Origin: Candidatus Krumholzibacteriota bacterium
GTDB lineage: Bacteria > Krumholzibacteriota > Krumholzibacteriia > Krumholzibacteriales > WJIX01
NCBI GenBank assembly: GCA_034520215.1
Contig: JAXHNR010000002.1
Location: forward strand, 842,642 to 906,641
Direction of reading: 5' to 3'
DNA: 64,000 nt
The position numbers and the translations under genes were made by a program. The notes beneath the pieces are model-generated. The model worked only from the letters and a program-made list of their open reading frames with translations, was not told the DNA's origin and did not search any database. How positions within the stretch are numbered: position 1 is the first letter of the stretch; each line of letters begins with the position of its first letter. This document shows, in pieces, positions 1-64,000 of this stretch.

Positions 1-2
1 AC

Positions 3-353
3 ACGGGTGAAGAAGTAAACATTGACACAGATCTCGACATTCCCGTTCCAATCGGTATTGCCTGTATGCTGGCTTATTTCATTCCTGTCATAGGCGGGCT
101 CTTCTTTCTATTCGCTGAGAAAAGGAATAACCTGCTCCGGTTTCATTCGGTTCAATCGATTCTCTTCTGGGTCTTTTTCGGGGTGGCTTTCGTTGTAGCG
201 GCAATTATCTCCTGGATTTCGTTTCTGGATGAACTTGTAGCCCTTGTTCTTGTCGTATCGTGGATATATATAATGTATCAGTCGATTCATAGAAGGGTAT
301 GCAGGCTTCCTGTAATTGGCGATATTGCTCACAGTCATATCTACGGAGGTTAA
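3..353 (+). CDS. DUF4870/Tic20-like small membrane protein (5' end missing)
   Basis: The frame is open to the left edge, so the true start lies outside the window; the first internal Met is at 66. The visible part has an acidic cytoplasmic-looking N-terminus, then three hydrophobic segments with a polar loop containing FHSVQS after the first one. That arrangement (helix, basic/aromatic loop with HxxQ, two further helices) is typical of DUF4870/Tic20-like proteins, whose function is not established in bacteria. The protein ends with a short charged tail. No neighbour explains its role. Family call is by pattern only; membrane location is much surer than the family name. Confidence 0.7.
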   Translation, partial: TGEEVNIDTDLDIPVPIGIACMLAYFIPVIGGLFFLFAEKRNNLLRFHSVQSILFWVFFGVAFVVAAIISWISFLDELVALVLVVSWIYIMYQSIHRRVCRLPVIGDIAHSHIYGG

Positions 354-657
354 GAAGGTTATATTTCTCTATACTCTATTTAGACCTTGAATCCAGGGAT
401 TTCTATTATGATAATTGAAATCTCCAAATAGATGCAGAATATTTTTAATTCCCCATTGGATCTGTCCCTGAAGTATATATAGTTCTGTACCATACGGCGG
501 ATTACAGCCGCCTGTCCGGCCTGTTCTTTGCAATTTTACATTAAAATCGCAAAAAAACTCTCTTTTTGCATTATTCGTCTATCTTCGATTATCTCCAATA
601 CGGCACAGTCTATACGTATTCACTGTTAAAAATAAGGTTAAAGGATCGGTAACTCCG
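354..657. other. Intergenic region before the pilin-like operon
   Basis: About 300 bases without a convincing gene. It is AT-rich and holds a small GC hairpin (GGCGG 496-500, CCGCC 508-512, 7-base loop) with no T-run after it, so it is not a clear terminator. A weaker A/T hairpin lies around 549-570. The only strong signal is the sigma-54-type promoter just downstream at 658-673. Confidence 0.5.
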
Positions 658-673
658 TGGCATTGAAATTGCA
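658..673 (+). promoter_or_regulatory. Sigma-54 (RpoN) -24/-12 promoter for pilin-like operon
   Basis: The sequence TGGCATTGAAATTGCA keeps the invariant GG and GC dinucleotides exactly 10 bases apart, matching the RpoN consensus TGGCAC-N5-TTGCA. It ends 25 bases before the ATG of the first pilin-like gene, so transcription would start near 684, just before the AGGGTGAG ribosome-binding site. RpoN control of type IV pilin genes is well known from PilR systems; the link here is inferred. Confidence 0.7.
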
Positions 674-698
674 AGCGCTTTTTACAGGGTGAGTATGT

Positions 699-1184
699 AT
701 GAAAATAAATCAGCGTTCATATTTTTGCGGAAGAGGCGGTTTTACTCTTGTAGAACTGATGATAGTCATATCTGTTATGGGGCTTATCGCGATCATGGCA
801 CTTCCTAACATTAATGGATTCCTGCAGTCATGGAAGCTCAACGGAGAGACACAGGAGTTTATAAGCACACTCAGATGCGCACGTTCCGCGGCGGTCAAGA
901 ATAATACAAGCGTGGTATTTTCATTCGATTTGAGTAACAACACATACTTCTACTTCGAAGACGATGACGGGGATGGAGGTAGAGACACGGACGAGTACAT
1001 GAGCGGAACAAAGGAAATGGCGCCGGGAATAAGAATCGCGGCACACACCCTGTCCGGAAATACTCTTACATTTGAAAGTAAGGGAGAAACAGGAAACAGC
1101 GGTACTATCACTATAAAGAATGATCGAAACAGCGTAAAGAATATTCGAGTTATGGGGGGCAGCGGAAATATTGAAATTGATTGA
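699..1184 (+). CDS. GspH/FimT-like pseudopilin
   Basis: A 161-residue minor pilin/pseudopilin. It has a short basic leader ending in Gly-Gly, then the prepilin peptidase site G|FTLVELM with Glu at +5, followed by one long hydrophobic helix. The rest is a soluble domain with GspH/FimT-like spacing. An acidic patch (EDDDGDGG) around residue 90 could bind calcium. It is the first gene behind the RpoN-type promoter and is followed directly by PilV-, PilW- and PilX-like genes, the usual minor-pilin order. It would be cleaved and N-methylated by PilD and inserted at the base or tip of a type IV pilus or type II pseudopilus; which of the two cannot be decided here. Confidence 0.85.
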   Translation: MKINQRSYFCGRGGFTLVELMIVISVMGLIAIMALPNINGFLQSWKLNGETQEFISTLRCARSAAVKNNTSVVFSFDLSNNTYFYFEDDDGDGGRDTDEYMSGTKEMAPGIRIAAHTLSGNTLTFESKGETGNSGTITIKNDRNSVKNIRVMGGSGNIEID

Positions 1185-1197
1185 GAGGAATCAGGAT

Positions 1198-1581
1198 ATG
1201 TTTAATTCAGAAGAGGGAATAGGGCTTATAGAGATTATAATGGCGATCTTGATATTCGCCATAGGTATAACAGCCGCGATGCGGATACTTCCCGTAAGTA
1301 ATTTCTCAACTACAAAATCAAGAAATATTACATTTGCTACTAATTTAGCCAGGGGAAAAATAGAGGAGCTTTCAGCGGTTCCTTTCGATCACTCCGACCT
1401 TGCTTCAGGGAGTCACACAGATCCGCAGAATCCTCTCCAGAACCACTTTACGCGAAGCTGGAATATTAATGACAACGTTCCGGTTAGCGGCATGAAAGAA
1501 GTGAATGTTACTGTAAGTTTTAATTCGAGAAGTTCTGACAGCTCCGCGACATTAACCACGTACATTACATCGAGGCGTTGA
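1198..1581 (+). CDS. PilV-like minor pilin
   Basis: A prepilin-type protein of 127 residues with cleavage motif G|IGLIEIIM and Glu at +5, followed by a hydrophobic helix. The start at ATG 1198 is chosen because GAGAGGA lies 8 bases upstream; a TTG at 1171 in the same frame would overlap the previous gene by 14 bases and has no ribosome-binding site. Length and helix pattern fit PilV/GspI-like minor pilins. Its place between FimT-like and PilW-like genes supports this. The soluble part is short and I do not recognise a further domain. Confidence 0.8.
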   Translation: MFNSEEGIGLIEIIMAILIFAIGITAAMRILPVSNFSTTKSRNITFATNLARGKIEELSAVPFDHSDLASGSHTDPQNPLQNHFTRSWNINDNVPVSGMKEVNVTVSFNSRSSDSSATLTTYITSRR

Positions 1582-1587
1582 TTTACT

Positions 1588-4569
1588 ATGACTACTTTCA
1601 GAGAATTGAATGTCCAGAGAGGTTTCACGCTGGTAGAATTGGTTATAAGTATTCTCGTTACGGGAATTATACTTATTGCCGTTACGGGTATATTCGCTCT
1701 TTTCATTAAGTCCTCGGGCCGCACTTCCGAATACGCGTCCGCTCAGCAGAATTCAAGGATAGCTCTTGACTGCATAACCGAACATCTGAGGCAGGCAGGG
1801 TCGGACCTGGATTATTTCAGAGGACAGCAGCCGATAATACACGCCGGTCCGTATCAGATTGTTTTTAACGCTGATATTGACAATGGTGAGGTCAAGGGCG
1901 GAAAAGCTCCCCTGGAATCGATAGACATATCGGGCACTCCTCACACTGTGCCTTATTCGGGAAGCATTCTTTATGCCCCCTCTGAAAGTTACGACTCTGA
2001 CGCTGAAACAGTGGTTTTTACACTTGATTCAGATGGGGACGGGGATATTACATCATCCGATCGGGGTGATGACCCGGAAGAAGACGGAGAGAATGAAAAT
2101 CTGTTTGTATTGAAAATGAACAGATACGGATCGGACGGATCTTCCAGTAATGTAATGCAGGAATCAAAAATTGCCATTATAAGGGGGCCTAATTTATCTC
2201 CCACCTGGAAAATTCCGCAGCCTCTTTTTCAGTACTATTATGATCACGATGAAGATCCGGCCACCGACGATCTGTTATGGGGAGACACTAACAACAGCGG
2301 AGAACTGGAAACTTCAGAAATTACATCGATATCACCGGTTTCCCAGAACGTTGTGGATAACATAAGAAGAGTCAAAGTTACAGCGATAAGTGAATCAAAT
2401 ACATACGATAAGCAGTATGAAACCAACGGCGGTTTTCTCAATGTTACGATGAAATCGGAAGTTCACGTCAGAAATTCTTCTATGGCAAGCTCTTTGGTGA
2501 GGGGATCGGTATTTCACGATGCTGACGGGGACGGTGTTCAGGACCCTGGAGAAACAGGAATTCCATCGGTAGAAATACAGCTGACAGGACAGGGACGCAA
2601 AGTTCTTTCTGACGGTTACGGAAAATATTTCTTTCCTCTTTCCGCGGGTAACTACTCTATTCAGGAGATTGATCCCCCGGATTACAGTTCAACTACTCCG
2701 AACCTTGTAACTGTGAACCTGACGGCGGGACAGACAAAAATAATTAATTTTGGAGATCTTGCAAACGATCCTATTGGAGTGATAAAGGGCACTGTATTCG
2801 AAGATTTTGATAAGAATGGAGTTCAGCAACTAACGGAGCCCGGAATTGAAGGAGTGCTGATATCACTCGATGACGGATCAAAGGCCAATACCGACGTAAA
2901 CGGTAATTATTCGTTTACAGCTAAAATGGGAAGCTACACAGTGGTTGAAACTGATAAGACAGGGTATTCATCTACGACTCCAAACTCAGCTACAGCCTCT
3001 ATAGCGGCTCAAGACGATACTGTTGTAGTGAATTTCGGCGATTTTGCCGGGCCGGTTACCGGAACGCTTGAAGGTACCGTATTTCTTGATACAAATGAAG
3101 ATGGAATACTCGATGTTGGTGAAGAAGGGTTGGCAAACGTCACTATCAGGGTATCCAACGGAGATAGCACCGTTACTAATACAAGCGGTTATTACAAATT
3201 CAGTCTTGAACCCAATACATACTCAGTTACCGAGACTGACCCTGTCGGTTATTTGTCTACTACCGTGAATGTTTACGCGGATATTGAAATTAAAGCGGAC
3301 ACAGTGGTGGTCCGTAATTTCGGCGACGTACTTGAGGAAAGACAGGATTTCGTTGAAATTCACATTTCAAATACTGAGCGTGTACTTTCAGTATGCACCG
3401 CGGATTTAAATGAAGACAGCAAGAATGATCAGGATATAATCCTCGGTACGGCCTTGACAACGGGGATAGGCAACATGCTTGTTTTTCTTAATAGATGGGA
3501 AAACACAACTACTCCGGTGGGTGAACTTTTTCACACCGACCCGGATTACAAAAGAGACGCCGGATATAATATCAACACAATGGACGATTGGGATATAAAT
3601 GCCGACGGTGTTCACGATATAATAACAGGTCTTGACAGAAGTACGGGCAATAACATTCAACTCTGGCACACCGGGAGCGGCGGAATTCTGGGGGTTACTC
3701 CCGATGCTCAATATATCTCCAGCGGGACTAACGAGGTTATGGACAGTAAAATGGCGGATTTCAATAAGGACGGAAATATCGACATACTCGTAGGGTTGAA
3801 ATCTCCAATCGGTACATCCGGGGGTTTTGAAGTTCTTCAAGGATGGGGAAGTGGTGTTTTTACGTCAGGGCAGTACGTTACAACTGCCGGATCCTCGGGC
3901 GGCATCAATCTCGCGCCGATCTGGGCTGTCGAAGCCGCCGATGTCGACGGTGACGGAGACGAAGATGTGATCGTTGGATCTCACAAAACCGATTACGCCG
4001 GCTATATTGATATATATTTAAACGATGGTTACGCGTCAGGTACATTCAGCTGGTATGCCAGATACCAGCCTTTCGGAGCTGTTAACGATATTATTATGAA
4101 CGATATGCATGAAGATGACCTGGGAGACGAAGATATAATAGCGGGAGTATCTTCCGGTGATAGTTACGGGAGGGTAATGTTATGGAATAACGAAGCCGGT
4201 ATTTTCGGTATTCCGGACACTCTGGGACTCACTTTTGAACCGGAGACGACTCCCCGGCTTCCGAGTGACTACGTCGACGCTGGAGGAGAAGTTCTGAGCA
4301 TGGCAGTTATAAGAGTGAACAATGATGTTTATCCGGATGTAACTTATGGTACGAGAAGTTCATCGAGTTATACGGGAAATATTTACGTACTCCCGGCTTA
4401 TGGAACACTTCCCGAAAGCGGGATACAGATCAACAAGACGGAAGCGGGCGAAATTATTTCGATTGACACGGGAGATTTCAACAAGGACAGCAGGCCGGAT
4501 ATTGTAGTGGGAACGCGTTCTTCAGCTACTCAGGGTAAACTTGTGGCGTTCTTCGGAAGTGATTTGTAA
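1588..4569 (+). CDS. PilW-like pilin fused to SdrD-B repeats and an FG-GAP/VCBS propeller
   Basis: A 993-residue protein, far longer than the usual 200-350 of PilW. Residues 1-300 are PilW-like: prepilin site G|FTLVELV with Glu at +5, hydrophobic helix, then a soluble region with Asp-rich loops such as DSDGDGD. About residues 306, 401 and 496 start three tandem SdrD-B/CnaB-like domains, each opening with G-x-V-F-x-D-x-(D/N)-x-(D/N)-G and ending in (V/I)xNFGD. From about 600 to the end come FG-GAP/VCBS-like repeats with calcium-type loops such as DFNKDGNIDILVG and DVDGDGDEDVIVG. It starts 6 bases after the PilV-like gene. The likely role is a large tip adhesin carried by a minor pilin; this is inference from the architecture. 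Confidence 0.88.
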   Translation: MTTFRELNVQRGFTLVELVISILVTGIILIAVTGIFALFIKSSGRTSEYASAQQNSRIALDCITEHLRQAGSDLDYFRGQQPIIHAGPYQIVFNADIDNGEVKGGKAPLESIDISGTPHTVPYSGSILYAPSESYDSDAETVVFTLDSDGDGDITSSDRGDDPEEDGENENLFVLKMNRYGSDGSSSNVMQESKIAIIRGPNLSPTWKIPQPLFQYYYDHDEDPATDDLLWGDTNNSGELETSEITSISPVSQNVVDNIRRVKVTAISESNTYDKQYETNGGFLNVTMKSEVHVRNSSMASSLVRGSVFHDADGDGVQDPGETGIPSVEIQLTGQGRKVLSDGYGKYFFPLSAGNYSIQEIDPPDYSSTTPNLVTVNLTAGQTKIINFGDLANDPIGVIKGTVFEDFDKNGVQQLTEPGIEGVLISLDDGSKANTDVNGNYSFTAKMGSYTVVETDKTGYSSTTPNSATASIAAQDDTVVVNFGDFAGPVTGTLEGTVFLDTNEDGILDVGEEGLANVTIRVSNGDSTVTNTSGYYKFSLEPNTYSVTETDPVGYLSTTVNVYADIEIKADTVVVRNFGDVLEERQDFVEIHISNTERVLSVCTADLNEDSKNDQDIILGTALTTGIGNMLVFLNRWENTTTPVGELFHTDPDYKRDAGYNINTMDDWDINADGVHDIITGLDRSTGNNIQLWHTGSGGILGVTPDAQYISSGTNEVMDSKMADFNKDGNIDILVGLKSPIGTSGGFEVLQGWGSGVFTSGQYVTTAGSSGGINLAPIWAVEAADVDGDGDEDVIVGSHKTDYAGYIDIYLNDGYASGTFSWYARYQPFGAVNDIIMNDMHEDDLGDEDIIAGVSSGDSYGRVMLWNNEAGIFGIPDTLGLTFEPETTPRLPSDYVDAGGEVLSMAVIRVNNDVYPDVTYGTRSSSSYTGNIYVLPAYGTLPESGIQINKTEAGEIISIDTGDFNKDSRPDIVVGTRSSATQGKLVAFFGSDL
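2503..3342 (+). repeat. Three tandem SdrD-B-like repeat units inside the PilW-like gene
   Basis: Three coding repeats of about 95 codons (285 bases) begin near 2503, 2788 and 3073. Each starts with a GTVFxD-like strand and a DxDxDG-type calcium loop, contains a YSxTTPN or YLSTTVN segment, and closes with NFGD. They are similar in protein but diverged in DNA, so they are old duplications rather than an unstable DNA repeat. Confidence 0.8.
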
Positions 4570-4602
4570 CAGGGATAATTCAGCAAAAAGGACAGGCAAA
4601 AA

Positions 4603-5865
4603 ATGAAGATAAAAATCAACAGAAGCAGTAATGATGACAGAGGTTATATTCTCGTAGTAACACTTTTAGTCTTATTTGCCGTATCTGTAATAGGGGCTAC
4701 ACTGGCGGGTGTTTCATCCATGGATACTAAAATATCCGGAAACCAGAGAGTTAACACACAATCATTGTTTGTGGCTGAGGCGGGTCTTAGTGAAGCGATT
4801 CACAGGCTTTCTCTTTCAGATCCAACGAATGTTACGGTTGGAGGTTGGACAGGGAACGCCGCCATTGGTGACGCGCATCCGTATGATCCCAACTGGGAGA
4901 CTCGTTTATACCTTACTACGCCGGCTGGGGCTCCGGCGGGGGGCGGAAGCGTTGTAACTACGGGGACTATTCAGGATCCCAGCAACCCCTATCTGAAATA
5001 CAGTGAGGCAAGCGGAACTGACGGAGTACTCACGATCGAGCACAAATGGGAGGACAGGAACGGTGACGGAGTAAGAGATGCCAACGAGATTGTAAGGTAT
5101 GACCCGGTCAAGGTTCCCCCGGAGAATTTTGATTCAGGTTTTCCGGTGGAAGTAATTACAGTAACCGGAAAAAGAGACGGCGCGGAGAGAGAAATTCAGG
5201 CTGAAGTTACCAAGAGAACCATTATGGTACGTACTCTTGGGTCTCTTTACTGTGATAAGGCGGTAAGACTGACTGGAAATTGCGCCTTCTGCGGATACAA
5301 TCACGATCTGAACACACCCGTGGGAACCCAACCTAATGCCTGCTACTCCTGGCATCTAAGCAGCGGCAATCTCCCCGGTGTTACAACTTCGGGTGACGAT
5401 GTCAAGGTAAAGGGCTCCGCGGATGTGAGTGGTGATCCCTCTCCAATAGACGATTCCTCGAGCAACCCTTTTTATTCTCTGGCGGAGGTTCTTGGAATGA
5501 GCAACGGTGAAGTCAATGAGCTTCTTTCAAAAGCCGACAACACGTCTATCACTGATCCCCTTACAGGGATAACTTATATAGACGGCGATGCTAATGTTAC
5601 CAGCAATCTTGTGGGTTCCGGCCTTTTGTATGTAAACGGAGATCTGCAGGGAGCCGGCTCGTTTACCTTCAGGGGGCTCATATACGTGGAAGGAGATCTG
5701 CACCTTACCGGCACGCCCTGGATACTTGGAAGCGTTGTGGTCAGGGGTACATCCGACTGGAACTTCAGCGCCGGTAACGCGGCTGTTCTATACAGCAAAG
5801 ATGCGATATCAAATGCCCTGAGCGGCGCGATGCCCTGTATGGTGCTTTCCTGGCGTGAGCTATAG
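4603..5865 (+). CDS. PilX-like pilus assembly protein with a beta-helix-like C-terminus
   Basis: A 420-residue protein with a charged leader, then RGYILVVTLLVLFAVSVIG, a hydrophobic helix followed by the motif (I/T)SGNQR...LFVAEAGL, which is the hallmark of PilX N-terminal domains. Unlike the preceding three pilins it lacks Glu at +5, as PilX-type proteins often do. The middle has a Cys-containing region (CAFCGYN, about residues 227-233). The C-terminus repeats short strands such as LYVNGDLQG and IYVEGDLHLTG, resembling a bactofilin-like or autotransporter-like beta-helix. It is the last gene of the pilin-like operon, 33 bases after the PilW-like gene. Confidence 0.8.
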   Translation: MKIKINRSSNDDRGYILVVTLLVLFAVSVIGATLAGVSSMDTKISGNQRVNTQSLFVAEAGLSEAIHRLSLSDPTNVTVGGWTGNAAIGDAHPYDPNWETRLYLTTPAGAPAGGGSVVTTGTIQDPSNPYLKYSEASGTDGVLTIEHKWEDRNGDGVRDANEIVRYDPVKVPPENFDSGFPVEVITVTGKRDGAEREIQAEVTKRTIMVRTLGSLYCDKAVRLTGNCAFCGYNHDLNTPVGTQPNACYSWHLSSGNLPGVTTSGDDVKVKGSADVSGDPSPIDDSSSNPFYSLAEVLGMSNGEVNELLSKADNTSITDPLTGITYIDGDANVTSNLVGSGLLYVNGDLQGAGSFTFRGLIYVEGDLHLTGTPWILGSVVVRGTSDWNFSAGNAAVLYSKDAISNALSGAMPCMVLSWREL

Positions 5866-5900
5866 AAAGACAGATACTTTTCTCTCAGAAAGATAGATGC

Positions 5901-5935
5901 GATATTACCTTAAGGGTGACCTTAGGGGTAATATC
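5901..5935. other. Long imperfect inverted repeat / hairpin after the pilin-like operon
   Basis: GATATTACCTTAAGG pairs with CCTTAGGGGTAATATC over 15 base pairs with one T-G wobble and one bulged G, around a GTGA tetraloop. No T-run follows on either strand, so it is not a standard intrinsic terminator. It may be a factor-dependent stop, an mRNA 3'-end stabiliser or a dyad operator. Confidence 0.6.
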
Positions 5936-5983
5936 GAATATAGAGGGTTAATCCTTCCGGCGCTTTTTATTCCGAATAATCTT

Positions 5984-6012
5984 TTGATAAATTCTCCATA
6001 ATGCCATATTAT
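5984..6012 (+). promoter_or_regulatory. Sigma-70 promoter before the metallo-hydrolase gene
   Basis: TTGATA and TATTAT are separated by 17 bases, a near-consensus housekeeping promoter. Transcription would begin near 6019, leaving a 39-base leader with GGAGG before ATG 6058. It probably drives the hydrolase and the adjoining sigma-factor genes. Confidence 0.6.
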
Positions 6013-6057
6013 CATTCGACAGCATTGATGGATTAAAGAAATTATTGGAGGATAATA

Positions 6058-6903
6058 ATGAAACTCGGTGATTTTTTTCTCAAGCCCGTAACCGCCGGGA
6101 CGCTGCTGCTTGACGGCGGCGCCATGTTTGGAGTTGTTCCCAGGGCTCTCTGGAGCAAGACTAATCCGGCGGATGATAATAACAGAATAGATATGAATAT
6201 GAGGATACTCTACATTGAGGGGAAGGGCCGGAAGATAGTAATCGACAGCGGCGCGGGAACAAAACTGGGCGAGAAGATGGTTAGAAACTACGGCGTAAGG
6301 TGTAAGGATCTAAAGTATGTTTTTGAATCCGAGGGATTGGATGTTGAATCTGTCACCGATGTTATATCCACTCATCTCCACTTTGATCACGCCGGGGGAT
6401 TAACAAGATATAACGACGATGGAGAGCTTGTGCTCACATTTCCCAACGCGTGTCACTATATTCAGAAAAAGCAGTGGGAAGCGGCATTTCACCCGAATGA
6501 AAAGGACAGGGCGAGTTTTTTTGAGGAAAACTATCTGCCCGTTGAGAAAGAGGGTAAACTTTCTCTTGTTGAAGGAGAAAAAGAGATAATTTCCGGCGTC
6601 AAACTCATACCGACAGAGGGGCATACACCCGGGCATCAGATAATACTAGTCGAGAGTTCTGATGGGAATCTGCTTTACTGCGGTGATCTTATTCCCCTCG
6701 CCTCTCACATCAACCTTCCCTATATTATGGCTTATGATCATTTTCCGCTTACTACTTTAAGTGAGAAGAAGGAAATCCTAGCCAGAGCGGCGGACGAGGG
6801 GTGGATCCTTTTCTTCGAGCATGACCCTGTTATAGCGGCGTGTAAAGTAAAAAGAAATGACAGGGGAAGTTTTGAAATCTCACGGCAGGTTGATATGGAG
6901 TAA
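6058..6903 (+). CDS. MBL-fold metallo-hydrolase
   Basis: A 281-residue metallo-beta-lactamase-fold hydrolase. The zinc motif HLHFDH lies at residues 106-111, preceded by (D)SGAG and followed by GHTPGH and YCGDL, the further metal-ligand blocks of the fold. The layout resembles the AttM/AhlL-type lactonase branch, but it also fits many uncharacterised hydrolases, so the substrate is unknown. There is no signal peptide; it should act in the cytoplasm. The GGAGG ribosome-binding site is 7 bases from the start. The ECF sigma gene starts 7 bases after its stop, so the two are probably cotranscribed. Confidence 0.85.
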   Translation: MKLGDFFLKPVTAGTLLLDGGAMFGVVPRALWSKTNPADDNNRIDMNMRILYIEGKGRKIVIDSGAGTKLGEKMVRNYGVRCKDLKYVFESEGLDVESVTDVISTHLHFDHAGGLTRYNDDGELVLTFPNACHYIQKKQWEAAFHPNEKDRASFFEENYLPVEKEGKLSLVEGEKEIISGVKLIPTEGHTPGHQIILVESSDGNLLYCGDLIPLASHINLPYIMAYDHFPLTTLSEKKEILARAADEGWILFFEHDPVIAACKVKRNDRGSFEISRQVDME

Positions 6904-6909
6904 AGCTCA

Positions 6910-7479
6910 GTGGATGATACTGAACTGATGTTTATGACAGCCGAAGGTGACAAGCGCGCTTTTCGTGAGCTTGTAGAGCGTTATCAAAGCCCCATGTATA
7001 ATTTCTTTTTCCGCTCTACGGCCAGTCGGGAAGACGCTGAGGACCTGACTCAGAAACTCTTTCTGAATCTGTATAAGAGTTCGGGAAAATACAGGAAAAG
7101 ATCTTCTTTTAAAACATATATTTATAAAATTGCCTCAAATCTGGCAATCAGTTTCGCCAGGAAAAAGAAGAATAGAACCGTAATACCCTTCGATCAAGAG
7201 GAGGAGTTCGGAAAACTTTCCGATGAACTACCACACGGGAGAGACCAGTTTCTGGATATTCAGGCCTCCGAGCTCGAAGAGAGTCTGAAAGCAGCCCTTG
7301 TAAAATTACCTCCTGACCTTTCAGCGGCTATTGACCTTAGAGTCAAAAAAGGTTTCTCATACAGAGAGATAGCGGAAATAATGGGAAAAAGTATTTCAGC
7401 AGTTGAATCGATGATCTTTCGCGCGAGAAAGATTCTCCTGGTTGAACTCAAGGAGTTTCTCGATCAAAGAGGCAGTTAA
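6910..7479 (+). CDS. ECF-type RNA polymerase sigma factor
   Basis: A 189-residue sigma-70-family factor with only regions 2 and 4. Region 2 includes YNFFFRSTASREDAEDLTQ and the basic KRSSFKTYIYKIASN segment; region 4 has LPPDLSAAIDLRVKKGFSYR followed by a helix-turn-helix ending in SAVESMIFRARK. The start is GTG at 6910 with GGAG 8 bases upstream. The next genes encode a zinc-finger anti-sigma factor and two Spy/CpxP-like periplasmic proteins, so this is an envelope- or metal-stress sigma factor. Its trigger cannot be read from the sequence. Confidence 0.92.
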   Translation: MDDTELMFMTAEGDKRAFRELVERYQSPMYNFFFRSTASREDAEDLTQKLFLNLYKSSGKYRKRSSFKTYIYKIASNLAISFARKKKNRTVIPFDQEEEFGKLSDELPHGRDQFLDIQASELEESLKAALVKLPPDLSAAIDLRVKKGFSYREIAEIMGKSISAVESMIFRARKILLVELKEFLDQRGS

Positions 7480-7540
7480 AAAATATTTTTTGCAAGTTTT
7501 TAGCCCCTTTTGCGTTTGTACTATATAGAAGGAGTAAATT

Positions 7541-7993
7541 GTGGAATGTAAAGAGTGTCATAAGCTGATTTCAAGAGAGATAGACGGCGAGATTTCTGAA
7601 GATGACAGTAAGAAACTCAAAATGCACCTTAATCAATGTCAAGAATGCAGCCGGCTGAGGGCATCTCTTGCTTCTATTTCAGAGTTTCATAAAGGTATCG
7701 AAGAGGTTGAGCCTCCCTCTACTCTTCTTGAAGGCATAATGTCCGGTATCAGAGAAGAAGACCATCTGTTTCAGCTGGGTCTTTGGGCAAAACTGGCGGT
7801 GTCAGCGGCGGCTGTCTTTGTTATGCTCGCTGGAGCGGGAGTTGGCAATTTCCTGGCAGAAAGATCAGTCCCCCGGGTAGATCCCCTCGAGGATGATATT
7901 TTCCGGGTGGAGTATCTTGCCAACTATCCGCCCGGTTCAACGGGACAGCTTATCGCGGCCTTAACAGAGGGAGGCGAATATGAACAGGAATAA
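7541..7993 (+). CDS. Zinc-finger (ZAS) transmembrane anti-sigma factor
   Basis: 150 residues. The N-terminus has a C-x2-C pair (MECKECH) and then the H-x3-C-x2-C signature HLNQCQEC of zf-HC2/ZAS anti-sigma domains. A single transmembrane segment follows at about residues 84-106, with a short periplasmic tail. It starts at GTG with AAGGAG 8 bases upstream, 61 bases after the sigma gene. It would hold the ECF sigma factor at the inner membrane and release it on a periplasmic or redox signal. The final 14 bases overlap the next gene, indicating coupled translation. Confidence 0.88.
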   Translation: MECKECHKLISREIDGEISEDDSKKLKMHLNQCQECSRLRASLASISEFHKGIEEVEPPSTLLEGIMSGIREEDHLFQLGLWAKLAVSAAAVFVMLAGAGVGNFLAERSVPRVDPLEDDIFRVEYLANYPPGSTGQLIAALTEGGEYEQE

Positions 7994-8507
7994 ACTCAGT
8001 ATTCTTGTTATTATTTCACTCGCTTTCAATGTGGCTGTGCTGGCGGTTTTCGGCTATTTTATTCTGCGTCCGGACAGCGGCGATGCCGTGAGTGTTCTAA
8101 ATAGGTCTCCCGAGTGCCCGGGTCCCCGTACTTGCAGACACTTCGCGAGAAGATTCGGTCTTCATCCTGAAAAAGCAGACAGCTTTGTTGTTGAAATGAG
8201 TAAATTCACAGGCGAAGAAAGGAAAATCGAGGACAGGATCGCAAAGGCGAGAATTGAGCTTATAGAACTCTTACAGGGATCACAGCCGGACGAGGAAGAA
8301 CTTATGCTGAAGGTTGACGAAATATCCTCTCTTCAGAATGGGCTCGAAAAGATTCTGGTAAGAAGGCTCCTTCGCGTAAATTCACTTCTCAGTAAATCTG
8401 AGAAGGAGAGATTCAATAAATTGTTGTTTCACAGGATGGGGATGAGAAGAGCAGGAAGACATTTTCCCGGACATCCTGAATTTCCCGGAAAAGGAGTAAG
8501 AAAATGA
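7980..8507 (+). CDS. Spy/CpxP/ZraP-like periplasmic sensor protein, membrane-anchored
   Basis: 175 residues with an N-terminal hydrophobic anchor (about 8-29), then a helical, highly charged periplasmic domain of about 120 residues. The helix pattern and length fit the heavy-metal-resistance/Spy-CpxP group. Cys residues (CPGPRTC) sit just after the membrane helix, and the C-terminus is rich in His, Met and Arg, which could bind metal. It overlaps both the anti-sigma gene (14 bases) and the following gene (4 bases, ATGA). I infer that it senses metal or misfolded protein for the anti-sigma factor; no specific homologue is recognised. Confidence 0.68.
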   Translation: MNRNKLSILVIISLAFNVAVLAVFGYFILRPDSGDAVSVLNRSPECPGPRTCRHFARRFGLHPEKADSFVVEMSKFTGEERKIEDRIAKARIELIELLQGSQPDEEELMLKVDEISSLQNGLEKILVRRLLRVNSLLSKSEKERFNKLLFHRMGMRRAGRHFPGHPEFPGKGVRK

Positions 8508-9034
8508 GGACTTTTAAATTGTTTATGATCGTTCTTGTATTAACGGCATTTGTTGTTTCACCCCTTATGGCTGATGAATCTAAAAACTGCTATAGGAGAG
8601 CGGATCGGGATAGATCATGTTTAATGGCCGGGCTGGACAGCGAGCATGCCTCGGCGCTTCATAAATTAAAGTTGGAGAATGAACGCGAATTGGTTGATCT
8701 TAAAGCTGAGATCAAGAAAATAAAACTCGACATGAAAGCTGAAATGATAAATGAAACCCCTGAAGCGGAAAAACTGGAAAAACTGGCGGGGAAGATGGCG
8801 TCGGCTAAGGGTGAACTTCACAAGAAAAGAATAAGATTCCTGTTCGAAGCGAAGAAAGTTCTGCCTGAAAAAGAATGGAAACTCTTTCTCAGAAAGCATA
8901 TAAGACACGGAATGGGTAATAATCAAATGTGTGGCAAAAGAGAAGGAGCATTCAGCAGAGGTCATAGAGGATCTTCTATGCATAAAAAAAGAGGTGAATG
9001 CCCGGAAGCTGAAAGGAGAGGACGCAGGTCCTAG
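8504..9034 (+). CDS. Secreted Spy/CpxP-like periplasmic protein with metal-binding-like tail
   Basis: 176 residues with a cleavable signal peptide (about 1-23, ending SPLMA-D). The mature part is two long charged helices with heptad-like Leu/Lys/Glu, as in Spy, CpxP and ZraP, followed by a tail rich in His, Cys, Met and Arg (for example KHIRHGMGNNQMCGKR). It starts in an ATGA overlap with the previous gene. Together with that gene it looks like a pair of periplasmic chaperone or metal-scavenging proteins under the ECF sigma factor. Metal binding is inferred from composition only. Confidence 0.65.
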   Translation: MRTFKLFMIVLVLTAFVVSPLMADESKNCYRRADRDRSCLMAGLDSEHASALHKLKLENERELVDLKAEIKKIKLDMKAEMINETPEAEKLEKLAGKMASAKGELHKKRIRFLFEAKKVLPEKEWKLFLRKHIRHGMGNNQMCGKREGAFSRGHRGSSMHKKRGECPEAERRGRRS

Positions 9035-9116
9035 GCGGCGGGAAAATGCTTAAGATGAATTAATAAAAGAATAAACTCCCCGCCCGAGGTTGTAAGAGAC
9101 AGATCGTAATACCAAT

Positions 9117-9163
9117 GAAAGTGTCTGGTGGTTAAACCCCAGACACTTTCTATTTGTGTTTTA
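9117..9163 (+). terminator. Intrinsic terminator of the sigma-factor operon
   Basis: GAAAGTGTCTGG and CCAGACACTTTC form a perfect 12-bp stem around a 10-base loop, followed by TATTTGTGTTTTAT. It lies between two convergent operons; the T-rich side is on the plus strand. Confidence 0.8.
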
Positions 9164-9189
9164 TATGGAATTGACGGAAAAGAAAGTTT

Positions 9190-10515
9190 TTAAAACAGAA
9201 GATATCTGGTAAGCAGATAGGCGGTGGCAATGGTAATTGATACGAGCATAATGGGGAATCCGTATCTGAAATAATTTCTGAAATTAAGGGGGGTCTTTGT
9301 CTTCTCGCTGAAGCCGGAGATAACTACATTTGCTGACGCTCCGATTATCGTTCCGTTGCCTCCGAGGCAGGAGCCGAGCGCGAGACTCCACCACAGCGGC
9401 AGAGAATGATGTATGTAGTATATATGATAAGCGGCTTCATCAAGTCCCTGAGTGTTCGGAAAGAGTGTTGTTGCGATCCTTGTAATCAGGGGGATAGTGG
9501 CCGCTACAAACGGGATATTATCCAGAAATGAAGACGCGAGGGCTGATATCCAGAGTATACTGACGCAGAGGACTAGCATGTTGTCACTCAATTGGATAAT
9601 TGATTCAGCCAGGTATCTCAGAACACCTGTTTTTTCAAGTCCTCCGACGAGGATGAAGAGTCCCATAAAGAAGAATAACGTTGTCCATTCTATTTCTTTC
9701 AAGTGTTTCTCGATGTCGGTTCCGCTCCAGACCAGAAGCGTTCCTCCTCCGGCAAGCGCGATGGTTGCCGGTTTAAGGTGAATAAAGCTGTGAACGAGGA
9801 ATCCAGCCAATGTAAATCCGAGCACAATCAGGCTGCGTCTCAGAAGCACAGAGTCTTTTATGACTTTTGCCTCGTTCATTTCTGATATGATTCTTTCATT
9901 GTCATTCTGATCTGATTTCAGGTCTTTTCTAAAGATTATTTTGAAAATAACGAGAGTAACAAGGAAAATTATGACTGACACGGGCCCGAGATGTACGAGA
10001 AAATCCACAAATGAAAGATCTGTCGCGCTTCCTATTAATATGTTTGGAGGGTCGCCTATAAGGGTGGCGGTTCCTCCGATATTCGCCGATAGAATTTCCG
10101 CGATGAGAAAAGGAAACGGCGATATATTGAGCATTTCAGCTATGAGTATCGTTATAGGTGCTATAAGAAGAACCGTAGTTACGTTATCAAGAAGAGCTGA
10201 AGCCAGGGCGGTAAAAAGGGAAAACCAGAGAAGTATTTTCCATTTGCTGCCGCCTGTTTTCTTAGTTATAAATATGGCAACATAGGTGAAAGCGCCGGTG
10301 TCTTTAATTACACTTATCAGCAGCATCATGCCCAGCAAAAGCCCTATGGTGTTAAAGTCAATGTATTCAAATGCTTCACTTTGAGTAATAATGTGAAAAC
10401 ATATAAGGAGCACTGCCCCCATAATTGCTATTTTTGTTCTATGAATTTTCTCTGTGATAATAATTATGTATGAGGAGATGAACAACGCTATAGCGATGAT
10501 AGTCTGTGCTGTCAT
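9190..10515 (-). CDS. ArsB/NhaD/SLC13-superfamily (ion transporter) membrane permease
   Basis: A 441-residue permease with about 11 hydrophobic segments in two homologous halves. The first half carries LLDNVTTVLLIAP and NIGGTATLIGDPPNILIG; the second carries FLDNIPFVAATIPLI and GGNGTIIGASANVVISG. These are the re-entrant loop signatures of the ArsB/NhaD/CitM group. Substrate could be sodium, a dicarboxylate, phosphate or arsenite; sequence alone does not decide. It is the last gene of a three-gene minus-strand operon, 2 bases after a CBS protein and downstream of an EIIA-like gene, both candidates for controlling its activity. Confidence 0.85.
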   Translation of the reverse strand: MTAQTIIAIALFISSYIIIITEKIHRTKIAIMGAVLLICFHIITQSEAFEYIDFNTIGLLLGMMLLISVIKDTGAFTYVAIFITKKTGGSKWKILLWFSLFTALASALLDNVTTVLLIAPITILIAEMLNISPFPFLIAEILSANIGGTATLIGDPPNILIGSATDLSFVDFLVHLGPVSVIIFLVTLVIFKIIFRKDLKSDQNDNERIISEMNEAKVIKDSVLLRRSLIVLGFTLAGFLVHSFIHLKPATIALAGGGTLLVWSGTDIEKHLKEIEWTTLFFFMGLFILVGGLEKTGVLRYLAESIIQLSDNMLVLCVSILWISALASSFLDNIPFVAATIPLITRIATTLFPNTQGLDEAAYHIYYIHHSLPLWWSLALGSCLGGNGTIIGASANVVISGFSEKTKTPLNFRNYFRYGFPIMLVSITIATAYLLTRYLLF

Positions 10516-10517
10516 AC

Positions 10518-10967
10518 TTAACCTTTGTTTTCGTAGATGCCCCGGCAGATATCATTTAGGTTTATCATTCCCGTGAGTTTATCTCCTTTTACGACAGGTA
10601 TTCGTGAAAGATTGTGTCTGTGGAGTGTGGCTATTGCTTTTAGAAAACTGTCATTTTCTTCCAGTACGGGCGGATCTTCTTTCATCAGGTCCTCCGCCAC
10701 GAAGAGGAGCTCTTCTATAGTAAATGAAGTTTTCTCCAGGGCTCCGAAACTGTGTATAAAATCAACATCCTTTATCAGATCGATATAATCGGGAAGGAAT
10801 ATAAGCATGAAATCATCAATGCTGATTATTCCGAGAAGGGTATCCTCTTTATCTGTCACGGGAATCACAGATTCTCCCGTCTCGAAAAATATTCTCGCGA
10901 TATCCTTAAAGGGTGTTTCCGGCCCTGCGGAGTGAAAATCCCTCGTTATATAGTTTTTTATTTCCAA
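10518..10967 (-). CDS. Paired CBS-domain protein
   Basis: 149 residues forming one Bateman module: CBS1 about 5-60 (IIS-x-DDF) and CBS2 about 90-147 (SRIPVV...GMINLNDI). Such modules bind adenine nucleotides (AMP, ATP, SAM, c-di-AMP) and gate transporters or enzymes. The start is TTG at 10967 with GGAGG 10 bases upstream. It lies 2 bases before the permease gene, so I infer it regulates the permease as a separate subunit, much as CBS domains fused to chloride or magnesium channels do. Confidence 0.85.
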   Translation of the reverse strand: MEIKNYITRDFHSAGPETPFKDIARIFFETGESVIPVTDKEDTLLGIISIDDFMLIFLPDYIDLIKDVDFIHSFGALEKTSFTIEELLFVAEDLMKEDPPVLEENDSFLKAIATLHRHNLSRIPVVKGDKLTGMINLNDICRGIYENKG

Positions 10968-10994
10968 GAGGCTGAAACCTCCGATGTGGTAATC

Positions 10995-11459
10995 CTACAG
11001 ATACTTTTTCTCGGCATCTTTGACGGTCCTGATAAACTCTCCGGCCGTAGTGCATTTTAGCAGAGAAGCCCTGAATTCTTCGTGTTTTACCAGTCTCGAG
11101 ATACCTGCCAGGGCCTTTATGTGGGGGCCGCAAACATCCCGCGGTGAAACAAGAAGGAAGAAGATTCTGACCTTTTTGCCGTCAACTGAATCGAAATCAA
11201 TTCCCTTTTCCGAAAGTCCGGATACGACGTAGAGTTTATCTACAGCGGGGGTCTTCGCGTGAGGTACGGCGATTTCCATTCCCACGCCGGTGCTCTGACC
11301 GGCCTCTCTTCTTAGGACAGCTTCGAGTATTGTTTTGCGCTCGTCAAGTTTGTAGCACCCGCAAAGTAGAACCACCAATTCCTCAATGACATCCCTTTTG
11401 CTATAGGACTGCAGTTCGAGTTTTACCGCGGATTTTTTGATTTTTTTCGAAAGTTTCAT
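10995..11459 (-). CDS. PTS EIIA-Ntr/fructose-type EIIA domain protein
   Basis: A free-standing EIIA domain of 154 residues. The phosphorylation-site motif GMEIAVPHAKTP carries the active His, and LLVSPRDVCGPHIKALAGISR matches the second conserved block (usually P-x-x-x-H-L-x-x-L). ATG 11459 is chosen because AAGGA is 8 bases upstream; a longer frame extends to 11573 but is AT-rich, unlike coding sequence and without a ribosome-binding site. No EI, HPr, EIIB or EIIC gene is in the window, so this is a regulatory EIIA like PtsN. It heads the operon with the CBS protein and the permease. Confidence 0.85.
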   Translation of the reverse strand: MKLSKKIKKSAVKLELQSYSKRDVIEELVVLLCGCYKLDERKTILEAVLRREAGQSTGVGMEIAVPHAKTPAVDKLYVVSGLSEKGIDFDSVDGKKVRIFFLLVSPRDVCGPHIKALAGISRLVKHEEFRASLLKCTTAGEFIRTVKDAEKKYL

Positions 11460-11586
11460 GCTTAATTCCTTAACCCGCATTATACAGTAATAAAACCTAT
11501 CTGTTTGATTACTAATTGTCAAATTATTATAACAGCGGAGTTTCTCCTTATAAAGATATACATAAAAGATCATTTGAACCGGTTAT

Positions 11587-11685
11587 ATGAATATTTCCAG
11601 TCATCTTTCTGTTATTCAAGGCGCAGGGAATGAATGTTGCACCTTTTCAAAGGGTGGTATCTGCGGAGGTGATGGTTGTTCTTAA
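11587..11685 (+). CDS. Tiny Cys/Gly-rich ORF (possible peptide)
   Basis: A 32-codon ORF running from ATG 11587 to TAA 11683-11685. Its C-terminal half is NECCTFSKGGICGGDGCS: four Cys and five Gly within 18 residues. There is no good ribosome-binding site and an in-frame stop lies just upstream, so it may be chance. The composition resembles Cys-rich peptides or RiPP cores, but no modification enzyme or transporter is beside it. It lies between the divergent EIIA operon and the TPR gene. Confidence 0.25.
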   Translation: MNISSHLSVIQGAGNECCTFSKGGICGGDGCS

Positions 11686-11727
11686 ATAGCACTGTATGTT
11701 TTTAAGTGATTGGAGATCAGCAGGTAA

Positions 11728-12204
11728 ATGGTACAAGCGACTCAAGAAAAAGAAACATATGAATCAAGAAATTATTTTCTGAAAGCAAGGGAAAGTATAA
11801 AAAGGGGAAATCATTCCGGCGCCAGAGAATATCTGGAGAAAGCTGTCAAAATCGCGCCTGATAATCCCTTTTATTTATCTTATCTGGGGCTATGTACGGC
11901 GGTGGAAGGCGATGTAGTCAAAGGGAAATCTTTATGCGCTGAAGCTGTCCGTTCTTTATCGACTGAACCGATTCTTTATGTTAATTTAGGCAGGGTTCTA
12001 CTGAAAGATAATAGAAAAGACGAGGCGCGGAGGATGTTTCTCAAAGGATATTCTATGGACAGGTCTAATGCCCCGGCCGCGCTGGAACTCTCTTCGATGG
12101 GTATAAGAAGAAAGCCGGTTATACCATTTCTTCCGAGACAGAATCCTCTCAACGTTTTTCTGGGAAAGTTAAGACATAAAATTGGTAATCGGGGTAATAT
12201 CTGA
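11728..12204 (+). CDS. Small TPR-repeat protein
   Basis: 158 residues with about three TPR units: residues 14-47 (ARESIKRGNHSGAREYLEKA...P), 48-81 and 82-115 (NLGRVLLKDNRKDEARRMFLKGYSMD). No signal peptide or membrane segment is visible; the C-terminus is basic and Pro-containing. The ATG is preceded by a purine-rich stretch (GGAGATCAGCAGG). It is likely a cytoplasmic scaffold; its partner is unknown. Neighbours (zinc-ribbon membrane protein, FBPase) give no functional hint. Confidence 0.7.
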   Translation: MVQATQEKETYESRNYFLKARESIKRGNHSGAREYLEKAVKIAPDNPFYLSYLGLCTAVEGDVVKGKSLCAEAVRSLSTEPILYVNLGRVLLKDNRKDEARRMFLKGYSMDRSNAPAALELSSMGIRRKPVIPFLPRQNPLNVFLGKLRHKIGNRGNI

Positions 12205-12238
12205 TCATTTTTGCTCTATATTCCGCGTCGATTAGTTC

Positions 12239-12286
12239 AACAATCAATCTTTCCGGGGATTTATCAAATAAATGATTGTTTTTTCC
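12239..12286 (+). terminator. Probable intrinsic terminator after the TPR gene
   Basis: AACAATCA pairs with TGATTGTT (8 bp, 26-base loop) and is followed directly by TTTTCC. The stem is AT-rich and the loop long, so strength is uncertain. Confidence 0.4.
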
Positions 12287-12341
12287 TCAAGATATTTGTA
12301 GCATATACCTGTTAATCAGAAACAATTCTGTTTTTGGAACC

Positions 12342-12373
12342 GTATTAATAGTAGGTTCTAAAAGAGAGGTTTA
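12342..12373. other. Inverted repeat just before the zinc-ribbon gene
   Basis: TTTTGGAACC and GGTTCTAAAA form a 10-bp dyad (one wobble) with a 12-base spacer, ending 3 bases before the start codon. It could be an operator or an mRNA hairpin at the ribosome-binding site. Confidence 0.35.
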
Positions 12374-12376
12374 GAT

Positions 12377-12805
12377 ATGTTTTGCAGATACTGCGGCGGG
12401 GAAATTGGAGAAAGAGATCAATTCTGTCAATATTGCGGGAGAGAACAGGATTCTCCGGGAATTTCGAAACAGAGCCGCAAATTGACTGAATTGAAGATTC
12501 CTAATGAGACCAAAAATCCCGGCGCCGCCTCTTCGATGGGATTTCTGCTTGGTTGGATACTGCTTGGACCTGTGGGTTATATATACCTTGAACAGTGGAA
12601 CTGGTTCTGGCTTACCTTTATAATCCAGCTATTCGCCATACCGCTGACATTTGGGCTGGCATATATTGTGCTGCCCGTGGTTTTCGCTTTCCATCAATAC
12701 CAGATGGCAAAGGAGATTAATAAAAGGATTATTGCCGAACGGGATGGAAAGAAGCAGGACGCTGAGACGGCAAACGTGTTAGATGAAGAACCTGAAGATC
12801 AGTAA
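12377..12805 (+). CDS. Zinc-ribbon membrane protein
   Basis: 142 residues. The N-terminus is a classic zinc ribbon with two knuckles, CRYCG (3-7) and CQYCG (17-21). A linker follows, then two hydrophobic segments (about 55-75 and 77-105), and a charged acidic C-terminal tail. This matches the broad group of zinc-ribbon membrane proteins of unknown role. The next gene, an FBPase-like protein, begins 14 bases after its stop, so the two are likely cotranscribed. Confidence 0.75.
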   Translation: MFCRYCGGEIGERDQFCQYCGREQDSPGISKQSRKLTELKIPNETKNPGAASSMGFLLGWILLGPVGYIYLEQWNWFWLTFIIQLFAIPLTFGLAYIVLPVVFAFHQYQMAKEINKRIIAERDGKKQDAETANVLDEEPEDQ

Positions 12806-12819
12806 TAAGGAGTTTGAAA

Positions 12820-13857
12820 TTGGAGCGTAATTTAGCACTGGAAATGGTCAGAGTTACTGAAGCGGCGGCTCTTGCGGCCGCCCGGTTTCTTGGTAAAGGG
12901 GATCCGGAGGGGGCGGATATCGCGGCTGTAAAAGCTATGCAGCAGGCGATCAAGAACGTTAAGATGGACGGCCGTGTAATCATCGGAGAAAAACCAAGCG
13001 CGGATAACGCCATTCTTTATCCGGGATGCAGGGTTGGTACAGACGGTGAGCTGAAAGTTGATATCGCGCTCGATGCTCTTGACTGCCGTGAATCGCTCGC
13101 GAACGGTCAGACGAATTCTATTTCAGCTATCGCTATTGGGCCGAAAGATACTATAATAGAATACCCCTCTGATTTTATGAAGATAATCGCCGTCGGCCGG
13201 GAAGCGATTGGCTCTATCGATCTTAATGATTCCGTGTTTGATAACCTTGTTCGTGTAGCTGAATCGAAGAGGGTATATGTGGAGGATCTTACAGTCGTTG
13301 TTCTTGAGCGCGACAGGCACAAGAAAATAATCGATGAAGTAAGAAGGTCCGGCGCTAGGATCGCTATTTTACGGGAAGGTGATCTTGCCACTTCAATATC
13401 AACCGGAATTCCCGCGAGCGGTATTGACGTTGTTATGGGAATAGGCAGTTCCGCGCAGGGGATAATTGCCGCCGCCGCCCTGTTATGTCTGGGCGGGGGA
13501 TTGCAGGCTCAATTTATACCTCCCGGTGAAATTACACCTGAGAAATATGACACTTTTTCGATAGAGAGAAAAGGCAGGGATGGATCGAAAAGTGGCAAAG
13601 AGGCAAAAGCTGAGAAAAACTCTAAAAGCGGGCAAGATGAGCATTTTGAAAAAATTTACGATAAAACAGACCTTATTCAAGGTGATAATATAATGTTTGC
13701 CGCTACGGGAGTCTCATTAAGTCCTTTTCTGAAAGGTACGATCTTCAAACCCGGCGGGGCTCTCACTCACAGCGTTGTTTTAAGAAGCCAGTCGGGGACT
13801 GTAAGATTCCTTAGAACTGAACATTTCTTTGATAAAACTCCTGATTATTCTAAATAG
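12820..13857 (+). CDS. glpX: GlpX-like class II fructose-1,6-bisphosphatase with altered active-site motifs
   Basis: 345 residues, colinear with E. coli GlpX. TTG 12820 is preferred over TTG 12814 because AAGGAG lies 7 bases upstream and numbering then equals E. coli GlpX through residue 90. Metal ligands D33, E57 and D85 are kept. However, the GEGEIDEAP block reads GEKPSADNA, and the DPIEGT motif reads DALDCR, so E59, D61, G89 and catalytic T90 are lost and E88 is Asp. A Lys/Ser/Glu-rich insert (about residues 248-275) replaces part of the usual C-terminal domain. It may be a phosphatase of changed specificity or an inactive regulator. It sits between a zinc-ribbon gene and rarA. Confidence 0.8.
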   Translation: MERNLALEMVRVTEAAALAAARFLGKGDPEGADIAAVKAMQQAIKNVKMDGRVIIGEKPSADNAILYPGCRVGTDGELKVDIALDALDCRESLANGQTNSISAIAIGPKDTIIEYPSDFMKIIAVGREAIGSIDLNDSVFDNLVRVAESKRVYVEDLTVVVLERDRHKKIIDEVRRSGARIAILREGDLATSISTGIPASGIDVVMGIGSSAQGIIAAAALLCLGGGLQAQFIPPGEITPEKYDTFSIERKGRDGSKSGKEAKAEKNSKSGQDEHFEKIYDKTDLIQGDNIMFAATGVSLSPFLKGTIFKPGGALTHSVVLRSQSGTVRFLRTEHFFDKTPDYSK

Positions 13858-13870
13858 ATTGTCTGCCGCT

Positions 13871-13893
13871 AGAGTAATAATAAACTCTTTTTT
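13871..13893 (+). terminator. Weak terminator-like hairpin after the GlpX-like gene
   Basis: AGAGT and ACTCT (5 bp, 8-base loop) are followed by five T. The stem is short; outer GCCG/CGGC bases may extend it past the T-run. Confidence 0.3.
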
Positions 13894-13951
13894 CCGGCGG
13901 TGAGCTTCGAAGTTTTTTTCTGTCCGCGGGAAAACCGGAGAAAGCGTAAAA

Positions 13952-15280
13952 ATGAACGGTCTCTTTAAAAATAATATAGAAGCTCCGCTGGCCGAAAGAG
14001 TCAGGCCGCGCAGTTTGCAAGATTTTGTTGGGCAGGAAGATATTATCGGCCGGGGCAGGGTACTTCGTAGAATTCTCGAGAATGGCAAACTCGAATCTTC
14101 ACTTATTTTCTGGGGGCCGCCCGGGTGTGGAAAAACAACACTCGCTCATCTTATCGCGGAATCTGTTGACGCTGTTTTTATCTTTTTCTCTGCGGTTACA
14201 TCCGGAATAGCAGATGTCAGAAAGATAATAGCCGAGGCCCGGGGACGTCTGAGCGCCGGCGGAAAAAGAACAATACTTTTTGTCGATGAGATACACAGAT
14301 TCAACAAAGCCCAGCAGGACGCATTTCTGCCTCACGTGGAAAAGGGTATTATTATTCTCATAGGGGCTACGACCGAGAATCCGAGTTTTGAGGTGATATC
14401 TCCTCTGCTTTCAAGATGTAGAACATTTATTCTAAAGCCCCTTTCTGAAAATGATATAGAAGCGGTACTTAGAAGGGCGCTTGAAGATGAAACAGGAGGG
14501 TTCGGCAAAAGAGATATAGAGATTTCTGAGGAAGTTTTGCGTTATCTTGTTCATCTTTCTTACGGAGACGCGAGGTCAGCTCTTAACGCTCTGGAAATGG
14601 CCGTTGAATCATTCAGTGATGAACGGGGAAGGCTGGTTATAACGAAAGAAATTATAGAGGATTCGATGCAAAAGGCCAGTCCTCTTTATGACAAGAATGG
14701 GGAGCAGCATTTTAATCTCATTTCGGCTTTGCACAAGAGTCTCAGGGGAGGAGACCCTGACGCGTCTATTTACTGGCTTGCAAGAATGCTGGAAGGGGGT
14801 GAGGACCCCCTTTATATAGCGCGGAGATTGGTAAGATTCGCCTCCGAGGATATTGGCAACGCTGACCCCGATGCTCTCTCAGTAGCTTTAAACGCCAAGA
14901 GGGCTGTTGAGTTTCTGGGGATTCCGGAATGCAAACTCGCTCTCGCCCAGGCTGCAGCCTATCTTGCCGTGTCGCCAAAGAGCAATGCCGCCTACAGGGC
15001 GTATTCTAAGGCCGCGGAGGATGTCAAGGAGCACGGCCCGCTTCCCGTTCCTCTCTGGTTGAGGAACGCCCCGACTTCTTTTATGAAGAAGATAGGGTAT
15101 GGAAAGGATTATCTCTACCCTCACGACGCGCCGGAGGGAATTGTAACTCAGGAATACTTTCCCGAAAAGTTGTCTGGAAGACGATATTATCATCCCGCCC
15201 GAAGGGGGTTTGAAAGAGAGATAATTAAAAGGATAAAATACTGGCGCCGGCTCAGGGAGAAAAAGAAAACCGATAAATAG
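13952..15280 (+). CDS. rarA: Replication-associated recombination protein A (RarA/MgsA AAA+ ATPase)
   Basis: 442 residues, the usual RarA length. Order: N-terminal LAERVRPRSLQDFVGQE, Walker A GPPGCGKTT (about 54-62), Walker B DEIHRFNKAQQD, sensor GATTENPSFE and arginine-finger region LLSRCR, then the RarA C-terminal tetramerisation domain (YDKNGEQHFNLISALHKS, RRLVRFASEDIGNADP). It acts at stalled replication forks with SSB and the replisome. Start ATG has GGAGAAAG upstream. No nearby DNA-repair genes; it appears to be monocistronic or the end of the preceding operon. Confidence 0.95.
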   Translation: MNGLFKNNIEAPLAERVRPRSLQDFVGQEDIIGRGRVLRRILENGKLESSLIFWGPPGCGKTTLAHLIAESVDAVFIFFSAVTSGIADVRKIIAEARGRLSAGGKRTILFVDEIHRFNKAQQDAFLPHVEKGIIILIGATTENPSFEVISPLLSRCRTFILKPLSENDIEAVLRRALEDETGGFGKRDIEISEEVLRYLVHLSYGDARSALNALEMAVESFSDERGRLVITKEIIEDSMQKASPLYDKNGEQHFNLISALHKSLRGGDPDASIYWLARMLEGGEDPLYIARRLVRFASEDIGNADPDALSVALNAKRAVEFLGIPECKLALAQAAAYLAVSPKSNAAYRAYSKAAEDVKEHGPLPVPLWLRNAPTSFMKKIGYGKDYLYPHDAPEGIVTQEYFPEKLSGRRYYHPARRGFEREIIKRIKYWRRLREKKKTDK

Positions 15281-15416
15281 AACCTTGACAGAAAAAGTTG
15301 ATTTTATAAGCAGTTATTTTTTGTATGAATAACGGTTAAATAAGATGCCTGATACATTTTGAAATAAGCCGCCGTAGAACTTTAAGCTCTGAACCTGAAA
15401 TAAAAATTAATTGTAA

Positions 15417-15467
15417 GATAAAAAGAGGGGTTCACCTTTTTCTTCTGGTTTGCTTAAGGTGAACCCC
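15417..15467 (-). terminator. Intrinsic terminator of the acn-acl-icd operon
   Basis: Read on the minus strand, GGGGTTCACCTT and AAGGTGAACCCC form a perfect 12-bp stem with a 17-base loop and are followed by TCTTTTTAT. It lies 39 bases past the icd stop. Confidence 0.85.
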
Positions 15468-15505
15468 GGTAGGTAATAAGGTCCTGATTATAAGAGTGCG
15501 GCATC

Positions 15506-16699
15506 TTACTTATAGCTCTCCCATTTACTTTCGAGCTTAGGATCCTGAATGGTCTCCATTACGTAATTGGAGAATTCCTCGCTTGTGGCGCCGTCGTCTC
15601 TTCCGGTGAGAACGACTTTTTTCTCGTGCTGTACGCAGATCTCCAGAGCCATTTCCAGTTTTCTGGCATCTTCAGTGAAACCTATGTGGTTTAGAAGCAT
15701 TGAAGCGGCTTTCATCATACTCCCCGGATCGGCGTATTTGGATCTGCCTTCTTCCACCATTCTTGGAGCGGAACCGTGGATTGCTTCGAACATCGAGTAG
15801 CGGGTTCCTATATTAGCGCTTCCCGCTGTTCCCACTCCGCCTTGGAACTGGGCGGCCTCATCTGTTATGATATCACCGTAGAGATTGGGAGCAACCATCA
15901 CTCTGAACTGTTTTCTTCTGGCCGGGTCGATCAATTTTGCCGTCATAATGTCTATAAACCAGTCATCCCACTCAACTTCAGGATAATCTTTAGCGACCTG
16001 CTCGGCCATGTTAAGGAATCTTCCGTCAGTAGCCTTAACGACATTTGCCTTTGTAATTACTGTCACTTTGTTGATGTTGTTGTTTTTGGCGTAATCAAAG
16101 GCCATTCTGAGTATACGCTCAGAGCCCTGTTTAGTGATAACCTTGAAATCCACTGAGAGGTCTTCTGTGACATCTATACCCTTGCTGCCGAGTATATAGG
16201 CCCCCTCGGTGTTCTCTCTGAAGAAAATCCAGTCTATACCGTCTTTAGGCACTTTTACCGGTCTTACGTTAGCGAAGAGGTCAAGCTCACGTCTCATGGC
16301 AACATTGGCGCTCTCTATGTTCGGCCACTTATCGCCTTTCTTAGGTGTTGTCGTTGGTCCTTTCAGCAGGACGTGGCATTTCTTGATTTCCTCGAGTACA
16401 TCATCCGGTATGGCTTTCATTACTTCTGCTCTGTTTTCGATAGTGAGGCCCTCGATATCCCTCAATTCTATCTTGCCGGATTTCACGCTGTCCTTTAAGA
16501 GAAAGTTCAATACTCTGCGGGCTTCCTTTGCTATAAACGGACCTATGCCGTCGCCTCCTACAAATCCTATTATTAAAGGCTTTAAGGACTTATAGTCGGG
16601 TTTGCTTCCGCTTTTTTTCATCATTTCAACGCGATCGAGCTGTTCTTTCATTAATTTGCCGAAATGCTCTTTGGCTTTTTCAATGGCGTCTGTGCTCAT
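15506..16699 (-). CDS. icd: Isocitrate dehydrogenase (isocitrate/isopropylmalate family), operon copy
   Basis: 397 residues with a 50-residue N-terminal extension before the family start IIGFVGGDGIGP. Substrate motifs FFRENTEGAY and NLYGDIITDEAAQFQGGVGTAGSANIG are intact. The cofactor loop reads IHGSAPRMVEEGRSKYADP, unlike both the K-Y of NADP-dependent enzymes and the D-I of NAD-dependent ones, so cofactor is uncertain. It is the last gene after aclB-aclA, 13 bases from aclA, which places it in citrate/isocitrate interconversion and probably reductive carboxylation of 2-oxoglutarate. A second, divergent homologue lies at 23687. Confidence 0.88.
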   Translation of the reverse strand: MSTDAIEKAKEHFGKLMKEQLDRVEMMKKSGSKPDYKSLKPLIIGFVGGDGIGPFIAKEARRVLNFLLKDSVKSGKIELRDIEGLTIENRAEVMKAIPDDVLEEIKKCHVLLKGPTTTPKKGDKWPNIESANVAMRRELDLFANVRPVKVPKDGIDWIFFRENTEGAYILGSKGIDVTEDLSVDFKVITKQGSERILRMAFDYAKNNNINKVTVITKANVVKATDGRFLNMAEQVAKDYPEVEWDDWFIDIMTAKLIDPARRKQFRVMVAPNLYGDIITDEAAQFQGGVGTAGSANIGTRYSMFEAIHGSAPRMVEEGRSKYADPGSMMKAASMLLNHIGFTEDARKLEMALEICVQHEKKVVLTGRDDGATSEEFSNYVMETIQDPKLESKWESYK

Positions 16700-16712
16700 T
16701 TTGTCACCTCTT

Positions 16713-18560
16713 TCATTCTACTTTTTCAGGTTCGTCAGGGACATCATAGAGTATGTCGTCCCAGGGGTGTCTGTAAAGACCCGTCTTGAGTCTTTTCTGA
16801 TCGAAATAGTGGCCCATAAAGCCCATTGTCCTTCCAATGATGAAAAGAGCGTTGAAAAATCCCATATCGATCATTTCCTTAATTTCGCCGTCTTCATACC
16901 CGAGATTCTTCAAAAGATCAACGCAGAGCACTCCAATACAACCGTCAACGTTGAGGATAAGAGTGTTCTTTTTCATGGTTGTGACCTTTTGGACATCCAG
17001 AGCGTAATCAAGCAGAGGGGTCTTCGGGAAATGCTCTCTGGCAAAATTCACCATAATCTCAACGCGTACGTCGGGGTCGTCCACACTGTGGATTCTATGG
17101 CCTATACCCTGAATACGAATATTCTTTTCTTTCATGGCGTTAATGAAATCCCTCGGAGCCATATCGTTCTGCATACCCCAGCTGAAGTGTTTCGCCGCGC
17201 CGTTTACGGCGCCTCCGAACCTGGGGCCTATGGTAACTATTCCGCTGACTATCGACTCTATCAGACTCTTGCCGGCTCTCGCGGTAACTATCGTGTTGTG
17301 AGCTCCTGAGACGGCCGGGCCGTGATCCGCTACTATCTGAATTACCAGCTCCAGGAAATCCCGGGCGTATTGAGGCATGTTCTTTTTAAACCAGAGCAGA
17401 CCCAGCACTCCGCCAATACCGTATTCTTCCTTGATTACGCGGTCGATAGGCACACCGCAATAGTTGTGCACGTCTCCCGTTTCATCGCAGATTGTTGATA
17501 TGAAGCTGGTGGGTTTTCTAACGATCCCCTCAGCCACGGCCTGCTTGTAATCCATCGGTATGTTGGGAATGTCGGGTTCTTCTCTCTCCTCGATCTTCCC
17601 TTCAGCCTTAAGCTTTTCAAAGGTCTCCTTTATTTTCTCGCCGTAGTCGTTGAACGAATCCGGCACGACCACTCCGGCCTCTCTAAGGGCTTTGTTTTTC
17701 GCTTCCGCGGTAGTATCTTCCGAATCCGATTTTGCTCCCGCGTGTCCGAATTGAACGCCCCCCGGAAGCATCTTTGAGCAAGTTCCGGTGACCCACATTA
17801 CAAGGGGCTTTGTGAGTTTTCCGTCTTTAATCGCATCGACGATTTCGTATTCATCCCGGCCGCCAAGTTCTCCGAGTGCTACCATCATTTTGATCTTCGG
17901 ATTCTTTTCATATCTCAGCAGATGGTCGAGAAGGGTTGTCGCGGGATATACATCTCCTCCCACAGCGTAACCTTCGTAGATGCCGTCAGTGTTCAGAGAT
18001 ACGATGTTGTATCCCTCGTTTGAGAGACCGCCTGAAACTGAAACAAAACCCACTGAGCCGGGTCTGTAAAGTTTCGTGTCCCTTATGTTCTGTATCGTTC
18101 CAGCGGCGTTTCCTATTTTGAAACAACCGGGTTTAAGACCTCCAACCGTGGCGGGGCCTATTACCCACTTGCCCTTTTTCTTCGCGTAGGCCGCTATTTT
18201 GCGTGTGTCTCTCTGAGGTACACCCTCGGCAATCATGATGACGGTTCTTATAGTATCGGATTCGAGAGCCTCCATTGTTGAATCGGCGCTCGAGCGTTCA
18301 GAGGCGAAATTAACCATTACATCCGCCTCCGGATGTTTATCCGTTGCTTCTTTGACAGATCTGAACCTCGGAATACGTATCTCCCTTGTTCCCCAGAAAA
18401 GCTTGTAATAACCTCCGCCGGATGGTGTTATAAATCCGACAACGCTCGGTTCTTCCCTATGGGAAAGATAATCAAAATCAAGCATTCTCTGAGCGGCTAT
18501 GGATTGAGAGCCGTAGATAAAGGATTTCGTATTCTTGTCAAAGAGTTCGTATTCTTCCAT
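16713..18560 (-). CDS. aclA: ATP-citrate lyase, alpha (large) subunit
   Basis: 615 residues, like the ~610-residue AclA of green sulfur bacteria. Residues 1-330 are a succinyl-CoA-synthetase-alpha-like CoA-binding and ligase part, with SVSGGLSNE and the phospho-histidine motif GHAGA (His273). Residues about 350-615 are a citrate-synthase-like citryl-CoA lyase domain (GPAVSGAHNTI, GIGHRIHS). With AclB it cleaves citrate with ATP and CoA to acetyl-CoA and oxaloacetate, the diagnostic step of the reductive TCA cycle. It starts 3 bases after aclB with GAGGTG upstream. Succinyl-CoA synthetase is excluded by the fused citrate-synthase domain. Confidence 0.95.
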   Translation of the reverse strand: MEEYELFDKNTKSFIYGSQSIAAQRMLDFDYLSHREEPSVVGFITPSGGGYYKLFWGTREIRIPRFRSVKEATDKHPEADVMVNFASERSSADSTMEALESDTIRTVIMIAEGVPQRDTRKIAAYAKKKGKWVIGPATVGGLKPGCFKIGNAAGTIQNIRDTKLYRPGSVGFVSVSGGLSNEGYNIVSLNTDGIYEGYAVGGDVYPATTLLDHLLRYEKNPKIKMMVALGELGGRDEYEIVDAIKDGKLTKPLVMWVTGTCSKMLPGGVQFGHAGAKSDSEDTTAEAKNKALREAGVVVPDSFNDYGEKIKETFEKLKAEGKIEEREEPDIPNIPMDYKQAVAEGIVRKPTSFISTICDETGDVHNYCGVPIDRVIKEEYGIGGVLGLLWFKKNMPQYARDFLELVIQIVADHGPAVSGAHNTIVTARAGKSLIESIVSGIVTIGPRFGGAVNGAAKHFSWGMQNDMAPRDFINAMKEKNIRIQGIGHRIHSVDDPDVRVEIMVNFAREHFPKTPLLDYALDVQKVTTMKKNTLILNVDGCIGVLCVDLLKNLGYEDGEIKEMIDMGFFNALFIIGRTMGFMGHYFDQKRLKTGLYRHPWDDILYDVPDEPEKVE

Positions 18561-18563
18561 TGT

Positions 18564-19853
18564 TTACACCTCTTTCCCCTGCAGAGCCATTGAAACAATT
18601 TCCGTCATATGCGTTTCCGGACCGTAGACCTCTACAGGCAGATTAAGTTTCTTTCCCATCTTTCTCATATTTGCGAGACCCTCTTTATAGTTAGGGCCGC
18701 CTCTTCTTACATATATCTTGACGTCTGTCTTTTTGAGCGCGTCCGAATACTCTTCGATAGCGTCAATTATTCCCGTGAAGGTCTTGGCAACATCCGTGAA
18801 ATTTGCTATGCCGCCTCCTATTATCAGGAATTTGGGTTTTCCCTCGCTGTCTTTTTTCTCCGTCATAAGCTTCAGTATGGTTTTTGTGTAAGCATAGGTG
18901 AGTTCTCTCGAGGGATTACCGCTGTACTCACCGTAGTTGGCAAGTTCTCCCGCGAACCCGAGGTCCGCCACCGTGTCGGCAAATATAACACTGGCGCCGC
19001 CTCCGGCGACAAGTGTCCAGACACGTCCCTTGGGATTGAGAACCGTAAGCTTCAGCGAAGCGCCTGTTCTTTCGTCAAGTTCATTTACATACTGTTCTTC
19101 TTTTGTTCCTTTAAGACCGAATGAACTGGGGAATGCTACGCCGTTCCATTTTTCCGCGCATTGATAGGAAGCGTAGTCGTCCAGTTTTGCCACAGTATCG
19201 AGAGGAACGATGGTGCCGTCAACGAAAGTAACCGGATTGAATTCCAGGTATGTGAAATGATAGTCCACCGCCATCTTGTAGAGAGCTTTGATGAACTCCT
19301 CCATTTCCTTTGATTTATCACCGAGCTCTTCAGGCAGAAAACCCGCGACATCCATTTCGTCTATACTTGACAGGATCGGTATTTCCAATGTAGACACCGA
19401 ATTCCAAACCTCTTCGATATCTACCCCTCCCTTTGTGGAGAAGTGAATTGTGTCGCTTTCCCGGCCGGTAGTTATTGCAAGGTAATATTCCTCTTCGTGG
19501 GGAAAGAACTTTTCCACAAGAAAGTGTGTCAGGACACCTGTTGTTTCTCCGGTTGTCTGGGTAATAGTAACCTCTTTATTCATGCGTTCTTTTATCCAGG
19601 CCTTTACATCTTTCCAGTCTTTGCCTACGAGTAGAAGATTGTTCTTGCCGCGTTTGCCGAAAAGCTGGTCGGGCTTGGCTACGAGTTTCTCGCTTTCGAG
19701 CCAGGGATGTTCGCCGGAAAGGCTTTCAATGTCGGTCTCCGGCGTTACCAGCACCTGCTTTGTTGAGAGTTTAAGTCCGTTCCCGGTGAAATCTCTCAAT
19801 CCCTTCGCGATCATTCTCTTAGCGTCGAATTCTCTTATTCCTTTCTCTGCCAT
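18564..19853 (-). CDS. aclB: ATP-citrate lyase, beta (small) subunit
   Basis: 429 residues with an ATP-grasp fold followed by a citrate-binding region, as in AclB. Recognisable parts are the N-terminal REFDAKRMIAKG, a Lys-rich ATP-binding strand region, LEFNPVTFVDG with the ATP-grasp Glu/Asn, and the Gly-rich VAGGGASVIFADTVADLG and GGGIANFTDVAKTF blocks matching succinyl-CoA-synthetase-beta-like citrate binding. It is 19 bases downstream of aconitase and 3 bases upstream of aclA. It provides the ATP- and citrate-binding half of the lyase. Confidence 0.94.
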   Translation of the reverse strand: MAEKGIREFDAKRMIAKGLRDFTGNGLKLSTKQVLVTPETDIESLSGEHPWLESEKLVAKPDQLFGKRGKNNLLLVGKDWKDVKAWIKERMNKEVTITQTTGETTGVLTHFLVEKFFPHEEEYYLAITTGRESDTIHFSTKGGVDIEEVWNSVSTLEIPILSSIDEMDVAGFLPEELGDKSKEMEEFIKALYKMAVDYHFTYLEFNPVTFVDGTIVPLDTVAKLDDYASYQCAEKWNGVAFPSSFGLKGTKEEQYVNELDERTGASLKLTVLNPKGRVWTLVAGGGASVIFADTVADLGFAGELANYGEYSGNPSRELTYAYTKTILKLMTEKKDSEGKPKFLIIGGGIANFTDVAKTFTGIIDAIEEYSDALKKTDVKIYVRRGGPNYKEGLANMRKMGKKLNLPVEVYGPETHMTEIVSMALQGKEV

Positions 19854-19872
19854 ATCAAAACACCTCTTTGTT

Positions 19873-21795
19873 TTATTTTACCTGTTTTTTAACCCAGGGC
19901 AGTTTTCCGCCGATCTTAAGTATTTCTTTGTCCAGATCGGAAAGGGAATGCTCAAGTTCTATCTCGAGCCCCTTGGTTTTGTTCTTAAGTTTTATAACTT
20001 TGTCGAAGCTGCCTATCTCTATCGAGATATCATCTCCCTGATCGATCTTGTCATAATCGTCCGGATCTTTAAAGGTCAGGGGGACTATGCCGAAGTTAAC
20101 AAGGTTGGCCAGGTGAATCCTCGCGAAGGACTTGACAACTACCGCCTTTATACCAAGATATTTAGGGGCGATAGCGGCGTGTTCCCTGCTTGAGCCCTGC
20201 CCGTAGTTCTCTCCGCCTATAATAAAACCGCCCTTTTTATCGAGGGCGCGTTTCGGGAAGGTGTCGTCTATTACTCCGAAAACAAATTTTGAAATTTCCG
20301 GAATATTGCTTCTGAAAGGCAGTATCTTTGCTCCGGCCGGCATGATGTGGTCGGTCGTAATGTCGTCTTCAACTTTCAGCAGCACTTCCCCTTCGAGATT
20401 GCCGGGTATAGGGGGAAAGTCTGGCAACGGCTTTATGTTAGGACCTCTGATTATCTCGATCTTCTCAGAAGCGACCGGAGAAAGAGGAGGCAGAAACATA
20501 TTATCATTAATGTTGAATTTATCCGGCATACTTGCTTCGGTGTACTCTCCGAGATCCCTCGGGTCTGTCAGTACTCCCCTTATAGCTGTCGCCGCGGCGG
20601 TCTCGGGGCTTACAAGATAGATGTCGGCATCCTTCGTCCCGCTTCTTCCGAGGAAGTTCCTGTTGAATGTTCTTACTGAAACGGCGCCGGAAGGAGGAGC
20701 CGCTCCCATCCCGATGCAAGGTCCGCAGGCGTTCTCCAGGATACGCGCGCCTGCTTGTACGAGATTGGCCATTTCGCCGCTTTCAATCAGGTGGTCAACT
20801 ACCTGTCTGGAACCCGAGCTGATCGTCAGGTGAAGTTTATCAGAGATTGTTTTACCCTTTAGAATACCGGCAACTTTTTTCATGTCCAGCAGTGAGGAAT
20901 TTGTGCATGAACCGATAGCAACCTGCTGAACTTCCATTCCGGCAAGTTCCTTGACCGTTTTAATCTTGCCCGGGCTGTGAGGCATTGCCGCCAGTGGTTC
21001 CAACTCGCTTAAATTGATCTCGAGTATTTCATCATAGTCAGCATCGTCTCCCGGATTAAGTTCTATCCAGGAATTTCCTCGATCCTGAGCTTCCATAAAT
21101 TCCTTTGTTATTTCATCGCTTGGGAATACGCTCGTTGTCGCGCCTGTTTCGGTACCCATATTGGTAATAGTAGCCCTCTCAGGTACGCTGAGAGATTTTA
21201 CTCCGGGACCGAAATACTCCAGCACATATCCTACGCCTCCCTTAACGTCAATTCTTCTCAATACTTCAAGTATAATGTCTTTGGCGCTTACCCAGTCGGG
21301 CAATTTGCCCGTGAGTTTGATGCCCATGACTTTGGGATATTTGATTCTGTAAGGCAGCCCCGCCATTGATACGCTCACGTCAAGTCCGCCGGCGCCAATC
21401 GCGAAACTTCCTATTCCTCCGGCTGTCGGTGTGTGACTGTCGGAGCCGATAAGTGTCTTGCCGGGTTCAGAAAATCTCTCCAGATGGAGCTGGTGGCATA
21501 TTCCGTTACCCGGTCTGGAGAAGTAAAGGCCGTACCTTTGCGCTATCGACTGCAGATAGCGGTGGTCGTCCGGGTTTTTAAAGTCAGACTGAAGCGTATT
21601 ATGATCAACATAACTTACGCTCAATTCTGTTTTTACCCTTGGAATATCAATCGCTTCGAACTGCAGGTAGGCCATTGTTCCTGTCGCGTCCTGCGTGAGG
21701 GTCTGGTCTATTTTCAGCGCGACCTCTTCCCCCGCCGCTGCTTCTCCCTCGACGATATGATCTTTCAATATCGTCTCGGTGATAGTATTGCCCAT
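19873..21795 (-). CDS. Aconitate hydratase, short (Aquifex-like) type
   Basis: 641 residues, much shorter than AcnA/AcnB and like the short aconitase group known from Aquifex and other reductive-TCA organisms. The [4Fe-4S] cysteines sit in IGSCTNSS and ACGPCIGMG; substrate loops DSHTPTAGG and the C-terminal swivel motif GGENYGQGSSREHAA are present. ATG 21795 is chosen because AGGAGG is 8 bases upstream; a frame to 21825 would translate through that site. First gene of acn-aclB-aclA-icd. It interconverts citrate and isocitrate between the lyase and the dehydrogenase. Confidence 0.93.
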   Translation of the reverse strand: MGNTITETILKDHIVEGEAAAGEEVALKIDQTLTQDATGTMAYLQFEAIDIPRVKTELSVSYVDHNTLQSDFKNPDDHRYLQSIAQRYGLYFSRPGNGICHQLHLERFSEPGKTLIGSDSHTPTAGGIGSFAIGAGGLDVSVSMAGLPYRIKYPKVMGIKLTGKLPDWVSAKDIILEVLRRIDVKGGVGYVLEYFGPGVKSLSVPERATITNMGTETGATTSVFPSDEITKEFMEAQDRGNSWIELNPGDDADYDEILEINLSELEPLAAMPHSPGKIKTVKELAGMEVQQVAIGSCTNSSLLDMKKVAGILKGKTISDKLHLTISSGSRQVVDHLIESGEMANLVQAGARILENACGPCIGMGAAPPSGAVSVRTFNRNFLGRSGTKDADIYLVSPETAAATAIRGVLTDPRDLGEYTEASMPDKFNINDNMFLPPLSPVASEKIEIIRGPNIKPLPDFPPIPGNLEGEVLLKVEDDITTDHIMPAGAKILPFRSNIPEISKFVFGVIDDTFPKRALDKKGGFIIGGENYGQGSSREHAAIAPKYLGIKAVVVKSFARIHLANLVNFGIVPLTFKDPDDYDKIDQGDDISIEIGSFDKVIKLKNKTKGLEIELEHSLSDLDKEILKIGGKLPWVKKQVK

Positions 21796-21875
21796 GCTCA
21801 TTTCCTCCTGTTTTAAGCTTGGCAATTACAGTTAAAAATTGACAATCAGCATGCTTAAAAAGCTCATGCAACAGG

Positions 21876-21903
21876 ACTATAATAAAATGAATTCAAATAG
21901 CAA
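21876..21903 (-). promoter_or_regulatory. Possible sigma-70 promoter for the acn-acl-icd operon
   Basis: On the minus strand TTGCTA and TATAGT are 16 bases apart, about 80 bases before the aconitase ATG, in an AT-rich stretch. The 300-base gap up to 22100 shows no gene or terminator. Confidence 0.4.
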
Positions 21904-22100
21904 ATAATTCTTGAATATTTTCAGAATTAATTGTGATAAGCGGTGGGAATGGAGTTTATTGTTCAACCGGACACCTCGATAATCCGGGTTAATAGTCTCT
22001 CTAATGTCTGATTATCCCGCCGGCGTCACGAAGGGTACTGTCGATATATCAATCCGTGGATCACAAGGCCAGTCAATCTTTTATACGGTTCCGCTTCGTG

Positions 22101-22583
22101 TTAATACGCCTCTAAGTGATTCCATTCGGCGTTCTCTATCCAGTTCTCCGGCCTTGAAACGAATTCAATTATATTTTCCAGCAGGAAATAATGTTTCCGC
22201 TCCTCTTCTGCAATCCGTTCAAATAGTTTCTTCTGATCTTTATTGTCGGTTTCGGCGGCTTTCTCTTCGTAAAACAGCCGGCTTCTCTTTTCTATATCCT
22301 GAGCTTCCCGGTAAACGGCAATTTGGTCATCCTTCTTGTCAATTACATACTTCCCGCCCTGCATCCCGCTGAAGACATTTTTTGCGTCCTCCAGGATGGT
22401 CGTCTCGGTCATTACATATTCATCAGCTTTCATCTTCTGTAGTAACCTGTAATGTTTAACCTCTTCATCAGCGAGCATATTTGTGATAGTTTTCAACCCC
22501 GCGTCATTGGTGCTGGAGGCTATTTCTCTGTAGAAGTTTTCCCCGTCTTTCTCCATCTGCATAGCGTACTCCAGTATTTCCAT
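22101..22583 (-). CDS. Ferritin-like/rubrerythrin-type diiron protein
   Basis: 160 residues forming two halves of a four-helix bundle. The diiron ligands appear as E-x-x-x-F-Y (EKDGENFY) and E-x-x-H (DEEVKHY), repeated as EKRSRLFYEEKA and EEERKHYFLLE. There is no rubredoxin Cys4 domain, so it is an erythrin-like protein, not a full rubrerythrin. ATG 22583 is used; a TTG two codons upstream abuts the AAAGG site. It fits peroxide defence or iron handling in an anaerobe. It has its own promoter at 22725-22754. Confidence 0.8.
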   Translation of the reverse strand: MEILEYAMQMEKDGENFYREIASSTNDAGLKTITNMLADEEVKHYRLLQKMKADEYVMTETTILEDAKNVFSGMQGGKYVIDKKDDQIAVYREAQDIEKRSRLFYEEKAAETDNKDQKKLFERIAEEERKHYFLLENIIEFVSRPENWIENAEWNHLEAY

Positions 22584-22724
22584 CGTCAACCTTTCTTTAA
22601 GCTTCTGAGTCTCTTTGAATTTATCTTTTTCACACCTGACACGGGGTATACCTGATTTTTTAACAGCGCTTGAAAATCAGTTCCCGCCTCGATGTAGTTT
22701 TATTATTCCTCTCAGATCATGTTG

Positions 22725-22754
22725 AGTATAGGTTTTCCGCGTAAATCCTGTCAA
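22725..22754 (-). promoter_or_regulatory. Sigma-70 promoter for the ferritin-like gene
   Basis: Minus-strand TTGACA and TATACT are 18 bases apart. The start near 22718 gives a leader of about 135 bases. Confidence 0.6.
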
Positions 22755-22824
22755 CTTGTATCAGTTAACCTTTTTTAGCACCGGCTCTTGTATACTTTTA
22801 TTTTTCGCGGCCTTTCTTAATTTT

Positions 22825-23247
22825 TCAATGCCGAAGTGGAGTATGAGCAGATTCGTTGTTCTTCTTCAAATCAGCCAGCATTTCATTTGTGAGCGTCCTC
22901 AAAAGCGCTATATGAGCAGTTACCGCGACTGCTATTATTAAGAGTAAGATCCGTATCCATAAAGCACTGACTACGAACACGATTGAATACCCGATGAATA
23001 GCCAGAGAGCTGTAATCGTCAGCGCCTTTATTCTGAAGGAGATCGCCCGGAACTGCTGGTAGCACCGGATGTAGTTTCCGAATATCCTGTGATTAATAAG
23101 CCAGTCATGAAGTTTTTCTGAACTTCGGAAAAAACACGCGGAAGCCAGCAGCAAAAAAGGCGTGGTAGGAAGAAGTGGCAGGAATATGCCGACCGCACCC
23201 AGCACGAGAGATGTATAGCCGGTAAAAATAAGCAGATATTTCTTCAT
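22825..23247 (-). CDS. DUF454/YbaN-family inner-membrane protein
   Basis: 140 residues. The N-terminal GAVGIFLPLLPTTPFLLLASACFFRSS is the DUF454 (YbaN) signature split across the first hydrophobic hairpin; WLINHRIFG and a basic loop follow, then two more membrane segments. Function is unknown in the family. ATG 23247 is preferred over GTG 23268 because AGGAAG lies a few bases upstream. It is on the same strand as, but more than 200 bases from, the ferritin-like gene, and appears monocistronic. Confidence 0.85.
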   Translation of the reverse strand: MKKYLLIFTGYTSLVLGAVGIFLPLLPTTPFLLLASACFFRSSEKLHDWLINHRIFGNYIRCYQQFRAISFRIKALTITALWLFIGYSIVFVVSALWIRILLLIIAVAVTAHIALLRTLTNEMLADLKKNNESAHTPLRH

Positions 23248-23686
23248 AATGCTTCCTGCCGTTTTCACTTTATTTTAAACCCGAATAGTTATTGTGTTCG
23301 CTGGACAAAAAAAATATACCGGCAAATGTGTCGTACGGTTTGATTGCCTTCGGTCCGCCGGCAGATTGTATTTGAAAGCATTTATGGAGAATTATAAAAA
23401 ATTTGATTTTTTCTGTCAACTGGGCAGGTGCGCACGAGAGGGTTTTAAGCCCCATTTATGCTGTGCTTCGCCGCCATTATCCTGATTTCAGGCATGAAGA
23501 GATCGTACGGAGATGAAGTAAGGCGGCACGTGTGAAGAAAGAGAAGGATTTTTACGTTCATCATTCTTTCCCTCTAAACGGGGAGATTCAGACTTAATCT
23601 TGAATAATATCCGCATATGTCTTATTGTCTGATTAGTAAAAGTAATAATTTTTTTCTTTGGTTTTAAAAGCAAGGAGAGTCGGCCA
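23248..23686. other. Intergenic region between DUF454 gene and second isocitrate dehydrogenase
   Basis: About 440 bases between divergent genes without a convincing ORF, RNA or terminator. A candidate plus-strand promoter for the dehydrogenase is TTGAAT (23600-23605) with TATTGT 17 bases later (23623-23628). Several short ORFs exist, but none has a ribosome-binding site. Confidence 0.4.
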
Positions 23687-24862
23687 ATGAGAAAGATAGT
23701 ATCGATGCCGGGTGACGGTATAGGCAGTGTAGTATTAACAGAAGCGAAGAGGGTTTTAGAGGCGGCAGGATTTGAAGCTGAATATGTGCATGCCGATATC
23801 GGCTGGGAATTCTGGTGTAAAGAGGGAAATCCTCTTCCTGAGCGCACACTGGATATACTCCAGGAGCATAAAACAGCCCTTTTTGGGGCTATAACATCAA
23901 AACCTAAGGCGGAAGCGGCGCGGCAGTTAGCCCCCGAACTTCAGGACAAAGGTTATGTATATTACAGTCCTATCGTGGGTTTAAGGCAGCATTTTGATCT
24001 TGATTTGTGCATCAGACCCTGTAAGACATTCAAGGGGAATCCACTTAATTTTATCAGACGCGGAAAGGATGATATCGAAGAGCCCGAGGTTGACGTTGTG
24101 ATTTTCCGGCAGAATACCGAGGGGTTGTACTGCGGAGTCGAATGGACCGATCCGCCGGATGACGTATACGAGGCGTTTAAAACTCATCCTAAGATGAAGA
24201 AATTCTCTTCCATTCCAAAGGAAGAGCTGGCAATCTCTACTAGAATTTTCACCAGAAGAGGAACAGAAAGAATACTGAGGGCCGCCTTTGAGCACGCGAA
24301 GAAATTCGGCTACAAGTCTGTGACCGTTTGCGAGAAAGCCAATGTAATCAGAGAAACCTCCGGAATGATGCTCGCGATGGCAAAAGAGATGGCCAAAGAG
24401 TATGACGGCATTGATCTCTGGAGTACTAATATAGACGCTCAGATGATGTGGCTTACCAAGAACCCTGAAAATTACGGTGTGCTTGTAAGCGGGAATATGT
24501 TCGGCGATATAGTTTCTGACGGTTTCGCGGGGCTTATAGGGGGCCTCGGTTTTGCCTGTTCAGCGAATATAGGTGAAGATGTAGCCATATTTGAGCCTAC
24601 TCACGGATCCGCTCCAAAGTACGCTTCCTATGAAAAATCGATAGTGAATCCGATCGCGATGATCCGTTCCGCGTGTATGATGCTTGACCATATCGGAGAG
24701 ACAGAAAAGGCGGAAAAGATCAGGGATGCAATTTTAAAGGTCGTAAGAGAAGGCAAGGTAAGAACTTATGATATGATGAAGCTGAAAGGCTCAGAGGAAG
24801 TTCTTGATCAGGGCGCCGTTTCAACAAGTGAAATGACCGACGCGATAATAGCAAAATTGTAG
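23687..24862 (+). CDS. Isocitrate/isopropylmalate-family dehydrogenase, probable isocitrate dehydrogenase
   Basis: 391 residues starting directly with the family motif SMPGDGIG. Substrate loops FRQNTEGLYCG and NMFGDIVSDGFAGLIGGLGFACSANIG are present. The cofactor loop HGSAPKYASYEKSIVNP has K-Y where NADP-dependent E. coli Icd has K344-Y345, suggesting NADP use, which differs from the copy in the acl operon. Isopropylmalate or homoisocitrate dehydrogenase is possible but no leucine or lysine genes are near. It precedes an HD-like gene by 20 bases and is probably cotranscribed with it. Confidence 0.82.
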   Translation: MRKIVSMPGDGIGSVVLTEAKRVLEAAGFEAEYVHADIGWEFWCKEGNPLPERTLDILQEHKTALFGAITSKPKAEAARQLAPELQDKGYVYYSPIVGLRQHFDLDLCIRPCKTFKGNPLNFIRRGKDDIEEPEVDVVIFRQNTEGLYCGVEWTDPPDDVYEAFKTHPKMKKFSSIPKEELAISTRIFTRRGTERILRAAFEHAKKFGYKSVTVCEKANVIRETSGMMLAMAKEMAKEYDGIDLWSTNIDAQMMWLTKNPENYGVLVSGNMFGDIVSDGFAGLIGGLGFACSANIGEDVAIFEPTHGSAPKYASYEKSIVNPIAMIRSACMMLDHIGETEKAEKIRDAILKVVREGKVRTYDMMKLKGSEEVLDQGAVSTSEMTDAIIAKL

Positions 24863-24882
24863 TAAACACGGGAGAGATTAAT

Positions 24883-25422
24883 ATGGAAGTTAGAGAATTA
24901 TGGCCCGAGCTTGAATGGATCAAAGATGACAAGCTGAGGGAAAGTACTGAAAAGACCTGGGAGTCGGCATTCTCAAGGAGTGTCTTAAAGGCCGAAGACC
25001 TCCTGGAAATACCCTTTACACTTCTGTGTGAAGGTGAGGTGGCGACATTTATGGAGCATAAACGATGTGTTGTACATGTTTCGAGAAAATCGGGAGAGGA
25101 GATGAACAGATTTTTCGAAGATAAACTCCCCGTTGACATGGATGTTCTTATCTCGGGAGCCATACTGTGCGATGTCGGTAAACTTCTCGAATACGATTAC
25201 GACGATGACGGAAATCTAACTAAGGGCGAGTACGGAAAATATTTGAGGCATCCTTTTTCCGGTGTGTCTATTGCCGAGGAGTGCGGAGTCCCTAAAGAGG
25301 TATTGCACATTATCGCGGCTCACGCGGGAGAGGGCGATAAGGTCAAAAGGTCGACTGAAGCCTATATCGTTCATCACGCTGATTTTATGACATATCTTCC
25401 GTTTAAGGAAAGGCTGAAGTAG
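24883..25422 (+). CDS. HD-domain-like protein with HD changed to CD
   Basis: 179 residues. The helical layout and motifs follow HD phosphohydrolases: MEHKRCVVHVSR, the central motif as LCDVGK (Cys96-Asp97 where His-Asp is expected), HPFSG, AAHAGEG and IVHHADF. The loss of the metal-binding His suggests altered metal binding or no catalysis. It follows the isocitrate dehydrogenase by 20 bases with GGGAGAG upstream of the ATG. Substrate unknown. Confidence 0.7.
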   Translation: MEVRELWPELEWIKDDKLRESTEKTWESAFSRSVLKAEDLLEIPFTLLCEGEVATFMEHKRCVVHVSRKSGEEMNRFFEDKLPVDMDVLISGAILCDVGKLLEYDYDDDGNLTKGEYGKYLRHPFSGVSIAEECGVPKEVLHIIAAHAGEGDKVKRSTEAYIVHHADFMTYLPFKERLK

Positions 25423-25634
25423 AATCAGGCCGGTAAGGCGAAGATGCAGGCGGCGGGGGCTCTTATAAGTACCGGTTTGAATAGTGGTTGATTTTTTTAT
25501 AGAACTGTATTAAGTTAATGCCGTTTATTCAACTGAGTATTAAAGTTTAGAGGAAAATAAAGTATCAGCTTCGAAACTGCGACCCGGTTCGGAATTATGA
25601 CAGGAGATAAGATTTTAACGGGGGCGGATGATTT

Positions 25635-26216
25635 ATGGAAAAATTAATACTTATTATTATCGGTGCTGTACTGGTCAATAACTTTGTTTTGGCCAGGTTC
25701 CTTGGTATATGTCCTTTTCTGGGTGTCTCGAAGAAGCTGGAAACAGCCGCGGGAATGAGCGGCGCGGTTGTATTTGTTATGACTATAGCCTCTATTGCCA
25801 CGTGGATTATATACCACTACATACTTGTTCCTTTTAATCTTTCCTTTCTGAGGACAGTTTCGTTTATTCTTGTAATCGCGGTTCTTGTGCAGTTTGTTGA
25901 ACTTGCTCTTCAGAAGTTATCCCCCGCGCTATATAAAGCTCTCGGAATCTATTTGCCTCTTATTACAACGAATTGTGCTGTTATGGGGCTTTCAGTTCTG
26001 AATATTCAGAAGGAATACACACTGATCGAAAGCGCCGTTTTTGGTATCGGGGCGGGTCTCGGTTTTGGGCTTGCGATGGTTCTCTTCGCGGGACTGAGAG
26101 AGAGGATAGAGTTGTGCGACCCTCCGGTATGTTTCCGAGGCACTGCTATAGGACTTATTACCGCCGGGCTTCTCTCTCTCGCGTTTATGGGGTTTGCCGG
26201 ATTTGTAAAGATGTAG
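25635..26216 (+). CDS. rnfA: Electron transport complex subunit RnfA
   Basis: 193 residues, six membrane helices. Contains [18 protein letters not shown] and [12 protein letters not shown], the conserved RnfA/NqrE half-helix motifs whose Cys residues hold an Fe-S centre at the membrane middle. First gene of a full rnfABCDGE set in the proteobacterial order. Rnf couples reduced ferredoxin oxidation by NAD+ to Na+ or H+ pumping, or runs in reverse. No clear sigma-70 promoter is seen in the 210-base gap upstream. Confidence 0.96.
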
Positions 26217-26276
26217 TTAATAGGACATGACAGATTTTTACATAGTAGAATTTTTTTAACGGAGGAATTGGATATT

Positions 26277-27104
26277 ATGCTGACTGCTGTTATTGCGCTC
26301 GCGGGGCTTGGCCTTTTGGGAAGTCTCGGTTTGGCAATCGCGGCAAGGGTGTTTGCCGTTGAGACAGATCCCAGGGCTGAGGAGATCGAGGAAGTGCTTC
26401 CGGGAGCCAATTGCGGAGCGTGCGGAAAACCGGGGTGTTTCGATCTGGCCAGGGAAATAGCCCGAGGGAACGCCGATATAGATGCCTGCCCTGTCGGCGG
26501 TGAGAAAGCGGCAAAAGCCATCGGCAAGATTATGGGGATTGATTTCTCCGGGGGCGGCGAGAGGTATGTAGCTCTTGTTCTTTGCGCCGGGGATAATAAG
26601 GAGGCGCTTAAGAAATATCAATACAATGGGATTTATGATTGTGTTTCGGTTGATATGTTTTTCGGCGGGGATAAGGCCTGTTCCTACGGATGCCTGGGAC
26701 TGGGAACATGCGCGGGCGCGTGTCCGTTCGGAGCGATAGATATTCTGCCCGAGGGGATAGCTAAGGTTGACAGTGATAAGTGTACCGGCTGCGGCAAATG
26801 TATTGAAGCCTGCCCAAAGGGTATAATCAAGCTGGTGCCGGCGGGGCGTAATGTTCACATTCTCTGTTCATCCCATGATAAAGGAGCGGCGGCGAAGAAG
26901 AAATGCAGGGTGGCGTGCATAGGCTGTCAGAAATGTGTAAAGGCGGCTCCGGAAGGAGCCATACACATGGATGATTTTCTTGCTGTAATAAATTATGATG
27001 CCGAGATACCTGAAAGTGTAGCCGGCGAGTGTCCGATGGGGACTATAAAGGTATTTAAAACTGAAGACTCTGCCGGGCAAGAGACTGCTGGAGGTGGTTC
27101 GTGA
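26277..27104 (+). CDS. rnfB: Electron transport complex subunit RnfB (polyferredoxin)
   Basis: 275 residues: an N-terminal membrane helix, then the CGACGKPGC four-Cys motif with a later Cys (CPVGG) binding one [4Fe-4S], then ferredoxin repeats including CSYGCLGLGTCAGACP, CTGCGKCIEACP and CIGCQKC. It is the ferredoxin-facing entry of the complex. ATG 26277 is used; TTG 26268 is only 2 bases from GGAGG. The end overlaps rnfC by one base (TGATG). Confidence 0.95.
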   Translation: MLTAVIALAGLGLLGSLGLAIAARVFAVETDPRAEEIEEVLPGANCGACGKPGCFDLAREIARGNADIDACPVGGEKAAKAIGKIMGIDFSGGGERYVALVLCAGDNKEALKKYQYNGIYDCVSVDMFFGGDKACSYGCLGLGTCAGACPFGAIDILPEGIAKVDSDKCTGCGKCIEACPKGIIKLVPAGRNVHILCSSHDKGAAAKKKCRVACIGCQKCVKAAPEGAIHMDDFLAVINYDAEIPESVAGECPMGTIKVFKTEDSAGQETAGGGS

Positions 27105-28426
27105 TGGCCGGAGGCTTTTTTGGCGGCGTACATCCCGAGTATAACAAAGAATTATCGCGCGGTAAATCTATTAGGGTAATGCCCCTTCCCGAACAGTTAA
27201 CCGTATATTTTTCCCAGAATCTCGGAGCTCCTTCAAACGCCGTTGTAAAGAAGGGTGAAGAAGTAAAGAAGGGACAGGTTATAGCACAGCCGGGAGGATT
27301 TGTTTCAACTCCCGTTCATTCGCCGACATCCGGAAAGATAAAATCCACCGGATTTTATCCTTCTCCGGTGGGAACTCTCATGGAGGCGGCTGTTATTATT
27401 CCGGACGGCAGGGACGAATGGGAGGAAGGCTGTGACAGGGAAAGGGATACTGCCGGGTTAACATCTGATGAAATAAAGGATATTGTTAAAGAGGCGGGGA
27501 TTGTTGGAATGGGGGGCGCGACTTTCCCCACACACGTTAAACTCTCTCCTCCCGAAGACAAACCAATTGACATTCTGATACTCAACGGCGCCGAATGTGA
27601 GCCTTATCTCACGTCCGACCACAGGCTGATGCTGGAGAAAACAGAAGAGATTCTGGAAGGAGCATCTCTTTTCGCCCGTGCGATTAACGTCAAAAATATA
27701 GTTGTCGCTATTGAAAAGAATAAGCCCGGCGCTATAGAAAAGATGCGCGAAGCTGTTGAAGGCAGGGATGGTTTCAGCGTTGAACCGATGGAAGTTATTT
27801 ATCCTCAGGGGGCGGAGAAACAGCTTATCTACAGTATAACTGGCAGAAAGGTCCCGGCCGGCGGACTTCCTATGGAAGCCGGCGCGCTCGTACAGAACGT
27901 CGGGACCTGCCTGGCCGCTTTTGAAGCGGCAAGGTTGTCGAGGCCCCTCATACAGCGTGTTGTAGCGGTTACCGGCAGCGGTATTAAAAATCCGGGCAAC
28001 GTACTCGCCCGTGTGGGAACATCTTTCAGGGATATAATAGATTTTTGCGGCGGCATGACGGATGATACGGCAAAGGTGATAAGCGGCGGTCCGATGATGG
28101 GTGTATCGCAATATTCACTTGATTCAGCCGTGAATAAAGGTACAAGCGGGATCGTTCTTCTTAAGGCCGACGAAGTCGCCCAGTTTGAGAATGAACCTTG
28201 TATAAGGTGCGGAAGATGCCTGGTCGTCTGTCCGATGAAGCTGAACCCTTCCGCTCTGAGTATATTCGCCGAGAGAATGCGTTATGAAGAAACCGGGGAG
28301 CATGGAGTCGCAGACTGTATTGAATGCGGTTCATGCGCCTATGTTTGTCCTTCAAAGAGGCCTTTGGTTCAACATTTCAAGAGAGCCAAGGCCGAAATTC
28401 GAAATAGATCTAAAAAGGCGGGCTGA
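27104..28426 (+). CDS. rnfC: Electron transport complex subunit RnfC
   Basis: 440 residues: N-terminal barrel-sandwich domain (KKGEEVKKGQVIAQ), an NADH/FMN-binding NuoF-like domain (GIVGMGGATFPTHVKL, LNGAECEPYLTSD, PQGAEKQLIYSITGR), and two C-terminal [4Fe-4S] motifs CIRCGRCLVVCP and CIECGSCAYVCP. It is the NAD(H) site of Rnf. ATG 27104 overlaps the rnfB stop; a GTG one codon upstream is an equally spaced alternative. Confidence 0.96.
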   Translation: MAGGFFGGVHPEYNKELSRGKSIRVMPLPEQLTVYFSQNLGAPSNAVVKKGEEVKKGQVIAQPGGFVSTPVHSPTSGKIKSTGFYPSPVGTLMEAAVIIPDGRDEWEEGCDRERDTAGLTSDEIKDIVKEAGIVGMGGATFPTHVKLSPPEDKPIDILILNGAECEPYLTSDHRLMLEKTEEILEGASLFARAINVKNIVVAIEKNKPGAIEKMREAVEGRDGFSVEPMEVIYPQGAEKQLIYSITGRKVPAGGLPMEAGALVQNVGTCLAAFEAARLSRPLIQRVVAVTGSGIKNPGNVLARVGTSFRDIIDFCGGMTDDTAKVISGGPMMGVSQYSLDSAVNKGTSGIVLLKADEVAQFENEPCIRCGRCLVVCPMKLNPSALSIFAERMRYEETGEHGVADCIECGSCAYVCPSKRPLVQHFKRAKAEIRNRSKKAG

Positions 28427-28502
28427 TAACATAGAGGCCGGCAGATGAACTCTGCTTGTGTAAAGAATAGAGCCCGCAAGATAAAAATATCTGGAGGTTC
28501 TT

Positions 28503-29624
28503 TTGGAAGACGAAATGAAAGATAAAGATCGGAAATCCGGATCCGGAAAGAATGAAATGAAGAGGGAAGAAGCGGGAAAAAATAAAACTTCCCGGAAACC
28601 GCCTGAGAAAAAGAAGGAAGAGCCCTTTAGGGAAAGATTCATTGTAAGTTCATCTCCCCATATTCACGATGGACGGACAACCTCCAGTATCATGCGTCTG
28701 GTTATTTTTGCTCTTCTGCCCGCCGCACTCTTTTCCATTTACATATTCGGTGTTACATCTCTCAGGGTAATTGTCATTTCAATTTGTTCCGCTCTCGTAT
28801 TTGAGCTTTTAGCGCTGAGAATCATGAAGCGTCCTGTTAATATCAGTGACGACAGCGCTTTTCTTACCGGACTTCTGCTTGCTCTCAACCTGCCGCCGGG
28901 AAGTCCCTGGTGGCTTGTTGTAACGGGGACGTTTTTCGCTATAGTAGTCGCCAAGCAGATATTCGGGGGGCTTGGTTATAATCCCTTTAATCCGGCTCTT
29001 ATAGGCCGCGTAGTTCTGCTTGTTTCCTTTCCCGTGCATATGACGAGGTGGATTGCCCCTTCAGCGTGGGGCGCCGACGCCGTTACAACCGCGACTCCTC
29101 TTGGACGTATGGCGGAAAGCTTAGATACACTCGGGCATATTGATATGGATTTAATCAGGGAATTATTCAGCAGAGAAGAGATAATAAATCTCCTTATAGG
29201 AAACACAGCGGGATGTATCGGCGAGGTTTCGATCATTCTTCTGGCCGCGGGAGGCATTTTCCTTATAGCTAAGAAAGTAATTTCCTGGCATATACCGGTT
29301 TCTTTTATCGGTTCCGTCTGGCTTCTGACTGGGATATTTTACAAGATTGACCCCGCTCACTACATCAATCCGACATTTCATGTGCTTTCGGGAGGTCTTT
29401 TCCTGGGCGCTATATTTATGGCGACTGATTACGTTACTTCACCTATGACATCCTCAGGTAAGATTATTTTCGGAATAGGATGCGGGTTGATAACCGTTCT
29501 TATCAGGTTGTTTGGAGTATATCCGGAAGGAGTAAGCTTCGCCATTCTGCTTATGAACGCCGCGACTCCTCTTATAGACCGTTATACTAAACCAAAGGTA
29601 TTCGGAGCCCGCAAGGCGGCATGA
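28503..29624 (+). CDS. rnfD: Electron transport complex subunit RnfD
   Basis: 373 residues: an unusual hydrophilic N-terminus of about 40 residues, nearly all Lys, Glu, Asp, Arg and Ser, then the RnfD/NqrB membrane core (SSPHIHDGRTT, GGLGYNPFNPALIGRV). The covalent-FMN site reads DAVTTATPLG. The start is TTG with GGAGG 6 bases upstream. FMN is attached by ApbE, encoded convergently just past rnfE. The charged extension is the only atypical part. Confidence 0.95.
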   Translation: MEDEMKDKDRKSGSGKNEMKREEAGKNKTSRKPPEKKKEEPFRERFIVSSSPHIHDGRTTSSIMRLVIFALLPAALFSIYIFGVTSLRVIVISICSALVFELLALRIMKRPVNISDDSAFLTGLLLALNLPPGSPWWLVVTGTFFAIVVAKQIFGGLGYNPFNPALIGRVVLLVSFPVHMTRWIAPSAWGADAVTTATPLGRMAESLDTLGHIDMDLIRELFSREEIINLLIGNTAGCIGEVSIILLAAGGIFLIAKKVISWHIPVSFIGSVWLLTGIFYKIDPAHYINPTFHVLSGGLFLGAIFMATDYVTSPMTSSGKIIFGIGCGLITVLIRLFGVYPEGVSFAILLMNAATPLIDRYTKPKVFGARKAA

Positions 29625-29649
29625 TCGAAAAGATGGAGGTTTAAGAGTA

Positions 29650-30273
29650 ATGAAAGAGATATTCCGGTTAACTCTCGTACTTACGGTTATTACGGCCGTG
29701 TCGGCAAGTGTGCTTGCTTTTGTGAGTTATAAGACGGAAGAGCCTATAATGAAAGCCCTGCAGGAAGAGAAAATGAAGGCCGTAAGGAATGTTTTGCCCC
29801 CTTTTGATAATAAAATTATTGAGGACAGAAAATTTATAGTTAATTCGGCCGGCGATACCCTCGAGGTATTCAGAGGCAGAAAAGACGGTAAAATCACAGG
29901 TGCCGCGTTTCCGGTTATATCGGCTGACGGTTACTCAGGGGATATTGAATTTCTCGTAGGTGTTAACAGAGATGGGGTTATCCAGGGTATAGAGATACTG
30001 AAACATTCGGAAACTCCTGGGCTCGGCGCTAAAATTTCCGGGGAGTTTAGAGAACAGTTCAAGAATCACAGCATTGATAATACCAAAGTATGGGAGGTAG
30101 AGAAGGACGGCGGAGAGTTCACGCAGATTACGGGAGCTACGATTTCATCCAGGGCCGTAACGAGGGCGATTCGCAAAGGACTTAACTTCTATGAAACCAA
30201 TATCAATGAAATTACAGGTGGAACAGATAGATTAAAAGAAAGCGTTAAACAGGGAAGTGAGGAGAAAGAGTAA
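29650..30273 (+). CDS. rnfG: Electron transport complex subunit RnfG
   Basis: 207 residues: one N-terminal membrane helix and a periplasmic FMN-binding domain. KHSETPGLGAKI and the flavinylation motif TGATISSRAV (Thr-linked FMN) are present. It carries electrons between RnfD and RnfB across the outer face of the membrane. The C-terminal tail is polar. It overlaps rnfE by one base (TAATG). Confidence 0.95.
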   Translation: MKEIFRLTLVLTVITAVSASVLAFVSYKTEEPIMKALQEEKMKAVRNVLPPFDNKIIEDRKFIVNSAGDTLEVFRGRKDGKITGAAFPVISADGYSGDIEFLVGVNRDGVIQGIEILKHSETPGLGAKISGEFREQFKNHSIDNTKVWEVEKDGGEFTQITGATISSRAVTRAIRKGLNFYETNINEITGGTDRLKESVKQGSEEKE

Positions 30274-30968
30274 TGAACGCAGGTAAAGAGTTTATTAAGG
30301 GATTCTGGAGAGAAAATCCGGTTTTCAGACTGGTTCTCGGGCTTTGTCCTACTCTGGCTGTTACCACTACAGCTGTAAATGGTATGGGTATGGGACTGGC
30401 GACTACATTCGTTCTTGTCTCTTCCAACACGGTTATTTCCCTGATAAGGTCTTTTATCCCCAAGAAGATCCGTATACCCGCCTTTATCGTAACGATAGCC
30501 ACCTTTGTTACTATAGTTGACCTCGTTATGAACGGCTATTTTCACGCTCTGCATAAAAGTCTCGGGCTTTTTATTCCGCTTATAGTTGTCAACTGCATTA
30601 TTCTGGGACGCGCGGAGGCCTTTGCTTCCAAGAACCCCGTGTGGATTTCTATTGTGGATGGCTTTGGAGTGGGGTTGGGGTTCGCGGTTTCCCTTACGAT
30701 TATTGGTGTAGTAAGGGAACTGTTCGGCAACGGAACCGTATTTAATATTTCGATATTTGGAGATTCCTTTAACCCGCTTCTCCTTGTAATTATGCCGCCC
30801 GGAGCTTTTATTGTGCTTGGAATTCTTCTGGGCCTGATGAACAAGATCGAAATAAAGATAGCGGAAAGATCCGGAAGAGAACCTATCATAAGCAAAAAAC
30901 ACGATTGCGCGGGGTGTGTTGTCAACCGCAGCTGGTTTGACTTAGGCAGCGTAGAAAAAGGGCAATAA
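30273..30968 (+). CDS. rnfE: Electron transport complex subunit RnfE
   Basis: 231 residues, six membrane helices, with FWRENPVFRLVLGLCPTLAVT and LFIPLIVVNCIILGRAEAF, the Cys-bearing half-helix motifs shared with RnfA. The C-terminus has a KKHDCAGC extension with two Cys. Last gene of the operon; 31 bases later the convergent apbE gene ends, with no strong terminator visible between them. Confidence 0.95.
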   Translation: MNAGKEFIKGFWRENPVFRLVLGLCPTLAVTTTAVNGMGMGLATTFVLVSSNTVISLIRSFIPKKIRIPAFIVTIATFVTIVDLVMNGYFHALHKSLGLFIPLIVVNCIILGRAEAFASKNPVWISIVDGFGVGLGFAVSLTIIGVVRELFGNGTVFNISIFGDSFNPLLLVIMPPGAFIVLGILLGLMNKIEIKIAERSGREPIISKKHDCAGCVVNRSWFDLGSVEKGQ

Positions 30969-30999
30969 ATCCGCGGCCGAAGTTCTTTCCGTCCGGCTT

Positions 31000-32097
31000 C
31001 TATTCAAGAATCACTTTTCCCTCAAGATCTGAGCTTTTCACAAATCTGATCCTTGCATCGTCTGAAACTATAAAGACAGCCTTCGCGTATTGTGCTTCGG
31101 CGGGTTTGCCCGCTCGCCGGGCAGTTTCAGATATATAATCTGCTGAGCCGTTTCCCTTTATTTTTCTGAGAGTATCCAGGCCCCTTTCAGGCCCGAGAAC
31201 GAAGAGAGCGGTGGAAAGAGCGTCGGAAGCTGCGGCTGTCGGGGAAATAACAGTTACGCTGAGAGTGTTCCCCGAAACCGGCCTTCCAGTCAGGGGATTG
31301 ATGATATGACCGATTGTCTTATCATCTCTTCTAATGAAGTTTTCATAATTTCCGGAAGTTGCCACGGCTTCATTCTTCAGGATAATATATCCTGTTATTT
31401 CAGAATCACCCGTTGGATTGCGTATTCCAACGACCCACCCCGTTTTACCGGGCGGCGAGCCGAAAGCGTAGATGTTTCCTCCAAGGTTGACTAGAGCCGA
31501 TTCCACCCCTTCTTTTCTAAGTATTTCAGCGCATCGGTCGACACCGTAGCCCTTCGCGACTCCCGCCAGATCAATTTGCGTTCCCTCCGGCAGTGCTACG
31601 GAATTTCTGTTCTCGCCGATCTTAATTTTCCCGTATCCAACCCTGTCTAAAGCGTTATTGATCTCTTTATCTGAAGGAAGCTGTTTGGCTCCGTCCTGAA
31701 ATCCCCATAAACGCACGAGAGGTCTTGCCGTAATGTCAAAGGCGCCTCCCGTTTTTTCTGAGAACAGGGTAGATATCCTGATAAGCTCTGAAAGTTCGGG
31801 CGAAAGGACTAAAGGTTCTTTGCCGGCGCTCAAGTTAAGCTGTGATATTTCACTCTCGGGATTCCAGGTGCTCATTACGGTTTCGAGTCTGTGAAGTTCG
31901 TGCAGGGCTTTGCCGGCGGCGTCAAGAGCTTTTTTCCTGCTCATTCCGTATATAGTAATACTCGCCTTTGTTCCCATTACATATGTTTCTTTTACCACCG
32001 GGTCTTCTTTTGAACAGGAGATAAGGGCTTGAAGGTAAAATACAAGCAGAAAAACAAGGACTGAGAGCCTGACTTTTTTTCTATCAATAAGCGGCAT
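31000..32097 (-). CDS. apbE: FAD:protein FMN transferase (ApbE), lipoprotein
   Basis: 365 residues with a lipoprotein signal (hydrophobic stretch ending LISC|S), so it faces the periplasm. ApbE motifs present: YVMGTKASITIYG, STWNPESEISQLN, GGAFDITARPLVRLWGF, IDLAGVAKGYGVD and NLGGNIYAFG. It moves FMN from FAD to the Thr of target motifs, here most likely RnfD and RnfG of the convergent neighbour operon. ATG 32097 overlaps the pgi stop (TGATG) with GGAG upstream, so it is cotranscribed with pgi, not with rnf. Confidence 0.94.
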   Translation of the reverse strand: MPLIDRKKVRLSVLVFLLVFYLQALISCSKEDPVVKETYVMGTKASITIYGMSRKKALDAAGKALHELHRLETVMSTWNPESEISQLNLSAGKEPLVLSPELSELIRISTLFSEKTGGAFDITARPLVRLWGFQDGAKQLPSDKEINNALDRVGYGKIKIGENRNSVALPEGTQIDLAGVAKGYGVDRCAEILRKEGVESALVNLGGNIYAFGSPPGKTGWVVGIRNPTGDSEITGYIILKNEAVATSGNYENFIRRDDKTIGHIINPLTGRPVSGNTLSVTVISPTAAASDALSTALFVLGPERGLDTLRKIKGNGSADYISETARRAGKPAEAQYAKAVFIVSDDARIRFVKSSDLEGKVILE

Positions 32098-33362
32098 CAA
32101 GAAACTCCGGGTTTTCCGAGAAGCTTAAACATTCTGTTTTTGTATTCCTCCACTCCCGGTTGATTAAAGGGGTTTACATCAAGCAGCCGTCCGGTTACGG
32201 CGACTGACAGCTCAAAGAAGATAAAAAGTTCTCCTAAAGAAGCGGGAGTGATAGAGGGGATCTGAAGTGAAATAACCGGAATTCCTCCATGGATATGAGC
32301 ACCCCTCGTTCCTTCGTACGCCGTGTAGTTGATCTGGCCTAAGGATCTTCCCGCTATGTAATTAAGGTTGTCAAGATTTTCCGGATCTTCAGGAATTACT
32401 ACATCGCGTCTCGGCCGCTTTGCCACGAGAAATGTTTCAAGAAGATTTCTCCTGCCCTCCTGGAGAAGCTGTCCCAGGGAATGCAGATCGGTCGTCATAA
32501 CGGCTGAAGCGGGAAAAAGTCCTTTACCGTCCTTCCCCTCTGATTCACCGGCAAGTTGTTTCCACCATTCACAGAAATAATGAAGCTCTGTGTGAAAGGT
32601 TGAAAGAACTTCGACCGCGGTTCCGCATTTGTGAAGCAAGTATCGGATAAGCGCATAGCGGATCATGATATTGTCTTTTTCCGCGGCGGTGTATTTTTTG
32701 AGCGCAGCGGATGAACCATCTATCATTTCTTTTATTGGAATCCCGGCGGCCGCGCAGGGAAAAAGTCCAACCGGGGAGAGAACGCTGAATCGTCCTCCCA
32801 CATTTTCCGGAATAGTAAAAGTCAATATTTTTTCAAGGCGCGCCGTCTGCCGCAGGGCTCCCTTTTCGGCGTCCGTAATTGCTATAATCCTCTTTAACGC
32901 TTCCTTCTTTCCGTGCCGCTCGATGAGTTTATCTCTTAGCAGCCTGAAGGCTATAGCGGGTTCGGTGGTAGTTCCCGATTTGGATATAACACATAGGGCG
33001 AACCTCTTTCCTTCAAGACTGGACATGAGTCTGTCGTGATATCCGGGGGAAAGGCTGTTGCCCGCGAAAATAACGGGGAATGACGCTTCTTCCGGAAGGG
33101 CCTCAATAGCGGCTTTCGCGCCTAAGTACGATCCCCCTATTCCTACGACGACGAGGCAGTCGTTTTCATCCTGAATTCTTATTGATGCTTTTGTTACGGC
33201 ATCCAGTTCGAATTCGGGGGTATTCGGAAGGTCAAGCCATCCGAGCATATTTGAACCGGCCCCTTCTCTGTCTAGAATAGAAAGGAGGGCTTCCAAAGCT
33301 TTAGAATTTTCTTTGTCTTTATCAGAAACAACCTTTAAGTTATACGCTTCTAAAGAAATCAC
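32097..33362 (-). CDS. pgi: Glucose-6-phosphate isomerase
   Basis: 421 residues, a short bacterial PGI type. Substrate motifs: VVGIGGSYLGAKAA, VISKSGTTTEPAIAF, VGGRFSVLSPVGLFP and the C-terminal FFELSVAVTG...NPFNQPGVEEYK with the catalytic Lys region. It converts glucose-6-phosphate and fructose-6-phosphate. The start is GTG with GCAGG upstream, 25 bases after ftcD. Being between ftcD and apbE is an odd functional mix for an operon. Confidence 0.94.
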   Translation of the reverse strand: MISLEAYNLKVVSDKDKENSKALEALLSILDREGAGSNMLGWLDLPNTPEFELDAVTKASIRIQDENDCLVVVGIGGSYLGAKAAIEALPEEASFPVIFAGNSLSPGYHDRLMSSLEGKRFALCVISKSGTTTEPAIAFRLLRDKLIERHGKKEALKRIIAITDAEKGALRQTARLEKILTFTIPENVGGRFSVLSPVGLFPCAAAGIPIKEMIDGSSAALKKYTAAEKDNIMIRYALIRYLLHKCGTAVEVLSTFHTELHYFCEWWKQLAGESEGKDGKGLFPASAVMTTDLHSLGQLLQEGRRNLLETFLVAKRPRRDVVIPEDPENLDNLNYIAGRSLGQINYTAYEGTRGAHIHGGIPVISLQIPSITPASLGELFIFFELSVAVTGRLLDVNPFNQPGVEEYKNRMFKLLGKPGVS

Positions 33363-33387
33363 CGCAACCTGCCCGGAGCCGAACCAG

Positions 33388-35064
33388 TTAATCCTGTTCA
33401 GAAAGAGCCTTTTTCGTTTTCAGAACCGTCTTTTCTGTCTCTTTGGTTACATTCCTTCTTATTTTTTCAGCTTCTTTAAGTATATCCGCTTTGAATTTCT
33501 CGTCATTTATCCCGCCCAGATTGATAATTATATTGAGGAAAGCCCCCTCAGCGGCGCTCGCGGCAGTCAGGGCGGCGACAGCTGCGTCGCTGAGACTGTT
33601 TCTATTGCCTTTTTCAAAGGCGATACGCGCCAATCTGGACGCTTCCTGAGTTCTCTTTAAAACATTCAGGGGCACGAGAGTGGCGTTCTTGGTTGCTTCC
33701 TCAATAGCTTCGTCGCGAATCTCCTTGTCCTCTTTCTTTTTCCCCGGAAGACGCATCGCGCTCATAACTTCGTTAAAAGCGTCTGTATCCCTGTCCACAT
33801 CGGCTAGAAACTCATCTTTGAGATTCTGCGCTCTAACACCCAATTCTTCCATCTCATCGAAAACGTCCTTGTATTTTTTCTTCCCGTGAGTGAGAGCCGC
33901 AACCATGGAAGATAAAGCTCCGCTGATAGATCCGCAAAGGGCCGCCACGCTTCCTCCGCCCGGCGCGGGAGAATCCGCCGACAGCTCATCAACGAAATCT
34001 GTAACAGTCATATTGTTGAGACTGTCCTCACGCTTTATCTGGTATTCGATTATCTTCTTCTCCGGTTCGAAGGGGTAAAGGTCGCTTAACCCAAGAGAGA
34101 GATCTGCTATATGAATAAGTTCCGATTGAGTTACTCCGGTGCTTTTACCGGCTTTTCTAAGATAATGTCTTCCCGCTTCCAGTATTGCCTCGATCGGCAG
34201 GAGCCCCACAAGCTCGCTCCCTGTTACCCTTACGCCGAGCTCTCCGGCGATTCTGCGGCATTGATCAAATACGAGATGAGGCGGTGATACTTTATAATTT
34301 ATCAGATTTATCGAGACCTGAGCCCGCCCGAAATCATCCATATACCACCCTACTGCCTTTACATCTTTAAATATGCCCGGATCTCTGAGTGCCTTCCCGT
34401 TTTCATCACGTACTACCTTCCTGTTGGCGTCTCTCTTGAGACGTCCCTTTTCGCGAATTGTAAAGGCAATTTCTCTGGCAACTTTCCTGTCTCTCGTGTT
34501 GAGATTAACGTTATAGGCTATCAGGAATTCTCTCGCCCCTATAATAGTAGCGCCTGATTTCTTGTTGAAACGCGCCTTTCCGAAATCCGGTTTCCATTCG
34601 GGGTCCTTCAATTTTTCCCCGAGTCCTTCATATTCCCCTTTTCTCACAGTGGCGAGATTTTTCCTTTCGGGACGGGAAGCAGCGTTTTCGTATAGATATA
34701 CCGGTATATCAAGTTCTTCCCCCACGCGCCTGCCGAGCGCCTTTGCCAGTTCAACGCAATCTTCCATCGTGATATCAGACACGGGAACGAAAGGCACTAC
34801 ATCTGTCGCTCCCATTCTCATATGAGTCCCGCTGTGGGTTGACATATCTATCAGTTCTGAAGCCTTCGATATTGCCCTGAAAGCCGCTTCCACTATTGCG
34901 TCGGGCGGCCCTATAAAGGTGACCACAGTCCGGTTGGTATCCTTGCCGGGATCTACATCGAGAAGAGTTATATCCTTTACCGATTCAATCTCGCCGGTGA
35001 TCTTTTTGATTTTCTCAAGGTCGCGACCTTCGCTGAAATTGGGGACACATTCTACAATTTTCAT
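33388..35064 (-). CDS. ftcD: Fused glutamate formimidoyltransferase / formimidoyl-THF cyclodeaminase
   Basis: 558 residues in two enzymes. Residues 1-~330 are formimidoyltransferase: VECVPNFSEGRD, DTNRTVVTFIG, HSGTHMRMGATDVVPFVP and IPVYLYE. Residues ~350-558 are the helical cyclodeaminase: PAPGGGSVAALCGSISGAL and the DRDTDAFNEVM segment. It transfers the formimino group of formiminoglutamate (from histidine) to tetrahydrofolate and releases ammonia, giving methenyl-THF, as in the animal bifunctional enzyme. No other histidine-degradation gene is in the window. It begins a minus-strand operon behind the promoter at 35115-35143. Confidence 0.92.
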   Translation of the reverse strand: MKIVECVPNFSEGRDLEKIKKITGEIESVKDITLLDVDPGKDTNRTVVTFIGPPDAIVEAAFRAISKASELIDMSTHSGTHMRMGATDVVPFVPVSDITMEDCVELAKALGRRVGEELDIPVYLYENAASRPERKNLATVRKGEYEGLGEKLKDPEWKPDFGKARFNKKSGATIIGAREFLIAYNVNLNTRDRKVAREIAFTIREKGRLKRDANRKVVRDENGKALRDPGIFKDVKAVGWYMDDFGRAQVSINLINYKVSPPHLVFDQCRRIAGELGVRVTGSELVGLLPIEAILEAGRHYLRKAGKSTGVTQSELIHIADLSLGLSDLYPFEPEKKIIEYQIKREDSLNNMTVTDFVDELSADSPAPGGGSVAALCGSISGALSSMVAALTHGKKKYKDVFDEMEELGVRAQNLKDEFLADVDRDTDAFNEVMSAMRLPGKKKEDKEIRDEAIEEATKNATLVPLNVLKRTQEASRLARIAFEKGNRNSLSDAAVAALTAASAAEGAFLNIIINLGGINDEKFKADILKEAEKIRRNVTKETEKTVLKTKKALSEQD

Positions 35065-35114
35065 GATCTATGACTCCTCTTGTTTTATCTTCGAAGATAT
35101 GCCAATATGTGGAT

Positions 35115-35143
35115 AGAATATAATTGTAAAGGGTTAAGGTCAA
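35115..35143 (-). promoter_or_regulatory. Sigma-70 promoter for ftcD-pgi-apbE
   Basis: Minus-strand TTGACC and TATTCT are 17 bases apart, giving a start near 35108 and a leader of about 44 bases with GAGGAG before the ATG. Confidence 0.6.
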
Positions 35144-35173
35144 GTGCGGGTTTGAATTTTGATTGGAAAGTCG

Positions 35174-35953
35174 ATGGTTTTTTATCTCAGCACACACTTG
35201 GAAAGACTTGAACACGAGCTGGATTTAATTACCAGGGAAGGATTTTATCCCGAGGTAAGGATGGCGAACACGGACGCTCTTTTCAAATTCTCTGATTCCG
35301 ACCTCGGCAGGATGAGGGACGAGGTTGAGAGGCGGGGGATGAGCGTGTTTTCCCATGGTCCGTTCTTCGGTCTCGATATAGCCAGTATGGATCGCGGGAT
35401 TTCTGAATACACCCGTGATTGTCTGATGAGAGGGATTGAAGTTACTGCTTCTCTCGGAGGAAAAATAATGGTAATGCACACCGGGTATCTGCCTTATTTT
35501 TCAAGAGGGGGAAGAAAGCACTGGTTTAGAAACTGGGGCGAAAGGATAAGGCCTGTTGTGGAAGAAGCGGAGAAGAGAGATGTTACGATTGCTCTTGAGA
35601 ATACATGGGACGATAAACCGGAGATTCTCCTGCGTCTGGCTGATATTATTCCTGATTATCGTTTCAGTATTTGTCTGGATACCGGACATATAAACTGTTT
35701 TTCCCGGGTTTCCCTTCAAGGGTGGTGGGATAAAGTCGGAGGCAGAGTCGAGGTGCTGCACTTACACGATAATGACGGGCTCTCCGATGATCATCTTCCC
35801 GCGGGACGGGGTATTTTTGATTTTCGTAACCTCGCCGGGAAACTGAGTGAGATTGATAAACTGCCTCTGTTGGATCTTGAAGTTGATTTCATAGGCGCTG
35901 AAGAGAGCAGAAGTTATCTTGAAGGGCTTTTCAAGGAAAAGGGAATCAAGTAG
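35174..35953 (+). CDS. Sugar phosphate isomerase/epimerase-like TIM-barrel protein
   Basis: 259 residues of the xylose-isomerase-like TIM-barrel/AP-endonuclease-2 family. Metal-ligand strands seen: SHGPFFGLDIAS, MVMHTGYLP, ALENTWD, SICLDTGHINCF, VLHLHDNDG with DDHLPAGRG, and LLDLEVDF. ATG 35174 has GGAAAG just upstream; TTG 35159 would extend it by five residues. Enzymes of this group act on sugars or as endonuclease IV; the small size suits a sugar isomerase. Substrate unknown. Confidence 0.82.
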   Translation: MVFYLSTHLERLEHELDLITREGFYPEVRMANTDALFKFSDSDLGRMRDEVERRGMSVFSHGPFFGLDIASMDRGISEYTRDCLMRGIEVTASLGGKIMVMHTGYLPYFSRGGRKHWFRNWGERIRPVVEEAEKRDVTIALENTWDDKPEILLRLADIIPDYRFSICLDTGHINCFSRVSLQGWWDKVGGRVEVLHLHDNDGLSDDHLPAGRGIFDFRNLAGKLSEIDKLPLLDLEVDFIGAEESRSYLEGLFKEKGIK

Positions 35954-36006
35954 GGCCGGCTTTGGGTTTTGTTGTAAAAAATCATCTGAAATTTGATAAT
36001 TTTCTC

Positions 36007-36035
36007 TTGAAATTTAAAAATTCCGATTTTAGAGT
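36007..36035 (+). promoter_or_regulatory. Possible sigma-70 promoter for the EF-Tu domain-2-like gene
   Basis: TTGAAA and TAGAGT are 17 bases apart in a very AT-rich stretch, about 50 bases before the ribosome-binding site AAGGGGGTG. Confidence 0.35.
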
Positions 36036-36090
36036 TATTGATATGCTGAAGGTTTATCTTTTTCAACACACAGCAATAAGGGGGTGAATT

Positions 36091-36351
36091 ATGAAGGAAG
36101 TAGAGATTGGCCACGTCACTGATTTTTTTGGCCATATCGACGTTGCGGCTGTTGAAGTTACGGCGGAAGGTATCAAAATCGGCGACACTCTTCATTTCAA
36201 GGGACATACTACAGATTTCACACAAGAGGTTAAATCCCTGCAGATTGAACATGATCAGGTTGAGGAGGCGGGCGCTGGTTCAAGTGTTGGAATCAAAGTT
36301 AAAGATAAGGCGAGGTCCGGCGATACCGTTTTTAAGGTAATAGACGATTAG
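36091..36351 (+). CDS. EF-Tu domain-2-like mini-protein
   Basis: 86 residues forming a single beta-barrel like domain 2 of translation GTPases: IGHVTDFFGHIDVAAVEV, then IKIGDTLHFKG, VKSLQIEHDQVEEA and GIKVKDKARSGDTVFKV. It matches the group annotated as elongation-factor-like proteins found as stand-alone barrels in archaea and bacteria; function unknown. There is no GTPase domain. A strong ribosome-binding site (AAGGGGGTG) precedes the ATG. It stands alone between the TIM-barrel gene and the convergent amgK. Confidence 0.8.
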   Translation: MKEVEIGHVTDFFGHIDVAAVEVTAEGIKIGDTLHFKGHTTDFTQEVKSLQIEHDQVEEAGAGSSVGIKVKDKARSGDTVFKVIDD

Positions 36352-36388
36352 GCTACTGAATTTTTTTCCGCGGATATGATTTAACAGC

Positions 36389-37426
36389 TTATCCGGATGG
36401 CGGAGTATTTTCGCTTTCTACTATAGTCAAAAGATCTTTTGCCATCTCTTCTATTGCCGGATAGGAGTTGTTAACTCCGGCTCCTTCTTCTAGAAGCCGC
36501 AAGCCGGCAGGAATTGATTCAAGAAAGAGCTTTTTGCCGTCACTGTAGCCCAGTTTGGCAAACGCGGCTAGAGTCTGCAGGTTTCGCTGAATTCCGGTTG
36601 TTACAAACAGGCTGATGAATTCCTCATAACTCATGCGGTTATGCGCGCCTCTTTCTTCCAGTATATTATATAGATACGCGAGCAGACTCCTTCTGTCGTG
36701 CTCGGACAGAGATACGTAAGGATCTTTTAGAAGGGAGACAGTATCGTACATTCCGGGGCCGAGATGGGCTGTCTGAAAATCAATTATTCTGGGTTTGTTC
36801 TTTTCTATAATAATGTTTCTGCTTTGAAAATCCCTGTGCATAAAAACGAGGGGTTGGGATGAGATTATTTCCGCGAGTTTTTCTTTTTCATTCTTCCATC
36901 CTTTCGGAATTCTGTAAGATTGAAATCTGGTTAGAAACTCGTCCTCGAAATAACTTGTTTCACTTAGGAGTCTGTTTTTGTCAAAGAGTTTTCCGCTCAG
37001 CATATTCTCCTCTTTAATTGCGGAGGTAATATCGGTCTGCAATTCGCATAAAAGATCGAGACATCTTTTGTAGAGCGGCATTATTTTATCTGTGTTGTCC
37101 TTTTTTACTGTAATCTCAAGACTTAGATCGCCAAGATCTTCCATTACGACAATGCCTCGTTCTCGATCGACAGAATAGAATTCGGGGACGCCGATTCCGT
37201 TGCGCCAGAGGAATTTCCCGATCGATATGTAATCTTCGAATTCTCCGTCTGGGCGAGGATCGATAAGTGCGACAGCGGAACGGTTTCCGTCGCTGAGACG
37301 AAAGAAATAGCGGTTGGAACCGCTTTTAGAGAATGGGATTACGCGGGCTGAAGCATTAAGCGGTCCGCCGGGCAATCGGGCTGCCATTTTCAAAGAGTAC
37401 GCGGCAAGTTCAGTGATGGTGTCCAT
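36389..37426 (-). CDS. amgK: AmgK-like amino-sugar anomeric kinase (MurNAc/GlcNAc kinase)
   Basis: 345 residues of the aminoglycoside-phosphotransferase fold. Motifs: SNRYFFRL (ATP loop), VVMEDLGDLSLE (hinge), catalytic HRDFQSRN and IDFQTAHLGPGMYDTVSLL, a close match to AmgK of Pseudomonas. AmgK phosphorylates MurNAc at C1. It starts directly after the murU stop, and namZ precedes them, so the operon context strongly supports this role. General phosphotransferase activity cannot be excluded from sequence alone. Confidence 0.85.
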   Translation of the reverse strand: MDTITELAAYSLKMAARLPGGPLNASARVIPFSKSGSNRYFFRLSDGNRSAVALIDPRPDGEFEDYISIGKFLWRNGIGVPEFYSVDRERGIVVMEDLGDLSLEITVKKDNTDKIMPLYKRCLDLLCELQTDITSAIKEENMLSGKLFDKNRLLSETSYFEDEFLTRFQSYRIPKGWKNEKEKLAEIISSQPLVFMHRDFQSRNIIIEKNKPRIIDFQTAHLGPGMYDTVSLLKDPYVSLSEHDRRSLLAYLYNILEERGAHNRMSYEEFISLFVTTGIQRNLQTLAAFAKLGYSDGKKLFLESIPAGLRLLEEGAGVNNSYPAIEEMAKDLLTIVESENTPPSG

Positions 37427-38452
37427 TTACAATCCTTTCGCCTCAAGTTGTCCTTCAGGAAACAGTATGCAGTTTTTTATCTTTGTTCCCCTCTTTACAA
37501 TTGTCTCGGGTAGAATTACGCAATTTTCCAGTTCGCAGTTTTGCTCAATTACAGCTCCGGAGCCGATTTCAAGAAATCCCCTCCATGAAGTATCCCGGGC
37601 GATTACGGCGTTCGGCCCCGTATGAAGAGGTATAGCGGGCGGAACAACTTCCGGGTCGAATGTGACCTGTCCTGTCAATATTCTTCTGTGAAGCTCGAGG
37701 TAGCTTTCAGGCGATCCTATATCGCTCCATAAAATCCCCTCAGTTAAGCTGCCGGCTATATATCCCGAAATTCTTCCCGCGTTCTTCTTTATGATCTCAA
37801 GAAGAATTTCTATAAGCCCTATATTTTTGCCGGATGGAAAGAATCTGAGGGCTTCTCTGGAGAGTATTGCCATACCGGTATAACCGGCAAGTTTGGCCGA
37901 AGCTGAGTTATCGGGGCTCTTAGTTCTTATTCCAACTACTCGCATTTTATCAGATATTTCAATCCGGGGAGGAGGTGTGGAAAGGGTTGATTTTACGGAA
38001 ACTTCTTTCCCGTTATTTCCCCCGCTTTCTGTAAGAATCAGCGTTATCAGGGCATTTTGTTTTTGGTGGAAATCGATAGCGGGAGCGTAATCAATATTGG
38101 ATATTATATCGCCGTTATGTATTAGAATAAGTTCGCAGTTGTCAAGCGAGCCGGCCATATTCCCTATGCCGCCTCCGGTATCGAGAATTCTATCTTCAGT
38201 ATGAAAGGTGACGGGAAGATCGGGGCTGATTAGACCCTTATCGAAAGATTCAGATAGATGGTGAGTATTAACGTGCACGGAAGAAGCTCCGGTTCTTATC
38301 AGTTTTTTTGCTATTATATTTATCAGCGGTTTTCCCAGAACGGGAAGAAGGGGTTTCGGTATGAATGATGAAAGGGGGGTCATCCTTCTTCCGTATCCCG
38401 CCGCGAGAATCACTCCGCAAAGCTTATCTTTGATAACGTTATTACTTTTCAT
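37427..38452 (-). CDS. murU: MurU-like sugar-1-phosphate nucleotidyltransferase
   Basis: 341 residues. The nucleotidyltransferase signature LAAGYGRRMTPLS...PKPLLPV is followed by DTGGGIGNMAGSL and NGDIISNIDY (metal Asp). The C-terminus (about 270-341) is a left-handed beta-helix with hexapeptide-like repeats (GSGAVIEQNCELENCVIL), longer than Pseudomonas MurU. It would turn MurNAc-1-P into UDP-MurNAc. ATG 38452 begins 1 base after the namZ stop; a longer reading to 38518 would overlap namZ by 65 bases. Confidence 0.85.
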   Translation of the reverse strand: MKSNNVIKDKLCGVILAAGYGRRMTPLSSFIPKPLLPVLGKPLINIIAKKLIRTGASSVHVNTHHLSESFDKGLISPDLPVTFHTEDRILDTGGGIGNMAGSLDNCELILIHNGDIISNIDYAPAIDFHQKQNALITLILTESGGNNGKEVSVKSTLSTPPPRIEISDKMRVVGIRTKSPDNSASAKLAGYTGMAILSREALRFFPSGKNIGLIEILLEIIKKNAGRISGYIAGSLTEGILWSDIGSPESYLELHRRILTGQVTFDPEVVPPAIPLHTGPNAVIARDTSWRGFLEIGSGAVIEQNCELENCVILPETIVKRGTKIKNCILFPEGQLEAKGL

Positions 38453-38453
38453 A

Positions 38454-39614
38454 TCAATACAGGAAAAAATTATTACTTTCTTCTTTAAATTCGCGTTCAT
38501 CCTCGAGCCAGGATTCAAATAGCTCTTTCAGGCCAGCTCCTCTGTTGATTGTATTTCTAAAACTATCGCTTCCTGTGATAATATCAATTGGCATTTTCTC
38601 TCGTTCATATTCGTAAGGTGGCCTCGTCCATTCAAACTCTCCGGGGTATAAACTCGCCGCGGTTCGAATCGCAAGGGCTCCTGTCCTTACCGGCTTGAAT
38701 CTTTCTCTGTCTGTGATATGAATCTGCACACCGCCGCAGATCTCACCGCGGTATTTATCCCAGGTTGGGTTAAAACGCAATGGGCGGAAGATGGCTCCGG
38801 GGGCCCGTTTCGTGAGTTCGTCCGCCAGGGCGCGGGGATCGATCCATGGGGCGCCTATAATTTCAAACGGGCGTGCGGTACCTCTACCTTCAGAGATGTT
38901 AGTGCCTTCCAGAAGAACCATTCCGGGATAGAGGAGAGCTGTCCCGGCACGTGGTATATTAGGTGAAGGCATGATCCATCTCAGGGATGTATCCCGAAAG
39001 TGCATTGATCTTTTCCATCCGGAAATCCTTATTATATCCAGCTCGCATTTTTTATCTTCATTTTCATTTATCATTGTAAGGGCTTCGCCGATCGTCAGCC
39101 CGTGCCTTATCGTAAGCGGGAAGAGTCCGACAAATGATTCAAAGCCCCTGTCGATAACAGTGCCTTCAACAGATTCTCCTCCTATGGGGTTCGGCCTGTC
39201 CGCTATAATCACTTTGATGCCCTTTTCAGCGCAGGCTTTGAGCATCAACGCGGCGGTCCAGAGGTAAGTATAGCATCTTGTTCCAATATCTGGAAGGTCT
39301 ATTAGAATTTGTTCGAGACCGCTCAGCATTTCGTCAGTCGGTTCGCGTGTCTTTCCGTATAGAGAATAGACGGGAATCCCAGAGCCGGGCTGCTCATAGC
39401 TCTCCCACTCAATCATATTAGCCTGCGTTTCTCCCGCGAAGCCGTGCTGAGGGCCGAATATCGCTTTTAACTCTATCTTGTTTGATTGGAGAATTTCGGT
39501 AATATGCCGCAGGTCTGACGTCACAGAGGCTGGATTGGCCAGAACGCCGGTCCTTTTACCCCTGAGCCGGGCGCACTTTCCCCCGGCCAGTATATCGCAA
39601 CCTGTTTTTACCAA
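38454..39614 (-). CDS. namZ: NamZ-like exo-beta-N-acetylmuramidase (DUF1343)
   Basis: 386 residues, DUF1343/YbbC family. Conserved blocks: GPQHGFAGETQ, DLPDIGTRCYTYLWT, DRPNPIGG, SPNIPRAGTALLYPG and EGTNISEGRGTARPFE. B. subtilis NamZ removes MurNAc from the non-reducing ends of peptidoglycan fragments. The start is TTG with AAAGGA upstream and aligns with known NamZ starts. No signal peptide is visible, which suggests action in the cytoplasm on imported fragments, unlike the secreted Bacillus enzyme. First gene of namZ-murU-amgK. Confidence 0.9.
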   Translation of the reverse strand: MVKTGCDILAGGKCARLRGKRTGVLANPASVTSDLRHITEILQSNKIELKAIFGPQHGFAGETQANMIEWESYEQPGSGIPVYSLYGKTREPTDEMLSGLEQILIDLPDIGTRCYTYLWTAALMLKACAEKGIKVIIADRPNPIGGESVEGTVIDRGFESFVGLFPLTIRHGLTIGEALTMINENEDKKCELDIIRISGWKRSMHFRDTSLRWIMPSPNIPRAGTALLYPGMVLLEGTNISEGRGTARPFEIIGAPWIDPRALADELTKRAPGAIFRPLRFNPTWDKYRGEICGGVQIHITDRERFKPVRTGALAIRTAASLYPGEFEWTRPPYEYEREKMPIDIITGSDSFRNTINRGAGLKELFESWLEDEREFKEESNNFFLY

Positions 39615-39704
39615 TTCAATTATATCCTTTCAGAGAAAAGATGTAACAGAAGTAACAATTTCAGTAAATTTCTCCAAGGGTCTATCGGCAACAATGTCAC
39701 TATA

Positions 39705-39732
39705 TTAAAAATCGGGCCGGTCGAGTTAACGG
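39705..39732 (-). terminator. Intrinsic terminator of the Ig-like lipoprotein gene
   Basis: On the minus strand ATCGGGCCGG and CCGGCCCGAT pair perfectly over 10 bp (12-base loop) and are followed by TTTTTAATATA. Confidence 0.85.
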
Positions 39733-39757
39733 CCGGCCCGATATAAACCGGGGCTGA

Positions 39758-41467
39758 TTAGTATTCCCATCTTTCTACAGAAAGTGTGTCTATTCCGGAT
39801 GATTCCAAATCATCTGTAATTTGTTTTATGACACCAACTCCCGGAGCAAGGAATTTGTCCTCATCTATCTGGGCCATGATCACAGATCCACTATCAGGGT
39901 GGGCTACTGAGATTGTAATCGATAGATTGTGCTTTGCGCACGATTTAAAGGTTCCCTGAAGTACTCCTTCATTAAAGACAATATCGACGGGAGCAGAGGC
40001 CATCGTTACAGTTCCCGTTAAGGTGGCGCTAAATGTTGTATCCGTTTCCCCTTCTATTACATGCATATCGAAACCAGTGTCCAGAGCCCATTGTTCGTCT
40101 AGATTATCAAGTATAGGGAGCTTGTAGAATGTAAGGGGGCTGTCCCATGTCATCTCTTCTGAAACAGATCCGTCATCATACCCGGTGCGCCCCAGCATCT
40201 GAATTTCAGTCGATGTTTTTTTCATGTGCCAGATATCATACACTTCACAGCCGCTGCCGGTAGAGTCCTCGTATACGATGTCAAAAGTACCGTCACCCGG
40301 GGTGTAGTTTAATATATAATGTTTTTCATAAGACGGTCCGCTTCTGCTTAAATACCAGGTGTTGCCGTTGTCTACGGGGAAGTAACTGACAGTCCCGGAA
40401 GTTGTAAACTCGTAGGGTGTGGGGTCCGGATCTATTCTATTTCCAGCCATGTCCTCAGCGGCAAACCTTACCCAGTATGTACACCCGGGAGCTACGCGGT
40501 CGCTCAGCACAGGAACTGTCATACTGGTATAATCTGAATTCCAGGGATTTCCGGATACTGACACGGCGTTTTCTATTCTGGCGTCAATATTTTCCGGAAG
40601 CATATTAATCTCGGGATACATAGGTTCACTGAAATTAAAAATCATCTCTGAAAGACCAGTTGAAACTCCCGCAGCGCCGTTTGAAGGCGTGGCGCTTACA
40701 AGTGTCGGTCTTGTGTCATCCGCCGCAATAACGAAGCTGAAACCGTAGTCCGTTGCGAGAGGATTATCCGCGAGGTCTGTGATATTTCCACTTCCTCCCA
40801 GAATTGTAATTTCCACTGTGGTATCCTGCGGAAAGACAAGGTTTTGAAGTATTAGTGTGGAACCCTCAACGGAAATATCGCCGTTGTCCGGGTAAGGATC
40901 AAATGTGATAAAAGATTGAGTTTCCAGGTCGTATGAAGGAACACTTACAGGTTCGCTGAATTCAATCTCGACAGTAATGACCGAAGTAACATCTACCGCT
41001 CCGTCATCAGGCGTTGTGGATAAAACATCGGGAGGTGTAATATCCTCTAAACTTGTTGTCGTAAAATTAATAAGATAATCGTCACTGAGCTGATTTTCCG
41101 CCAGATCCTCGCTTAATTCTGAGACTGTTATTATATAATCTGTTGCTCCGGCAAGAGAAGAAGATGGAGTAATAAAAATAGTGTCGCCTTCCCAGTAAGT
41201 ATTGTATCCGATATCCAGTGACCCGTCGGGTTGGAATGACATGTTGTCCACCACCGATTCTTTATCCATCTCCTCGCTGAAGAGTACCCAGAACGGCCCG
41301 CTTCTGGAAACATCGGCCGCGCCGTCTGCTGGCTCAGTAGCTACAACAGTAGGGGGAGTTGTGTCCGGCTCAGGTCCATCGGCACTCTCTTCTGAGCATC
41401 CGCAGAAAATGACAAGCCCGGCAACAACGAAGATTAATGCCAGGGAAAAGCCAAAATGTTTAAGCAT
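39758..41467 (-). CDS. Surface lipoprotein with three Big_5-like Ig domains
   Basis: 569 residues with a lipobox (LVIFCGC|S). After an acidic linker come three tandem Ig-like units, each beginning (T)xPTVVATEPADGAADV, TPPDVLSTTPDDGAVDV or TRPTLVSATPSNGAAGV and containing (V/I)xFSE(P/E)M-like strands; these are Big_5/SbsA-like domains. The last ~220 residues are another beta-rich domain I do not recognise, with WYLSRSG and a Cys pair. It is likely an outer-membrane-anchored surface protein. It stands alone with its own terminator. Confidence 0.8.
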   Translation of the reverse strand: MLKHFGFSLALIFVVAGLVIFCGCSEESADGPEPDTTPPTVVATEPADGAADVSRSGPFWVLFSEEMDKESVVDNMSFQPDGSLDIGYNTYWEGDTIFITPSSSLAGATDYIITVSELSEDLAENQLSDDYLINFTTTSLEDITPPDVLSTTPDDGAVDVTSVITVEIEFSEPVSVPSYDLETQSFITFDPYPDNGDISVEGSTLILQNLVFPQDTTVEITILGGSGNITDLADNPLATDYGFSFVIAADDTRPTLVSATPSNGAAGVSTGLSEMIFNFSEPMYPEINMLPENIDARIENAVSVSGNPWNSDYTSMTVPVLSDRVAPGCTYWVRFAAEDMAGNRIDPDPTPYEFTTSGTVSYFPVDNGNTWYLSRSGPSYEKHYILNYTPGDGTFDIVYEDSTGSGCEVYDIWHMKKTSTEIQMLGRTGYDDGSVSEEMTWDSPLTFYKLPILDNLDEQWALDTGFDMHVIEGETDTTFSATLTGTVTMASAPVDIVFNEGVLQGTFKSCAKHNLSITISVAHPDSGSVIMAQIDEDKFLAPGVGVIKQITDDLESSGIDTLSVERWEY

Positions 41468-41701
41468 CTCTGCTCCTTTCGCCTATAATTAAAAAAATAA
41501 CTATTCATACACACGATTGTTTAGCACAGGTGGCCTAACAGTGTAAAGAGTTTTTTAATAAATTTAAGACTGAAAGAATATCTTTTAAGAATTTCCCTGA
41601 GGTTGTATAATCATCGATGCTGAGTCTGTTTTTATCAAAGCGGCTTTAGACCGTTTAAGCACCGTGATATCAGGTATGCATTTAAACACAGGGGGTTAGC
41701 T

Positions 41702-43300
41702 GTGGTTCTAACAAGAAACAAATATCACTTTATCTTATCAGTTCTCTTTATTTGTGTGTTTCTTTTCTCTTCGTGCGCCGATAATAAAGATAGAGAGGGG
41801 GGGGAAAGCACTCTCATTGTTGGTGAGATGAGTAATTACGAAGGGTTAAACCCGATGTCGACAACCGATGCTCACGCCAGGGACATATATAATCTTCTCT
41901 TTCTGTCACTCCTCGATGAAAATGACGATTTTCTTACCTTCAGTCCGAGGCTGGCTCATTCATGGGAGTTTTCAGATGACCGCCGTGAGCTCACCTTTCA
42001 CTTAAGAGAGGATGTGACCTGGAGTGACGGAAGAAAATTTACCTCGGAGGACGTTGCCGCGACATTCAGAATGCAGGTAGACACTTCGACAGTATGGAGC
42101 GGCCGTCATTTAAAGGAACATATAGACAGTGTGGAAGTTGTTGATGAATACAAGGTTGTGTATCACTTTAATCATATATATCCCTACCAGCTTATGGACG
42201 CGGTAGATGGTCCCATCATGCCGGCTCATATTATTGAAACCACCGACCACGGAAAATTCGGGAGAATACCCGCCGAGGAACTTCCCGTAACGGGACCCTT
42301 TGAGATTGAGAAGTGGGAAAAGGGCCAGTCGCTGATACTCGCGGCGAATGAAAATTATTACGAGGATAACAAGCCTCGTCTAAACAGAGTAATATTCAAG
42401 ATTATACCTGATCAGGTTACACTTGTCACACAGCTTCTAGATGGTGAAATCGACTGCATGGAAAGTGTTCCTCCAGCTGAAGTCGAAAAAATAAAGAAGA
42501 ATAATAACCGGCTGAGAGTTTTTGATTTTCCAACGAGGGCGTATATATATCTGGGGTGGAACGGAGCCAGGGAGCCTTTTGACAATCCGCGCGTCAGAAG
42601 AGCACTGACAATGGCTATCGATAGAAAACTGATTATAGACAACCTTTACTACGGTTACGCGGAAATGTGCTGCGGGCCTTTTGTTCCTCTTATATGGGCG
42701 TATAATCCAGACCTCGAACCTCTCCCCTTTGATCCGGATGAGGCTGAGGCGATACTCCGGGAAGAGGGGTACAGCGACGAAGATGGCGACGGGTTCCTCG
42801 ATAAGAACGGTAAGAGGCTTGAATTTTCAATTATCACTAATCACGGTAATCAGATACGCGCTGATATACAGGTAATGATTCAGCAGATGCTGAGTAAGAT
42901 AGGAGTGAAAGTGAATCCGGTTTTGCTCGAATGGACCGTAATGCTGGAAAAACATAAGGCATCGGATTTTGACGGAATAATAAGCGCCTGGCGCGTGGGA
43001 ACTAAAGCAGATCTTGCTCCGATATGGAGTTGCCGGGCAAGAGGGAAAGGTGGTTATAACCGTGTTGATTACTGTAACAGCGAGGTTGACAGTTTGAACA
43101 AACTTGCTACAAGTATGCTGGATTTTGAAAAGGCGAAGCCACTTTTCTGCCGGGCTCAGCAGATTATCCATGATGATCAGCCGTATACATTTCTCTATAT
43201 TCCCCACAGTCTCTTTGTTATAAGTAAGCGTTTCGGAGGGGTTGAGCCTGACGCTATAGGTATCTATCATTATCTGTATGACTGGTACGCGAAGAATTAG
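41702..43300 (+). CDS. Oligopeptide-type ABC transporter substrate-binding lipoprotein (family 5), orphan
   Basis: 532 residues with a lipobox (FLFSSC|A). Family-5 solute-binding motifs: NPMSTTDAHARDIYNLLFLSL, LAHSWEFSDDRRELTFHLR, WSDGRKFTSEDVAATF, TGPFEIEKWEKGQ, YLGWNGAREPFDNPRVRRAL and MAIDRKLI. It binds peptides or similar ligands for an ABC importer, but no permease or ATPase gene is next to it. The start is GTG 41702. It might serve a distant Opp/Dpp system, for example in peptide or muropeptide uptake. Confidence 0.9.
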   Translation: MVLTRNKYHFILSVLFICVFLFSSCADNKDREGGESTLIVGEMSNYEGLNPMSTTDAHARDIYNLLFLSLLDENDDFLTFSPRLAHSWEFSDDRRELTFHLREDVTWSDGRKFTSEDVAATFRMQVDTSTVWSGRHLKEHIDSVEVVDEYKVVYHFNHIYPYQLMDAVDGPIMPAHIIETTDHGKFGRIPAEELPVTGPFEIEKWEKGQSLILAANENYYEDNKPRLNRVIFKIIPDQVTLVTQLLDGEIDCMESVPPAEVEKIKKNNNRLRVFDFPTRAYIYLGWNGAREPFDNPRVRRALTMAIDRKLIIDNLYYGYAEMCCGPFVPLIWAYNPDLEPLPFDPDEAEAILREEGYSDEDGDGFLDKNGKRLEFSIITNHGNQIRADIQVMIQQMLSKIGVKVNPVLLEWTVMLEKHKASDFDGIISAWRVGTKADLAPIWSCRARGKGGYNRVDYCNSEVDSLNKLATSMLDFEKAKPLFCRAQQIIHDDQPYTFLYIPHSLFVISKRFGGVEPDAIGIYHYLYDWYAKN

Positions 43301-43338
43301 ATAACGGGGAAAGATGGTAAGATGCAAGTTATCTTTTT
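43299..43338 (+). terminator. Possible terminator after the binding-protein gene
   Basis: AGATAAC and GTTATCT (7 bp, 22-base loop) are followed by TTTT. AT-rich and long-looped, so weak. Confidence 0.35.
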
Positions 43339-43421
43339 GAGGACTTTCATTATGAGGGACAGGCTCTTTTTTTATTGATTTCGAGCTTTAAAATATCAAA
43401 GTTTGTCTGGGAGGCTGTATA

Positions 43422-43850
43422 GTGATCCACACAATTGGAATCGCTTCTTTGATAAGTGTTTTGTGCGCACAGGTTATTAAACCCTTTATTGAATTGATTC
43501 AGGACGGAAAGTTCAATCCTTTACGTATGCTCGATACAGGGGGAATGCCGAGTTCCCATACCGCAATGGTAACTACTCTTACCGTTGGTGTTGGTATATA
43601 CAGAGGAGCGGACTCGGTCCTATTTGGAATAACGTTGATATTCAGTCTCTATTTTGTTTTTGAAGCGACGGGGCTGCGGCAGGAAGTTGGGAATCAGGCA
43701 AGGGTTCTTAATGAAATAATTGAAAAAGCAGGTAAGAGGCATCATATAGATTCTCATGAACTTCGCGAACTCATTGGGCATACCTGGATTGAGGTTCTGG
43801 GAGGAGCCGCGGTCGGACTGGCTGTCGCACTGTTGTTCTTTTACGGATAG
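43422..43850 (+). CDS. YuiD/DUF212 family membrane protein (PAP2-like)
   Basis: 142 residues with four membrane segments. The signature DTGGMPSSHTAMVTTL and the later HTWIEVLGGAAVGLAVA match DUF212, which is distantly related to acid phosphatase/haloperoxidase (PAP2) proteins: SSH and H-x-x-x-E. DUF212 proteins have no settled function. The start is GTG with GGGAGG 8 bases upstream. It ends 359 bases before the ParA-CBM48 operon, with a separate promoter between, so it is probably independent. Confidence 0.88.
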   Translation: MIHTIGIASLISVLCAQVIKPFIELIQDGKFNPLRMLDTGGMPSSHTAMVTTLTVGVGIYRGADSVLFGITLIFSLYFVFEATGLRQEVGNQARVLNEIIEKAGKRHHIDSHELRELIGHTWIEVLGGAAVGLAVALLFFYG

Positions 43851-43955
43851 ATTATATAAATTATACAGCTACCATTCAGACAGACGTGGTATAAAGCGGG
43901 GTCGTCGTTTAAAAAGAATCTATAATAATTGTATAAAACTCTCTATAAATAATCC

Positions 43956-43985
43956 TTGACAACAATTTATTACAGGAGTGATAAT
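43956..43985 (+). promoter_or_regulatory. Sigma-70 promoter for the ParA-CBM48 operon or its leader RNA
   Basis: TTGACA and GATAAT are 18 bases apart. Start of transcription would be near 43992, leaving a 217-base leader before the ParA ATG. The rest of the 43851-44208 gap has no ORF of note. Confidence 0.55.
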
Positions 43986-43991
43986 AGAAAC

Positions 43992-44158
43992 GTAAGTATG
44001 CGTAGAGAGGAATTTTCAACTTCATACAGGACAGGAAGGCTGCAAGAGAGGATATAGGAACTAATTTTTGCCTTAAAGGGCGATCTGGAAATGCTGGCTG
44101 GTAAAACAAAGAGTATATAACTAGAAACTGAACCGAGGGATGGTTCAGTATTTTTTTT
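43992..44158 (+). ncRNA. Candidate attenuator leader or small RNA
   Basis: A promoter at 43956-43985 and a strong intrinsic terminator at 44127-44158 bound a ~165-base transcript with no coding frame, upstream of the ParA-like gene. It could be an attenuation leader (riboswitch-like) or a stand-alone small RNA. I found no match to riboswitch motifs I know (c-di-GMP, TPP, SAM, cobalamin), nor to SRP RNA. Confidence 0.35.
44127..44158 (+). terminator. Strong intrinsic terminator inside the ParA operon leader
   Basis: ACTGAACC and GGTTCAGT form a perfect 8-bp stem with a 7-base loop, then A and eight T. It lies 50 bases before the ParA-like start codon, so it must be read through, or a further promoter must exist, for the operon to be expressed. 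Confidence 0.85.
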
Positions 44159-44208
44159 GCCAAATATATTTCCCTGTATCTCCGGTAAAGACGGGAGTGT
44201 GATCAGGT

Positions 44209-45282
44209 ATGCGGATTATATCAGTAGTTAATCAAAAGGGCGGGTGCGGCAAAACAACCGTAGCGATAAATCTTGCCGCTGCTCTCAGAAAACTCGAAAA
44301 GAAAATGCTTTTGATTGATCTGGATCCCCAGGCGCATGCCTCAATGGGTCTTAATACACCATATGAGAGGATTTCTTATAGCACCTATGATTTACTTATA
44401 GAGCCCAGGTTGAAACTATGCGACGCGGTTTTTGAATTATCCGAGGATTTCCATATCATCCCCTCCCTTCCTATTCTCAGCGCGCTTGAACAGGAGCTTT
44501 CCGGAAAAAAGGGAAGGGAAAGGCATCTTGGATCCAAACTGGCCAGATCGAACGAAGTGTATGATTTTGTAATAATTGATTCACCGCCAAATGTGGGGAT
44601 ACTTACTTTCAATGCCCTCATTGCTTCGAATGAAGTTATTATACCGGTTGAGCCGAGTTCTTTTTCTTTGGACGGCTTGGACCGGCTTAAAGAAACTCTT
44701 GAACTTCTCGAGAGTGAGATAGATCATGCCGTGAGTATGAATGTTCTTATAAATAATCTGGAGAAGGGAACCAGGTTTGCCAGAGATTTCGTGTGTGAGT
44801 TGGAGAAGGAGCATGAATCTATATTGATGAATAATACCGTAAGCCATTCTGTACGGTATAAAGAATCGGCGCACATGGGTGTTTCAATATTTGAAATGAA
44901 AGGTGTTGAGCATCTACAAAGAGAATTCCTGCATATTGCCGAGGAAATAGAAGAAAAAGCCCCGATACTGAATGTGGGGAATATAAAAAGATGGATGGCA
45001 AGGCTTCACGGACCTAAGATTGTGGAAGAAGGTATCCTGTTTTCACTTGACGCGCCGGACGCGGAGAGTGTTTATCTTACAGGTGAATTCGCCAGTTGGT
45101 CCAGGAACGGAATCAAGATGGAGAGAAATTCCATTGATGGACTATGGGAAGTTACCTTGAACCTTGAACCCGGCGAATATGAATACAGATTTATTGTAGA
45201 TGGAAACTGGGTTAAGGATCCAAAGAACAACGATATTGTAGTGAACGAATTCGGTCAGGAAAACTCTCTGCTGATTGTATAA
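44209..45282 (+). CDS. ParA/MinD-like ATPase fused to an AMPK-type CBM48 glycogen-binding domain
   Basis: 357 residues. Residues 1-~255 are a ParA-type ATPase: deviant Walker A NQKGGCGKTT, Walker A' DLDPQAHASMG, and Walker B VIIDSPPNVG. Residues ~270-357 match the AMPK-beta/isoamylase-early-set fold: VYLTGEFASWSRNG, GLWEVTLNLEPGEYEYRFIVDG, NWVKDPKN, and GQENSLLIV. The two glucan-stacking Trp of AMPK-beta are conserved (Trp297, Trp334), as is the closing Asn. So the ATPase probably binds glycogen or another alpha-glucan. No ParB gene is nearby. Two small genes of unknown type follow with overlap or near-overlap. The fusion is not a known partition protein; its cargo is inferred. Confidence 0.88.
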   Translation: MRIISVVNQKGGCGKTTVAINLAAALRKLEKKMLLIDLDPQAHASMGLNTPYERISYSTYDLLIEPRLKLCDAVFELSEDFHIIPSLPILSALEQELSGKKGRERHLGSKLARSNEVYDFVIIDSPPNVGILTFNALIASNEVIIPVEPSSFSLDGLDRLKETLELLESEIDHAVSMNVLINNLEKGTRFARDFVCELEKEHESILMNNTVSHSVRYKESAHMGVSIFEMKGVEHLQREFLHIAEEIEEKAPILNVGNIKRWMARLHGPKIVEEGILFSLDAPDAESVYLTGEFASWSRNGIKMERNSIDGLWEVTLNLEPGEYEYRFIVDGNWVKDPKNNDIVVNEFGQENSLLIV

Positions 45283-45286
45283 TATA

Positions 45287-46066
45287 ATGTCTCCTGGAAA
45301 AACACCTATAGAACTCAAACAGTTATCGCGTCTGTTTCTGTCCGAGGAAGAGAGAGGGGATTCCCGAAAAATAGCAGTACCGGAAGCTTTCATCTGGGTC
45401 ATAGGATCAGAAGTTTCCGCTATGAGGTCTTTTCTGGCAAGCGGCATATCTGCTTCTATTGCCCGCCATGATGTAAATGTAACCCTTGTTGAATGCGGAT
45501 CAGGAATGCCGAATGCCGGCTATTATTTCGCGCTTGAACCCGAGGAATATCTCTCTCCGATACTTGAGGAGAAGGTTGTTATAGAAAGGACTATCTACGA
45601 TTCACTGCGGTTTGTATATGCCGAACATCCGTATATGCTCAGACCCTTTAACGGAGGATTCGTTCGGGATAACACGGCACATATTGTAGTTGAAGCATTT
45701 AATTTTTATCCGGGAACAAGCAGAAAGAATTATTTGGAAGAGATCTTACGCGGTTCACCGTTTTATTCTCTTAAAGACGAGTCCGGCAGTGTTGTTCCAT
45801 TTGTTATAATAATACTGGATTATGACAGGGTTGTTAAGGACAATGATTTTCTTGATTTGCTGTCTTGTATAGCTCCCGGCGCCCAACTTTACGCCTCCGG
45901 CCGGATTCCGGTTAAGAGGACCGGGCGTTTTGATATGGAGAAATTGGATCTTTCCAGCGGAATAGATTATTTATTCGGAAAGCGTCTGCCCCCCTCCGGT
46001 CCATTTTTCTCGGGCTTTACAAATACCCTGCTGCAGAAGATAGGCGGCAGATGGAAGGAAGGATAA
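45287..46066 (+). CDS. Unknown protein, possible MinD-like fold without P-loop
   Basis: 259 residues, no signal peptide or membrane segment. Around residues 30-80 the pattern AFIWVIGSEVSAMRSFLASG, a long helix, then VNVTLVECGSG lines up in spacing with the MinD/ParA strand-P-loop-helix-strand (deviant Walker A to Walker A'), but the Lys and Gly residues of the P-loop are missing. It may be a nucleotide-dead partner of the upstream ATPase. This is inference from spacing, not a confirmed match. ATG 45287 lies 4 bases past the ATPase stop; a TTG at 45275 overlaps it. No ribosome-binding site, so translation is probably coupled. Confidence 0.6.
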   Translation: MSPGKTPIELKQLSRLFLSEEERGDSRKIAVPEAFIWVIGSEVSAMRSFLASGISASIARHDVNVTLVECGSGMPNAGYYFALEPEEYLSPILEEKVVIERTIYDSLRFVYAEHPYMLRPFNGGFVRDNTAHIVVEAFNFYPGTSRKNYLEEILRGSPFYSLKDESGSVVPFVIIILDYDRVVKDNDFLDLLSCIAPGAQLYASGRIPVKRTGRFDMEKLDLSSGIDYLFGKRLPPSGPFFSGFTNTLLQKIGGRWKEG

Positions 46067-46395
46067 TGATCCCCGGTCATACTTTAGACAGTGATATCGA
46101 AGGATTAGGGAAGATTATAGTTGAAGGACCTGTTCGTTCTCTGTTCAGTAATTTTTGCCATGAAATCCTGAAGTTTTCGAATCAAATAGCAAAAAAAACT
46201 ACCCCTTTTGAGATAAGCTTTCATTCAGCTGGGTGTTTGCTGCTTAAAGTGTCTCCGTATAAAGATCTTTTTATTGTATCGATAGGCGACAATTCCTCCG
46301 TTGAAGTGAGGGTGTCCGATAAAGATGGATTCTTCAGGGGGCTTGACCTATCTTTGAAACATTACCTGGATTATCTTTCAACAACACACGGGTAG
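46066..46395 (+). CDS. Unknown small protein, third gene of the ParA-CBM48 operon
   Basis: 109 residues from ATG 46066, which overlaps the preceding stop (TAATG) and has GGAAGG just upstream; an ATG at 46051 would overlap further. Predicted layout: N-terminal helix (GPVRSLFSNFCHEILKFSNQ), then beta strands FEISFHSAGCLLLKV, LFIVSIGD and VEVRVSD, and a final helix LDLSLKHYLDYLS. A helix-strands-helix order of this length is seen in Roadblock/LC7- and longin-like adaptors, which often partner small NTPases, but this is only a resemblance. Function unknown. Confidence 0.6.
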   Translation: MIPGHTLDSDIEGLGKIIVEGPVRSLFSNFCHEILKFSNQIAKKTTPFEISFHSAGCLLLKVSPYKDLFIVSIGDNSSVEVRVSDKDGFFRGLDLSLKHYLDYLSTTHG

Positions 46396-46463
46396 ATAAA
46401 CAGAGAGGTTAGAGAGATAAGTAAAGGGGAGGAAAGGTATTAAAGATTACTTAAAATTTCTGG

Positions 46464-46491
46464 TTGAAATTGTCATATTTCATGTTATATT
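46464..46491 (+). promoter_or_regulatory. Possible sigma-70 promoter for the matrixin-like lipoprotein
   Basis: TTGAAA and TATATT are 16 bases apart, with a start near 46498 and a 29-base leader. Confidence 0.45.
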
Positions 46492-46526
46492 TAAGTGGAT
46501 CCCGTCTTTACCACAGGCGGAAGAAT

Positions 46527-48371
46527 ATGCGAAAATATGGATTGATAATACTGCTCTTACTTTTCCCTCTTCTGATTTATTCTTGTATTTTTGAAGACGA
46601 TTCCCTTGCGCCGAACCAGCCTCCAAAAATCGTTTACTTCTCCCCTGATTGGCAGATAGGTACTTTGCGGATTCCGTCAGACTCGGTTAGGCTTAATATC
46701 AAAGCCGTTGATCCTGAAAAAGACAATATCAGATATAGTTTTGTGATAATTGATTCTGCCGGCGGGATAGATTCTGTTCTATCTGATTCTGATTCCGCGG
46801 TTTTTTGCGCGCGTGATAGCGGCATCTACAATATAGAAGGAAGAGCTTACGATTCAGATAATTACGGGAAACACAACTGGTTTATCCAGGTTAATAAAAG
46901 AAATAATGTACCTCCCGTTATTACTGAGTGGACTCCCGGAAGTAAGCTGGTTCAATTTGTAGTGGGGTCTCTCGTCAATTTCAGCTTTAAGGTTAGCGAT
47001 GATCATCCCGAGAATCTGGTTTACGGTTATAAAATGGGAGGTATTACAGTTAAGCCTTTTTCTGCTTACCCGAAACTCAGCTACAGATTTCTGCAGAATG
47101 GTTCTTATTATCTCGAAGGGATTGCTTTCGATGGAGAGTACGCCGATACTGTAGGATGGGATATTACAATCAGCGGAGATCCAGATACTATCGCTCCGGC
47201 CGGAATATGTGACCTTAACGGACACCCCGGCAATGAAATCGGCACAATTACCCTTAATTGGACGACTCCGGGCGATGACGGGTATCAGGGTAATGCCACG
47301 AGATATATTGTACGGACATCAACAATCCGCATAATGACCGAGTTGGCATGGAATCAGGCGAATGACCATACGGGCGAGCCGATACCTTTGGATCCGGGCG
47401 TGGAAGATTCAATGGTATTGCGTTCTCTTCATCCGGGAGAAATGGTTTATGTATCTTTGAGAGCGTATGATGAATTTGGTAATATATCGCCTCTATGCAG
47501 CTCTCCCCATTTGAGAATCCGCGGGTTCGACGTTGAAGGCAGGGTTATTGACGGAATCAGTGGAGAAGGGGTTCAGGGTGTCATTGTATCGTCAAATAAT
47601 GTTGAGGACACCTCTTTGCAGGGCGGACCCTACAAACTTGAAAATCTTACTCTAAGCTCAACATCTCTAACGGCCAGGGATGAATTGGATTCTTCTTCTC
47701 TCGGCGATTATTATGACTTTACTTACAGCTTTGATAAAGTTGGTGAAAATTTAGAGGCTGATTTATGCATGGTTCCGATATTTCCGTTGGTTGACGCCAA
47801 GGATGACCGGTATACGGATTTTCTTGATTTTTTCAAACGAATGACCAATACATCGAGCACATATCAAGCCAGTATCTACAGGGGATGGGGGCATTGGCCG
47901 CTTTTGGTATATAATCCTCCCGTTGTTTGTGATGGCGTCGATCTGCGGGCGGCGGCTGAGGGGGCTATGGCCGAGTGGGAAAGTATCACGGGGATCGATC
48001 TCTTCACAACGACAGAAAATGTCGTGGAAGCTGATGTTGAAATTCTTTACGATTCTACAACCGTACCTGATGACTATGTCAGTCATCGTGTTGAAACCGT
48101 GGAAATGCTTGAAGATGATACACCCGGCAGAAAAGTCATGTTTATCTATACTCTGTTATCCTCGCCTTCTATCACAAATGATACCCATGTAATCTATACA
48201 CATGAGTTTGGGCATGTTATAGGTCTTCATCACAGCTTGGATGAAGGGCACATAATGATTGGTTTGACTTTTCCAAAGGTTGAGCATGTCTCTACTGATG
48301 AATCAAATCTGGTAAAGATACTTTATAATTTACCTCCTGTTTTTGATTCCGACTGGATAGTTGAGGACTGA
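46527..48371 (+). CDS. Matrixin-like metalloprotease lipoprotein with Ig/FN3-like domains
   Basis: 614 residues with a lipobox (PLLIYSC|I). Residues ~25-220 hold two Ig-like units (PPKIVYFSPDW..., PPVITEWTPGS...). An FN3-like unit (~235-335, TLNWTTPGDDG) and a CarboxypepD_reg-like repeat (VEGRVIDGISGEGVQGVIV) follow. The C-terminal ~160 residues are a zincin with HEFGHVIGLHH (HExxHxxGxxH) and a later Met (HIM) typical of matrixins. ATG 46527 has GGAAG upstream; a frame to 46464 lies over the promoter. A surface-bound protease, next to a secreted C25 peptidase. Confidence 0.83.
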   Translation: MRKYGLIILLLLFPLLIYSCIFEDDSLAPNQPPKIVYFSPDWQIGTLRIPSDSVRLNIKAVDPEKDNIRYSFVIIDSAGGIDSVLSDSDSAVFCARDSGIYNIEGRAYDSDNYGKHNWFIQVNKRNNVPPVITEWTPGSKLVQFVVGSLVNFSFKVSDDHPENLVYGYKMGGITVKPFSAYPKLSYRFLQNGSYYLEGIAFDGEYADTVGWDITISGDPDTIAPAGICDLNGHPGNEIGTITLNWTTPGDDGYQGNATRYIVRTSTIRIMTELAWNQANDHTGEPIPLDPGVEDSMVLRSLHPGEMVYVSLRAYDEFGNISPLCSSPHLRIRGFDVEGRVIDGISGEGVQGVIVSSNNVEDTSLQGGPYKLENLTLSSTSLTARDELDSSSLGDYYDFTYSFDKVGENLEADLCMVPIFPLVDAKDDRYTDFLDFFKRMTNTSSTYQASIYRGWGHWPLLVYNPPVVCDGVDLRAAAEGAMAEWESITGIDLFTTTENVVEADVEILYDSTTVPDDYVSHRVETVEMLEDDTPGRKVMFIYTLLSSPSITNDTHVIYTHEFGHVIGLHHSLDEGHIMIGLTFPKVEHVSTDESNLVKILYNLPPVFDSDWIVED

Positions 48372-48521
48372 AATTGCAGTTTCGATTTCTTTCCGTTTCA
48401 CTTATCTTATTTAAGTAACGCGGGCGTTTGTTTTTATTTATTATTTGCAACTGATCATTTGATATTAAATTATTCAGCTTCCGATCCCTCACCGCCTGAG
48501 GGGCTGACGGGGTCATCAGGG

Positions 48522-48550
48522 TTGACAAAAAGCCCGATTTAGTGTAGAAT
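48522..48550 (+). promoter_or_regulatory. Sigma-70 promoter for the C25 peptidase gene
   Basis: TTGACA and TAGAAT are 17 bases apart, near consensus. The predicted leader is about 150 bases. Upstream in the same 338-base gap is a small hairpin (CCCTCA 48486-48491, TGAGGG 48497-48502); no other feature is seen. Confidence 0.7.
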
Positions 48551-48709
48551 AAAGCTCAACGACTTTTCTTTCTTATGCGTTTAAACCGTAGAGAGTCATA
48601 TTCTTGAAGGAGTCGCATCATAGGGCCATACAGCTAACGTCTTATCATAGACAAAATGCTATCAGTATAGAATCCGAAGGCTTTCTCTTTGCCAATCAGG
48701 AGGACGAAA

Positions 48710-51700
48710 ATGCGTAGATCTGTTTTATGTATGATTATGATAATTTTCACGGCAGGTTTGTTATTAACGCCGGAAGCTGCTTTAACATCGACCGTCACTT
48801 GGGATTTCTCCATGGAGAGATCTGATGCTGATTTCTCCGAACCTGTTGCGGGCGCACAACGATTTACCGAGATTGAAGGTTTTCAGATGACAGAATATCT
48901 GGATTATCCTCAGGTACCATATCGAGTTGTGAGCCTGTTAATCCCCCAGGGTGAAAAGGTTTCTTCCATAGAACTTATTGACGTAGAATCAGTTGACTTT
49001 GAAAAACCTGTGCTTCTGGCTAATTATAACGGTGAATTGCTTGACGATGGGACGAAACTGGGCTTAACCGCGGATAAAGAGGATATAATTACTTCAGATT
49101 CTGCCTTTCCAAAATGGCAGATCCGGCACCTGGGCACAAATAATTACAGGGAGTATAGAATAGTCTCTATAGCAATTTATCCCATACATTATTCAATTGA
49201 AACCAGTGAACTGGAGATGATTACGAAGGCAAAACTCATTGTTGAGACAGCCCCGCGTGATTTTAAAGGCAGTGACGCCAAGCGGATAAGGCATATAAAG
49301 GGTTTCAGGAAAGAATCCAGGGAAATAGTTGAATCTATGGTGGAAAATGAAGATATGGCGTCATCCTATTTGTTCGAAGATATAAGAGTCGATGATACTA
49401 AGCGTGGTTTTCTTCCGAGTTATATGCCGAGCACCGAAGGCAGTGAAGTTAAATATATTATTATTACTAATGAGGAAATGAAAGCCACCTTTCAGGAATT
49501 CGCAGACAGAAAGACTAGAGAGGGCATCCCCGCTGTAGTAAAAACCGTTCAATGGATTGAGAATAATTATAGAAATGGTGTTGATATAGCTGAATCAATA
49601 AGAAACTTCATTCAGGAAGCATACGCGAAATGGGGGGCTGAATGGGTTCTTCTTGCAGGTGATACAGATGTAATTCCTGATAGAGTCGCGTACTCGGATT
49701 TTTATTATGGTGAATATATTCCTACCGATATGTATTATTCCTGTCTTGACGGAACGTGGAATGCTGATGGAGATTCTCTCTGGGGAGAAGCTCCCGGGGC
49801 GACCGCGGGCGATGATGCTGATTTGTATTCAGAAGTTTATATTGGAAGAATGCCCGTTTCCACGTTAGAGGAAGCGGAACTGTTAATCAACAAAACGATA
49901 GATTATGAAACCCCCTCGGATACCACATCAAAAGAAAAATTTCTGATGCTGGGTGAAGTGTTATTCCCCTCCGATTATTCACCGGGCGATGATATTATTC
50001 TCGATGGTGCTGAGCTGTTAGATGACATATATCAAAGCTGGCTTCAAGGACACACCGAGATTACAACTGACAGGCTCTATGAAAATTATCCGGCATACTC
50101 GGGTTCTGAGGAATTGACAAAAGCGAGCGCTTTATCTTATCTGGATGCCGGCACTAATCATGTCGTACATGCCGGGCACGGCTACAAATACAATATGTCG
50201 GTCGGAGACGCAAGCATCTTGAATTATGATGCTAATAATCTCACAAATGGGGACGCTCTTTTCTCAATGTACCTAATGAATTGTACAAATGCCTCTTATG
50301 ACACGGATTGCCTCGCGGAATATTTTCTTCTCAACAATACAGGCGGCGCTTACGCTGTTACCGGCTCCAGCAGATCGGCGTTTCCAAGCACTTCAAGGCT
50401 TTATATGGAGGAATATTACAGGCTTGTTTTTGATGAGAATATAATGGAACTGGGTAAATTGTATACCCTGTCCCGGGAACCTTACACATCATCGGCTTTA
50501 TCGGAATCGAGTCACAGGTGGACACATTTCATCTGTAATTTACTGGGAGATCCTGAAGCTATGATGCACAGAGGCGAGGTTAAGAATTTCAGCGTAACTC
50601 TTCCGCCTTCTCTCGCGATGGGTGAAAATGATGTGACAGTGGCTGTTCAGAGTGATGGAATGCCTTTCGATTCGGCCAGAGTCTGTCTTTATAAGGAGAA
50701 CGATGATTACATCTATGGGAATACGGATTTATCGGGTGAAATAACATTCAATGATTTTCTCTGCAGAGAACAGGGCATGGTATATGTGGCAGTTACCGGT
50801 TTGAATCACAGCGTTTATCTTGACACAATAGAAGTGTTGCAGGAGAGCGGGCCGTATCTAAGGGTGTCTGATAAAAACTGCTCTGATTCTTCCGGCGGTA
50901 ATGGAGACGGTGTAATAGATAGCGGAGAAACTCTGGATCTCTTTGTTGAAATCGAGAATACCGGAGGCACCGACGCGGAGAAACTCTACGCTAAACTGTC
51001 TTCCTCTGATACGGGTGTTACCGTTATAGACAGCACCGCACTTTATCCCGACATAGTAGCCGGCGGAAAAGAATTTGGAAATGACCCTTTCAGTTTCAGC
51101 GTTAGTCCGGGGTATGGGGATGAAGAAGTAATAGAATTTCAGATTGCCGTTCTTGATTCTTCAGGGTCGGTTTGGAGTGAACATTTTGCCTTCGAAGTTC
51201 ACGCTCCGAGGATAGAACTATATGTAAACTCTAAATCGGACGAACTCCCCTACGGTGACGGGGATGGAACGGTGGAGACAGGAGAGAATTTTCTGCTTAA
51301 AATCGGAGTAAAGAATTTTGGAACAGGATCGGCAGTCGGACTGGAAGGAGTGATTTCTTCGCTTGACCCCGATCTTACAGTTATAGACGGTGTTTCGACC
51401 TATGCTGATATAGCTCCTATGGAGATTGGATACGGCAACGGGTTTGTTGTTTCTGAAGATAGTCTGAGCAGGAACAATTATTTCTCTCTAACTCTTACAG
51501 ATAACCGCGGAAGGGTTTTTACTAAACAGCTTGAATTGAGAGAGCCCCAGGCACCTGAAAACGTCAATCTGGACGCGAGCCTGGGAGCTGATCAAATTGT
51601 GTTGTTCTGGCATCACGCTTCTTCCGGCGATACATTAAATGATTTTCTTGTATACCGCTCTCTGAGCTCGGGAGGGCCGTTCAGTCAAGTCAGTAAAGAT

Positions 51701-53692
51701 TTGCTTTTTCACACGACATACCATGATTATGGTTTATTGTCCAGCACACATTATTATTATCTTGTAGCCGCAGTCGACTCATGCGGGAATATGGGTCCCT
51801 ATTGCAATGAAGTGTCAATAACTACAAGCCCGGCTCAGCAGACCGGCTGGCCGAACAGAATGCAGAAAGAAACATCCAGCAGCCCGAAGATAGGCGATAT
51901 TGACGGCGACAGTGATAATGAACTTGTTATCGGGTCTGATTACATGTATGCCTGGCATGATGACGGGATAGAGTTAAGGGACGGCGATAACAAACCGTTA
52001 ACCTGGGGTATTTTGAATACTGAAGGTGATAACTTCGTTGCTGCTCCAACCCTTGTAGACCTCGACGGTCAGGCCGGCGCTGAGATTGTCGGGTCATCAT
52101 GGAATACTGATGAAATTTATGTCTTTGATAGTGAAGGTAATAATCTTCCGGGATGGCCAAAGAGCACGGCTAGTTTCTGCTGGGCCAGCTCGGCTGCGGG
52201 AGATTTTGACGGCGACGGTGATAAAGAGCTGGCAACACAGGATATAAGCGGTAATGTGTATGTGTGGCATCATGACGGTTCAGAAATGACAGACGGCGAT
52301 GGCGATCCCGGCACTGACGGGATTTTCCTGGCAGGGGACGGAACTGGCGATGGCTGGCATGTTTCTACACCCTCTTTCGCGGATATCGACGGTGATGGTG
52401 TTCTGGAGCTTATTGTCGGTGATCACAATGACAGTCTGTACTGTTTGAATTCAGACGGAAGCTCTGTCAGCGGCTGGCCCGTTTTTATCGGTGACGCCGG
52501 AGCTATTATTACCGCCAGCCCGGCGGTAGGTGATATTGACAATGACGGAGAAATGGAAATTGTTGTCCAGAATAATGTTGGCAGGGTGTTGGGACTGAAT
52601 CATGACGGCAGTACTATGAGCGGCTGGCCGAAATGGGTATCGAGCTCCGGTTACTTTATTGGTTCACCTGCTCTCGGCGATCTAACAGACGACGGAAGTC
52701 TTGAAGTTGTTGTTCCCGGTAATAACGGTATGTGTTATATATTCCGCTCTGATGGTTCATCTCTTTCGAATTGGCCTCAGCCTTATGATAAGAATGGAGG
52801 GACTACTGAATCTTCACCTGTTATCGCGGATTTGAATAACGACGGCAGTCTTGATATCGTCCTGGCCTGTGAAGAAGGACAGTTGAATGCCTGGGATGTC
52901 AGCGGAAATTCCCTGTTGGGATTTCCGATTAGACTCAAAGGATTTCTAAGGGGGACTCCCTCGATAGATGATATAGATAATGACGGTGATATCGAACTGG
53001 CCGTTTCATGCTGGGACCAGAATGTTTATATATGGGATCTTGATGGAGAGAAATATTATAAATATGATCCCTGGAACGGATTCCACGCTAATATTCATAA
53101 TAACGGCTGCTTTGATTATTCAGATATTACCGCCGTAAATGAAATAGCGTTTCATTATAAGCTGGAGAGTAGCGGAGTAAGACTGGACTGGCTTGTCCCA
53201 TACGGCGCCGGTTCCTTCGACCTTTACAGAAGGACAGATACCAGGGAATATGAATTGGTCAGGGGCGGATTAAGAGCCGATGAGGCTGGAATGATTCAGT
53301 ATACTGACAGGGCGGCTCAGGAGGGCTTGGTTTACTATTATAAGTTAGAGGGGGAGGATAATGACCTCTTCTTTGAAACAAACGGTGTAAATGTGCCCGT
53401 TACAAGAGCGAGACTTTATCAGAATCACCCAAACCCCTTCAATCCCTCAACGAAGATATCATTTACAGTACCCGGCACTTCTGAATCCAGCCGGAACACA
53501 CTGCTTCTGGTTTACGATGCCAGGGGTGCTCTAGTAAAAACCCTTGTAAATAGACCGGTAAGCGGAGGAAGACATACAGTTGAGTGGCAGGGTGATAATA
53601 ATAGAGGAGCCGCGGTTTCAAGCGGAGTCTATTTTTCACGTCTCCGTGTTGGAGGTTTTAAGGATACCAAGAAGATGATACTTCTTCGTTAA
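48710..53692 (+). CDS. Giant gingipain-like (C25) peptidase with FG-GAP repeats and type IX sorting domain
   Basis: 1660 residues: signal peptide (~1-25), prodomain (~26-235), C25 caspase-fold domain (~240-590) with catalytic-type His in HAGHG (487-491) and Cys525 in NCTNAS, two CARDB-like Ig units (~715-940) with DGVIDSGE and DGTVETGE loops, FN3 (~955-1045), seven or so VCBS/FG-GAP repeats (~1065-1460, for example GDIDGDSDNELVIG), and a C-terminal FlgD-like sorting domain (~1569-1660) starting YQNHPNPFNPST. The last is the type A type IX secretion signal. ATG 48710 has AGGAGG 6 bases upstream. A secreted, cell-surface peptidase. Confidence 0.9.
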   Translation: MRRSVLCMIMIIFTAGLLLTPEAALTSTVTWDFSMERSDADFSEPVAGAQRFTEIEGFQMTEYLDYPQVPYRVVSLLIPQGEKVSSIELIDVESVDFEKPVLLANYNGELLDDGTKLGLTADKEDIITSDSAFPKWQIRHLGTNNYREYRIVSIAIYPIHYSIETSELEMITKAKLIVETAPRDFKGSDAKRIRHIKGFRKESREIVESMVENEDMASSYLFEDIRVDDTKRGFLPSYMPSTEGSEVKYIIITNEEMKATFQEFADRKTREGIPAVVKTVQWIENNYRNGVDIAESIRNFIQEAYAKWGAEWVLLAGDTDVIPDRVAYSDFYYGEYIPTDMYYSCLDGTWNADGDSLWGEAPGATAGDDADLYSEVYIGRMPVSTLEEAELLINKTIDYETPSDTTSKEKFLMLGEVLFPSDYSPGDDIILDGAELLDDIYQSWLQGHTEITTDRLYENYPAYSGSEELTKASALSYLDAGTNHVVHAGHGYKYNMSVGDASILNYDANNLTNGDALFSMYLMNCTNASYDTDCLAEYFLLNNTGGAYAVTGSSRSAFPSTSRLYMEEYYRLVFDENIMELGKLYTLSREPYTSSALSESSHRWTHFICNLLGDPEAMMHRGEVKNFSVTLPPSLAMGENDVTVAVQSDGMPFDSARVCLYKENDDYIYGNTDLSGEITFNDFLCREQGMVYVAVTGLNHSVYLDTIEVLQESGPYLRVSDKNCSDSSGGNGDGVIDSGETLDLFVEIENTGGTDAEKLYAKLSSSDTGVTVIDSTALYPDIVAGGKEFGNDPFSFSVSPGYGDEEVIEFQIAVLDSSGSVWSEHFAFEVHAPRIELYVNSKSDELPYGDGDGTVETGENFLLKIGVKNFGTGSAVGLEGVISSLDPDLTVIDGVSTYADIAPMEIGYGNGFVVSEDSLSRNNYFSLTLTDNRGRVFTKQLELREPQAPENVNLDASLGADQIVLFWHHASSGDTLNDFLVYRSLSSGGPFSQVSKDLLFHTTYHDYGLLSSTHYYYLVAAVDSCGNMGPYCNEVSITTSPAQQTGWPNRMQKETSSSPKIGDIDGDSDNELVIGSDYMYAWHDDGIELRDGDNKPLTWGILNTEGDNFVAAPTLVDLDGQAGAEIVGSSWNTDEIYVFDSEGNNLPGWPKSTASFCWASSAAGDFDGDGDKELATQDISGNVYVWHHDGSEMTDGDGDPGTDGIFLAGDGTGDGWHVSTPSFADIDGDGVLELIVGDHNDSLYCLNSDGSSVSGWPVFIGDAGAIITASPAVGDIDNDGEMEIVVQNNVGRVLGLNHDGSTMSGWPKWVSSSGYFIGSPALGDLTDDGSLEVVVPGNNGMCYIFRSDGSSLSNWPQPYDKNGGTTESSPVIADLNNDGSLDIVLACEEGQLNAWDVSGNSLLGFPIRLKGFLRGTPSIDDIDNDGDIELAVSCWDQNVYIWDLDGEKYYKYDPWNGFHANIHNNGCFDYSDITAVNEIAFHYKLESSGVRLDWLVPYGAGSFDLYRRTDTREYELVRGGLRADEAGMIQYTDRAAQEGLVYYYKLEGEDNDLFFETNGVNVPVTRARLYQNHPNPFNPSTKISFTVPGTSESSRNTLLLVYDARGALVKTLVNRPVSGGRHTVEWQGDNNRGAAVSSGVYFSRLRVGGFKDTKKMILLR

Positions 53693-53751
53693 TCGTTGAT
53701 TTATCTTTTCCTGATGAACTGCTATATAATAATGCATCGGCAGTTCTTGAA

Positions 53752-53785
53752 TTGGCGGAGGTTTAAAGTTCTTAACCTCCGCCAA
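53752..53785. terminator. Strong hairpin after the C25 peptidase gene
   Basis: TTGGCGGAGGTT and AACCTCCGCCAA form a perfect 12-bp stem with a 10-base loop. Only a weak T-run follows (AGTATTATACC), so it may end transcription in a Rho-like way or simply protect the mRNA end. Confidence 0.6.
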
Positions 53786-53894
53786 AGTATTATACCATTG
53801 TAATTCTATCCTTTTCTCAACACTGATTCAAAGCTTCAAGAGACCTTAATTATTAAATTACATTAAACCGTATGAACTTGAATTATTGACAGAA

Positions 53895-53903
53895 TGGTAT
53901 AAT
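53895..53903 (+). promoter_or_regulatory. Extended -10 promoter for the acyl-CoA dehydrogenase/etf genes
   Basis: TGGTATAAT is a consensus extended -10 element (TGnTATAAT). No good -35 at 17 bases. It is 76 bases before ATG 53979. Confidence 0.5.
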
Positions 53904-53978
53904 TTTTAGTATCTTCTTAATTCCCGATGTGTGATTGTATTGTTATAACTGGATTACTAATTTTACTTAAGGATTTTT

Positions 53979-55139
53979 ATGAATTATCAATTGAGTGAAG
54001 AGGAAAGGATGCTGCAGAAAACCGCGGCGGATTTTGCGAATAAGACCCTTGCCGCTGTAGCGGTGGAAAGCAATGAAAATGGCGAATTTCAGGATGATAT
54101 ATATAAACAGCTCGGGGAACTTGGATTTCTCGGGATGACCGTTCCCGAGAAATACGGAGGCGTAGATTTTGGAAATTTTTCTCTGACTCTTGCTATAGAG
54201 CAAATCAGTAAAGTATGCGCTTCCACAGCTGTTACCATGTCTGTTCATAATTCGTTGACAAACTGGGTTATTCTTAAATACGGAAGTGATGAAAGCCGCG
54301 AAAAATATCTGCCAAGACTGGCTTCAGGAGAAATTCTCGGAGCTTACGCCCTTACCGAACCAAATGCGGGGAGTGATATTGCGGGGATACAGACATCCGC
54401 GGTTCGCAAAGATAACGACTACATATTGAACGGTTCAAAATTGTTTGTCTCTACCGGCGATAAAGCGGGAGCTATAATTGTATTCGTGAGAACTGATCCC
54501 GATGACAGGAACCGCGGTTTGTCAGCTTTTATAGTAGAGCCCGGCTACCCCGGGTTTTCAATCGGAAAAGTAGAAAAGAAAATGGGGCTGAAGGCGTCTT
54601 CGACTGTTGAGCTTGTCTTCGAAGACTGCGTTGTCCCGGCCTCGAATCTTCTTTCTGAAGAAGGCAGAGGTATGGAGATTGCTCTAAGCGCGCTGGACGG
54701 AGGCAGGATTGGAATTGCCTCTCAATCCCTGGGAATAGGTCAGGCTGCTTTTGAGGAGGCAATAAAGTTCGCTGGAGCCAGGAAGCAGTTTGGAAAGAGG
54801 ATTATTGATTTGCAGCCTACGAAATGGAAGTTAGCCGAGATCGCAACTAAACTTGAGGCCGCGCGTTTGCTTGTTTATTCTGCCTCAAAAAGACGTGATG
54901 CGGGTGATGCAAGCACTAAACAAGTATCGATGGCGAAGCTGTTTGCCACAAGAGCGGCTAATGAAATAGTCTATGATTCACTTCAGATTCATGGCGGAGT
55001 GGGGTATACTTCCGAGTTTCTGATTGAAAGACTTTACAGGGACGCGAGGGCGCTGGAGATCTATGAAGGAACTAGCGAGATTCAGAAGTTAGTAATATCC
55101 AGAGAGATCTTAAAAGAATACAGTCATATGTTATCCTAG
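53979..55139 (+). CDS. Acyl-CoA dehydrogenase (short-chain/butyryl type)
   Basis: 386 residues, standard family length. Motifs: YALTEPNAGSDIAGIQT (flavin and substrate), GSKLFVSTGDKAGAIIVFVR, RKQFGKRI, QIHGGVGYTSEF, and the catalytic-base segment YEGTSEIQ. The glutamate position there is typical of short/medium-chain enzymes. It oxidises acyl-CoA to enoyl-CoA and passes electrons to EtfAB encoded directly downstream, then to the membrane reductase at 57111. Exact chain length cannot be read off. Confidence 0.92.
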   Translation: MNYQLSEEERMLQKTAADFANKTLAAVAVESNENGEFQDDIYKQLGELGFLGMTVPEKYGGVDFGNFSLTLAIEQISKVCASTAVTMSVHNSLTNWVILKYGSDESREKYLPRLASGEILGAYALTEPNAGSDIAGIQTSAVRKDNDYILNGSKLFVSTGDKAGAIIVFVRTDPDDRNRGLSAFIVEPGYPGFSIGKVEKKMGLKASSTVELVFEDCVVPASNLLSEEGRGMEIALSALDGGRIGIASQSLGIGQAAFEEAIKFAGARKQFGKRIIDLQPTKWKLAEIATKLEAARLLVYSASKRRDAGDASTKQVSMAKLFATRAANEIVYDSLQIHGGVGYTSEFLIERLYRDARALEIYEGTSEIQKLVISREILKEYSHMLS

Positions 55140-55175
55140 ATAATTTTATGATATGAATCCTGGAAGGAGGAAAAA

Positions 55176-55967
55176 TTGAAAATTATAGTATTATTAAAAC
55201 GTGTTCCGGACACTGAAGCGAAAATATTGATTAACAGCGAAGGTTCGGGAATTAACAAGGAAGGTGTCAAGTTTATAATCAACACTTATGACGAATATGC
55301 CATTGAAGAGGGCCTGCAGCTTAAGGAAAAAATAGGGGGAGAAAGCACTGTAACTGTAGTTTGCATGGGTCCGGAGGAATCAACCGAAATTATAAGAACG
55401 GCCCTTGCCATGGGAGCTGACAGGGCTGTTCATATTTGTGATCCCGCTCTTGAAAAACCGACTCCCGATGTGACATCCTCTGTTTTAGCCGCGGCTATTA
55501 AGGAAAACGGATTTGATATCATTTTCTGCGGAAAACAGGGGATAGACTACGATATGGCTCAGACACAGGCCTTTCTGGCTGAAAAGCTCGATATTCCGCA
55601 GGTTAATGTAATATCTGAATTTGAAATTTCAGAGGATAATAAGAAAGCTTTCCTGACGCGAAGCATTGAGGGCGCGGATGAGAAAGTTGAGGCCTCTCTT
55701 CCGGTGATTATATCCTGCGCGAAGGGGTTGAACGAACCTCGTTACGCTTCTCTTCCTGGAATCATGAAGGCCAAGAAGAAAGAGATAAGGAAAGTAACAC
55801 TGGAGGATCTTGATCTTAGCGATATGTCTTTAGAAAATAAGAGCACTATTGTCAAGTGGCTGTCACAACCCAAGAGTGGTGAATGTAAGTTTATCGAGGG
55901 TGAAGAAGCGAGCGAAAAGGCGGCAGAGCTTGCCAGGGTATTACGTGAAGAAGCGAAAGTACTATAA
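55176..55967 (+). CDS. etfB: Electron transfer flavoprotein, beta subunit
   Basis: 263 residues. KRVPDTEAKI, DEYAIEEGLQLKE, CMGPEESTEIIRTALAMGADRA and CGKQGIDYDMAQTQAFLAEKL are EtfB hallmarks; the C-terminal loop VEASLPVIISCAKGLNEPRYASL is the recognition region for dehydrogenases. The start is TTG with GGAGG 5 bases upstream. It pairs with etfA 36 bases downstream and takes electrons from the neighbouring acyl-CoA dehydrogenase. Confidence 0.95.
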   Translation: MKIIVLLKRVPDTEAKILINSEGSGINKEGVKFIINTYDEYAIEEGLQLKEKIGGESTVTVVCMGPEESTEIIRTALAMGADRAVHICDPALEKPTPDVTSSVLAAAIKENGFDIIFCGKQGIDYDMAQTQAFLAEKLDIPQVNVISEFEISEDNKKAFLTRSIEGADEKVEASLPVIISCAKGLNEPRYASLPGIMKAKKKEIRKVTLEDLDLSDMSLENKSTIVKWLSQPKSGECKFIEGEEASEKAAELARVLREEAKVL

Positions 55968-56003
55968 AAATACGGGAAAATAGTATAGAGGAGGATATTT
56001 ATA

Positions 56004-56981
56004 ATGAATGATATTCTTGTTTTTGGAGAAATAAGGGACGGAAACCTCAAGAAGGTAATCAAAGAACTTATTACCGCCGGAAGGACCGTTGCCGAAGGAA
56101 CGGGGGGGGCTATAGACGCCGTATTGATAGGCAAAGGCGCTTCCGAGCTTTCGAAGAATATATCCGAATTCGGGATAAGAAAAGCTGTATGCGTCGATGA
56201 CGATCAAGTGGAAAAATACTCTACAGAGGGTTACGCTAAAGTTGTTTCTGACATGATAGAAGAAAACGGTTACGGGTATATTATCTCAGCCGCTACTGCC
56301 ATGGGCAGGGATTTGAGCCCAAGAGTTGCCGCCCGCGTGGATGGTGTGATGTTCAGCGACTGTGTTGATTTGAGATTCGAGGATGGACGCTGCGTTGCTA
56401 AAAGGCCCGTTTATTCCGGAAAGCTTTTTGTTGAGATTGCTCCGGTCGGAGAGGTTCCGGTTTTTATCACAATAAGGCCTAACAATCTAACCCCGGCTGA
56501 AACTGACGGCGGTGAAACTGAGATAGTGACACGTACTTCGGGAGTTACTGAAGATATGATAAGAGCTCTGGCGACGGAGATCATCCCGATGGCTGGAGGA
56601 AGACCTGACATTACGGAAGCGGAAGTGATTATTGCCGGCGGAAGGGCTATGAAAGAGGAGTCGAATTTTGAGATCCTCGGAGAACTCGCCGATCTGCTGG
56701 GCGGAGCTGTCGGCGCTTCAAGAGCCGCTGTTGACGCTGGTTACGCTCCCCAACCCATTCAAGTAGGTCAGACAGGTAAGATCGTAAACCCGAAACTCTA
56801 TATTGCCTGCGGGATTTCAGGAGCAATTCAGCATCTTGCCGGAATGAGAACGTCAAAAGTAATCGTGGCGATAAACAAGGATTCTAAGGCTCCTATATTT
56901 GAAAAAGCTCATTATGGAATTGTCGGAGATCTTTTTGAAGTTGTCCCTGTGCTTACTCAGGAGATAAAGAAGCTCCTGTAG
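56004..56981 (+). CDS. etfA: Electron transfer flavoprotein, alpha subunit
   Basis: 325 residues with the FAD-domain motifs of EtfA: AGGRAMKEESNF, LGGAVGASRAAVDAG, QVGQTGKIVNPKLYIACGIS, GAIQHLAGMRTSKVIVAINKD. There is no ferredoxin domain at the N-terminus, so this is not the bifurcating Fe-S-bearing variant. Coupled with etfB. GAGGAGG ribosome-binding site upstream. Confidence 0.95.
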   Translation: MNDILVFGEIRDGNLKKVIKELITAGRTVAEGTGGAIDAVLIGKGASELSKNISEFGIRKAVCVDDDQVEKYSTEGYAKVVSDMIEENGYGYIISAATAMGRDLSPRVAARVDGVMFSDCVDLRFEDGRCVAKRPVYSGKLFVEIAPVGEVPVFITIRPNNLTPAETDGGETEIVTRTSGVTEDMIRALATEIIPMAGGRPDITEAEVIIAGGRAMKEESNFEILGELADLLGGAVGASRAAVDAGYAPQPIQVGQTGKIVNPKLYIACGISGAIQHLAGMRTSKVIVAINKDSKAPIFEKAHYGIVGDLFEVVPVLTQEIKKLL

Positions 56982-57110
56982 ATTTTTAGATGAGTTTTGT
57001 TAAAGGAACATACAGCTTGAAGGATAATCGGGCGGCAAGTGCCTTTTTAATTATATCATCTGTATGTACAAAATGTTTATCTGCCGGGTTGTTATTAAAG
57101 GAGAAGTTTT

Positions 57111-59099
57111 ATGACCACTGAAGGCATTATTATGCTGATTACATTATCAGCTGTGCTGATCGCGTTTGGTTTTATTGTTTCTCGACTGATTAGAGCTCTC
57201 AGATTGGGCAGGCCGGAAGACAGATTCGACAATTTCGGCCAACGCTTAAAGTCGATTATTGTTTTTGTTGCCGGGCAGGCCCGCGTTCTTTCTCAGGCCT
57301 CGGGTATCGGCCATTTCTTCATATTCTGGGGGTTTATTTTTATTACTCTGGGTACCGGCGAACATATCCTGAATATGATAATCCCCTCTTTTAGTTACGA
57401 AGCCCTTTTCGGCTCCGGTGCGGCTGCCGTGATATCTTTCTGTCAGGATATACTGGCGTTTATAGTTCTCGGGGCGATCATCGTGTCTATTTTCAGACGG
57501 TTTGTTCTAAAACCTGTCCGCCTTGAGAGCGACGATCCAAAAACAGGCAGAGAAGCGGTATTTATCCTTACCTTGATTTTTATTCTGATAATTCTCATGT
57601 ACGGACTCAAAGGAGCGGGTATTATCCAGGGTGAAGTAGACGGTTCTTCAGCGCCAATTTCCAATGTTGCCGCCAATATCATAGAGAGTAACGGAATAAG
57701 AGCCGATATCGCGGAATCAGTGTTCGCGTGGTTTCATCACTTGATCGTTTTCTTCTTTCTGTTATATATTCCTTTTTCAAAGCATATTCATATTCTCGGA
57801 GCTATCCCGAATGTTTTTTTCAGGAATCTCGGTTTACCCGGAACATTAACCAGTATGGATTTCGAAGATGAAACAGCTCTGAAATTCGGCAATTCCGTCC
57901 TGACCGACTTTTCCTGGAAGCAGCTTCTTGACCTTTATGCCTGCACCGAATGCGGAAGATGCCAGGCGGCCTGCCCTGCGTATCTTACAGATAAACCCTT
58001 AACCCCTTATGGAATGATACATAACCTCAGGGGGCATTTTATGGAACAGATGGGCGGCCTTTTGTCCGGTAACGATAAGGATTCGGAAGAAAAGCAGATT
58101 GTTCCCGGCCAGGTATCAAAGGATGAACTCTGGGCTTGCACAACGTGCGGAGCGTGTCTTCAGGAATGTCCTCCTTTTATCGAGCATGTTCAGAAAATAG
58201 TAGATCTGAGAAGATATTTGGTTTTAACAGAAGCTGATTTTCCGCCTGAAGTCCAACCGGTTTTTAAAAACATGGAGGTAAATTACAATCCGTGGTCATT
58301 CGGTTACGCCGACAGAGCAAATTGGGCGGCAGACCTTGATGTGCCTATAGCTTCGGAAAAGAAGAACTTTGATATATTATTCTGGGTAGGATGCGCCGGC
58401 TCGTTTGACGACAGGGGCAAGACGATAGCGAGATCTGTAGTGCGACTGCTTGAGAGGGCGGGAATTGACTACGCCATTTTAGGCACTGAGGAAAAATGCT
58501 GCGGCGACTCCGCGAGGAGATTGGGTAACGAGTATCTCGCGCAGATGCTTATTGAATCGAATATAGAGGTCATGAAAAACTATGAATTCAATAGAATATT
58601 GACCATTTGTCCCCATGGGCTTAATTCCTTCAGGGCGGACTACCCTCAAGCGGGATATTCAAAACCTGTCGTCCATCACGCTGAATTTCTTCTCGAGCTT
58701 GCCCGGGCCGGGAAACTTAAGTTCGCGGCCGCTAAAGATATAAAAGGGATTTATCATGACCCGTGTTATCTTGGAAGGTATAATGATATTATTTCAGAAC
58801 CCCGCGAGCTGATTTCACAAATAGAAGGAGTCGATCTGTCTGAGTTTGACAGGCACGGGAAACGAAGTTTCTGCTGTGGAGCTGGAGGCGGAAGGATGTG
58901 GCTGGAGGAGACAATCGGAGATAAAATAAACGAAACAAGAGTCAAGGAGGCTCTTAAAACAGATATAGATCAGATATATACCGCCTGCCCCTTCTGCATG
59001 ACGATGTTTGAGGACGGATTGAAGGCGCTGGAAAATGAAAAGGTGGAAGTAAAAGATATTTCAGAGTTGCTTCTTGAAGCTTCAAGTGAAAAGCAATAA
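57111..59099 (+). CDS. Membrane Fe-S ETF:quinone oxidoreductase (EMO/EtfD, HdrD-like)
   Basis: 662 residues. The N-terminal ~235 residues form a NarI-like cytochrome-b membrane domain of about five helices with His in helices (GIGHFF, WFHHLIVFF). Next is a ferredoxin pair CTECGRCQAACP (~278) and CTTCGACLQECPP (~343), then two CCG domains (WVGCAGS...EEKCCGDSARRLGNE; HDPCYLGRYND...FCCGAGGGRMW). This is the architecture of the ETF:(methyl)menaquinone oxidoreductase found next to etfBA in anaerobes. It should pass electrons from EtfAB to menaquinone. Confidence 0.92.
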   Translation: MTTEGIIMLITLSAVLIAFGFIVSRLIRALRLGRPEDRFDNFGQRLKSIIVFVAGQARVLSQASGIGHFFIFWGFIFITLGTGEHILNMIIPSFSYEALFGSGAAAVISFCQDILAFIVLGAIIVSIFRRFVLKPVRLESDDPKTGREAVFILTLIFILIILMYGLKGAGIIQGEVDGSSAPISNVAANIIESNGIRADIAESVFAWFHHLIVFFFLLYIPFSKHIHILGAIPNVFFRNLGLPGTLTSMDFEDETALKFGNSVLTDFSWKQLLDLYACTECGRCQAACPAYLTDKPLTPYGMIHNLRGHFMEQMGGLLSGNDKDSEEKQIVPGQVSKDELWACTTCGACLQECPPFIEHVQKIVDLRRYLVLTEADFPPEVQPVFKNMEVNYNPWSFGYADRANWAADLDVPIASEKKNFDILFWVGCAGSFDDRGKTIARSVVRLLERAGIDYAILGTEEKCCGDSARRLGNEYLAQMLIESNIEVMKNYEFNRILTICPHGLNSFRADYPQAGYSKPVVHHAEFLLELARAGKLKFAAAKDIKGIYHDPCYLGRYNDIISEPRELISQIEGVDLSEFDRHGKRSFCCGAGGGRMWLEETIGDKINETRVKEALKTDIDQIYTACPFCMTMFEDGLKALENEKVEVKDISELLLEASSEKQ

Positions 59100-59224
59100 G
59101 TTGCACTAGAGATTTCAGAACCGCTTGGAAAGGGAAACGGAAATAAGCGTTATTGAGAAATCATCTTCCTTCCCCGTATGAGTCTCAGGATCGTGTATTA
59201 TAAGCATATCCGGCAATTTGATCT

Positions 59225-60313
59225 TTAACGGATAGAATGGAATCTCTTAAGCGCCTCATCTTTCCAGGACGGATCACGCGCCGCCTTTTTGAACTTATCT
59301 TTGGCTCTGGCAGGGAAACCGTCTTTGAAAAGGGCTGTTCCCCAGTAGAAATAAAGCCCTCCCGAATCCGGGAATTCCCTTACACCCCTCCGAATGACCG
59401 AGTAGGCGCGGTCTGTTTTTCCTGTTTTGATAAGTAGCCGGCAGAGAGTATTATAGGCCTTCTTTCTCTCGTTTGTTCCGCGCGAATCATTTATTGAGAG
59501 CCCATCTTCGAAAAATTTAATGGCTGAAGTATAATTGCCGAGTTTCCGGTGGACTGCCGCAAGGCATAAATTTGCGTGAGAGCTGTTTCGCGTTCCAAGT
59601 GCCTTTCTGTAATGCTCAAGAGCTTTCGCGTACCTCTTTCTGCTGTAATTGATATATCCTAAATAAATATGTGCTGAATAATTTCCCTTGTCTTTCCTCA
59701 GTGTTTTTTCAAACGCCTTTTTTGCTTCTGAATATCTGCCCTGCCCGTAATACAATTTTCCCAGAAGAAGATCCGCCTCTTTCAGCCCATTTGCTTTAAG
59801 CAGATATTTTTCAGCCTCCGCTTTATATCCGAGACGGAAATCCGCCCGTCCGAGCATCAGGTAGTGTCTTCTGTCAGCGACGCCTTTCTTCTCAAGCTTA
59901 CGCATACGGGATCGAAGCTGTGACCAGTCTTCGGTATATCTTAGTGTTTTGCTTGTTTCATAAGCAGCGTCCGGGTCGTAAGGGTTCAGTCTGTAAACTC
60001 TTTCCCAGAGCGTGAATGATTCATCCTCTTTACCGAGGTTAGAATAGATTTTAGCCAGCAATCTTAGCGCTTCTATGTTTTCAGGGTGAGAATCGATGAG
60101 TTCTTCGAGCATCGAGGCCGCTTTCTTCAAGTTGCCGGCTGCGGCGGTTTGATTTGCGTCAACTAATACTATTTCCGGGGGACGTTTCTGCGTTGTCTTA
60201 GCGGTATCTGCGGGTTTTTCCGCGGCTGGATGCCGGCCCTGGGGACCAGCGCATCCGGCAAAAAAGGCAACTGTTATAATTATAATAACGAGAGAGTACC
60301 TGAATTGCGGCAT
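59225..60313 (-). CDS. TPR-repeat lipoprotein
   Basis: 362 residues with a lipobox (VAFFAGC|A) and about eight TPR units from residue 48 on, such as NLKKAASMLEELIDSHPEN, LGKLYYGQGRYSEAKKAFEK and LCRLLIKTGKTDRAYSVIRR. ATG 60313 has AAGGAAG upstream. It would sit in the periplasm at the outer membrane as a scaffold, perhaps for surface export or peptidoglycan assembly; partner unknown. Confidence 0.82.
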   Translation of the reverse strand: MPQFRYSLVIIIITVAFFAGCAGPQGRHPAAEKPADTAKTTQKRPPEIVLVDANQTAAAGNLKKAASMLEELIDSHPENIEALRLLAKIYSNLGKEDESFTLWERVYRLNPYDPDAAYETSKTLRYTEDWSQLRSRMRKLEKKGVADRRHYLMLGRADFRLGYKAEAEKYLLKANGLKEADLLLGKLYYGQGRYSEAKKAFEKTLRKDKGNYSAHIYLGYINYSRKRYAKALEHYRKALGTRNSSHANLCLAAVHRKLGNYTSAIKFFEDGLSINDSRGTNERKKAYNTLCRLLIKTGKTDRAYSVIRRGVREFPDSGGLYFYWGTALFKDGFPARAKDKFKKAARDPSWKDEALKRFHSIR

Positions 60314-60379
60314 AATCTGCTTCCTTTCCGTTTTTTAATCCCTTCTCTAAAAAATAAATATGGTAAACGGTTTCCGCGC

Positions 60380-60408
60380 AAGCTTTAATTATCCATATAG
60401 TAAAGCTT
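60380..60408. other. Perfect inverted repeat in the divergent intergenic region
   Basis: AAGCTTTA and TAAAGCTT are 13 bases apart between the divergent TPR and metallophosphatase-like genes, about 70 bases before the former's start on the minus strand. Operator-like; function unknown. Confidence 0.35.
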
Positions 60409-60500
60409 GATTTCTGATTTTATTGATAGGTTTTATTCTTGGTACTGGAAAAAATTTGTATAATATGATTATATTAAACCGTAAATGCTGCGTTTATTTC

Positions 60501-60520
60501 TCGGAAGATGTCGGAAGATG
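60501..60520 (+). repeat. Tandem 10-base repeat
   Basis: TCGGAAGATG occurs twice in direct succession, in a 320-base gap that otherwise holds an AT-rich -10-like TATAAT (60459-60464) and no gene. Not part of a larger repeat. Confidence 0.5.
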
Positions 60521-60636
60521 AAAGTTTGAGGGTGAGCTGAAAGTTATAAATTTTAAGTGCTCCCGCCGGAGGGCAAACTATAAATGATGTGGATGTGAAT
60601 GTTTCTGTTCTTACAGATAGACAGTGAGGTTGTAAA

Positions 60637-61623
60637 ATGTCGATTATGATGCTGAAGAAACAAAGAGTTGTTTTATTATCTGTTTTCTTCCTTATCTTTT
60701 CCCTTCTTGTTTCCTGTTCAAAGAAGGATAGTAGCCGGAGGGCTGATTTGAAGGGAAGAACCGATCTTACGGTTCTTTTTACAAGTGGTTTGCATGGAAA
60801 GATCAGATCATGCGGTTGCGCTGTAATCGACATGGGCGGTCTTGGGCGTATGGCTACTTATGTTAAGAGGACTAAGAGAAAAACAGATAATCTTATTTTC
60901 TTAAGCTGCGGCGATGATTTCAGCCTTGATTTATCCTTTTCGATGGATAAAGCGGATTTATTAATGGAGTGTTATGAATTAATGGGACTCGATGTTTTTA
61001 CTACCGGGGAGATAGAATATATTTTCGGTTTGGATTATTTAATTGATATTGACGAGCTGTTCTCCTTTGATTTTGTCGTTTCCAATCTCGTTTATTCTGA
61101 GAATAGAGAAAGGGTCTTCAAGCCCGCTTATTTGATAAAGGAGCTTGATACCGGGCTCAGGGTGGGGATAACCGGCCTTCTGGATGATTCTGTGCGCTTC
61201 CCTGATTATATAGATCGTTCTAAATTCAGGCTTGAACCGGCCGTGGATACCCTAAAGGCAGTGGCTGAAAGGATGAAAGACGAGGCGGATTTACTTATAG
61301 TGCTTTCTCATATGGAGTTGGACGCAACCAGGAGGGTTCTCAGCGAAGTACCTCTGTTTGACATTGCCGTTACCGGACACGGGAGTCAGAGGATCGATAA
61401 AATCGAGAGAGTAGGTGAAACGTTACTCTTAGGTGTGGGGGGGGACGGTAAATATATCGGGAAACTGGATCTTGAAATTTCCAGAAAGGGAGAAATCGAA
61501 TACTCATCTGTAAAACTGGTTCCTTTGGAAAAAAATATACCGATTCATAATGGTGTCAAAAGGGTGTTCCGCAGCCACGGCATCGAGCTGACAGACAAAG
61601 AAGACAGCAAGAAAAGTTATTGA
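60637..61623 (+). CDS. UshA/5'-nucleotidase-like metallophosphatase lipoprotein with lost metal ligands
   Basis: 328 residues with a lipobox (SLLVSC|S). The calcineurin-like fold is visible: FTSGLHGKIRSCGC, MGGLGRMATYVKR, SCGDDF, VTGHGSQ and LGVGGDGKYIG. But the GNHE motif of 5'-nucleotidases reads TGEIEY, and the first Asp of the DxH pair is Gly. The Cys pair CGC is usual for the subfamily. It may bind one metal or none; enzymatic activity is doubtful. GAGG precedes the start. A downstream lipoprotein gene has its own promoter. Confidence 0.75.
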   Translation: MSIMMLKKQRVVLLSVFFLIFSLLVSCSKKDSSRRADLKGRTDLTVLFTSGLHGKIRSCGCAVIDMGGLGRMATYVKRTKRKTDNLIFLSCGDDFSLDLSFSMDKADLLMECYELMGLDVFTTGEIEYIFGLDYLIDIDELFSFDFVVSNLVYSENRERVFKPAYLIKELDTGLRVGITGLLDDSVRFPDYIDRSKFRLEPAVDTLKAVAERMKDEADLLIVLSHMELDATRRVLSEVPLFDIAVTGHGSQRIDKIERVGETLLLGVGGDGKYIGKLDLEISRKGEIEYSSVKLVPLEKNIPIHNGVKRVFRSHGIELTDKEDSKKSY

Positions 61624-61734
61624 TAACCGGGAAAGGGTAAAGAAGGGTGATTAGGCAAGTTATTTTAGATCCATCCGTAACTCTGCCACTTTAACTTTGC
61701 TGTTGACATTGTTGTTAAAGCATATTAATTTCCA

Positions 61735-61764
61735 TTGGAGAAAACTGTTAGTGTATGGTATAAA
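61735..61764 (+). promoter_or_regulatory. Sigma-70 promoter for the lipoprotein at 61817
   Basis: TTGGAG and TATAAA, 18 bases apart, with an extended -10 TGG. The leader is about 45 bases with AAAGGAGAGG before the ATG. Confidence 0.5.
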
Positions 61765-61816
61765 ATTATAAGTAGATAGAGAAACGAGTTATTCGATTTT
61801 TACAAAGGAGAGGTCG

Positions 61817-62596
61817 ATGTCTAAGTTTTTTTCCTTTTCCATGATTATTGTTTTAACTGTCAGTATTTTTGCCGGTTGCGGAGGAGAGCTTGAGGAAACT
61901 TATACTCAGGTAAGTTTAAGGGAAGCGAATTTCGCCGGAATCAAGAGTCCGGGCTATAAGTTCAGTTTTGATACTCCCCATTTCATAGCGTCTAAGGATG
62001 ACGCGGCTCTCGTACGTGAAGGGAATCTGCTTGATTTTTTCACTGGCGATAAACTCGGCAGTGAGATAGAAGCTTTAAAGGGCAAGAATTACAGCGTCGG
62101 TGTTACCAAGAGATTTAACCCCGTAGTTCATTACAAAGTGGATTTTATTGTCGTTGGACAGGACACTTCTTTTGTTGACGCCCCGGCGGGCAACCCTCTT
62201 CCTAATATAGTCAAGGGTTTTGATGATTCCCCTTATGAAGAGATAACACTCGATGGTTTAACCTATAATACTCGTACAACAAAGGAAATAATAGACACAA
62301 AATTCAAGATAGACAAAGCCCCTGTAACTTATGAGGAAGTCAGCTACGACGGTGAACCTGAGATGGCTTTTCTGCTGAACCTGAAGAATGTAAGTTTTAT
62401 TGTTGATTCACCGAATGAGGATACGGCCTTTATTCTCAGGGCTCTGATGAATGAAAATCATTATTTTAAGGGTGGAGTCAGTTTCGGCAGCAGGCCGACG
62501 GCTGCAACCCGAAATTACAGAAGAATCAATCATATTGGAGGCAAAGTTACCGTTGAGTATATAGAATACGCTGGTAAGTTCATATCTACCATCTAA
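61817..62596 (+). CDS. Uncharacterised lipoprotein
   Basis: 259 residues with a lipobox (SIFAGC|G). The mature part is mixed alpha/beta with many strands (YKFSFDTPHF, VVHYKVDFIVVGQD, GKVTVEYIEYAGKFI) and no motif I recognise. It has its own promoter and a strong terminator, so it is a single-gene unit. It should lie in the periplasm or outer membrane. Confidence 0.65.
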   Translation: MSKFFSFSMIIVLTVSIFAGCGGELEETYTQVSLREANFAGIKSPGYKFSFDTPHFIASKDDAALVREGNLLDFFTGDKLGSEIEALKGKNYSVGVTKRFNPVVHYKVDFIVVGQDTSFVDAPAGNPLPNIVKGFDDSPYEEITLDGLTYNTRTTKEIIDTKFKIDKAPVTYEEVSYDGEPEMAFLLNLKNVSFIVDSPNEDTAFILRALMNENHYFKGGVSFGSRPTAATRNYRRINHIGGKVTVEYIEYAGKFISTI

Positions 62597-62634
62597 TATA
62601 CGACAGGATTGATTTTGTATTTTAGTTTTTTATC

Positions 62635-62665
62635 AAGTGCGGTTTCTTAAGCCGCACTTTTTTTA
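62635..62665 (+). terminator. Intrinsic terminator after the lipoprotein gene
   Basis: AAGTGCGG and CCGCACTT pair perfectly over 8 bp (9-base loop), followed by five T. Confidence 0.88.
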
Positions 62666-62786
62666 TGATTGTTTGAGTATGGCGGGTTGTATTGGCGCTT
62701 AAAAGTTTGATATTACTTGACTGTTAGGTTTTTCGTGGAGTAGTTTAGTGTAAGGGGTTACCCCGGTTTTTTTAAGTGGAGGAAGA

Positions 62787-63728
62787 ATGGGTTTGATATT
62801 AAATGTTGGCGATGATGTAGAAAAAATAATGGCTGTATCTAAGAAAGTTGTCAGAACCTTTTCCGGAGGTGAGTTTTTTCTCTTTCAGTTCACTGATAAA
62901 GATGGAGTGCTGAAGGGAGTTATGTGGGATCCTCCCAGTGGAAGTGACGCTATCAGGGCCGGGGATGTTGTACGGGTCAGCGGAACGATACAGGATTACA
63001 AGGGGAGTATCCAGATCAAGGTTTATGATATCGAGAAACTGGAGAGCGCTGAATACGACCCGGCTATGTTCTTGCCCTCTTCGTCGAAACCGGTTGATGA
63101 AATTTATTCAGAAATTCAGCGGATTATTTCTAATGTTGATAATAAATATTTAAAACTCCTCCTTGAGAAGATTTTTGACAACGGCAGTTTCAGAGAAAGG
63201 CTTATAAGCGCGCCCGCGGCTAAAGGGTGGCATCATGCTTATATCGGCGGTTTAGTTGAGCACATATACGATATGTTACAGATGGCCATTAAGGCGGCCG
63301 GCATATATCCGCAAGTTGATGATGATTTGCTGATTGCGGGTGTGATTCTTCATGATCTCGGGAAACTGCAGGAACTCAAAGTTACAAACCATATTGAATA
63401 TTCAGACAGGGGCAGGCTTCTTGGTCATATAACACTTGGGGTTGAGTTTCTGAATGAATATATACGGGGTATTGAGGGTTTTCCCGATGACCTTGAGATG
63501 AAAATCAAGCATATGATACTCAGTCATCATGGGAAATTGGAACATGGTTCACCCGTCAGACCGATGACTGTTGAGGCATTGCTGTTGAGCTATATTGATA
63601 ATATGGACGCGCAGGTGCGGGGAACCCTGAATATCTTTGAAGATCATAATAAAGAGGACGGCAATTGGACTGAGTATGTAAGACTGCTGGACAGGTTTTT
63701 TTATTACGACAAAGAAGAAACAGATTGA
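62787..63728 (+). CDS. YhaM-type 3'-5' exoribonuclease (OB-fold plus HD domain)
   Basis: 313 residues. Residues ~10-95 are an OB-fold nucleic-acid-binding domain (FFLFQFTDKDGVLKGVMW, GDVVRVSGTIQDYKGSIQIKV). Residues ~140-300 are an HD hydrolase: WHHAYIGGLVEH, ILHDLGK, GHITLGVEF, HMILSHHG and YIDNMDA, with all metal ligands intact. This is the domain order of YhaM/CbfI RNA/DNA 3'-5' exonucleases. GGAGGAAG precedes ATG. The alanine racemase gene starts 22 bases later. Confidence 0.88.
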   Translation: MGLILNVGDDVEKIMAVSKKVVRTFSGGEFFLFQFTDKDGVLKGVMWDPPSGSDAIRAGDVVRVSGTIQDYKGSIQIKVYDIEKLESAEYDPAMFLPSSSKPVDEIYSEIQRIISNVDNKYLKLLLEKIFDNGSFRERLISAPAAKGWHHAYIGGLVEHIYDMLQMAIKAAGIYPQVDDDLLIAGVILHDLGKLQELKVTNHIEYSDRGRLLGHITLGVEFLNEYIRGIEGFPDDLEMKIKHMILSHHGKLEHGSPVRPMTVEALLLSYIDNMDAQVRGTLNIFEDHNKEDGNWTEYVRLLDRFFYYDKEETD

Positions 63729-63750
63729 TATGTAGATAACTGGAGAAGTG

Positions 63751-64000
63751 ATGCTGAGTTTTCCCACGTGGGTAGAAATCGATCTTGACGCGTTCAAATG
63801 GAACCTTGAGAGAATCCGTGATATTCTTCCCGGCAGTGTAAATATTATGCTGGTCGTCAAGGCTGACGCGTACGGCCACGGAGCTGTCCGGATTTCTAAG
63901 TTTGCCTCCGGGTGTGGAGTAAATATGCTTGGAGTAGCTACTATTGGTGAGGGTGTGCAGCTTCGTGAAGCTGGAATTAAGCTGCCAATTCTGATTATAA
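63751..64000 (+). CDS. alr: Alanine racemase (3' end outside window)
   Basis: The first 83 codons are visible and the frame stays open to the right edge. It begins SFPTWVEIDLDAFKWNLERI and contains VVKADAYGHGA, the PLP-lysine motif of alanine racemase. It makes D-alanine for peptidoglycan. ATG 63751 has GGAG 5 bases upstream. It follows the YhaM-like gene closely and may be cotranscribed. Confidence 0.93.
   Translation, partial: MLSFPTWVEIDLDAFKWNLERIRDILPGSVNIMLVVKADAYGHGAVRISKFASGCGVNMLGVATIGEGVQLREAGIKLPILII

Follow-up and report, generated by a model that had tools for sequence, protein, structure and literature searches.

The window (the whole 64,000-nucleotide stretch of DNA that was analysed) belongs to a 2.6 Mb genome in two contigs and contains three genes, A, B and C, that lie head to tail on the plus strand, exactly where the first-pass annotation had placed three coupled genes. 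Gene A (44209–45282) encodes a ParA-type ATPase (residues 1–250) fused to a C-terminal AMPK-beta-type CBM48 domain, and the fusion recurs throughout the phylum. Gene B (45287–46066) encodes an N-terminal peptide of the activator type, followed by a MinD-like domain that lacks a P-loop. The best start of gene B is the ATG at 45287, 4 bp past the stop codon of A, and the listed open reading frame starts at a TTG at 45275. Gene C (46066–46395) encodes a small α-β5-α protein that is conserved in the alignment. It starts with the ATG at 46066 in a TAATG overlap with the stop codon of B, and an alternative start is the ATG at 46051.

A DUF212 (divergent PAP2) membrane protein is encoded upstream of A on the plus strand (43422–43850; Pfam, 1.5e-38). 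In relatives from the same order with long enough contigs, the gene order is SBP_bac_5, DUF212, A, B, C and M10 peptidase, and A-B-C is intact in all of those whose contigs cover the locus. The A-B pair persists in families with different surroundings, and the linkage is kept across families and phyla. Given the order kept in the spanning relatives and the presence of the fusion throughout the phylum, the arrangement is far beyond chance. Directly 3′ of A-B-C in the window is the gene for a matrixin-like (M10) putative lipoprotein (46524–48368), which is kept in families f1 and f2 and part of f7. The second gene past C (48689–53692) encodes a 1667-residue protein that is gingipain-like by eye and whose C-terminus is a FlgD-like sorting region of the kind used in type IX secretion. 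TldD/PmbA-type metallopeptidase genes are found close to A at three loci from two different phyla (L095, L152 and L162).

ATPase and CBM48 domains of protein A

The ATPase part of A matches the Pfam family AAA_31 (6.4e-47, residues 1–175), and its matches among solved structures are ParA/Soj chains, with 8ray_B as the best PDB match (5e-34, phmmer). A BcsQ-type profile also matches A (5e-11), but A scores better as ParA. The deviant Walker A motif, QKGGCGKTT (44233–44259, plus strand), is complete, as noted at first pass; with its KGGCGKTT segment and ParA core, A has two sequence features of ParA/MinD ATPases, a deviant Walker A of the form KGGxxKT and the ParA core. Homologue alignments identify Cys13 within the motif as specific to the subfamily: the cysteine is found in 48 of 49 in-phylum proteins and in 20 of 20 homologues from other phyla, and the corresponding residue is valine in the Soj of the same genome.

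The DNA-contacting residues of HpSoj, K199, K227 and K230 (PMC11229316), were mapped onto A using the genome's own Soj as an alignment bridge. HpSoj K199 corresponds to R192 of A (arginine or lysine in 47/49 in-phylum proteins), and K230 corresponds to R216 (arginine or lysine in 48/49). K227, a residue central to the DNA surface, corresponds to H213, and histidine occupies this position in 42 of the 49 proteins. Because two of the three contact positions are basic and the K227 position is mostly histidine, non-specific DNA binding by A is likely to be present but altered.

The CBM48 domain of A (residues 265–357; 45001–45279, plus strand) is recognised by the Pfam profiles AMPK1_CBM (8.4e-14, residues 284–355) and CBM_48 (2.8e-9). 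The AMPK1_CBM match scores 52.0 bits, about twice the curated cut-off of 26.8 bits, and the solved structures that match the tail of A are AMPK beta chains. The glycogen-contacting residues of AMPK beta1 are W100, K126, W133 and N150 (PMC4032982), and they align with W297, R327, W334 and N352 of A. All four positions are invariant or nearly so in the phylum (W297, W334 and N352 in 49/49 proteins each; arginine or lysine at 327 in 48/49). They are also widely retained among 20 proteins from other phyla, with tryptophan at 297 in 18, arginine or lysine at 327 in 18, tryptophan at 334 in 17 and asparagine at 352 in 14. The first-pass annotation had proposed an AMPK-beta-type CBM48 with both tryptophans and had staked its reading on a CBM48 match in an HMM or structure search and on homologues of the three genes staying together in related genomes. 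The family match, the complete conservation of W297 and W334 within the phylum and the gene order described above bear out these points.

An alpha-glucan is the putative ligand of this domain, judging from the conserved contact residues. The closest relative of the CBM48 of A within the same genome is the CBM48 of a lipoprotein, so the domain alone is no proof of a cytoplasmic glycogen ligand. Elsewhere in this genome, two tandem lipoproteins carry one CBM48 domain each (L001:1489–1893 and 1896–2279; G000:C1, about 1417771–1418438). Beside them is encoded a secreted CBM48 protein of more than 600 residues with a weak match to a type IX secretion plug, and the three proteins together represent an extracellular use of CBM48.

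Proteins B and C

Protein B has no match in Pfam or NCBIfam. Its AlphaFold2 model (pLDDT 81.7) resembles FleN, MinD, Soj and NifH in Foldseek searches (probability 1.00, E 7.5e-5, TM about 0.5), and B orthologues match the CbiA/MinD/ParA domain (1.4e-4 and 1.1e-3 in family f3, 7e-8 at L158 and 1.8e-5 at L154). The MinD-like descent of B rests on the model fold and these orthologue matches, and not on a profile comparison between A and B, which is too weak by itself (probability 1.8, E 0.03) to prove a derivation of B from A. The P-loop is nearly intact in B of L158 (SGKGVRGKTLVA), L152 (TGGDDAPGKSTVA) and L162 (TGGNGAPGKSTVA), eroded in B of L160 (SPPGGVEKPFLLA) and lost in B of the window. 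The MinD-like fold devoid of a P-loop that had been suspected from residue spacing is thus present in the model. The accompanying description of B as a dead paralogue captures the eroded ParA/MinD fold but falls short of a protein that is likely to be an activating partner by virtue of its N-terminal peptide.

The N-terminal peptide of B (MSPGKTPIELKQLSRLFLS; 45287–45343, plus strand) is basic, forms the best-conserved part of the protein and contains a ParB-like motif that nearly all B proteins retain. It is disordered in the model, with a pLDDT of about 45, and the first 27 residues are mostly below 50. In the phylum, the N-terminus of B approximates to R-x-x-(L/I)-x-(D/S)-(V/I)-(S/A)-H-(L/H)-(F/Y)-(L/F)-(S/D). 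This pattern is found just 3′ of A in most in-phylum loci, and its strict form occurs nowhere else within those loci. The peptide is of the KLGRGLxDISHLFLS type in other phyla, where five B loci have LGRGL or LGRGM and one has MGRGL, followed by (E/D)(I/V/F)S(H/N). Examples are KRLGRGLADVSHVFLS (L158), KSLGRGMEEISHIFLS (L154), KKLGRGLEDISHLFLS (L169), RKLGRGLAEVSNVFQS/T (L153 and L163) and MGRGLEDFSHLFLS (L160), which were compared with the beginning of the genome's own ParB, MKKRVLGRGLEALIS. An LGRGL-type N-terminal peptide is the type that ParB uses to activate ParA (PMC10241942; PMC12462528), and a charged, disordered N-terminal peptide is the published criterion for a partner that activates a ParA/MinD ATPase (PMC13170346). 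The ParB-type peptide therefore suggests that B probably activates the ATPase of A. The body of B is less constant than its peptide: in family f32 (L151 and L161), B keeps the N-terminal peptide, and the body is Cys-rich (ENCASCAHL...) rather than MinD-like. A constant peptide on a variable body is the pattern that an activating partner should display.

The absence of a ParB, noted at first pass, holds for the neighbourhood of A, but B itself carries a ParA-activating N-terminal peptide of the ParB type. This peptide and the ParA homology of A would also fit an accessory, parABS-like DNA-partition system in which the CBM48 is a passenger. Such a system is very improbable, given that neither B nor its orthologues contain a ParB/Srx or HTH domain in Pfam, that the genome already has a Soj/ParB pair elsewhere (C2, about 162 kb) and that the CBM48 and its ligand residues are kept across phyla. 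An ordinary parABS was rejected on the first two of these grounds, and since the ParB domain is missing, the A-B module is placed under ParA/MinD systems and not under ParABS.

The body of B varies between most lineages, where it is MinD-like, and f32, where it is Cys-rich, as would be expected of an output domain, and one residue of the DNA surface is lost in A. Both features agree with a glucan sensor that acts as a switch and not as a walker, in which the CBM48 would read glycogen and alter the ATP cycle of A with no cargo moved. AMPK-beta is a precedent for a CBM48 that acts as a sensor (PMC2642990). The output of such a switch would be a signal through which B acts on carbohydrate metabolism or on the cell cycle. 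A switch of this kind is considered rather unlikely: the ParA features of A and the ParB-like activator peptide of B indicate a nucleotide-driven binding cycle, and neither an output domain nor a target has been identified.

Protein C has no match in Pfam or NCBIfam and no other sequence match, and it was recognised outside the phylum in one family, f76. The first-pass call of a small third protein agrees with its model (pLDDT 89.0), an alpha/beta structure in which a five-stranded sheet is combined with helices. No significant match to a solved fold was obtained for this model, the best being YdhG/frataxin-like (E 0.46). A protein encoded between B and Wzy in family f5 was considered as gene C and ruled out.

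Distribution and glycan-related neighbourhoods

With a cut-off of E below 1e-70, A was found in 62 of the 80 genomes sampled from the phylum. The match nearly always extends over the full 357 positions, and searches of the class and the phylum gave an identical set. At a looser threshold, the matches in these genomes form two peaks, one of which stems from a canonical Soj that is present in nearly every genome and aligns only with approximately positions 2–250. This search yielded no unfused orthologue of A in the 80 genomes, and nearly every A-bearing genome carries a separate Soj. In a search of 387 genomes that extended to other phyla, the fusion of A and CBM48 was located in about 15 more genomes, from approximately eleven families. 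In a tree of the ParA part, all 69 A proteins form one clade (support 0.85), outside which the included Soj and other ParA paralogues fall, and the P-loop signature KGGCGKT is found in nearly all proteins of the A clade. A contig scan with a single-sequence query recovered only a distant ParA and was uninformative. A plasmid search returned ParA relatives, of which the best-covering one, with 294 residues, is too short to include a CBM48. In family f93 (L153 and L163), an A of the same clade has no CBM48 and is followed by a B with the canonical LGRGL peptide. The glucan domain may have been lost, or gained late, and the retention of B beside an A that lacks the CBM48 counts against the favoured reading of a ParA-type module with glucan as the ligand.

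A connection of A to glycogen genes is observed in family f7. In G033, the genes that come after A on its strand encode a stand-alone CBM48 protein, a pair of GT4/GT5 glycosyltransferases, a GH57 branching enzyme and an alpha-glucan phosphorylase. Glycogen synthase is the best NCBIfam profile for both glycosyltransferases. No recognisable B accompanies this full glycogen operon, a further point against the favoured reading. In G036, A-B-C is followed by a CBM48 gene and the same glycosyltransferase as in G033, the latter partly N-masked. This genome has two A-B copies (L050 and L089), one of which adjoins the CBM48 and GT4/GT5 genes, and both loci are partly N-masked. The linkage in f7 may represent one evolutionary event. 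Outside the phylum, at L162, a GH13 amylase with a CBM48 is encoded three genes upstream of A.

The window's genome encodes GlgA and a GH57 branching enzyme. Within the phylum, GlgA is present in 52/62 genomes with A and 12/18 without A, which is not a significant difference (p 0.18). The corresponding counts outside the phylum are 16/18 and 40/62 (p 0.08), and the 18 A-bearing genomes in this comparison include two f93 genomes without the CBM48. When the two sets are combined (68/80 versus 52/80), the Mantel-Haenszel odds ratio is 3.3 (p 0.02), a value that ignores shared ancestry. Genus g36 has GlgA and lacks A. The glycogen link of A is graded as moderate.

Other neighbourhoods point to other glycans. 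An O-antigen-type cluster with a Wzy ligase, glycosyltransferases and a WecA-like gene begins with A-B in families f5 and f6. In 39 of 48 in-phylum loci, the gene immediately upstream of A, in the same orientation, encodes DUF212. Together with the BcsQ-type match of A and the CBM48 lipoproteins of the window's genome, these neighbours would suit a factor that, like BcsQ, places the machinery for cell-surface polysaccharide, with DUF212 as its membrane partner. The CBM48 would then bind a surface glycan precursor or serve as an E-set domain for protein contacts. This explanation is unlikely because the glycogen-contact residues of A are all invariant or nearly so, A is tied to an intracellular glucan operon in f7, the DUF212 link is missing in the other-phyla loci that were inspected (L151–L170), and A scores better as ParA than as BcsQ. 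The O-antigen cluster, DUF212 and the CBM48 lipoproteins may nevertheless indicate other glycans, or mere sensing, instead of glycogen positioning.

Proposed cycle and comparison with known systems

ParA/MinD ATPases position chromosomes, plasmids, carboxysomes, flagella and division sites. The best reading of the A-B module, drawn from sequence comparison, is a ParA-type system that would position, partition or sense alpha-glucan. That A and B form a ParA-type module for positioning or partitioning, with a glucan as the ligand, is given a probability of about 0.45. A more specific form, a widespread and so far undescribed ParA system in which a CBM48-bearing ATPase, driven by a pseudo-ATPase partner through its ParB-like peptide, distributes glycogen granules along the nucleoid or ensures their inheritance, is a tentative proposal and somewhat unlikely.

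In the proposed cycle, A and B would act as a two-part module with C as an accessory. A would bind ATP, dimerise and most likely hold the nucleoid non-specifically, and its CBM48 tail would hold alpha-glucan (glycogen). The ParB-like N-terminal peptide of B would contact the A dimer and induce ATP hydrolysis, upon which A would be released. The MinD-like pseudo-ATPase body of B, and perhaps C, would couple the cycle to a second site or signal. Through repeated binding and release, glycogen particles would be spread, tethered or partitioned along the nucleoid, or the glucan level would be reported to B.

In the open-licence literature searched, no description of a ParA-CBM48 protein was found, and no ParA/MinD ATPase with a built-in carbohydrate-binding domain was encountered. 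The parts belong to known families; their combination, the partner and the breadth of distribution are, as far as could be found, undescribed. The CBM48-bearing ParA may be the first ParA-mechanism system for the placing or sensing of glycogen. If confirmed, such a system would tie the organisation of cell space to carbon storage, offer a testable answer to how bacterial glycogen is shared at division and provide an AMPK-like glucan reader in bacteria. B, in which a peptide of the ParB activating type is attached to a decaying MinD-like ATPase, is a clear example of how such partners can arise.

Four known systems share features with the module. BcsQ of cellulose synthesis is likewise a ParA-like ATPase tied to polysaccharide biology, with a weaker family match to A. 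BcsQ is not known to bear a CBM48, and no cellulose synthase genes are found among the annotated neighbours of A in the tested neighbourhoods. AMPK beta has the same CBM48 domain, and A retains its four glycogen-contact positions, but the CBM48 of A is joined to a ParA ATPase without a kinase. Chromosomal ParABS (ParA/Soj) shares with A the ATPase fold, the deviant Walker A and two basic DNA-contact positions, and its ParB-type N-terminal peptide is found in B. It differs in that A bears a CBM48 and belongs to its own clade with KGGCGKT, in a genome that has a separate Soj/ParB, and in that B is a MinD-like pseudo-ATPase without a ParB/Srx or HTH domain. The McdAB and PomXYZ systems also combine an ATPase with a partner that activates it through a charged and disordered N-terminal peptide (PMC10241942, PMC13170346). 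In those systems, the partner provides the link to the cargo. The A-B module has the putative cargo-binding domain on its ATPase, an arrangement that also sets it apart from ParABS, and its partner is an eroded ATPase.
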